Source of the DNA: Bathymodiolus heckerae thiotrophic gill symbiont
GTDB lineage: Bacteria; Pseudomonadota; Gammaproteobacteria; PS1; Pseudothioglobaceae
Direction: 5' to 3'
DNA length: 32,418 nucleotides
Assembly: GCF_900128515.1 (NCBI RefSeq)
Contig: NZ_FQTP01000011.1
Location: 1-32,418 of the forward strand
Both the position numbers and the translations under genes were made by a program. Positions 1 through 32,418 of the stretch are shown one piece after another (position 1 is the first letter of the stretch; each line of letters starts with the position of its first letter). The notes under the pieces are model-generated. The model was given only the letters and a program-made list of their open reading frames with translations. It was not told where the DNA came from and ran no database searches.

Positions 1-129
1 GGCGCTAAGTCATTTCTTGCTTTGTTAAATTTTTCATTGTTAAGAATAACTATCAATTTTAAAATTTGCCGTGCAATTAATAACTTAGTATCTTGCAGAA
101 TTTTTCCATATTCATTAAGGATGGGCTAG
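1..129 (+). other. Possible 3' end of an upstream gene (open frame, unidentified)
   Basis: The frame beginning at base 1 stays open for 42 codons and ends with TAG at 127-129, two bases before the radA start. That is somewhat longer than expected by chance in such AT-rich DNA but not decisive. The translated tail (ending FPYSLRMG) is hydrophobic and basic and matches no family I recognise. It could be the C-terminus of a gene co-transcribed with radA, or simply the leader region of radA. Confidence 0.22.
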
Positions 130-130
130 C

Positions 131-1492
131 ATGGCAAAAATTAAGGTTGAATTTGTTTGTAGAGAATGTGGCGCTTCGCAGTCACAATGGGCGGGGCAAT
201 GTTTAATTTGTAAAGAGTGGAATAGTTTAGAAGAGGTTGTCTTATCTCAAGCTACTTCTTCAAAACCTGCAAGTTTGCAAGATATTCCTGCTTCCAAGGT
301 GCAAAACCTAGCCGAGATTAAAACTGAAAATAGAGCCAGATTAAGTACAGGTTTAAGTGAGCTTGACCATACTTTGGGCGGTGGCCTGGTAGATGGATCG
401 GTGGTATTAATTGGTGGTGATCCGGGTATTGGCAAATCAACCCTTATCTTACAAGCCATGGCAGCCATTAACAAAACCAATACAACCTTATATGTGAGTG
501 GTGAAGAGTCGGCGCAACAAATTAGCGATCGAGCGATTCGCCTGGGTATTAATGAAGATATCTTGCTATTAAGCGAAACCCATTTAGAAAAAATTATTAA
601 GCTGGTCAAAGAAGTCAAGCCAAAAGTCATTGTCATTGATTCGATCCAAACCATGGTCACGGACGGCTCAACTTCAGCGCCAGGCTCGGTGACTCAAGTG
701 CGTGATTGCGCCGCGCAATTAACTCAATTCTCCAAACAAACTAATACTATTTTACTAATGATTGGTCATGTGACCAAAGGTGGTGCACTTGCTGGCCCAA
801 GAATTCTTGAGCATATGGTTGATGCTGTGTTGTATTTTGAAGGTGATGCGGGCGGTCGTTTTCGTATTATCCGTGCGGTTAAAAACCGCTTTGGTGCGGT
901 GAATGAGATCAGTGTGTTTGCCATGGGTGAAACAGGCTTGCAACAAGTGGACAATCCTTCGGCTATATTTTTATCTAATCAAGCTAAGACATCGCCAGGA
1001 TCCATGGTGATGGTTACACGTGAAGCGACTCGTCCATTAATGGTTGAGGTACAAGCTTTGGTTGATCAAGCTAGCAGCAATCCTAAACGTGTGTGTGTTG
1101 GTCTGGATCAAAATCGCCTAGCACTACAATTAGCAGTTCTACACAAGCATGGCGGTATTGCTACGCACGATCAAGATGTATTTGTAAATGTGGTTGGCGG
1201 CATCAAAGTTAATGAAACTGCTTCTGATTTGGTGGTGATGTTCGCTATTATGTCGAGTCTGAGAGATCGAGTTATTCCCAATGATTGGATTGCATTTGGT
1301 GAAGTTGGACTTACTGGTGAGATTCGTCCAGTCTACAATGCGATTGAGCGTCTATCAGAGGCGCAAAAACACGGTTTTAAGGTGGCAATCATACCAAAGG
1401 GTAATCTACCTAAAAAAACGCCTAAAGGGCTAAAAATAATTCCAGTAGAGTATCTGTATCAAGCTCTCCAATATATGAGTGAGAATACCTAG
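131..1492 (+). CDS. radA: DNA repair protein RadA
   Basis: RecA-like ATPase that promotes branch migration and processing of recombination intermediates in the cytoplasm. The 453-residue length fits the family (about 460). An N-terminal four-cysteine zinc finger is visible (CRECG at residues 10-14 and CLIC at 24-27), followed by the Walker A motif GGDPGIGKST near residue 95, the RadA-specific KNRFG motif near residue 251, and a C-terminal Lon-protease-like domain. The start ATG follows an AAGGA-like ribosome site about ten bases upstream. No frameshift or missing key residue is seen. It stands alone here: the next gene begins 85 bases downstream behind a small inverted repeat. Confidence 0.96.
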   Translation: MAKIKVEFVCRECGASQSQWAGQCLICKEWNSLEEVVLSQATSSKPASLQDIPASKVQNLAEIKTENRARLSTGLSELDHTLGGGLVDGSVVLIGGDPGIGKSTLILQAMAAINKTNTTLYVSGEESAQQISDRAIRLGINEDILLLSETHLEKIIKLVKEVKPKVIVIDSIQTMVTDGSTSAPGSVTQVRDCAAQLTQFSKQTNTILLMIGHVTKGGALAGPRILEHMVDAVLYFEGDAGGRFRIIRAVKNRFGAVNEISVFAMGETGLQQVDNPSAIFLSNQAKTSPGSMVMVTREATRPLMVEVQALVDQASSNPKRVCVGLDQNRLALQLAVLHKHGGIATHDQDVFVNVVGGIKVNETASDLVVMFAIMSSLRDRVIPNDWIAFGEVGLTGEIRPVYNAIERLSEAQKHGFKVAIIPKGNLPKKTPKGLKIIPVEYLYQALQYMSENT

Positions 1493-1522
1493 CTGTTTTA
1501 TTTTACTAAAATTTGAAACTTT

Positions 1523-1551
1523 TTATCTATGTATGACGTAATAATAGATAA
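1523..1551. repeat. Inverted repeat TTATCTAT-N13-ATAGATAA
   Basis: An 8-base perfect inverted repeat (1523-1530 and 1544-1551) separated by 13 bases lies between radA and the methionine sulfoxide reductase gene. There is no T-run after it, so it is not a classical terminator. It could be an operator or a chance AT-rich palindrome. Confidence 0.3.
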
Positions 1552-1577
1552 GCTATTTATTGTTTAAGGGTGAAAAA

Positions 1578-2843
1578 ATGGTATTAGAAATTGTGTTTGC
1601 AGCTGGTTGCTTTTGGGGTGTGGAAAAAAACTTTGAAAAAATAGATGGTGTCGTTGAGGTGACCTCTGGCTATGCTGGCGGTAGTTATCCCAACCCTAGT
1701 TATGATGAAGTACTCAAAAATCGAAATCTTCAAAGTTCAGGTTTTATTAGTTTTTTAGAAAATATTGGGCTCACTGATAAAAGTGAACTCGAAGTTGATA
1801 AAATGCTGGTTAATCATACCGAAGTGGTCAAGGTTAGTTACAATTCAGAGAAGGTATCAACTGAATCTTTGATTAAAAATTTTTGGGAAATTCATGATCC
1901 AACGCAGGTAAATGGACAAGGAGCTGATATTGGTAATAATTACCGTTCGGCGCTTTATTGGACTACAAAAAATCAAGAAGCAATTGCACTAAGTACTGGG
2001 CAAAAATTTCAAAAGCTATTAACTGCTAAAGGTCATGGCAAGATTGTTACCGAAATTAAACAATTAGATAAATTTTGGCCTGCAGAGGATTATCATCAAA
2101 ATTATCTAGTTAAAAATCCAAACGGTTATTGCCCTAATCATGCTACTGGTGTGAAATTTGATCAATCTATAAAAAAGCAAGTAGCACATGAGATAGTCAA
2201 GCCACTTAGTGGTATGGAAATTTTAGTGATCGAAGCAGAAGATAAAGGCTCGTGTTTATACTGTTTACAATTTGAAAAAAATGTAACCTTAAAATATAAA
2301 GGCAGCATTCCCCTTAGAAGCACCCCAATGACTGCACTACAAGGTTTTGATTTAAAAACACCAACCTGGGCAACGCCAACTATTTTCTTTATTAAAGATG
2401 GTAAAGAAGTTTGGGCTCAGCAAGGATATATGTCACCGAGTGAATTTTATAAAGCATTGGGTGAGTTTAAACTTGGAAAATCGTCAGAAGCTTTTGATGT
2501 TGCTTTTAATAAAGCCACAGATGGCAGATTTTGTAAGCAATACGATATTTTTAAAAATACACCTGACGGCGTATTTGTGGATAAATTATCAGGCAGAATG
2601 TTATTTGATACACGTGATCGATTTAATTCAAAATCTGGATGGTTGTCTTTTACCAAACCGGTAACAGGAGAGGTGTATGAAAAAGCGGATAATAGCTTTG
2701 GTATGACTCGCACAGAGATACGCTCTGTTAGTTCAGATATTCATCTAGGTCATGTGTTCAATGATGGTCCTAATGGCAAATCAAGATATTGCATTAATGC
2801 TACTGTATTGGAGTTTATACCTCGGAAAAATGACAAAAATTAA
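1578..2843 (+). CDS. msrAB: MsrA-thioredoxin-MsrB fusion, peptide methionine sulfoxide reductase
   Basis: Trimodular repair enzyme of 421 residues that reduces both stereoisomers of methionine sulfoxide. Residues 1-195 are MsrA, with the catalytic cysteine in AAGCFWG (C11) and a second cysteine in NGYCPNH (C185). Residues 212-300 look like a thioredoxin fold with a CLYC pair (C226/C229) and a cis-proline in ATPT (P267). Residues 305-415 are MsrB, with its catalytic cysteine in RYCIN (C405) and the HLGHVF motif. The zinc-binding CxxC pairs of many MsrBs are absent. MsrA carries an insertion of roughly 25-30 residues between PSYDEV and HTEVV. I chose ATG 1578 because AAGGG lies 7 bases upstream; an in-frame ATG-like start at 1560 has no such site. 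No signal peptide is seen, so it is probably cytoplasmic, unlike the exported Neisseria PilB, whose domain order is Trx-MsrA-MsrB. Confidence 0.9.
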   Translation: MVLEIVFAAGCFWGVEKNFEKIDGVVEVTSGYAGGSYPNPSYDEVLKNRNLQSSGFISFLENIGLTDKSELEVDKMLVNHTEVVKVSYNSEKVSTESLIKNFWEIHDPTQVNGQGADIGNNYRSALYWTTKNQEAIALSTGQKFQKLLTAKGHGKIVTEIKQLDKFWPAEDYHQNYLVKNPNGYCPNHATGVKFDQSIKKQVAHEIVKPLSGMEILVIEAEDKGSCLYCLQFEKNVTLKYKGSIPLRSTPMTALQGFDLKTPTWATPTIFFIKDGKEVWAQQGYMSPSEFYKALGEFKLGKSSEAFDVAFNKATDGRFCKQYDIFKNTPDGVFVDKLSGRMLFDTRDRFNSKSGWLSFTKPVTGEVYEKADNSFGMTRTEIRSVSSDIHLGHVFNDGPNGKSRYCINATVLEFIPRKNDKN

Positions 2844-2950
2844 CGTCAATATCCTCTACTAACAAAAACTTACTTGGAGCTAAAGAGAAAGTGAATAATT
2901 AAGGGTTTTACCTTGAGTATATCTGAAAATATTTAGTATTTTTATATTGA

Positions 2951-2979
2951 TTGACTGAAAGGTTGGTATAGTTTAGTAT
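2951..2979 (+). promoter_or_regulatory. Predicted sigma-70 promoter for the small secreted protein
   Basis: TTGACT at 2951-2956 and TAGTAT at 2974-2979 are separated by exactly 17 bases. Transcription would start near 2986, and an ACAAGGAT ribosome site precedes the ATG at 3009. Confidence 0.5.
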
Positions 2980-3008
2980 TAAGCAATACAATCAAACAAG
3001 GATAGACA

Positions 3009-3350
3009 ATGAATAAATTTATTTTGGCAATTTTTTTAGTAGTATCTATATCTTCTTCTGCAAATTTTGAATCAGTATGGGAAAAAAGCGTTGGTTGGAC
3101 TATTGAAAGTACAAAAATCATAGACAGCTTTGAGCATGAGAATGGCAGAGTTGAGTCTGCTTTTCAAGGGTGTGAAGTAGGCAGAAATATTAATTTTCGC
3201 GATGATACTTATGTTACTTGTAATACTAAGGGGTACCAATATGCCCACGCCCCAACTGCAATATTACTTAGTAAGAATGTTTCTTATGGAAATAAATCTT
3301 CTAAAATATGGAGGATGATCGTTAATAATGAGATATATGGAATAGAGTAA
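3009..3350 (+). CDS. Small secreted protein of unknown function
   Basis: A 113-residue protein with a clear signal peptide: MNKF, then a hydrophobic core to about residue 17, with probable cleavage near SSA/NFE. The mature part contains two cysteines (in FQGCEVG and VTCNTKG) that could form a disulfide in the periplasm, and is rich in aromatic and polar residues. I recognise no family. A good ribosome site (AAGGAT) and a promoter-like sequence support it as a real, separately transcribed gene. Its 3' end converges with cobO, with a 56-base gap and no obvious terminator hairpin. Confidence 0.6.
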   Translation: MNKFILAIFLVVSISSSANFESVWEKSVGWTIESTKIIDSFEHENGRVESAFQGCEVGRNINFRDDTYVTCNTKGYQYAHAPTAILLSKNVSYGNKSSKIWRMIVNNEIYGIE

Positions 3351-3406
3351 GTTTTACAAAATCCAATTAAAACCTAAGGGCTTCATTCTCAGTTTTTTTG
3401 TTTATA

Positions 3407-4027
3407 TTAAAGATCAACTCCTTTTTGAGCTTTGATGTTTGCTCTAAAAGCATGCTTGATATCTTTCACTTCGCTAACAGTATCGGCGATATCAATTAAG
3501 CTTTTAGATGCAGCTCGCCCTGTGATAACTACATGTTGATTTTTTGGTCGATTGTTTAGCGCATCAAGGATCATCTGTTCATCTAAGTACTTATAGCTAA
3601 TCATATAAGTTAGCTCATCAAGTACGACCAAATCAATAGACTTGTCTTTTAAATAACCCTGTGCCTTTGACCAAGTCTCAACTGCCATAGCAGTATCGTA
3701 TTCTTTATCCTGTGTATCCCAAGTAAAGCCGGTTTTCATGAAAGCAGTTTGCACGTTGGGTTGTTTTGCTAGGAATGCATCTTCACCGGTATCTTGCATA
3801 CCTTTTAAAAACTTGGCAATACCAACTTGCATGTTGTAGCCAAGTGCACGACAAACCATGCCTAGTGAAGATGATGATTTACCCTTGCCGTTACCGGTTA
3901 GCAGTACGATAATGCCTTTATCAATATTAGCCTCTTGTATGCGAGAATCAATATGATTTTTCTTGCGCTGCATACGCGCCCTGTAAGAAGTGCCCTTGGG
4001 GTATTTCTTATATTGATTGTCTGCCAT
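3407..4027 (-). CDS. cobO: Cob(I)yrinic acid a,c-diamide adenosyltransferase (CobO/BtuR)
   Basis: Transfers the adenosyl group of ATP to Co(I) corrinoids, producing the adenosylcobalamin form in the cytoplasm. The 206 residues include the family P-loop GNGKGKSS near residue 46, the ALGYNM...FLKG region and the LVVLDELTY Walker B-like segment, followed by VITGRAA. Length and motifs fit CobO/BtuR/CobA rather than the PduO type. It is the last gene of the btuB-DUF71-btuM-cobO operon, five bases after btuM. As no corrin-ring genes are present here, its likely role is adenosylating imported corrinoids, including incomplete ones. Confidence 0.95.
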   Translation of the reverse strand: MADNQYKKYPKGTSYRARMQRKKNHIDSRIQEANIDKGIIVLLTGNGKGKSSSSLGMVCRALGYNMQVGIAKFLKGMQDTGEDAFLAKQPNVQTAFMKTGFTWDTQDKEYDTAMAVETWSKAQGYLKDKSIDLVVLDELTYMISYKYLDEQMILDALNNRPKNQHVVITGRAASKSLIDIADTVSEVKDIKHAFRANIKAQKGVDL

Positions 4028-4032
4028 GGATT

Positions 4033-4617
4033 TTAGCTAGTTTTCTGTGCTGAAAAATATGGGATAAACGAATAACGATGGTTGAGAGTGAAAATAATAG
4101 TAATTGCAACCATCCAATAAAGCACTAATGGGATTTCAGCCACTGACCACTGCGCTACGTAGTCAGGGAAATTAACCCAACCTGTTTTTGCATAAGTAGT
4201 TGTAAAGAAGTAATAGCTTGAAGTTGCTACAAGCCATTGAGTGCTTGTCGCTGTAATAACAACTAGTGCATTTTTTATAATACTAGTGTCAAGCTTTAGG
4301 CTGCTAATATATTTACCAATCCAAAAGATTCCGTAGTAAGTAAGTGGTAATACACTATAAGCGGGGGTGATGCAATTAGCACTAACACCTTCATGTACGA
4401 TTGCATAGTTATCAATCGCCACAGCGCTTAATATGATCACAAAAGCTACCCAAAATTTGCGCAAGTAAATGCCAGCAATGAATAAAGCAGGGATGGTAAA
4501 GTCAGGCAAATGCACAAAGGCCGATAACCAATTAGAGTGGCCACGTGTAGCAATCATAAGTAATACCATAATAAATACAGCAAATATGGTCCTGGTTTTA
4601 TTGATTTTATCTGTCAT
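4033..4617 (-). CDS. btuM: BtuM-like vitamin B12 transporter (solitary ECF S component)
   Basis: A 194-residue inner-membrane protein with about six hydrophobic segments, the size and look of an ECF-transporter S component. A single cysteine, C82 in SANCITPAY, sits at the position where the characterised Thiobacillus denitrificans BtuM has the cysteine that ligates cobalt and supports decyanation of cyanocobalamin (C80 there, from my knowledge of that family). Placement between btuB/DUF71 and cobO under a cobalamin riboswitch strongly supports B12 transport. No ECF energising module (EcfAAT) or BtuCDF is in the window, consistent with the solitary-S-component model. The family assignment is by pattern and context, not by alignment. 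Confidence 0.82.
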   Translation of the reverse strand: MTDKINKTRTIFAVFIMVLLMIATRGHSNWLSAFVHLPDFTIPALFIAGIYLRKFWVAFVIILSAVAIDNYAIVHEGVSANCITPAYSVLPLTYYGIFWIGKYISSLKLDTSIIKNALVVITATSTQWLVATSSYYFFTTTYAKTGWVNFPDYVAQWSVAEIPLVLYWMVAITIIFTLNHRYSFIPYFSAQKTS

Positions 4618-4663
4618 TTGAAATCCTTGTTATTCAAAGTTAATGGTTTTATTATAGTCAATG

Positions 4664-5308
4664 TTATTGCCAATCGGTAAAGACAAAGCCGTCTCGCTCT
4701 ACAGTTTCACCTTGGGCAATATCAACAGGGCTGCTAAAGTCTGGTGAGTCGTATACAAAGGTATGGAACTCACCATTTTCCCCGCAAGGGTCGACACTGC
4801 TTGGCAAGGACTTTAGTAAGTTTTGATTAAAAGCGTGCCCGGCAAAATCAGTTGATATCTGTTTAGGGTCAATACAAGTGATATTTGCCTTGATGCCAAT
4901 ATCAATAATGCATTTAGATAGCTCTTGAGTGTCAATTCCCCAGCAAGGGAATATTGGCTCAATGCCAGTGCCATCCATTTGTTTGATTCGATAATCGCGT
5001 ATATCTTCTAAATACAAATCACCAAATGCTACAGCTTCAATATTATCATTTTGAATCTTAACTATAAACTCTGACATGATTCTTTCATAATCAGCATTCG
5101 AGCAAGGAAAAGGAATTTTAATAATATGCAAAGGTAGTCCACAAGCATCAGCTTGTTGTTTTAATAGCTTAACACGAGTGGCGTGCATAGCTACTCGATC
5201 AAACTCTTGATTGACTGTCGTAAAAAGACCCGAGAGATTAATACTTGAATCTTTAAGAAGTAGATGCAAGGCAAAAGCACTATCCTTGCCGCTACTCCAT
5301 GATAACAA
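4664..5308 (-). CDS. DUF71/COG2102 ATP-pyrophosphatase, probable B12-salvage type
   Basis: An ATP-dependent amidoligase-like protein of the Dph6/DUF71 family. The PP-loop LSWSSGKDSAFAL lies at the N-terminus, AFGDLYLEDIRDYR is the family signature in the middle, and DPCGENGEFHTFVYDSP near the C-terminus is also typical. Bacteria do not make diphthamide; one bacterial subgroup is predicted from gene context to act in cobalamin salvage, and this copy sits directly between btuB and btuM. The exact reaction is unknown. The first standard start is TTG at 5306-5308, eight bases beyond the btuB stop, but it has no ribosome site and trims the usual residues before LSWSSGKDS. An AUA codon at 5326 with AGGAG six bases upstream would add the family-typical ASKRT (see findings). 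Confidence 0.88.
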   Translation of the reverse strand: MLSWSSGKDSAFALHLLLKDSSINLSGLFTTVNQEFDRVAMHATRVKLLKQQADACGLPLHIIKIPFPCSNADYERIMSEFIVKIQNDNIEAVAFGDLYLEDIRDYRIKQMDGTGIEPIFPCWGIDTQELSKCIIDIGIKANITCIDPKQISTDFAGHAFNQNLLKSLPSSVDPCGENGEFHTFVYDSPDFSSPVDIAQGETVERDGFVFTDWQ

Positions 5309-5315
5309 AGTTCGT

Positions 5316-7055
5316 TTAGAAGCTATGTGTCACTCCTATATTAAAAGTACGACCTAGTTGATTATAGTCTTTTGCAACTTCATATTTTTTATCTAAAGCG
5401 TTATTTAGAGTTCCAGTAACCTTCCATGCATTGTTGTAATCATAGCTAGTGGCAAAATTAACAAGTGTATATCCATTTAATTTATCAGATCCACTATTTG
5501 TATCCCAAGCCCACGATTTACTAATTATATTTACTCTATTACTATATTTTCCTATTTGCTTCCTTACAGTAATTCCAATTGAATGTTTTGGCCTTCTTCC
5601 TGTTTGATGTGAGGTGCCATTTTTGATCGAACTGTTATAAGAGTACTCAGCACTTACATCTAAATTTAATATATCAGCCATAACCGTAAGATCAGCACCT
5701 TTTATGTCATATCTTCCATCATTAGTGTAATAATGCGATCCCCATGGGCCGTTATATTTAAAAAAACTATCAACTTTATTTTTATAAGCTTTGATAGATG
5801 CCGTACCCCAGTTGCTCTTTTTTTCAATACCCAGTTCAATATTTTTTGATTGCTCTGGCTCTAATTCAGTTCTGTTTTGCGCAATATTGGCATCAGTTTT
5901 TGAAATTGATGCGAGTTTGGTTGCCTTGCCATATGAGCCAGAAATCCTCCAATTTGAGCTTAAGTTCCTGGCTAAGCCTAGATTGTATGTAAGGTGATTG
6001 CCAAATCTGTCATGGTCTATATTTCTAAATCCGAATACAATATCATTGCCATAGACTACTCGTTGCCATTGTGCAAAAATATCTGTATTTGAGTTATGGG
6101 TTGTTCCGGAGGCTTTCTCATCTTTTTGAAAAGACATTCCACCATTTAACAATCCATTGTCAACATTAAATTCACTTGCAAAAGTAAGATCGCTCTCCTT
6201 GTAGTCAGAGCCGTAATAAGATTGTTTATTTTGAGCATAAGTTAATTTAGATCGCAATCCATTAGCAAGAATATGATTGATTTCTACATTGTATTGATTT
6301 AAATCATTATTATTTGTACCATCATCATATTGAACATCTGCACTTGAGTCTAGAATACCAAGCCTAACATTTGTATTTTTAGAAAAATTTTTACCGAAAT
6401 TTATGCCAAATGATCTCCTATCAGTAGAGTCTTTATCTGTACTGCCTGTTTTTTTAGCATCAATGCCATCAGTATGATAATCACTAACGGTGAAATTTAT
6501 ATAATTACCATCTTTCTGTAGACTGGATGAGTAGCTTATTTTTTTACTATTATGAGATCCATAAGAAATATTAATTGAGCTATGTTCTCCATCTTTTGAT
6601 TCTCTGTTAGTAAATACATGTACTACGCCACCAATAGCTCCAGAACCATACAAAGAAGAATACGGCCCTTTGATTATTTCAACTCTTTCAATTTGATCAA
6701 ACGGAATAATCTCTAAATGAGGCTGTCCGTACCAACTAACTTTAATGCCATCAACAAGTACAATTGTATGTCTAGCATCATTACCACGAATTCGTATAGC
6801 TGCAGTACTACCTTGCCCCGCCTCAAGGTTGGCTGAAGGGATAGTTGCAAGTAATTCTAGAAAAGTTCTTGCACCGCTTTGTTCAATTTCTTCTTTGCTT
6901 ACAACAATCTTGGATGCAATAGAGCCGATAACAGGATTAGTTGTCCTGTATTCTGAGTTTAAATAAATAGGAATAGGGCCTAATACTGCATTGGTTGCTG
7001 TAGAAAAAGTTAGTGCTGAAATGCTAGTGACTAAAGAGAGTTGTTTGATATTCAT
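5316..7055 (-). CDS. btuB: TonB-dependent outer-membrane cobalamin receptor (BtuB-like)
   Basis: Outer-membrane receptor that imports corrinoids using TonB energy. The 579-residue protein has a signal peptide (about 1-23, ending TATNA), a plug domain to about residue 150 with the VVSKEEIEQSGARTFLELL, IRGNDARHTIVLVDGIKV and GPYSSLYGSGAIGGVVHV signatures, and then a barrel of alternating amphipathic strands ending in the terminal phenylalanine typical of outer-membrane proteins (GVTHSF). The TonB box is not the usual sequence; GPIPIYLN just after the signal peptide is my best candidate. B12 as substrate is inferred from the upstream cobalamin riboswitch and the downstream btuM and cobO. The start ATG is preceded by ACGGAG. 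Confidence 0.92.
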   Translation of the reverse strand: MNIKQLSLVTSISALTFSTATNAVLGPIPIYLNSEYRTTNPVIGSIASKIVVSKEEIEQSGARTFLELLATIPSANLEAGQGSTAAIRIRGNDARHTIVLVDGIKVSWYGQPHLEIIPFDQIERVEIIKGPYSSLYGSGAIGGVVHVFTNRESKDGEHSSINISYGSHNSKKISYSSSLQKDGNYINFTVSDYHTDGIDAKKTGSTDKDSTDRRSFGINFGKNFSKNTNVRLGILDSSADVQYDDGTNNNDLNQYNVEINHILANGLRSKLTYAQNKQSYYGSDYKESDLTFASEFNVDNGLLNGGMSFQKDEKASGTTHNSNTDIFAQWQRVVYGNDIVFGFRNIDHDRFGNHLTYNLGLARNLSSNWRISGSYGKATKLASISKTDANIAQNRTELEPEQSKNIELGIEKKSNWGTASIKAYKNKVDSFFKYNGPWGSHYYTNDGRYDIKGADLTVMADILNLDVSAEYSYNSSIKNGTSHQTGRRPKHSIGITVRKQIGKYSNRVNIISKSWAWDTNSGSDKLNGYTLVNFATSYDYNNAWKVTGTLNNALDKKYEVAKDYNQLGRTFNIGVTHSF

Positions 7056-7059
7056 GATT

Positions 7060-7220
7060 GCTCCGTTAAATTATTAACGAGCGAGAGTAGACATTGCGCA
7101 GTGATGCGTTAATCTAACTCACCACCCATCGTAGTTGTTAATTTGTTGTTTAAATGTGTATCGGACTTTACCGTTGCGAGGGCAGTGTTAGAATTTAACT
7201 AACTTCCAGTGATTTAAACT
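7060..7220 (-). ncRNA. Cobalamin riboswitch, compact (Cbl-II-like), upstream of btuB
   Basis: On the minus strand, an 8-bp closing helix (7212-7219 pairing with 7148-7155) encloses a core with ACTGGAAG, a hairpin GUUAG/CUAAC with loop UUAAAUU, then CTGCCCTCGCAACGGTAA followed directly by AGTCCGATAC. These match the conserved cobalamin core and B12 box, but the long peripheral arm (P7-P11) between them in E. coli btuB is missing, as in the short class-II aptamers from marine bacteria. Downstream, GGUGGUG/CAUCACU forms another hairpin whose loop (AGUUAGAUUAACG) could kiss the core loop through UUAA pairing. A final hairpin at 7060-7082 pairs the btuB ribosome site GGAGC with GCUC, which suggests control of translation initiation. 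Pairings were drawn by eye. Confidence 0.85.
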
Positions 7221-7228
7221 TTGCGCAT

Positions 7229-7234
7229 ATTATA
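7229..7234 (-). promoter_or_regulatory. -10 element of the btuB riboswitch promoter
   Basis: A perfect TATAAT on the minus strand lies about nine bases before the closing helix of the riboswitch, so transcription would begin near 7222, right at the aptamer's first base pair. The -35 region is poor. Confidence 0.5.
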
Positions 7235-7339
7235 GAGTTTTATTGCTATATTAGTTGGTTTAATTGCCAGGCTTGTTTCAAGCAAAAATTTAAGTGATAT
7301 TAACGTAAAATAAATTGAAATTTTTAAGGAATATTGTTA

Positions 7340-8419
7340 ATGAGTGAAATCTACAATTTTAGTGCTGGTCCTGCAGCACTACCTAAATCGGTATTACGCC
7401 AGATTCAAGAAGAATTACTAGAGTATGGCAATGCTAAAGCTTCAGTGATGGAGATCTCTCATCGTGGTGTTGATTTTATGCAAGTGGCACAAAAGGCCGA
7501 GCAAGACTTACGTGAGTTAATGAATATTCCAAATAACTATAAGGTGTTATTTTTGCAAGGCGGCGCTTCTGCACAATTTTCAATGGTGCCAATTAATTTA
7601 CTACGAGGCAAAACTAAAGCAAGCTACGTTAATACGGGGCATTGGTCAGTTAAGGCGATTGCTGAAGCGCAGCGTTATTGTGAGGTGAATATTTGCACAG
7701 ATAGTACGGCTAATAAATTTACAGATATTGAAGATTTTGCAAATTGGAATATTGATCAAGATAGTGCTTATCTGCACTACACATCAAATGAAACCATTGC
7801 TGGCCTAGAGTTTGATTTTATCCCTGAAGTAGATATGCCGATTGTAGCAGATATGTCATCCACTATCTTGTCTCGTGAAATTGACGTTTCCAAGTTTGGT
7901 GTGATTTATGCGGGTGCACAAAAAAACATTGGCATGGCGGGTGCAACGGTAGTGATAGTGCGCGAAGATTTAATTGGTGATGTTGTGCCAAAGCAACCCA
8001 TTTTGTTTGATTATGCAACTCAGGCTAATAATAATTCAATGTATAACACGCCATCAACCTTTCCTTGGTATGCAGCGGGGCGTGTATTTGAGTGGTTAAA
8101 AGAGCAAGGTGGCATTAAGGCAATAGAGGCTATTAATGAGCGCAAAGCCAGTAAGCTTTATGCAACAATTGATAGTTCTGATTTTTATTCAAATCCAGTT
8201 AATCCAAAATATCGCTCATGGATGAATGTGCCATTTATTTTGGCAGATGATAGTCTTGATAAACTGTTCCTAGAAAAGTCTTATAATGCTAACTTATTAG
8301 CGCTTAAAGGGCATAAGTCTGTGGGCGGAATGCGCGCTAGTATTTATAATTCTATGCCAGAGAGTGGCGTGGACACATTAATTGAATTTATGGCAGATTT
8401 TGAGAAACAGCATGGGTAA
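7340..8419 (+). CDS. serC: Phosphoserine aminotransferase
   Basis: PLP enzyme that converts 3-phosphohydroxypyruvate to phosphoserine (serine synthesis) and also acts in pyridoxal phosphate synthesis. At 359 residues it is full length. NFSAGPAALP at the N-terminus, the cofactor lysine in GAQKNIG (about K195) and the HKSVGGMRASIYN C-terminal motif are all present. I chose ATG 7340, with AAGGA nine bases upstream, over a TTG two codons earlier. First gene of the serC-pheA-hisC-tyrA-aroA operon; its stop overlaps the pheA start by eight bases, suggesting coupled translation. Confidence 0.96.
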   Translation: MSEIYNFSAGPAALPKSVLRQIQEELLEYGNAKASVMEISHRGVDFMQVAQKAEQDLRELMNIPNNYKVLFLQGGASAQFSMVPINLLRGKTKASYVNTGHWSVKAIAEAQRYCEVNICTDSTANKFTDIEDFANWNIDQDSAYLHYTSNETIAGLEFDFIPEVDMPIVADMSSTILSREIDVSKFGVIYAGAQKNIGMAGATVVIVREDLIGDVVPKQPILFDYATQANNNSMYNTPSTFPWYAAGRVFEWLKEQGGIKAIEAINERKASKLYATIDSSDFYSNPVNPKYRSWMNVPFILADDSLDKLFLEKSYNANLLALKGHKSVGGMRASIYNSMPESGVDTLIEFMADFEKQHG

Positions 8420-9491
8420 AAAAACACTAGCAGAATTACGAATTGAAATTGATGCGTTGGATAAAGAAATTCAGACGCTTATTGGTAATCGTGCCGATTT
8501 GGCAGGCGAAGTGGCCGAAGTTAAAATAGCAGAAGATGTTAATAGTGTTTTCTACCGTCCTGAGCGCGAAGCTCAAGTGTTGCGTTCTATTATTGAGCGT
8601 AACGATAGTCAGCTTAAAGATAAAGATATGGCACATATTTTCCGTGAAATTATATCGGCCTGTCTTGCGCTAGAGCGGCCGTTAAATATTGCGTATTTAG
8701 GCCCCGAGGGAACATTCACTCAAGAGGCAGCTTTAAAGCATTTTGGCCATGCAGTATCAACCCTGGATTGTGGTAGTATCGATGAGATATTCCATCAAGT
8801 AGAAAAAGGTAATGCACACTATGGTGTTGTACCAATTGAGAATTCCTCGAATGGTGTAATTGGCGGTACGGTTGATATGCTGTATTCGCAAGATCTTAAG
8901 ATTTGTGGCGAGGTGGAAATATCTATTGCACACCAGTTAATGAGTGCTGATCAATCGCAAGAAATTAAAGTGATTTATGCGCATCAACAAGCACTGGATC
9001 AATGTCAGCGCTGGTTGGCAAATCATTACCCAAATGTAACTTTAAAGGAAGTTTCCTCTAATGCATTAGCGGCACGAATTGTTAAAGATGAAGTGGGCGC
9101 TGCAGCAATTGCTTCTGAAGCGGCTTTAAGTCTGTATGGTTTGGAGAGAATTGCTAAAAATATTGAAGATCGAACTGGAAATACCACTCGTTTCTTAATT
9201 TTAAGTAAAGAGTCTGTTGAGCCTTCTGGTCACGATAAAACTTCAATTTTGGTGACCACAAAACACGAAGCAGGTGCTTTACTAGATTTGCTTGAGCCGT
9301 TTAAAGATCAAGGTATCAATATGGCACAGATTGCACGCCACCCAATCCCTGGGGTTAAATGGGAGTATTTATTCTTGATCGATATTGAAGGTCATCAAGA
9401 CGATGTTAAAGTTAAATCGGCATTAGCTGAAGTAGATAATCGTGTGCAAAAAATGAGCATTTTGGGTTCATACCCAGTCGCTGTATTATGA
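8412..9491 (+). CDS. pheA: Bifunctional chorismate mutase/prephenate dehydratase
   Basis: Converts chorismate to prephenate and then to phenylpyruvate, the phenylalanine branch. 359 residues. A chorismate mutase domain (about 1-88, AELRIEIDALDKEIQTLI) is followed by the prephenate dehydratase domain starting NIAYLGPEGTF, with the catalytic GNTTRFLIL motif, and a C-terminal ACT domain (about 275-359) that normally binds phenylalanine for feedback inhibition. The start at 8412 lies inside the end of serC; an earlier in-frame ATG at 8382 would only add residues encoded within serC. The stop overlaps hisC through ATGA at 9488. Confidence 0.95.
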   Translation: MGKKTLAELRIEIDALDKEIQTLIGNRADLAGEVAEVKIAEDVNSVFYRPEREAQVLRSIIERNDSQLKDKDMAHIFREIISACLALERPLNIAYLGPEGTFTQEAALKHFGHAVSTLDCGSIDEIFHQVEKGNAHYGVVPIENSSNGVIGGTVDMLYSQDLKICGEVEISIAHQLMSADQSQEIKVIYAHQQALDQCQRWLANHYPNVTLKEVSSNALAARIVKDEVGAAAIASEAALSLYGLERIAKNIEDRTGNTTRFLILSKESVEPSGHDKTSILVTTKHEAGALLDLLEPFKDQGINMAQIARHPIPGVKWEYLFLIDIEGHQDDVKVKSALAEVDNRVQKMSILGSYPVAVL

Positions 9492-10552
9492 GTGTTTGTG
9501 ATAGCATCAAATCCCTGAAGCCATATCAGGGTGGTAAGCCTATCAGCGAACTTCAAAGAGAGCTTGGGCTTGATCGAGTGGTTAAACTCGCTAGCAATGA
9601 AAATCCGTTAGGACTTGGTCAGCAAACTTTAGAGGCAATGCAAAAAGCAATCACAGAAGTTGATCGCTATCCTGACGGCAATGGTTTTGAATTAAAACAA
9701 GCCATTGGTAATCATCTTGATGTTTCGATTGATGCGATTACTTTGGGTAACGGCTCGAATGATATTTTAGAGCTTATTGCTAGAGCTTATGTTTGCCAAA
9801 GTACGGACGAAGTAATATTCTCCGAATATGCTTTTGTGGTTTATCCTCTAGTTACACAAGCATTAGGCGCTCAAGCTGTTGTGACAAAATCCAAAGATTT
9901 TGGCCATGATTTAGAGGCGATGTTGTTGGCAATAACAGACAACACTAAGTTAATTTTTATTGCAAATCCGAATAATCCGACAGGTACATTGCTAGCAAAT
10001 GAGGCGATACATGCATTTTTATCGCGCGTACCAACTTCAATTACCGTGGTTTTGGACCAGGCTTATTTTGAGTATTTAGATGAAGAGGATTTGGCGATTG
10101 GCTGGTTAAAGGAATTTGAGCATTTAATTATTACTAGAACTTTTTCGAAAGCTTATGGTTTGGCTGGTTTAAGAGTGGGTTATAGCGTATCAAGTAGCAA
10201 AATTTCTGATTATATTAATCGTATTCGCCAACCGTTCAATGTTAATCATATCGCTCAAGTGGCCTCAGTTTCTGCGCTGGATGACCAATCACACTTAGTG
10301 CGCTCGGTGATGGCTAATAAAAATGGCTTAAAGCAATTAGCCGGAGGCTTTGATAAGTTGGGTTTAAGCTATATACCGTCTTCTGCTAATTTTATTGCTG
10401 TTAAGGTTGAGGATGCTCCAAAGCTTTACCAGCAACTATTAGAGCTTGGATTTATTGTGCGTCCTGTAGAAATGAAAAACTACCTACGAGTATCAATTGG
10501 CACCTCTAGAGAAATATCAGATTTTTTAGATGCTTTAAAGTCAGTATTATGA
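9488..10552 (+). CDS. hisC: Histidinol-phosphate/aromatic aminotransferase
   Basis: Class I PLP aminotransferase of 354 residues. ASNENPLG near residue 35, NPNNPTGT near 160 and the PLP lysine in TFSKAYGLAGLRVGY (K221) are present. HisC-family enzymes act on histidinol phosphate, but many also transaminate phenylpyruvate and 4-hydroxyphenylpyruvate. Here the gene sits between pheA and tyrA with ATGA overlaps at both ends, so an aromatic-amino-acid aminotransferase role (HisC2 type) is at least as likely as histidine synthesis. Sequence alone cannot separate these. Confidence 0.92.
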   Translation: MSVCDSIKSLKPYQGGKPISELQRELGLDRVVKLASNENPLGLGQQTLEAMQKAITEVDRYPDGNGFELKQAIGNHLDVSIDAITLGNGSNDILELIARAYVCQSTDEVIFSEYAFVVYPLVTQALGAQAVVTKSKDFGHDLEAMLLAITDNTKLIFIANPNNPTGTLLANEAIHAFLSRVPTSITVVLDQAYFEYLDEEDLAIGWLKEFEHLIITRTFSKAYGLAGLRVGYSVSSSKISDYINRIRQPFNVNHIAQVASVSALDDQSHLVRSVMANKNGLKQLAGGFDKLGLSYIPSSANFIAVKVEDAPKLYQQLLELGFIVRPVEMKNYLRVSIGTSREISDFLDALKSVL

Positions 10553-11403
10553 TGAACAAAATTTGTATTATTGGAGTAGGTTTGATTGGCGGATCTTTTG
10601 CGGCAGGTTTAAAAAAATCTAACCAAGTTGAAACCATTGTTGGTTTCGGTAGAAATGAATCAAACTTAATTAAAGCCCAAGCATTAAACGTTATCGATGA
10701 ATACTCTTTAGATATTGCTCAAGCATTGGTTGGTGCTAGTTTGATATTGATTGCCACCCCAGTTAATAGTTTTAAATCAGTGCTAGAAATGATCAAGCCA
10801 CATGTAACAGAAAAGATGATTGTGACTGATGTGGGTAGTACTAAAACTAGTGTAGTTGATATGGCTAGACAAGTATTTGAAACGGTGCCTGAGAATTTTA
10901 TTCCCGCTCACCCAATTGCTGGCAAAGAGCAAAGTGGCGTTGAGGCGGCAGATGCTAACCTATTTAACAATAAGCGCGTTATTATTACCCCAGAAGTTAA
11001 TGCCAATACTCAATCTGTTGCTACGGTGAGCGAATTATGGGAAGCTATAGGTGCTAAGGTGGAAATTATGAATACCAGTAAACATGATGATTTATTAGCC
11101 ATGACATCGCATTTGCCACATATGCTGGCATTTGGATTGATGGATTATTTAATAAGTAACGATCCAGATGCTTGTGATTATGCAGCAGGTGGGTTTAAAG
11201 ATTTTTCACGCATTGCTTCGAGTGATGCGGTGATGTGGCGCGATATTTGTATTAACAATCCAGAGCAAATTGTTAAGCACATTGAGGGTTATCAAAAGAG
11301 TTTGGATAATATCGCCAATTTGATTAAAAACAACCAGCCAGAAGCGCTAGAGAAATTATTTTCCGATGCAAAATCTGCAAGAGATGGCTGGCTAAAAGAC
11401 TAA
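10549..11403 (+). CDS. tyrA: Prephenate (arogenate) dehydrogenase
   Basis: NAD(P)-dependent oxidative decarboxylation in the tyrosine branch. 284 residues, monofunctional (no chorismate mutase domain, which is on PheA). An N-terminal Rossmann motif IIGVGLIGGSFA is present, with HPIAGKEQSGVEAA and TSHLPHMLAFGLMD as family signatures. The start ATGATG overlaps the hisC stop, and either ATG (10549 or 10552) is possible. Prephenate versus arogenate preference cannot be told from the sequence. aroA follows after five bases. Confidence 0.95.
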   Translation: MMNKICIIGVGLIGGSFAAGLKKSNQVETIVGFGRNESNLIKAQALNVIDEYSLDIAQALVGASLILIATPVNSFKSVLEMIKPHVTEKMIVTDVGSTKTSVVDMARQVFETVPENFIPAHPIAGKEQSGVEAADANLFNNKRVIITPEVNANTQSVATVSELWEAIGAKVEIMNTSKHDDLLAMTSHLPHMLAFGLMDYLISNDPDACDYAAGGFKDFSRIASSDAVMWRDICINNPEQIVKHIEGYQKSLDNIANLIKNNQPEALEKLFSDAKSARDGWLKD

Positions 11404-11408
11404 ATATT

Positions 11409-12710
11409 ATGAGTAAGTTTATAGCAAGTCCGGCAACGACGTTGTCAGGAGAATTAAAAGTTCCAGGAGATAAATCAATCTCACATCGTTCTATTATGTT
11501 GGGATCGCTGTCCAAAGGTGTTACCAAGGTGAGCGGCTTCTTAAAAGGTGAAGATGCGCTTTCTACACTTAAAGCATTTCAAGCTATGGGTGTTGAAATT
11601 GAGCGTGATGGCGATAATGTAATTATTCATGGTGTTGGTATCAATGGACTAAAAAAACCACAAAATCCTCTAAATTTAGGCAACTCAGGTACCTCTATTA
11701 GATTAATGTCAGGCATTCTTGCAGCTCAAGCATTTGATTGTGAGCTAATTGGTGATGAATCATTATCAAAACGCCCAATGGATAGGGTAATCAACCCGTT
11801 AAAAGAGATGGGTGCGGTGATTGATAGTAATGACGGTAAGCCACCTTTGAAAATTACCGGCGGTCAAAAACTTAAAGGCATTCATTATGATTTGCCAGTG
11901 GCATCTGCTCAAGTTAAATCTTGCGTACTATTAGCAGGTTTATATGCCGATGGCGATACTTGTGTAACTGAGCCTACGCCTACGCGTGATCATACCGAGC
12001 GTATGCTTAAAGGATTGGGCTACGATGTTCGTGTTAACGCTAACCAAATGTGTTTAACAGGTGGTGGCGAATTAACCGCGACTGAAATTCAAGTTCCAAG
12101 TGACATTTCATCAGCGGCATTTTTTATGGTTGCAGCAGCGATTGCACCAAAATCAGACGTTACTTTGTTAGGTGTTAATGTCAATCCAACCCGTACAGGT
12201 GTCATTAATATATTACAACTAATGGGTGCAAATCTTACGCTGTCTAATGAGCGTGAAATTGGTGGTGAGCTATTGGCTGATATTCGCATTCAATCATCTA
12301 AACTTAAAGGTATTCATATTCCAGAAGCATTAGTGCCATTAGCTATTGATGAGTTTCCGGCTGTATTTATTGCAGCATCTTGTGCACAGGGAGAAACTAT
12401 ATTAACAGGTGCCAAAGAATTGCGAGTAAAGGAATCAGATCGCATCCAAGTGATGGCGGATGGTTTGAATATTCTTGGGATTGAAAATGAAGTATTGGAA
12501 GATGGTATAAAAATTCAAGGCGGACAATTCAAAAAACCAACATCGATGATTGAATCTCATCATGATCACCGTATTTCAATGTCATTTGCAGTGGCATCAT
12601 TAAGATGTGATTATCCAATTGAAATTAACGGCGTTGATAATGTGATGACTTCTTTTCCAAACTTTGTTGAACTGTCTAATTCAGCTGGCATGAGTATTGT
12701 TGAAGTTTAG
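11409..12710 (+). CDS. aroA: 3-phosphoshikimate 1-carboxyvinyltransferase (EPSP synthase)
   Basis: Adds phosphoenolpyruvate to shikimate-3-phosphate, the penultimate step to chorismate. 433 residues. The N-terminal LKVPGDKSISHRSIMLGSL, NLGNSGTSIRLMSGILA, and RVKESDRI plus HHDHRISMSFAVA motifs define AroA. The GNSGTSIRLM segment is of the type seen in class II EPSP synthases, whereas class I has GNAGTAMRPL; the class is an inference. Last gene of the aromatic operon, followed by a strong hairpin terminator. Confidence 0.96.
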   Translation: MSKFIASPATTLSGELKVPGDKSISHRSIMLGSLSKGVTKVSGFLKGEDALSTLKAFQAMGVEIERDGDNVIIHGVGINGLKKPQNPLNLGNSGTSIRLMSGILAAQAFDCELIGDESLSKRPMDRVINPLKEMGAVIDSNDGKPPLKITGGQKLKGIHYDLPVASAQVKSCVLLAGLYADGDTCVTEPTPTRDHTERMLKGLGYDVRVNANQMCLTGGGELTATEIQVPSDISSAAFFMVAAAIAPKSDVTLLGVNVNPTRTGVINILQLMGANLTLSNEREIGGELLADIRIQSSKLKGIHIPEALVPLAIDEFPAVFIAASCAQGETILTGAKELRVKESDRIQVMADGLNILGIENEVLEDGIKIQGGQFKKPTSMIESHHDHRISMSFAVASLRCDYPIEINGVDNVMTSFPNFVELSNSAGMSIVEV

Positions 12711-12726
12711 AAAACAATAGGACAAT

Positions 12727-12757
12727 AAAAAAGGCGCTCAATGAGCGCCTTTTTTAT
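12727..12757. terminator. Bidirectional rho-independent terminator between aroA and the DsrC-like gene
   Basis: A perfect GGCGCTC/GAGCGCC stem (12733-12739 and 12743-12749) with a 3-base loop is flanked by an A-run on the left and a T-run on the right. It can therefore stop both the aroA transcript and the convergent minus-strand transcript. Confidence 0.92.
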
Positions 12758-12776
12758 GAGTTAAAAAGCTAAGCGC

Positions 12777-13103
12777 TTAGTAACCACCTTTACGTCTAGT
12801 CTCTGGAAGTCCAGCAACTTTACCCGCTTGCTTAGCAGGACCTTTAGGGAATAATGCGTACAATTCTTTTGTACCTAATTTACCATCCCAGTCAGCTTTC
12901 AAGCCTTTTACCATGTTACGTTCGTTAGGCTGATTAGCGTTGTTGTTAATGTATTCATTGCGCAAGAAGTTGATCAACTTAAAGCTGTCGTCAGTTAATG
13001 CAACGCCTTCTTCTGCTGCAATTTCTTGAGCAATATCCTCGTTCCAATCCGTTAAGTTTACTAAGTAACCGTGACCATCTCTTTCTAAATCTGCTAATGC
13101 CAT
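12777..13103 (-). CDS. DsrC/TusE-family protein lacking both C-terminal cysteines (RspA-like)
   Basis: 108-residue protein of the DsrC/TusE/DsvC fold: the WNEDIAQEIAAEEGVALTD region, the helix FKLINFLRNEY and the C-terminal LYALFPKGPAKQAGKVAGLP are all family signatures. True DsrC carries sulfur on a penultimate cysteine with a second cysteine about ten residues earlier, in KQAC. Here the latter is glycine (G94) and the tail is ETRRKGGY, with no cysteine anywhere in the protein. It therefore cannot carry sulfur and belongs with the cysteine-less DsrC homologues proposed to be regulatory (RspA). A strong GGAGGA ribosome site seven bases before ATG suggests high expression. It stands as a single gene, divergent from lepB. 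Confidence 0.88.
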   Translation of the reverse strand: MALADLERDGHGYLVNLTDWNEDIAQEIAAEEGVALTDDSFKLINFLRNEYINNNANQPNERNMVKGLKADWDGKLGTKELYALFPKGPAKQAGKVAGLPETRRKGGY

Positions 13104-13193
13104 TGTATTTCCTCCAATGTGAAAATCTATAAAAAGAACTTATTATATAATAACGAGGTTTTACTTTACCTTTTTTTTGTACGGATATTATTT

Positions 13194-14078
13194 ATGACAC
13201 TTGAAAACGCATCGCCATTCTTCGCTTGGGACGTTTCATCTTACTTAGCGCTGTTTTTAATCACCGCTTTTATGATCGTTAGTCTTGATCATTTAATTTT
13301 TAATAAGTCTGATAAAACCAGCCATCTAACCCCTGACAAAACAGGATTTAAAAAATTTGTATATTTTATTTTATTTTTGCGTTTTAATAAAAATGAAAAA
13401 TATGAAAATCGCCCCAAGATGGTGCAATGGTCGGCAGAATTTTTCCCAGTGTTGTTATTGGTATTTTTATTGCGTGGTTTTATTGTAGAGCCATTCCGAA
13501 TTCCATCAAATTCTATGATGCCAACACTGCTGACGGGTGATTTTATTTTGGTATCAAAGTTTAATTATGGCATCAGCATTCCAGTTATAAATAAAAAACT
13601 AATCGAATTTGAAAAACCTAAAAGAGGCGATGTGATTGTTTTTAGATATCCTAATTATGAAAAAAATGACAAATATCAGGGCGCTGATTTTATTAAACGC
13701 ATTGTTGGCATTCCGGGTGATGAGGTTGTTTATCATGCAGATCAGTTACGCGTTAATGGCGTTAAGATTGCTTATGAAAATTTTAAAGATTATCAAGGGG
13801 TCGAATCAGGCACCGACATGACTGGATTCAGGCATAAGCGTGAGTTTTTAGAAACCAATCCACATGATATTTTGCTTGATCCGAATAGAGCTTCAAGAGG
13901 GGTGAAAGCAACCGTACCAGCAGAGCATTATTTCGTTATGGGTGATAATCGATCACGCAGTAGTGATTCACGTTTCTGGGGTTTTGTGCCAGAAAGTTAT
14001 ATTGTTGGTAAAGCGTTCGGTATTTGGATGCATTACGATGACTCATTAAAGTTTGAGCGAATCGGTAGTTTTGACTAG
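13194..14078 (+). CDS. lepB: Signal peptidase I
   Basis: Inner-membrane serine protease that removes signal peptides of exported proteins. 294 residues with two N-terminal membrane segments (about 10-32 and 83-96). The Ser-Lys dyad is visible: S107 in IPSNSMMPTLLTGDF and K168 in GADFIKRIVGIPGDEV. Box E (MGDNRSRSSDSRFWGFVP) is intact. I chose ATG 13194; a GTG at 13119 would add 25 residues that are not family-like. Unlike in E. coli it is not next to lepA or rnc, which lie elsewhere in this window. Confidence 0.95.
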   Translation: MTLENASPFFAWDVSSYLALFLITAFMIVSLDHLIFNKSDKTSHLTPDKTGFKKFVYFILFLRFNKNEKYENRPKMVQWSAEFFPVLLLVFLLRGFIVEPFRIPSNSMMPTLLTGDFILVSKFNYGISIPVINKKLIEFEKPKRGDVIVFRYPNYEKNDKYQGADFIKRIVGIPGDEVVYHADQLRVNGVKIAYENFKDYQGVESGTDMTGFRHKREFLETNPHDILLDPNRASRGVKATVPAEHYFVMGDNRSRSSDSRFWGFVPESYIVGKAFGIWMHYDDSLKFERIGSFD

Positions 14079-14100
14079 CATGTAGTCAAAAAAATTCAGA

Positions 14101-14943
14101 TTAGTTAATATGTTTTAAGATATTGCTAAGCTCATCAGCAGATTTGTAATGAATAATGATCTTGCCTTTGTCACCTGCTGTTTTAATTTCAGTTTTAGAG
14201 TCTAGTGTTTTTGATAGTGAGCGCATCAAATCAGAGATATGAGGGTCAATCGCTGAAGTTGTTTTAGTCTTTGGGTTCAATACGCGTTTAACCAGCTCTT
14301 CCGTTTGACGAACAGACAAAGATTTAGCCACCACTTGATTGGCTATTGTGCTTTGATCTTCTTCATTTAAAGGTAGTAGTGCGCGAGCATGACCCATTTC
14401 AATCTTACCTTTACTGAGTAATTCCTTAGCGTCAGCACCTAGTTGTAATAAACGAATCAGGTTGGTGACGCTTGATCTTGATCTGCCGACAACACTTGAA
14501 ATCTCTTCATGCGTCATTTTAAAATCTTCAATCAGTTGTTGTAAGGCTTTAGCCTCTTCTAGTGGTGTAAGCGATTCACGTTGAATGTTTTCAATTAGAC
14601 CAATAGCTAAGGCAACTTGATCATCGATTTCACGGACGATAACAGGCACTTCGCTAAGACCTGCAATTTGAGCTGCATGCCAGCGACGCTCACCTGCAAT
14701 AATTTCATATTTATCATAAGTGACTTTTCTGACAACTAAAGGTTGAATTACACCTTGAGAGGTAATTGAAGCGGCAAGTTCGTTTAATGTCTCAGGGTCG
14801 ATGTCATCTCTAGGCTGGAATTTTCCACGCTGAAGATCGCTAACACTTAGCATTTTCATGCTGTTTTCTGAGTCTTTATTATTGTTACTGACTTGACCTA
14901 ATAAAATGTCTAAGCCACGTCCTAATTTTGAAATTTTTGCCAT
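14101..14943 (-). CDS. parB: Chromosome-partitioning protein ParB
   Basis: CTP-dependent DNA-sliding clamp that loads at parS sites and works with ParA in origin segregation. 280 residues. LSVSDLQRGKFQPRDDID opens the N-terminal domain, GERRWHAAQIAGLSEVPVIV is the CTP-binding box, and the helix-turn-helix runs through MTHEEISSVVGRSRSSVTNLIRLL. The C-terminal dimerisation part is shorter and divergent. Seven bases separate it from parA upstream on the same strand. No parS-like 16-mer was noticed in this window. Confidence 0.95.
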   Translation of the reverse strand: MAKISKLGRGLDILLGQVSNNNKDSENSMKMLSVSDLQRGKFQPRDDIDPETLNELAASITSQGVIQPLVVRKVTYDKYEIIAGERRWHAAQIAGLSEVPVIVREIDDQVALAIGLIENIQRESLTPLEEAKALQQLIEDFKMTHEEISSVVGRSRSSVTNLIRLLQLGADAKELLSKGKIEMGHARALLPLNEEDQSTIANQVVAKSLSVRQTEELVKRVLNPKTKTTSAIDPHISDLMRSLSKTLDSKTEIKTAGDKGKIIIHYKSADELSNILKHIN

Positions 14944-14949
14944 AATAAT

Positions 14950-15720
14950 TTAAGTAATTGAAGTTTTTCTTAGCACTTCACTGGCTAAGGAAATATATGA
15001 AATTGCACCCTTTGATGATCTTGCATAGCAAATTGCATCTTGGCCGAAACTTGGTGCTTCTGCCAATTTTACATTTCTAGGAACAATGGTTTTAAAGACT
15101 TTGTGCGAGAAGTACTGTTGTAATTGCAAAGAGACTTCATTAGAAAGATTGTTGCGCGTGTCGTACATGGTTCGTACCAATCCGGTGATTTCAAGTTCAG
15201 GATTGGTAGTCTCCTTAATTTTATCAATGGTTTGCATGAGTGCGGTTAAACCTTCTAATGCATAGTATTCACACTGCATGGGTATGATGATGCCATCAGA
15301 AGCTGTAAAGGCATTAATAGTCAGCATGTTGAGCGAAGGCGGGCAGTCGATAATCACATAGTCGTAATTACTGGCAACTGAGCTAATGGCATTCTTAAGC
15401 TTAAATTCAGAGTTGACGCCGCGCAGTAATGCAACCTCTGCAGCAATCAGATCGGTGTTAGCACCCAGTATATCAATGCCCGAATCATCAACGTGAACAA
15501 TGGCTTTGTTAATAGTACATTCATCTAATAATAATTCACAAACGCTATTTTCTAGCATGTATTTATCAACGCCACAACCCATGGTGGCATTTCCTTGCGG
15601 GTCAATATCAATTAGCAAAACGCGTTTTTTAATTGCACGCAAAGCAGCGCTTAAATTAACAGCAGTAGTTGTTTTCCCAACCCCTCCTTTTTGATTTGCG
15701 ATTGCTAGAGTAATTGCCAT
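14950..15720 (-). CDS. parA: Chromosome-partitioning ATPase ParA (Soj)
   Basis: Deviant Walker ATPase of the MinD/ParA family; dynamic nucleoid binding positions ParB-parS complexes. 256 residues. The deviant Walker A motif IANQKGGVGKTTTAVNL is at residues 7-23, followed by DIDPQGNAT and the Walker B segment DYVIIDCPPSLNMLT. There is no N-terminal DNA-binding domain, so it is of the chromosomal Soj type rather than the plasmid P1 type. It follows ctpA by three bases, so ctpA-parA-parB is probably one transcript, a setting unlike the common gidB-parA-parB arrangement near oriC. Confidence 0.95.
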   Translation of the reverse strand: MAITLAIANQKGGVGKTTTAVNLSAALRAIKKRVLLIDIDPQGNATMGCGVDKYMLENSVCELLLDECTINKAIVHVDDSGIDILGANTDLIAAEVALLRGVNSEFKLKNAISSVASNYDYVIIDCPPSLNMLTINAFTASDGIIIPMQCEYYALEGLTALMQTIDKIKETTNPELEITGLVRTMYDTRNNLSNEVSLQLQQYFSHKVFKTIVPRNVKLAEAPSFGQDAICYARSSKGAISYISLASEVLRKTSIT

Positions 15721-15723
15721 TAA

Positions 15724-17061
15724 TTATTTTCCTAGTACCGTTAATGCTTTAAGTAGGTTGGTCGCCTCATGAACGAAATAATCTTTCTTAAGTCTTTCAA
15801 TGGCTTTTTCATCCATGGAGGCCTGATTTTTTTCTTGCGCATCAATAATTTCATCTGCAGACATATTGTCTGGCGTTTCTTCTTCTAGATGTCCGTCTAA
15901 ATCATTTTCTTTAATATCAACGATAGACGCTTCTTTTTCATTCTCAAGACTAATGTTTTTCAGTTCAATATCAGGCACGATACCTTTGGCTTGAATAGAG
16001 CGACCGTTTGGTGTGTAGTAACGTGCGGTGGTTACTTTTAGCCCGTAACCTTCATCTAGCTCAATAATCGTTTGTACCGAGCCTTTACCAAAGGAAGTGC
16101 TACCCATAATAATAGCGCGTTTATGATCTTGAAGGGCGCCAGCAACAATCTCAGAAGCAGATGCTGAGCCTTCGTTGACCAAAACAACCATTGGCGAGTC
16201 TAGCAAAATATCGCCACGTTTAGTCTTAAATTTTAGGTTTGAGCTTTTAATCCTGCCTTCGGTATAAACCACAAGCCCAAGCTTATCGATGAATAAATTA
16301 GAAACATCTACCGCACCATTAAGTACGCCACCAGGATTGTTGCGTAAATCTAAAATTAAAGACTTTAGGTAGTTGCCATTTTTTTCAACTAACTTATCAA
16401 TAGTTTCTTTTAAGAGGTTTGCAGTAGGCCCTTGAAAACTAGAGATGCGTACATAGCCAATATTTTCTTCTAGCAAATAACCTTTAACACTTACAATGGT
16501 GATAATTTCACGAGTGATGTCAACTTTAAAAGGTTTTTGATTTTTACGTAAAATGGTTATTTGTATGTCTGTGCCTGGTTCGCCACGCATTAAATCAACA
16601 CCATCCTCAAGTGTCATGCCACGAACAGGCTTGTCGCCAATTTTTATAATTAAATCACCTGCTTGAATGCCAGCCTTGTAAGCAGGTGTATCATCAATCG
16701 GAGAGATAACTTGAATGCCATCATCTTTTTTACTAATAACAATACCCAGTCCACCAAATTTTCCAGAAGCGCCTTCCATTAAACTTTTTTGCTCTTTAGG
16801 CTCTAGATAAACTGAATGAGGGTCTAGTCCGCTAACCATGCCTTTGATAGCATTATTAAATAACTCCTTATTTTCAACATCATCAACATACAGTTGTTTG
16901 ATGTCGCTAAAAACAACGGTAAAAGCTTCAAGGTCTTTAAAGAAGGCTTCTAGCCTTTGTTTTTCAGCGGCAGTTTCTGCGTTAACTTGTAAAGAGAGGC
17001 TTAAAAATGTAGAAAATATTGCTAAAAGCAAGGGTTTTTTAAAAAAATTGAAGAAAGTCAT
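15724..17061 (-). CDS. ctpA: Carboxy-terminal processing protease (S41 family)
   Basis: Periplasmic serine protease of 445 residues that trims C-termini of exported proteins, often cell-wall enzymes. A signal peptide covers about residues 1-28 (ending QVNA). The PDZ domain is at about 100-175 (GGLGIVI...GIQAGDLIIKIGDKPV). The Ser-Lys dyad is visible as S301 in GSASASEIV and K326 in SFGKGSVQT. The acidic stretch near residues 385-405 is probably a flexible tail. It is the first gene of the ctpA-parA-parB group and divergent from the MlaC-like gene. Confidence 0.94.
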   Translation of the reverse strand: MTFFNFFKKPLLLAIFSTFLSLSLQVNAETAAEKQRLEAFFKDLEAFTVVFSDIKQLYVDDVENKELFNNAIKGMVSGLDPHSVYLEPKEQKSLMEGASGKFGGLGIVISKKDDGIQVISPIDDTPAYKAGIQAGDLIIKIGDKPVRGMTLEDGVDLMRGEPGTDIQITILRKNQKPFKVDITREIITIVSVKGYLLEENIGYVRISSFQGPTANLLKETIDKLVEKNGNYLKSLILDLRNNPGGVLNGAVDVSNLFIDKLGLVVYTEGRIKSSNLKFKTKRGDILLDSPMVVLVNEGSASASEIVAGALQDHKRAIIMGSTSFGKGSVQTIIELDEGYGLKVTTARYYTPNGRSIQAKGIVPDIELKNISLENEKEASIVDIKENDLDGHLEEETPDNMSADEIIDAQEKNQASMDEKAIERLKKDYFVHEATNLLKALTVLGK

Positions 17062-17092
17062 AATATAGTTATTTGCTTATACGAAGTTAAAA

Positions 17093-17098
17093 TATAAT
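17093..17098 (+). promoter_or_regulatory. -10 element ahead of the MlaC-like gene
   Basis: A perfect TATAAT in the 102-base divergent region between ctpA and the MlaC-like gene. The nearest -35-like hexamer (TTGCTT, 17073-17078) is only 14 bases away, so the promoter is uncertain. A GGAG ribosome site follows at 17154-17157. Confidence 0.35.
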
Positions 17099-17163
17099 AC
17101 TGTGAAAACAAGGATTATTATTTTGAATTTTACTTGGTTTTGTTTTTGTTAAATGGAGAAAAA

Positions 17164-17814
17164 ATGAGAAGATTGAACGCAGGATTATTGGCTTTTTTAT
17201 TATCTTTATCGACGCTTAGTTTTGCGCAAGAAGAGATTGATACTGAAGTACTAGAGACGAACGATACCGTTGTAACAGAAGAAGTTGTTGAGCCAGTTGA
17301 GGTTGAAAAATCTGCAGGACCGGTACAAACCATTCAGTCAGCCATTGTTAAGCTTAACCAATTAACGACAGTTGCCACTTATTCTCCACGATTTATTGGC
17401 CAACTTATCGAAACCGAAGTTGCACCATTATTTGATTTCGATCACATTGCCAAAGAGGTTATGTTAGTTAGTAACTTAAGATTGGGTAATGAAGAGCAAA
17501 CATATTTTGTGACTAAGATTAAGCAAAATATCATTACTTCGTTGTTATCAAGGCTAACGCAAACAAGATCTACCTCATTTGCATTTATCTCTGCCCGACC
17601 AATGATTGGCGGTTCAATTACAGTAAAGCTTAAAGTAAACGGATATTATTCGTACGACATGTTTTTAGATTTGATCTTCCATCAGTCAGCTGATCAAAGT
17701 TGGAAAATTGCAGATATCGTTTTAAATAACGATAGTTTGATTAATTACTATCAAAAAATGGTGTTAATTAAACTAAGAAGATATGGCGTATACGGTATGC
17801 TTGGCAGACTTTAA
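17164..17814 (+). CDS. MlaC/Ttg2D-family periplasmic phospholipid-binding protein
   Basis: 216-residue exported protein: a signal peptide (about 1-21, LSTLSFA/QEE), a low-complexity acidic linker rich in E, V and T (about 22-50), then the MlaC domain with APLFDFDHIAKEVM, the TSLLSRL helix and the typical end WKIADIVLNNDSLINYYQ. MlaC shuttles phospholipid between the outer-membrane MlaA complex and the inner-membrane MlaFEDB transporter. No other mla gene is in this window, so it is an orphan here. The long acidic linker is unusual for MlaC. ATG 17164 is chosen for the GGAG site; an upstream ATG at 17134 has none. Confidence 0.82.
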   Translation: MRRLNAGLLAFLLSLSTLSFAQEEIDTEVLETNDTVVTEEVVEPVEVEKSAGPVQTIQSAIVKLNQLTTVATYSPRFIGQLIETEVAPLFDFDHIAKEVMLVSNLRLGNEEQTYFVTKIKQNIITSLLSRLTQTRSTSFAFISARPMIGGSITVKLKVNGYYSYDMFLDLIFHQSADQSWKIADIVLNNDSLINYYQKMVLIKLRRYGVYGMLGRL

Positions 17815-17843
17815 TTCACCAGTAAATAAAACGAGAAGAAATT

Positions 17844-18158
17844 ATGAGTGATATGACTTTATTAGAAAAAGACAAAGATATTGAAAAGGCGACTAAAGCG
17901 CTAAAAGCGATGGCACACCCGCTACGTCTTAAGATTTTATGTGCACTTAAAAATGACGAATTACCAGTATTGGAAATTGTAAAACAAGTAGGCTCTTCGC
18001 AGTCGAATATTTCTCAGCATATTGATATCCTTAGAACTAAGGATATTATTGAGTCGAGACGTGATGGAAATAGAATTTTATGTAAAGTAAAAGATGCGAA
18101 AATTCTTAAACTGGTTGCGAATATGCAAGCTGTTTTTTGTTCATCTGACGATATTTAA
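17844..18158 (+). CDS. ArsR-family transcriptional regulator (BigR/SqrR-like cysteine spacing)
   Basis: 104-residue winged helix-turn-helix repressor. AMAHPLRLKILCAL begins the DNA-binding domain, and VGSSQSNISQHIDILR is the recognition helix. The metal-binding motif of classical ArsR/SmtB (ELCVCDL) is absent. Cysteines are at C33, C80 and C99. The C33-C99 spacing of 66 residues equals that of C41-C107 in SqrR and C42-C108 in BigR, where persulfides bridge the two cysteines and release DNA. Sensing reactive sulfur is therefore a reasonable inference in a sulfur oxidiser. It lies 29 bases after the MlaC-like gene, probably on the same transcript, and just before tRNA-Arg. Confidence 0.85.
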   Translation: MSDMTLLEKDKDIEKATKALKAMAHPLRLKILCALKNDELPVLEIVKQVGSSQSNISQHIDILRTKDIIESRRDGNRILCKVKDAKILKLVANMQAVFCSSDDI

Positions 18159-18196
18159 ATTCAAAGAAAGTTATCTCGCTACTTTCGTTAAATTAT

Positions 18197-18273
18197 GCGC
18201 TCGTAGCTCAGCTGGATAGAGTGTTGGCCTCCGAAGCCAAATGTCGGGTGTTCGAATCACCTCGAGCGCACCA
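18197..18273 (+). tRNA. tRNA-Arg (anticodon CCG)
   Basis: A complete cloverleaf is readable: acceptor stem GCGCTCG/CGAGCGC, anticodon arm TTGGC-CTCCGAA-GCCAA with anticodon CCG, and T arm GGGTG-TTCGAAT-CACCT. CCA is encoded at 18271-18273. It reads CGG arginine codons, which are rare in AT-rich genomes. Confidence 0.97.
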
Positions 18274-18285
18274 CTTTTATTCTTT

Positions 18286-19056
18286 ATGATTTATCCTGAT
18301 ATTAATCCAATTGCACTAGATCTTGGCTTTGCTCAAATCTATTGGTATGGATTGATGTATTTAGCAGCTTTTTTAGCCGCTTATTTTTTGGCCAATTCTC
18401 GCGCCAAAAACTCAAATAACGATTGGAATCCCCAACAAATTGAAGATTTAATCTTCTATGGCGCTATTGGTGTCATTGTTGGTGGACGATTGGGTTATAT
18501 GTTGTTTTACAACTTTCCAGTCTTTATTGCTGATCCTCTCTCAATTTTTGCCATTCAAGGTGGCGGTATGTCGTTTCATGGTGGTTTTTTGGGTGTGTTA
18601 TTGGCAATGGCATTGTTTAATCGTAAATATCATAAAAGTTTTTTTACCACCATGGATTTTGTTGCACCACTGGCGCCACTTGGTTTAGGTTTCGGCAGAA
18701 TTGGTAATTTTATCAATGGTGAGCTTTGGGGAAAAATAACCACTACTCCATTTGGTATGTTTATTCAAGAGCAGGGCGTTAGTCGCTTCCCATCGCAATT
18801 GTACGAGGCCTTGTTAGAGGGCTTTGTATTATTCGCCATTCTTTGGGTATACAGTCGAAAACCAAGACCGCTAATGTCAATTTCGGCATTATTTTTAATT
18901 TTTTATGGATTCTTTAGATTTATAATTGAGTTTGTTCGAGTGCCCGATGTGCAGCTTGGATACTTAGCATTTGATTGGCTAACCATGGGTCAGATACTAA
19001 GCTTGCCAATGATTATCCTGGGTGTTTATCTGTGGTTTAAATCAAAAAATAAATAA
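18286..19056 (+). CDS. lgt: Prolipoprotein diacylglyceryl transferase
   Basis: Inner-membrane enzyme that transfers diacylglycerol from phosphatidylglycerol to the lipobox cysteine of prolipoproteins. 256 residues with about seven membrane segments. GGGMSFHGGFLG carries the essential histidine, and GRIGNFINGELWG is the Lgt signature. The start ATG is only 12 bases after the CCA end of tRNA-Arg and has no visible Shine-Dalgarno site. An earlier in-frame ATG at 18241 lies inside the tRNA and is rejected. Two bases separate the stop from thyA. Confidence 0.95.
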   Translation: MIYPDINPIALDLGFAQIYWYGLMYLAAFLAAYFLANSRAKNSNNDWNPQQIEDLIFYGAIGVIVGGRLGYMLFYNFPVFIADPLSIFAIQGGGMSFHGGFLGVLLAMALFNRKYHKSFFTTMDFVAPLAPLGLGFGRIGNFINGELWGKITTTPFGMFIQEQGVSRFPSQLYEALLEGFVLFAILWVYSRKPRPLMSISALFLIFYGFFRFIIEFVRVPDVQLGYLAFDWLTMGQILSLPMIILGVYLWFKSKNK

Positions 19057-19058
19057 TT

Positions 19059-19913
19059 ATGAAAGCATATATTGATATTGGAAAACGAATTTTAGATGAG
19101 GGCGTATGGTTAGAAAATACCCGTACTGGACAAAAGGCCCTTACTGTTATTGGCGCAACGTTTGAGCATGATTTGTCAGATGGTACAGTGCCAGTGGTAA
19201 CCACTAAAAAACTCTTTTGGAAGTCGGCTATTGCTGAGATGTTGGGTTACATTCGTGGCTATGATTCTGCCGCTCAATTTAGGGCGATTGGTTGCAACAC
19301 CTGGAATGCTAACGCTAACGATAATCAGGCTTGGCTTGATAACCCACACCGTAAAGGTGAAGATGATATGGGCATGTGTTACGGCGTAATAGGGCGTGCA
19401 TTTCCTGGTATTGAAGATGACGCGCCACTGGATCAGTACAAAAAGATTGTCACAGACTTATCCAATGGTGTCGATGATCGCCGTGAAATGATGACTTTTA
19501 ATCATCCCAATCTTATTCACCGCGCTTGTTTGCCAGCATGTATGCACACGCACCATTTTAATCTTTTGGGTGATGATCTATATCTTGAGAGCTATCAACG
19601 TAGCAGCGACTATGCACTTGGCCAGCCATTTAATCATTTTCAGGTGGCATTTTTGTTGCTCATTACTGCACAAATTACTGGTAAAAAAGCCAAAAAAATG
19701 CGTCATCATTTGTCCAACGTACACCTGTATGAAAACCAAGTGGATATTTTTAAAAACCAGCAAGTTGATCGTGAGCCATTAGCTCTGCCACAATTAAAAA
19801 TTAATCCAAAAATTAAAACTCTGGAAGATCTTGAAACTTGGGTGACCCTGGAAGATTTTGAGTTAGTGGGCTACCAGCACCACAATCCAGTTAAATATCC
19901 ATTCACTGTTTAA
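19059..19913 (+). CDS. thyA: Thymidylate synthase (ThyA), variant active-site context
   Basis: Methylates dUMP to dTMP with methylenetetrahydrofolate. 284 residues against 264 in E. coli. Recognisable catalytic elements are E60 (AEMLGYIRG), C161 (LPAC), R181 and D184 (QRSSDYALG), N192 (PFNHFQ) and H222/Y224 (VHLYENQ). The residue after the catalytic cysteine is methionine (CMHTHHF), where classical ThyA has histidine (PCH...QF), and the segment around the tryptophan loop (NTWNANANDNQAWLD) is longer and different. This looks like a divergent ThyA subgroup rather than a broken gene. It is coupled to lgt, as is common in Gammaproteobacteria. Confidence 0.9.
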   Translation: MKAYIDIGKRILDEGVWLENTRTGQKALTVIGATFEHDLSDGTVPVVTTKKLFWKSAIAEMLGYIRGYDSAAQFRAIGCNTWNANANDNQAWLDNPHRKGEDDMGMCYGVIGRAFPGIEDDAPLDQYKKIVTDLSNGVDDRREMMTFNHPNLIHRACLPACMHTHHFNLLGDDLYLESYQRSSDYALGQPFNHFQVAFLLLITAQITGKKAKKMRHHLSNVHLYENQVDIFKNQQVDREPLALPQLKINPKIKTLEDLETWVTLEDFELVGYQHHNPVKYPFTV

Positions 19914-19922
19914 GAGAAAAAT

Positions 19923-20252
19923 ATGAGTCTGCCTAATTGTCCTAAGTGTAATTCTGAATATGTGTATGAAGATGGCAATTTATTAATTTGCCCTGAATGT
20001 GCTTATGAATTTTCAGCCGATGATTTGATTGAGCAAGAAGAGGTGGTTAAAGATTCAAATGGCAACACTCTAATGAATGGTGATACAGTAACGGTGATCA
20101 AAGACCTTAAAATTAAAGGCACTTCAAACGCAGTTAAAGTCGGTACAAAAGTTAAAAATATTCGTCTAGTTAAGGGTGATCATAATATTGATTGCAAAAT
20201 CTCTGGTCACGGTGCGATGAAGCTTAAGTCAGAATTTGTAAAAAAGGTTTAA
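19923..20252 (+). CDS. yjdM: YjdM/PhnA-family zinc-ribbon protein
   Basis: 109-residue protein with an N-terminal zinc ribbon (CPKC at residues 6-9 and CPEC at 23-26), followed by the PhnA domain [19 protein letters not shown] and [18 protein letters not shown]. Despite the old name it is not phosphonoacetate hydrolase; its function is unknown, though it occurs widely. It lies nine bases after thyA and so may be co-transcribed. Full length, with no oddities. Confidence 0.92.
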
Positions 20253-20261
20253 TTGCGTTAA

Positions 20262-20278
20262 AAAATTTCGGAAATTTT
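20262..20278. terminator. Weak AT-rich hairpin between convergent genes
   Basis: AAAATTT-CGG-AAATTTT forms a 7-bp stem in the 36-base gap between yjdM and the convergent thioredoxin-like gene. The stem is all A/T, so termination strength is doubtful. Confidence 0.3.
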
Positions 20279-20288
20279 ACGAATTGCA

Positions 20289-21320
20289 CTATTTCCAAAG
20301 ATCTACTGTAATACCTTGTTCGCGTAGCTTGTCTGATTTGTCCTCTAGGTAGCGCTGGAAATTTGGCTGGGTTTTATAAGCACCTGTTAAGGCATACGTC
20401 ATAATTCCGTGCGTATGGTATGCTTTGAAAAAGGCATCACGTCTAATAATCTCTTCACCGGTTTTGTCAAAAAATACAATGGCAGGTTTGTAAGTAAGAT
20501 TAAGCTTCTCATACCAATCTTTGGCGGTGGTGCGTTTGCCAGCAGGGGTGATAAGTTTTTCATCAGACAATGCATTAAAGCGTACAACTTGCATTTTCTT
20601 TAGATAATTTTGAGTCTCTTTCAGTGGCATTAATTGTTGATAGAAATCATTACAGGTTTGGCAATTTGGCTCTTCAAAAAATACTGCCAACACTTTTTGT
20701 GCTGGAATGGTTTCGCTCCGACTAAGCATATGCGGCCCAGCATCGAAAATAGCATGTGCATTAAGTGTGCCAGTTTTGTCTTTCTTTAAGTTATTAATAT
20801 AATTCGCGTAAGATTGATTAAGGTAGGATTTATTAGCAATATAATCAAGTGTGGCGTGCATTTTATCAATAGATTGATAGCCATTAAGCCTAAGTAGTGT
20901 CTCGCCTTTAGAGTTTAAAAAAACAAGTGTAGGAGTGAATTGAATTTTCATTTTTGCTGAAAATTCTTTTTCGGTGAAATCACTACCTTGCCAATCTGTT
21001 AGTTCACGATCCCCCCACATATTGGTTTCAATGACATCAAAATTGCTTTGTAATTTAGCCACTAAATCTTTATCGTGGAAGTTGTCCTGAACCAGCTTGG
21101 CACAATAAGGGCAGCCATCTTGATGGAAGTAAATCATTACATGCCTGCCTTCGTCAGCAGCCTCTTCTAAGTCTTCTGAAAAGTCCATGAAGGTTGCTTT
21201 AAACCAGTTGGGTAATTCATCGACAATTTTTCCGCCTAAGAATTCACCTTGCTTGACGTGTTCATGAGCAAGTGTATTGATTGAAAATAATAGTGCAATA
21301 GTTAGTAGTATTGCGTGCAT
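20289..21320 (-). CDS. Periplasmic tandem-thioredoxin protein
   Basis: 343-residue exported protein: a signal peptide (about 1-18, ending TLA/HEH), then two thioredoxin-like domains. Domain 1 (about 42-165) has CPYC (C70/C73) and a cis-proline in FTPTLVF (P130). Domain 2 (about 205-315) has CQTC (C220/C223) in FFEEPNCQTC and YKPAIVFFD. This resembles SoxW/DsbD-gamma-type reductases of sulfur oxidisers, but the double-domain layout is uncommon and the substrate is unknown. It lies 72 bases downstream of the Cas6-like gene on the same strand, with a GGGGAGAG ribosome site before its ATG. Confidence 0.8.
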   Translation of the reverse strand: MHAILLTIALLFSINTLAHEHVKQGEFLGGKIVDELPNWFKATFMDFSEDLEEAADEGRHVMIYFHQDGCPYCAKLVQDNFHDKDLVAKLQSNFDVIETNMWGDRELTDWQGSDFTEKEFSAKMKIQFTPTLVFLNSKGETLLRLNGYQSIDKMHATLDYIANKSYLNQSYANYINNLKKDKTGTLNAHAIFDAGPHMLSRSETIPAQKVLAVFFEEPNCQTCNDFYQQLMPLKETQNYLKKMQVVRFNALSDEKLITPAGKRTTAKDWYEKLNLTYKPAIVFFDKTGEEIIRRDAFFKAYHTHGIMTYALTGAYKTQPNFQRYLEDKSDKLREQGITVDLWK

Positions 21321-21392
21321 AATCTCTCCCCAGAGTTGTATTTAGATACTTAAAGATTGTAGGCTTAAATGTAGATTGATGCAAGCGATATG

Positions 21393-22061
21393 CTAATTAT
21401 CAATAGATTCAATTCCCTTTTGCGGTACAAATAATCCGCAGCCTAATAAGCGATGATCACCCAACCCTTTTTCTTGCAATAGCACTGATTCATTTTTTTT
21501 AAGGTCGGCCACCATTAGTGAACGAGTATGGATAGTGCCGGATTCAGTCTTAATATTACTCTCAAGACCTGCCATCATTTTTTTGACTTGAATGCCAAGG
21601 TTAGATAGTTGTTTAAAGCAGAGTTTTAAAAAATCCTCTTCACTCATACTATGTTCGCAAGCGACTTGCTTTGCAAATAAAACTGGCAAATCGCTTAATA
21701 ATTTTGAGTTAATGAGTTTAACTACTTTTATTTTATACTCACCTAAGTCGAGTATTTTTCCAGCCAAATTTTCAGCATCTTTCAGGTGTTCATGCGTGAT
21801 ACGTAGAATCAGTTTCGAGCGCTTTGAAGGGTAGTAAAACCCACCTTCCTTGCTTTGCTCCCAGCCATTGCCATCAGCCACACCAACATTATGAATGCCA
21901 GCGTTAATTTCTTCTAACCAAGGTAGATGTTTGAGCAGGGCTTGAGCCAGTAAAAAGCTATGGTCCATCGGAAGAATTTTCGATTGGATTTTAAAGCTAA
22001 CCTCTTGAATAGTTTCAGGAAGCGTAAAATGTTCTTGTTTAGTGTCTTCTTGCCAAAACAT
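21393..22061 (-). CDS. Orphan Cas6/Cmx6-family RAMP protein
   Basis: 222-residue protein with the pattern of the type I-MYXAN Cas6 (Cmx6) family. Features seen: LPMDHSFLLAQAL (residues 30-42, with H34), the SKLILRI strand followed by AGKILDLGEYKIKV (about 82-113), GIQVKK (about 156-161), HTRSLMVADL (178-187), and the C-terminal glycine-rich loop GLGDHRLLGCGLFVP (199-213) that marks Cas6 RAMPs. Cas6 proteins bind and cut CRISPR repeat RNA. There is no CRISPR array and no other cas gene in this window. The gene is divergent from rnc with a 38-base gap and may share a transcript with the tandem-thioredoxin gene. The RNA target, if any, is unknown. Confidence 0.75.
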   Translation of the reverse strand: MFWQEDTKQEHFTLPETIQEVSFKIQSKILPMDHSFLLAQALLKHLPWLEEINAGIHNVGVADGNGWEQSKEGGFYYPSKRSKLILRITHEHLKDAENLAGKILDLGEYKIKVVKLINSKLLSDLPVLFAKQVACEHSMSEEDFLKLCFKQLSNLGIQVKKMMAGLESNIKTESGTIHTRSLMVADLKKNESVLLQEKGLGDHRLLGCGLFVPQKGIESIDN

Positions 22062-22099
22062 ACAAAAATACGAATTTAATTATTATTGCGTCATTATAG

Positions 22100-22768
22100 A
22101 TGGAAAAATTACAACAAAAACTCAACTATCAATTTAAAGACACGTCTTTGCTTAAGCTTGCATTGACGCATCGTAGTGTTGGTAGAAAAAACAATGAACG
22201 TCTTGAGTTTTTAGGTGATAGTATTCTAGGTTTGGTAATTTCTAGAGAGTTATATAAGCGATTTACTCAAGTTGAAGAGGGTAAATTATCACGCTTGCGT
22301 TCACGTTTAGTTAGAGGTCAGACATTAGCTCAATTTGGACTTGCTTTGCAATTATCAGATGTGCTTATCTTGGGGTCTGGAGAGTTAAAAAGTGGCGGTT
22401 ATCGCCGTGAATCAATCCAGGCAGATGCAGTAGAGGCCATCTTTGGTGCGATCTTGTTGGATTCTGATTTTGAAACAATCAGCATTATTATTTTGGATTT
22501 ATTTAAAGATCTTTTGGACAATATTGATCCGAATGATTCGCTTAAAGATCCAAAAACATTGCTTCAAGAATATTTGCAAAAGCGTAACAGTACATTGCCA
22601 AAATATGAATTAATTAAAACAGTAGGCAAGGATCATAATGCCATTTTCACGGTTAATTGTTTGCTAGAAGATCAAAAAATGCAAGTAGATCAAGATGCAA
22701 AAAGTATTAAAAGAGCTGAGCAATCTTGCGCGCAGGCGTTGTTAGACAAGCTACAGGAGAGAAAATAA
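22100..22768 (+). CDS. rnc: Ribonuclease III
   Basis: Double-strand-specific endoribonuclease that processes rRNA precursors and structured mRNAs. 222 residues. The signature NERLEFLGDSILGLVI carries catalytic acidic residues, and ADAVEAIFGAILLD completes the active site. A C-terminal double-stranded RNA-binding domain runs from DPKTLLQEYLQKR. First gene of rnc-era-(DUF457)-recO-pdxJ-acpS. Its stop overlaps the era ATG by one base (TAATG). Confidence 0.96.
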   Translation: MEKLQQKLNYQFKDTSLLKLALTHRSVGRKNNERLEFLGDSILGLVISRELYKRFTQVEEGKLSRLRSRLVRGQTLAQFGLALQLSDVLILGSGELKSGGYRRESIQADAVEAIFGAILLDSDFETISIIILDLFKDLLDNIDPNDSLKDPKTLLQEYLQKRNSTLPKYELIKTVGKDHNAIFTVNCLLEDQKMQVDQDAKSIKRAEQSCAQALLDKLQERK

Positions 22769-23652
22769 TGGGATTTCAATCAGGATTTATAGCGGTAGTT
22801 GGTAGGCCAAATGTTGGTAAATCAACCTTGGTTAATGAGCTTATTGGGCAAAAATTATCCATTACTTCGCATCGTCCACAAACCACGCGTCATCGTATTC
22901 ATGCAATTGATACCACGGATAATTATCAAATGGTATTTGTAGATACACCCGGCATGCATATTGGCAATAAAAAAGCCATTAATGCCTATATGAACCGTGC
23001 AGCTAGCTCTAGTATTAAAGATGTTGATATGATCTTGTGGTTGGTTGAAGCAGGTAAATGGACCAAGGAAGATGAACGTGTTTTAGAGCATGTGTCACAA
23101 GTTGATGTGCCAGTTATTATGTGTATTAACAAAATTGACAAACTTGTATCGCATCAGGCGGTTTTGCCATTTATAGAAAAAATTTCTGAAAAGTATCAAC
23201 CGACCGACTTATTTCCACTATCAGCTTTTAAAAAACGTGACACAGCCGCTCTAAAAAAATTAGTACTTAAGTACTTACCTGAGCAAGACATGATTTTTGA
23301 TGTAGATTATGTCACTGATCGTTCAGAGAGGTTTATTGTGGCTGAATTTATTCGCGAGAAACTTATGCGTCATTTAGATGATGAGTTACCTTATGATTTA
23401 ACCGTAGAAATTGAGCAATACGAATTAGACGGCAAGATGCAGCGAATTTCTGCACGTATTTTTGTTGAAAAGGATTCGCAAAAAAATATTGTCATTGGTA
23501 ACAAGGGCGCCATGCTTAAACTTATTGGCACTGAAGCGCGACAAAGTATTGAAGGGTTTTTAGAGCGTAAAGTATTTTTACGACTTTGGGTTAAGGTATC
23601 TACTGGTTGGTCAGATTCTAAACGTTCGTTAGCTTCATTGGGCTACGATTAA
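22768..23652 (+). CDS. era: GTPase Era
   Basis: Essential GTPase that assists 30S assembly by binding 16S rRNA. 294 residues. G1 is GRPNVGKST (12-20), the G3 region is VDTPGMH and the G4 motif is NKID. The C-terminal KH domain carries VIGNKGAMLKLIGTEARQSIE. ATG 22768 gives the family-typical N-terminus; an alternative start at 22726 lies within rnc. Translation is probably coupled to rnc. Confidence 0.96.
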   Translation: MGFQSGFIAVVGRPNVGKSTLVNELIGQKLSITSHRPQTTRHRIHAIDTTDNYQMVFVDTPGMHIGNKKAINAYMNRAASSSIKDVDMILWLVEAGKWTKEDERVLEHVSQVDVPVIMCINKIDKLVSHQAVLPFIEKISEKYQPTDLFPLSAFKKRDTAALKKLVLKYLPEQDMIFDVDYVTDRSERFIVAEFIREKLMRHLDDELPYDLTVEIEQYELDGKMQRISARIFVEKDSQKNIVIGNKGAMLKLIGTEARQSIEGFLERKVFLRLWVKVSTGWSDSKRSLASLGYD

Positions 23653-23658
23653 ACCTTA

Positions 23659-24585
23659 ATGGATTCAGTAACACAGTTCAGTCTTGGTGCTGTCATTGGG
23701 CTAGCCGTTTCACCTAAAAAAACCATAAAAATTGCATTAATTTCTGGTCTTGTAGCCACAATACCTGATCTAGATATTTTTCTTAGTCATCCAGACGATC
23801 TAACAAGTACAATCAGACATAGAGGCTTCTCTCACTCTTTGTTTTATCTATCTGTAATTTCCCCGTTAATTGCCTTATTTCTGTATAAGTTTTTTAGTTT
23901 AATTAGTTATTTTCGATGGTGGTTGTTAGTTTTTTTAGCCCTAACGACGCATCCAATTTTAGACAGCCTTACAATTTACGGCACCTCTTTATTTTTACCT
24001 TTTAGTGATCATAAGGTAATGATAGGCTCAATTTTTGTCATTGATCCAATCTATACATTGCCACTTATTGTAAGTGTTGGCTATCTTTTTATTAAGAAAA
24101 AGATGTTACAAATCAAGGGGATTTCATTTAATACAATAGCGCTTGTTTTTTCACAGGCGTATTTACTCTTAACATTGCTTATTCAGCAAGCACTTATACC
24201 AAGTGAAAAAAGTTTTGCAACCCCTACGCCATTTAACAGTTTATTGTGGAGAGTGGTAACTGTGAATGATGATTATATAGAGCAATATTTTGTTAATATT
24301 TTAGGTGAAAAAGGAAAAAAAATTCAGGTTGAAAATCGCCATTATTTAAAAAGTATCAATACTAATGAAGTGGATAAATATGCAAACTTTTCAAGTGATT
24401 TTTATAATTTGAAAATTGTTAACGATCAGTTGGTGTTGCAAGATCTTAGAATGGGAAGTATTGAAAATCCGGCTTTTAGCTTTATTATTGCAAAATTTAT
24501 AGAAGGCGAATGGAATCTAATAACACCCTATAGAAACAAAATACATTTTGATTTACAAGGAATGTATGGAAATAAAAAATTGTGA
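23659..24585 (+). CDS. DUF457 inner-membrane metal-dependent hydrolase (YdjM/YbcI-like)
   Basis: 308 residues with about five hydrophobic segments in the first 190 residues and a soluble C-terminal part. The family's conserved polar positions are visible: DLDIF, RHRGFSHSLFYL, THPILDSLTIYGTSLFLPFSDH. These histidines and aspartates are proposed metal ligands; substrate and role are unknown for the family (one E. coli member is LexA-regulated). It begins six bases after era and its stop overlaps the GTG of recO (GTGA), so it is embedded in the rnc-recO operon, where it is not usually found. Confidence 0.85.
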   Translation: MDSVTQFSLGAVIGLAVSPKKTIKIALISGLVATIPDLDIFLSHPDDLTSTIRHRGFSHSLFYLSVISPLIALFLYKFFSLISYFRWWLLVFLALTTHPILDSLTIYGTSLFLPFSDHKVMIGSIFVIDPIYTLPLIVSVGYLFIKKKMLQIKGISFNTIALVFSQAYLLLTLLIQQALIPSEKSFATPTPFNSLLWRVVTVNDDYIEQYFVNILGEKGKKIQVENRHYLKSINTNEVDKYANFSSDFYNLKIVNDQLVLQDLRMGSIENPAFSFIIAKFIEGEWNLITPYRNKIHFDLQGMYGNKKL

Positions 24586-25271
24586 CAAAAATTGAATTAA
24601 CTTCAGCTTTTTTAATTCATCGTCGGGCTTTTAAAGAGTCTTCATTGCTGTTGGATTTTTTTACCCATGAGTATGGAAAAATACGCCTGGTTGGTCGTAG
24701 CTTAAGAAAGTCAAAAACCTCCATACAAGTGTTTCAACATCTAAAAATTTCTTATAGTGGCAAGGGTGATTTAAAAGGGTTGAATAATTGGGAAGTGGAT
24801 GACGTACCAAGACGCTTGCAGGGCGAAAGTTTAATTTTAGGTATGTATGTCAATGAGCTTATTTCAAGGCTGTTGCAAGATCAAGATCCTCATTATGAGT
24901 TGTTTGTTATGTACAGAGATTTTGTTAATCAATTAACCGAAATAGATGCCGCTTTACACCATTGGTTGTTGCGTTTATTTGAAAATAATTTATTGCAAGA
25001 ACTGGGTTATGGTGTTGATTTGTCTTACGATGTTGTTGGCAACGAAATAAACCAAGACTTGATGTATGAATATCAACATCAGGGTGGATTTGCGCCAAGC
25101 GTTACGGGTAAAATATCAGGAAAATTGATCTACCAATTGCTAGCTGATGACATTAACAATATGCCAGATTTAGTGCAATTAAAGGTATGTAGAGATTTAA
25201 ATCGACTCAGGTTAAAGCCCTTATTGGGCGATAAGCCTTTACAAAGTCGATCCTTATTTTTTAGCAGATAA
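24582..25271 (+). CDS. recO: DNA repair protein RecO
   Basis: Recombination mediator that, with RecR, loads RecA on SSB-coated DNA. 229 residues. An OB-fold N-terminus is recognisable ([34 protein letters not shown]), with PRRLQGE and the helical C-terminus [20 protein letters not shown] typical of gammaproteobacterial RecO. The start is GTG at 24582, overlapping the preceding stop. No cysteine zinc site is seen, as in E. coli RecO. Confidence 0.93.
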
Positions 25272-25278
25272 CAACATT

Positions 25279-26025
25279 ATGAGTATTTATTTAGGCGTCA
25301 ACATTGATCACATAGCCACCATTCGTCAGGCGCGAGGCACAAGCTACCCTTCTCCAATTGAAGGGGCTTTATTATGTGAGCAATCAGGCGCTGATAGCAT
25401 CACTTTGCACTTGCGTGAAGATAGGCGTCATATCCAAGATGCTGATGTGGAAATTTTTCGTCAAAAGCTAACCACTAAAATGAATTTAGAAATGGCAACA
25501 ACCGATGAAATGATCGCTATTGCTGAAAAAATAAAGCCAGAAGATTGCTGCTTAGTACCTGAAAAACGTGAAGAACTAACGACTGAAGGTGGACTAGATG
25601 TTTCGGGTCAAATTTCTAGAATGACAGGTGTATGTGCTAGATTGGGCGAGGCTAAAATTAATGTATCATTATTCATCGATGCTCAAAAAGAGCAAATCGA
25701 TGCAGCTCGAGAATGTGGCGCGCCTGTTATTGAGCTACATACTGGTCATTATGCCGACACTTCTGGCACTGAACAACAGCAAGAGTTAGAGCATATTAAA
25801 ACTATGGCAACTTACGCCCATTCTATTGGTTTACAGGTTAATGCAGGTCATGGATTGACGCTAGAAAATACAGCAGAAATTGCGAAATTACCCGAAATTA
25901 TTGAACTTAACATTGGACATTCAATTATTGCCAGAGCAGTTTTTGTTGGACTTGCTCAAGCAACACAAGAAATGAAAGATTTAATGCTCGAGGTGCGTAC
26001 CCCGCAAGGGAGTATAAAAGCATGA
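25279..26025 (+). CDS. pdxJ: Pyridoxine 5'-phosphate synthase
   Basis: Condenses 1-deoxyxylulose-5-phosphate with 3-amino-2-oxopropyl phosphate in the DXP-dependent vitamin B6 pathway. 248 residues. [20 protein letters not shown] at the N-terminus, [26 protein letters not shown] and [10 protein letters not shown] are family motifs of this TIM barrel. Its stop overlaps the acpS start (ATGA at 26022). Together with serC it supports B6 autonomy by the PdxA/PdxJ/SerC route. Confidence 0.97.
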
Positions 26026-26444
26026 TCTACGGTATCGGTACAGATATTATCAATATTGAGCGTGTTGAACATATCTTGAATAAAAATAAGCAAGGTTTTG
26101 TTAATCGTGTTTTGTCTGATCATGAGCGCTTATTGTTTGCCAATAAGGGCGATAGCGCCTCATACTGTGCTAAGCGTTTTGCTGCAAAAGAGGCTTTTGC
26201 AAAAGCACTTGGAACGGGTATTGGTAAGGTTGTCAGTTTTCAGGATTTAACTATTCGTAATAACGATAGTGGAAAACCTTATTTCATTCCTAGTGAAAAA
26301 TTACGCCTACATTTGGTGAGTAAAAATATCAAACATGCGCATTTAAGCTTGTCAGACGAAAAATTTAATGCGATTGCTTTTGTAGTGTTGGAGTTGGGTG
26401 TTGAGCAAGAATCAGAATCAGGTGAATATGGCACAACGTTTTAG
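26022..26444 (+). CDS. acpS: Holo-[acyl-carrier-protein] synthase
   Basis: Attaches 4'-phosphopantetheine from CoA to acyl carrier protein. 140 residues. [15 protein letters not shown] at the N-terminus and the catalytic [15 protein letters not shown] motif are intact, as is [14 protein letters not shown] at the end. The C-terminal ten to fifteen residues ([13 protein letters not shown]) are an extra acidic tail. Its stop overlaps by a few bases the stop of the convergent small secreted protein. Confidence 0.96.
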
Positions 26445-26746
26445 TTAATGTAGGCGCCATAGCCAGCTTTAAAAGCTTCATTTCTAGTACCCTGACAGCC
26501 AAAATTTTCTGCGGTTTTAAATCCAGATAAAGCCATTGGATTTTGTTCAAGAATTGGCACTGGAATTTCATCCATATCAAAGCGCTTAAGGCCTTTGTTC
26601 ATTTGTTTGATGCCTTGATAACTCAATCCACCGCAATTCTCATTGTAATATTTAACTGCACCAATGATAATAAACATTTCGTTGGGGGATAAGCTATGGG
26701 CAGAAGAGCCTGATAGAATGATAAAGATCGCAATAATTTTTTTCAT
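26441..26746 (-). CDS. Small secreted protein of unknown function
   Basis: 101 residues with a signal peptide (about 1-18, SGSSAHS/LSP). The mature region begins SPNEMFIIIGAVKYYNENCGGL and has two cysteines (in ENCGGL and FGCQG), suited to a single periplasmic disulfide, plus IKQMNKGLKRF and AFKAGYGAY. I recognise no family. It lies 80 bases downstream of the truncated ubiG with a near-perfect FNR/CRP-like palindrome between them, so it may have its own regulated promoter. Stop-to-stop overlap with acpS. Confidence 0.6.
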   Translation of the reverse strand: MKKIIAIFIILSGSSAHSLSPNEMFIIIGAVKYYNENCGGLSYQGIKQMNKGLKRFDMDEIPVPILEQNPMALSGFKTAENFGCQGTRNEAFKAGYGAYIN

Positions 26747-26806
26747 AAGTCAACTATAAAAAAACAATGGTTGGCTTAAAGTTTACACTTAATTGTGGAA
26801 TATTCT

Positions 26807-26820
26807 ATGACTTAGGTCAA
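26807..26820 (-). promoter_or_regulatory. CRP/FNR-family-like palindrome TTGAC-N4-GTCAT
   Basis: On the minus strand TTGACCTAAGTCAT is symmetric at all but the end base. The layout (two 5-base arms, 4-base spacer) is that of the CRP/FNR superfamily (consensus TTGAT-N4-ATCAA for FNR). It lies 60 bases upstream of the small secreted protein, a usual activation distance. TTGACC could also serve as a -35 hexamer. Confidence 0.4.
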
Positions 26821-26826
26821 ATAATT

Positions 26827-27339
26827 TTAAATATATTCTGCACCAACAATGGCAAACAAGTAAGATTTTGTATTGCGATTAATAGTGGATAAAAACACTT
26901 GCCCACCTGGCTTTACTAACGTTGCGCAAGCCTGAATAATAGAGTTTGGATCTGGAACATGCTCAAGCATTTCCAAGCAAGTCACTACATCAAATTTTCC
27001 CGCATGAGTTTTGGCAAGTTCTTCAACTGGAATCTTTTGATAGTTGACTTTCTGTCCAGATTCAAGCAGGTGGAGCTTAGCCACTTCTAAGCCCGCTTCT
27101 GCCATATCTATGCCCGTTACATTTGCACCTTCACTAGCCATTGCCTCGCTTAGAATTCCGCCACCACAACCAACATCTAGAATGTTTTTGCCGTTTAATG
27201 AATTGTCACAACGCTCTTTAATGTAATTTAGGCGCAATGGGTTAATGTCGTGAAGGGCTTTAAATTCAGAATTCTTGTCCCACCAGCGTGATGCTAGTGC
27301 GGCAAATTTATTAACTTCATCGTAATCTACATTACTCAT
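26827..27339 (-). CDS. ubiG: Ubiquinone biosynthesis O-methyltransferase UbiG, C-terminally truncated
   Basis: SAM-dependent methyltransferase for the two O-methylations of ubiquinone. The N-terminal part matches E. coli UbiG closely: [27 protein letters not shown], motif [12 protein letters not shown] (53-63), [29 protein letters not shown] and LSTINRN. The protein ends after [10 protein letters not shown] at residue 170, whereas E. coli UbiG runs about 63 residues further (PKGTHD..., the last core strands and the membrane-contact region). The following 80 bases carry no remnant of that segment in any frame I read, so it is a deletion rather than a frameshift. The start overlaps the preceding bcp stop (ATGA). 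Function may be lost. Confidence 0.85.
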
Positions 27340-27785
27340 AATGATTTCACCACTTTTAGTACTTCATCAACATGTCCGCTAACGGCAACTTTATTCCAAG
27401 ATTTTAAGATGTTGCCATTTGTGCCAATGATAAAGGTAGAACGCACAATGCCTATTTTCTCTTCACCATTTTTAGATTTTAATTGCCAAGCACCAAACGC
27501 TTCACATAAGATTCCATCTTCATCAGAAATTAGCTCGAACGGAAATTCTTGTTTGGCTTTAAACTTTTCATGACTTTCCATGCTATCTTTTGAAACACCG
27601 TAAACAACTGTATTAGCATCGACAAATGCTTGGTAATTATCTCTAAAATCTTGCCCTTCAAGTGTACATCCTGAGGTTGCATTCTTGGGATAAAAATACA
27701 AAACGATATTACGTCCCTCTGTATCAGGAATGCTGGCACTTACGTTGCTTGTAGCTTTACAGTTGGTTGGTTGAGCTTTATTCAT
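27336..27785 (-). CDS. bcp: Peroxiredoxin, Bcp/PrxQ type (copy 1)
   Basis: Thiol peroxidase of 149 residues that reduces hydroperoxides. The peroxidatic cysteine is C40 in [15 protein letters not shown]; the resolving cysteine found five residues later in many PrxQ proteins is absent (glycine). C9 near the N-terminus is shared with the neighbouring paralogue, and another cysteine lies in GILCEAFG. The N-terminus is shorter than the usual GDxAPxF start. It lies 35 bases downstream of its paralogue and overlaps ubiG, forming bcp-bcp-ubiG. Confidence 0.9.
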
Positions 27786-27820
27786 GGCGACGATGGTTAA
27801 ATTATTAAAGGTTTATTTTA

Positions 27821-28270
27821 TCATAGAGATTGAACAGCTTCTAACACCTCATTCACATGAGCCTTAACTCTAACCTTATCCCAAGATTTAAGAATATCAC
27901 CTTCTGGGCTAATGATAAAGGTTGAGCGAACAATACCCATATACTCTCTACCCATGAATTTTTTTAATTGCCATACGCTGAATAGTTCGCAGAGTTTACC
28001 TTCTTCATCAGAGATTAATTCAAATGGAAATTTTTGCTTGGCTTTAAATTTTTCGTGTTTAGCTAGAGTATCTTTTGACACGCCATAAACAACGCAGTTG
28101 GCATTAACAAATGCTTGGTGATTATCTCTAAAATCTTGCCCTTCTGTGGTGCAGCCAGGTGTTGCATCTTTAGGGTAGAAATATAAAACAATATTACGAT
28201 TTTCGCTATCAGGAATTTTTACGTCTAAATTACTCGTTGCGGAGCAGGTAATAGGTTGAACTTTATTCAT
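27821..28270 (-). CDS. bcp: Peroxiredoxin, Bcp/PrxQ type (copy 2)
   Basis: 149-residue paralogue of the downstream gene, same length and aligning without gaps over most of its length. The peroxidatic C40 lies in [20 protein letters not shown], with C9 also shared. Differences cluster around [15 protein letters not shown], which here resembles the canonical Bcp FMGxxYxGI motif, while copy 1 has [12 protein letters not shown]. This copy is therefore the more conventional one. Divergent from lepA with a 45-base gap. Confidence 0.9.
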
Positions 28271-28276
28271 TGCTTG

Positions 28277-28282
28277 TATAAT
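28277..28282 (+). promoter_or_regulatory. -10 element of the lepA promoter
   Basis: Perfect TATAAT, 33 bases before the lepA start codon. A TTGAAC -35-like hexamer lies 15 bases upstream, within the start of the divergent bcp gene, a shorter spacing than ideal. Confidence 0.4.
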
Positions 28283-28315
28283 GAGTTGTTTAAAAACCTT
28301 GATTTTATCACCACC

Positions 28316-30103
28316 ATGAAGAACATTCGTAATTTTTCAATCATTGCCCATATTGACCATGGTAAATCTACCATTGCCGATCGTTTTATTCAGTTTTGTG
28401 GCGGTTTGAGCGATCGTGAAATGTCAGCACAAGTGCTAGATTCAATGGATATTGAAAAAGAGCGTGGCATTACTATTAAATCTCAGAGTGTTTCTTTGGA
28501 TTACAATGCAAATAATGGCAAAACTTACCATTTGAACTTTATTGATACTCCGGGGCACGTGGATTTTTCTTATGAAGTGTCACGTTCATTATCAGCTTGT
28601 GAGGGTGCTTTATTAATTGTAGATGCATCGCAAGGTGTTGAGGCTCAGACAGTTGCTAATTGTTATACGGCGCTTGACCAAGGTTTGGAAGTGGTGCCGG
28701 TTTTAAATAAAATTGATTTACCTGCTGCAGATCCAGATCGCGTTATTGAAGAGATTGAGGATGTGATCGGTATTGAGGCAATGGATGCGGTACATGCCAG
28801 TGCCAAGTCTGGCATTGGTATTCAAGATATTCTTGAGCAAATTGTTGAGAAAATTCCTGCGCCAAAGGGTGAAATTGATGCACCTATCAAGGCACTTATT
28901 ATTGATTCTTGGTTTGATAATTATCTAGGTGTAGTGTCACTTGTTCGAGTGATTGATGGTGAAATTAAAGCAAAAACAAAGATTAAAATTTTCTCCAATG
29001 GTAATGAGCATTCAGTTGATGAAGTGGGTGTATTTACTCCCAAGAGGGTTAAAACCGAAAGCCTTAAGGCTGGAGAGGTTGGCTTTTTAATTGCTAACAT
29101 TAAGAATATTGATGGCGCCCCAGTAGGTGACACTATTACTGGTGCCAAGAATTCTGTCACTGAGCCTTTAGAGGGCTTTAAGCCAGTTCAGCCACGTGTA
29201 TTTGCAGGTATTTTCCCCATCTCTGGCGAGGATTATGAAAAATTTCGTGATGCGCTAGCCAAGTTACGTTTGAATGATTCAGCCTTGCAATATGAGCCAG
29301 AAAATTCTGATGCACTTGGTTTTGGTTTTCGTATTGGTTTCTTAGGCTTATTGCACATGGAGATTGTTCAAGAGCGCTTAGAGCGTGAATATAATCTTGA
29401 TTTGATTACCACGGCGCCTACTGTTATTTATGAAATTTTGGACACTAAGGGCAATCTTCATCATGTTGACAGCCCCTCGAAAATGCCAACAAATCAGTCT
29501 ATTGCCGAATTTAGAGAGCCGATTATCACCGCCAATATTTTAGTAACAGATGAGTATGTGGGCAATGTAATTAGCCTTTGTGTTGAAAAGCGTGGCGTAC
29601 AAAAATCACTTACCTATATGGGTAGGCAAGTTCAATTGGTTTATGAATTACCACTCAACGAAGTCGTGTTGGATTTCTTTGATCGACTTAAATCGGTTTC
29701 TCGTGGCTTTGCCTCGATGGATTATAAATTTGCACGCTATCAAGAGTCCGATTTAATTCGTCTAGATATCATGATCAATCAAGAACCAGTTGATGCGTTG
29801 GCATTGATTATTCATCGTGATGATTCAGTTCGAAAGGGTAGAGAAATCGCTGAGAAAATGAAAGAATTAATTCCACGTCAGATGTTTGACGTCTCTATTC
29901 AGGCATGTATCGGTGTTAAGATTATTTCTCGTGCCAATGTTAAGGCCCTGAGAAAAAATGTAACGGCTAAATGTTATGGCGGTGATGTCTCTCGTAAGCG
30001 TAAATTGCTTGATAAGCAGAAAAAAGGTAAAAAGCGTATGCGTAGTGTAGGAAGAGTGGATATCCCACAAGAGGCATTCCTTGCGGTCTTACATATCGAT
30101 TAA
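28316..30103 (+). CDS. lepA: Elongation factor 4 (LepA)
   Basis: Translational GTPase, 595 residues, about the size of E. coli LepA (599). The N-terminus [19 protein letters not shown] contains G1, [11 protein letters not shown] is the switch I region, IDTPGHVDF is G3 and NKIDLP is G4. Elongation-factor domains follow, and the unique C-terminal domain ends in [17 protein letters not shown] and [13 protein letters not shown] chose ATG 28316 because it gives the conserved N-terminus; an in-frame ATG at 28256 would add 20 unrelated residues. No Shine-Dalgarno site is visible before it. lepB is not downstream as it is in E. coli. Confidence 0.97.
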
Positions 30104-30176
30104 TAAACGTATTTGTTTGTCTATATCTGAGTTATAAAGAAAGCCTTGATCTGAACAAAAACTATCATTTATTGGT

Positions 30177-30962
30177 TTAAGCTAGTAGGCGCTCTAAAAC
30201 AAACTTAGAGCCGTAATAAGCAATAACCAGCAAACTAAAACCAACCTGAGTTGTGGTAATTGCTTGCTTGCCGCGCCAGCCAAATAACTTTCGTCCAGTA
30301 ATTAAGGTTGCAAAAATCATCCAAGCAATAATTGACAATACTGTTTTATGCATTAGCTGTTGAGCAAGAAAATCATCAATAAAAATAAAGCCGGTAATGA
30401 GAGATAAGGTTAGTAGGTAAAAACCAATTCTTAAACTCTGAAACAACAATCCTTCCATGGTTTGTAAAGGCGGCAATTTATTGATAAAGGCGTTAATCTT
30501 GTGCGCATGTAAATGATTTTCCTGAATTTTTAATAGCACTGATTGGCACACAGCCAACGCTAATAAAGCATAGGCGGTGATTGATAAAAATACATGCGAA
30601 GCAATACTTAGCGGAATGATTTTATCGCTAGCATCCGGAAATAAAATGCCAAAACCTAGAGAAATGGCGGCCAATGGGTAAACTAAAATACCCAGCGCAT
30701 GTACTGGCTTAGAAATTGAAGATAAAAATAACAAAATAGCAATCAACCAAGCAACAAATGAGGCGCTGTTTGCCAGGCCAAATACAATGCCATTTGTCGT
30801 CCAAAAATCAGTAAAGGTTAGAGTTTGTGCAATAATAGCAAAACTAATCAATAATGAGGTTGTTTGCTGGTGTGGATGCTTGAGTTCATTTTTGCTAAAA
30901 AAACGCATCAGCAATAGGGCTGCAGTTAAATAAGTTGAAATTGCAAAATAAGATAAAAACAT
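30177..30962 (-). CDS. ypjD: CcsA/HemX-like inner-membrane protein (YpjD type)
   Basis: 261 residues with about eight hydrophobic segments. The ASHVFLSITAYALLALAVCQSVLL segment is typical of the cytochrome c assembly (CcsA/CcmC) superfamily, but the tryptophan-rich haem motif of true CcsA is not seen. E. coli YpjD, next to and divergent from ffh, has this same size and context. Function is not established; a role in membrane or haem-related assembly is only inferred. It is divergent from ffh across a 62-base gap. Confidence 0.82.
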   Translation of the reverse strand: MFLSYFAISTYLTAALLLMRFFSKNELKHPHQQTTSLLISFAIIAQTLTFTDFWTTNGIVFGLANSASFVAWLIAILLFLSSISKPVHALGILVYPLAAISLGFGILFPDASDKIIPLSIASHVFLSITAYALLALAVCQSVLLKIQENHLHAHKINAFINKLPPLQTMEGLLFQSLRIGFYLLTLSLITGFIFIDDFLAQQLMHKTVLSIIAWMIFATLITGRKLFGWRGKQAITTTQVGFSLLVIAYYGSKFVLERLLA

Positions 30963-31024
30963 AATTAGCGCGCTGAATTAATACAAGGTACTATAATACG
31001 ATACTTTGATTCAACAATAGAATT

Positions 31025-32418
31025 ATGTTTGATAATTTAACTGATCGCCTATCTAATAGTTTTAAAGCCTTGCAAGGAAAAAGTAAGCTTTCCGAATCTA
31101 ATATTAAGGAAGCTATTCGCGAGGTTCGACGTGCCTTATTAGAGGCGGATGTCGCACTTGAAGTTATCAAGGCTTTTTTAGATCGTGTACAAGAAAAAGC
31201 ACTTGGACTTAAAGTTGGCGAAGGTCTTAACCCTTCACAAGCATTTATCAAGCTAGTTGAAACCGAGCTAACTGATATTATCGGTGGTGAGAATAAAACC
31301 CTAGATCTTAAAACTCAAGCCCCTGCAGTAGTGATGGTAGCGGGTTTGCAAGGTGCAGGTAAAACAACTTCAATTGCCAAGCTAGCATTATATTTAAGAG
31401 AGCGTGAAAATAAGAAAGTCTTGGTGGTAAGTGCCGATGTATATCGACCGGCCGCTATTGCACAATTAGAAGTACTGGCTAAGCAAGTTGAGGTTGATTT
31501 TTTTGCATCAGATATCAGTCAAAAACCTGAAAAAATTGTTGCTGATGCAAAAAAATATGCGCAGCAAAAATTTCACGATGTACTGTTAGTTGACACCGCT
31601 GGTCGTCTTCATGTAGATGAAGAAATGATGAGTGAGATTCAAACACTACAGCAAAAAGTTAATCCAATTGAAACCTTGTTTGTTGTAGATTCTATGACAG
31701 GTCAGGATGCAGCGCATACTGCCAAAGCCTTTGCTGATGCATTGCCATTAACAGGTATTATTTTAACCAAAACAGATGGCGATGCACGAGGTGGTGCAGC
31801 ACTTTCTGTTCGCCATATTACTGGTAAACCAATTAAGTTTTTAGGTGTTGGTGAGAAGATTGATGCGCTAGAGCCGTTCCATCCAGATCGTGTGGTTTCA
31901 CGCCTACTTGGTATGGGCGATGTCTTGTCTTTAGTGGAAGAAATCTCTAGAAAAGTTGACCATAAAAAAGCTGAAAAATCGGTTAAAAAAATGGCCAAAG
32001 GTCAGTTTGATTTAGATGATATGCGTGATCAGTTGTTGCAAATGGAGCAAATGGGTGGCATGGCAGCATTGATGGACAAGATGCCAGGCATGGGTCAAAT
32101 CCCACAAAGTGTTAAAAATCAAATGATGGGTGGTGTTGATACTAAACGTATGGTGGCTATTATCAATTCAATGACGCCAAAAGAGCGATCTCATACCAAA
32201 CTAATTAAAGGCTCTCGAAAAAATCGTATTGCCAATGGTTCTGGAACTTCACCACAAGATGTTAATAAGTTACTTAAACAATTTGAAAAAATGCAGAAAC
32301 AAATGAAAAAAATGAGTGGCGGTAAGATGCAAAAAATGATGGCTAAAATGGCAGGGTTGCAAGGTGGAGATATGCCAGCTGGAATGCCTGATATGTCAAA
32401 AATGAAACTACCTGGCAT
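31025..32418 (+). CDS. ffh: Signal recognition particle protein Ffh (3' end cut by window)
   Basis: GTPase and signal-sequence-binding subunit of the signal recognition particle, which targets membrane proteins to FtsY. The frame from ATG 31025 is open to the last base (about 464 codons) and so is incomplete, though nearly full length (E. coli 453). N-domain: MFDNLTDRLSNSFKALQGK. G1 is GLQGAGKTT, followed by DVYRPAAI, DTAGRLH and TKTDGDARGGA. The C-terminal M domain has GMGDVLSL, MPGMGQ and the methionine-rich end MQKMMAKMAG. It follows ypjD divergently; the only stop expected lies just beyond the window. Confidence 0.97.
   Translation, partial: MFDNLTDRLSNSFKALQGKSKLSESNIKEAIREVRRALLEADVALEVIKAFLDRVQEKALGLKVGEGLNPSQAFIKLVETELTDIIGGENKTLDLKTQAPAVVMVAGLQGAGKTTSIAKLALYLRERENKKVLVVSADVYRPAAIAQLEVLAKQVEVDFFASDISQKPEKIVADAKKYAQQKFHDVLLVDTAGRLHVDEEMMSEIQTLQQKVNPIETLFVVDSMTGQDAAHTAKAFADALPLTGIILTKTDGDARGGAALSVRHITGKPIKFLGVGEKIDALEPFHPDRVVSRLLGMGDVLSLVEEISRKVDHKKAEKSVKKMAKGQFDLDDMRDQLLQMEQMGGMAALMDKMPGMGQIPQSVKNQMMGGVDTKRMVAIINSMTPKERSHTKLIKGSRKNRIANGSGTSPQDVNKLLKQFEKMQKQMKKMSGGKMQKMMAKMAGLQGGDMPAGMPDMSKMKLPG

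Follow-up and report, generated by a model that had tools for sequence, protein, structure and literature searches.

Comparative genomics ties a Cas6/Cmx6-family gene of a Bathymodiolus heckerae thiotrophic gill symbiont, almost certainly, to reverse-Dsr (rDsr) sulfur oxidation. It has probably taken on a new function in the energy metabolism of sulfur, most likely at the RNA level. Its fold and family are known; a CRISPR-independent, metabolism-linked subfamily appears to be undescribed. Among the open-access papers searched for Cas6 together with dsrAB or Thioglobus, for orphan or standalone Cas6 and for RspA with DsrC, none describes the link.

The gene is located at positions 21393-22061 (-) of the window, the whole analysed stretch of 32,418 nucleotides. 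As the first-pass annotation of this DNA had stated, it is an intact open reading frame; it starts with ATG, encodes 222 amino acids and occurs as a single copy in the genome (99.9% complete). The proposed membership of its product in the Cas6/Cmx6 family is beyond doubt. In profile searches, the protein scored 159.5 bits against Pfam PF09559 (cut-off 26.7; full domain), 106.5 bits against NCBIfam TIGR02807 cas6_cmx6 (cut-off 98.85) and 199 bits against the PADLOC Cas6 model, and Cas6 profiles were the only families above threshold, with no non-Cas6 competitor. An AlphaFold2 model (mean pLDDT 87.7) gave Cas6 chains as top structure matches; the predicted fold was closest to 8fcj_B, the Cas6 of a type I-B CAST, at a Z score of 23.7 and an rmsd of 2.5 Å over 197 residues. 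Orthologues and co-occurrence with dsrA, described below, identify the gene further as dsr-linked.

Neither Cas1 nor DevR/Cas7 was found in the symbiont's own genome or in a complete genome of the same genus. This genome-wide cas search comprised these two families. A scan of the window for short direct repeats of the CRISPR type returned none, in agreement with the earlier statement that the 32 kb contain no CRISPR array; as judged from Cas1 and DevR/Cas7, the genome also lacks a CRISPR system of the adaptation or Cmx type. Across 370 Gammaproteobacteria genomes, drawn evenly and treated as independent in the statistics, Cas1 and the cas6-like gene were not significantly associated (p = 0.09), and 68 of the 127 carriers have no Cas1. 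Among Cas1-negative genomes the link to dsrA was unchanged (64 with both genes, 4 with the cas6-like gene only, 2 with dsrA only and 151 with neither). Between close species, dN/dS of the gene is 0.06-0.12, which corresponds to strong purifying selection. This selection and the presence of the gene in about one third of the sampled Gammaproteobacteria, regardless of Cas1, bear out the suggestion of a retained function other than CRISPR defence.

The 127 carriers among the 370 genomes fall into 56 families (counted by hand from the tool's family codes), and the gene is mostly full length and, with one exception, present once per carrier. Genome G010 has two copies (C58 and C120); the second is most like genus g6 and likely reflects bin contamination (4%). 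When dsrA (TIGR02064), a marker of rDsr sulfur oxidation, was searched in the same 370 genomes, 122 had both genes, 5 only the cas6-like gene, 3 only dsrA and 240 neither (odds ratio 1952, p = 2e-87). The pattern recurs within families (f2, f33, f51, f119, f94 and f1, read by hand), where dsrA-positive members have the cas6-like gene and dsrA-negative members do not, a few incomplete f1 genomes excepted. Loci were fetched for the exceptions, and all eight (8/8) lie at contig ends on the dsr side. In the five genomes with only the cas6-like gene the contig stops where dsrA is expected, with TauD, c15 or rspA still adjoining the gene in most; in the three with only dsrA, the latter is close to the contig end, on the side expected for cas6. 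Gaps in the assemblies are the best reading of these eight cases. When genomes were drawn from the whole phylum, all four dsrA-positive genomes of the same class carried the cas6-like gene, and none of the 32 dsrA-positive genomes of other classes gave a match; it is therefore a companion specific to gammaproteobacterial (including beta) rDsr. Carriage on phages was also considered and ruled out, as the viral contigs and phage records searched contained no relative.

Outside Thioglobaceae, the usual gene order is dsrC<dsrH<dsrF<dsrE<dsrB<dsrA, followed in the divergent direction by TauD-like > (c15) > cas6-like > DsrC-like (rspA). Of the 88 loci from outside Thioglobaceae that span 5 kb or more, 73 have dsrA or dsrB within 6 kb of the gene; some of these loci overlap, so that this is not a genome count. 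Three divergent genomes, taken for beta lineages from their protein sequences, have dsrA followed divergently by cas6-like > DsrC-like (rspA) > c14 > TauD-like. The cas6-like and DsrC-like genes form 108 adjacent pairs (overlapping loci included), the DsrC-like gene being directly downstream at a median gap of 94 nt. The data do not support the designation of the surroundings as a housekeeping locus: in lineages other than Thioglobaceae the gene is found at the dsr locus, and it is present where dsrA is.

Other genes recur in these regions. The TauD-like Fe(II)/2-oxoglutarate dioxygenase between dsrA and the cas6-like gene is conserved divergently from dsrA (L057-L092); it also occurs in other classes, in four genomes (L208-L211) that have dsrA but no cas6-like gene. 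The uncharacterised proteins c12, c14, c15 and c16 (about 225, 190, 236 and 109 aa) recur near the dsr locus in the same set of loci; c12 looks like a PKHD-type hydroxylase by eye, and a Pfam scan of c14, c15 and c16 gave no match.

Within the window, the flanks are rnc-era and thyA-yjdM, as originally described. The divergent neighbour rnc (RNase III; 22100-22768 (+), PF14622/PF00035) holds this position only in Thioglobaceae. The spacer common to both genes (22062-22099) is a divergent promoter region with two mirrored -10 boxes in relatives (TTTATAAT...ATTATAAA), which rules out its inverted repeats as an RNA element. Judged from gene context, the cas6-like gene was moved to its site beside rnc in Thioglobaceae alone, and the linkage to RNase III, previously regarded as suggestive only, was dismissed as a functional clue. 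Downstream of the cas6-like gene and in the same direction lies a gene for an apparently exported double-thioredoxin protein (20289-21320 (-); PF13098, 118 bits), an adjacency confined to the family. As a separate feature, the window contains an AdoCbl-II (cobalamin) riboswitch at 7147-7220 (-), upstream of the gene at 5316-7055.

All 12 genomes of the genus carry an orthologue, as do 28 of the 36 genomes of the family, whose members are Thioglobus, Bathymodiolus symbionts, Ruthia and Vesicomyosocius. The dsr locus is broken up in this family, since the cas6-like gene lies by rnc; in the source genome the DsrC-like gene is 8.3 kb off and dsrA is on another contig. Because the cas6-like gene and dsr lie apart here, Thioglobaceae test function rather than hitchhiking. 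Among members at least 94.5% complete, 19 had both the cas6-like gene and dsrA, none had only one of the two and 4 had neither (p = 1e-4). For genomes at least 90% complete, the corresponding numbers (both/cas6-like only/dsrA only/neither) were 21/0/1/5, and for all 36 they were 26/2/3/5. The gene was thus lost jointly with dsr within the family, and the 1.0-1.2-Mb Vesicomyosocius and Ruthia symbionts retain it.

The first-pass annotation had overlooked that the window also encodes a DsrC-like protein (12777-13103 (-); PF04358, 102.6 bits), whose gene usually adjoins the cas6-like gene and dsrAB in other Gammaproteobacteria. The protein is of the RspA type, lacks either C-terminal cysteine and ends in GLPETRRKGGY. 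The DsrC-like proteins encoded next to cas6-like genes have KGGY at the C-terminus in nearly all cases and no C-terminal cysteine; this cysteine-less operon partner is here called RspA-type. The DsrC-like gene is absent from the two dsr-negative family members tested, G013 and G019, which also lack the cas6-like gene. In DsrC itself the penultimate C-terminal cysteine is strictly conserved, and DsrC/TusE relatives act in tRNA thiolation in other bacteria (PMC3397948).

Both sequence features on which the original family assignment was based, the glycine-rich loop and the LPMDH segment, are present and near-invariant among orthologues. The loop, GLGDHRLLGCGLFVP, is a RAMP signature and comprises residues 199-213 (21423-21467 (-), derived from the gene coordinates). 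G199, G207 and G209 are invariant: each is present in 141 or more of the 142 orthologues and in every one of the six plasmid-borne Cmx6 homologues from cyanobacteria used for comparison, five of which sit in cas operons; G201 is near-invariant. His34, within LPMDH (codon 21960-21962 (-), positioned in the same way), is shared by 141 of the 142 orthologues and by each of the six cyanobacterial homologues. Three histidines had been proposed for the active site, and only this one stands up: at position 57, 22 orthologues have F, Q, L or R instead, all six cyanobacterial proteins also differ there, and H178 falls in a non-conserved alignment column. This pattern of conservation makes H34 the probable catalytic histidine.

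A tree splits the cas6-like subfamily from the cyanobacterial Cmx6 proteins (SH-aLRT 99; the root is set by a small outgroup). W3, N65-G66-W67, E141, K161 and K215 are nearly constant in the subfamily and, except for the shared G66, differ in cyanobacterial Cmx6; R81, R87, K161, R180 and K215 hardly ever vary within it. Its members are acidic (median pI 5.9, net charge -5), whereas the six cyanobacterial proteins are basic (pI 9.35, charge +5.6). Because of this difference the RNA-binding surface may have changed, and the acidity is the main argument against reading the protein as a plain RNase.

A candidate RNA target was found upstream of dsrA in Thioglobaceae, where the leader has the same layout in 22 of 22 loci: a -10 box GTATAAT, CGTTCAC (with small variations), a hairpin, TTTATTAAATATA and the ribosome-binding site. 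In the stem, 86% of the cells are paired, and 8 of the 9 pairs show changes on both sides. The covariation score is 0.531 compared with 0.254 for shuffled alignments, none of 500 shuffles scored as high, and the value is well above slid controls; RNAalifold recovers the same stem. One locus, L293, was misplaced by the aligner, yet has its own stem at the same leader position. In other Gammaproteobacteria, the region from -90 to -15 of the dsrA leader shows a weak excess of structure over its counterparts from other dsrA-positive classes (mean z -0.62 vs +0.23, p = 0.002), a class comparison confounded by phylogeny, and these leaders do not exceed the adjoining upstream stretch in structure. 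No instance of the same element was demonstrated in Gammaproteobacteria beyond Thioglobaceae, and the window contains no copy. A match to the element in viral contigs lay inside an open reading frame, without dsr genes, and was attributed to chance.

The spacer between dsrA and dsrB contains a perfect stem of at least 8 bp in 41 of 80 cas6-positive loci (about 1 expected) and in 2 of 27 loci of dsrA-positive genomes of other classes without a cas6-like match. This intercistronic hairpin was ruled out as a universal target, being absent from three genomes (G002, G004 and G006) that keep the cas6-like gene. Its sequence is not conserved, it mostly lacks a T-run, and it comes and goes between close species (an example is L190, 10632-10661). 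Known RNA families were likewise ruled out, as an Rfam search of the dsr loci returned only a tRNA, in 8 loci. Independently, a palindrome, TATCCCCTAAGGGATA, is conserved upstream of the dsrA promoter in Thioglobaceae (L190, L283-L299) and appears operator-like; the window has no good copy of it.

We propose that an offshoot of Cas6/Cmx6, independent of CRISPR, may have become a fixed accessory of rDsr in Gammaproteobacteria, including beta lineages. Its product would most likely be an RNA-binding protein or endoribonuclease acting after transcription on sulfur-oxidation mRNAs, and the cysteine-less, RspA-type operon partner would work with it. The best candidate site, in Thioglobaceae, would be the dsrA 5' leader hairpin just downstream of the promoter, which, flanked by single-stranded CGTTCAC and TTTATTAAATATA, resembles a lone Cas6-type repeat. 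RNA binding, cleavage, the leader as target and cooperation with the RspA-type protein are all inferred, and our confidence differs between them. That the protein handles RNA is somewhat probable; that it cleaves RNA falls slightly short of an even chance, and that dsr mRNA is what it targets, with the Thioglobaceae leader as candidate, is a tentative suggestion. The explanation as a whole, an rDsr accessory acting post-transcriptionally with an RspA-type partner, we put forward at just under evenly balanced confidence. Its most specific form seems unlikely in full: a Cas6-derived endoribonuclease, freed from CRISPR, that would cleave or bind the lone repeat-like dsrA leader hairpin and, with the cysteine-less DsrC-like protein as a sensor, control sulfur oxidation post-transcriptionally across gammaproteobacterial sulfur oxidisers. 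Against the explanation as a whole stand the acidity of the subfamily and its invariants W3, N65-G66-W67, E141 and K161, which are not those of cyanobacterial Cmx6. Moreover, a clear leader hairpin is confined to Thioglobaceae, and a hairpin in the dsrA leader could simply stabilise the mRNA.

These same invariants, absent from the CRISPR relatives, would fit a Cas6 fold recruited as a non-catalytic part of rDsr that binds the RspA-type protein, DsrAB or a sulfur carrier and serves assembly or regulation without RNA. The acidity of the protein, the DsrC-like protein as direct operon neighbour and the linkage to an enzyme system instead of an RNA gene point the same way. We regard such a role as a serious alternative, though rather unlikely; against it, His34 and the glycine-rich loop, RNA-handling features in Cas6, are almost always kept, as are R81, R87, K161, R180 and K215. 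The retained His34 and loop would also suit an endoribonuclease for some other cellular RNA (a tRNA, an sRNA or the mRNA of a different sulfur gene) that only cells oxidising sulfur require, and the tRNA thiolation by DsrC/TusE relatives in other bacteria (PMC3397948) agrees with this. It is improbable given that no conserved RNA gene adjoins and that, in the dsr loci, Rfam found nothing but the tRNA (8 loci).

Since most lineages have the gene physically linked to dsrAB, it could also be a passenger, hitchhiking with the dsr cluster through vertical and horizontal inheritance. This is very improbable: the gene is unlinked in Thioglobaceae, yet kept or lost together with dsr, it is under strong purifying selection, and it persists in 1.0-Mb endosymbionts. 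Least credible, to a degree that we almost discount it, is the view that the protein processes crRNA for a CRISPR system encoded elsewhere in this genome, or is the decaying remnant of such a system. The NCBI and PADLOC models do label it Cas6/Cmx6, but its own genome and the complete same-genus genome have no Cas1 or DevR/Cas7 (the two families sought genome-wide), more than half of the carriers (68/127) have no Cas1, with which the gene is not associated, and dN/dS is 0.06-0.12.

The label 'CRISPR-associated protein Cas6', attached to the copies in many genomes, leads CRISPR surveys astray and conceals part of a major pathway of sulfur oxidation at hydrothermal vents, in oxygen minimum zones and in animal symbionts. 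If action on RNA proves true, a Cas ribonuclease would have been put to use in metabolic regulation, and the control of the dsr genes, so far poorly understood, would become testable; the candidate target RNA is short enough for in vitro assays.

Compared with known systems, the protein resembles the Cas6/Cmx6 proteins of types I-MYXAN and I-B (TIGR02807, PF09559; PDB 8fcj) in its above-cut-off profile score, in conserving both the glycine-rich loop and His34, and in its fold (Z 23.7), and it shares its general fold with Cas6e, the crRNA endoribonuclease that acts on the repeat hairpin. It differs from the former as a separate clade (SH-aLRT 99) that is acidic instead of basic, has no CRISPR partners in the genome and tracks the dsr genes in location and distribution; unlike a type I-MYXAN CRISPR-Cas system, its own genome is devoid of Cas1 and DevR/Cas7. 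Its operon partner shares PF04358 membership with the DsrC family but, unlike the DsrC sulfur carrier, the product of 12777-13103 lacks both C-terminal cysteines, the penultimate of which is strictly conserved in DsrC (PMC3397948). The crRNA endoribonucleases Cas6e and Cas6f bind a repeat hairpin, and the candidate target proposed here is likewise a hairpin with conserved single-stranded flanks; in contrast to a CRISPR repeat, it would occur once, as a cis element within the leader of the dsrA mRNA.
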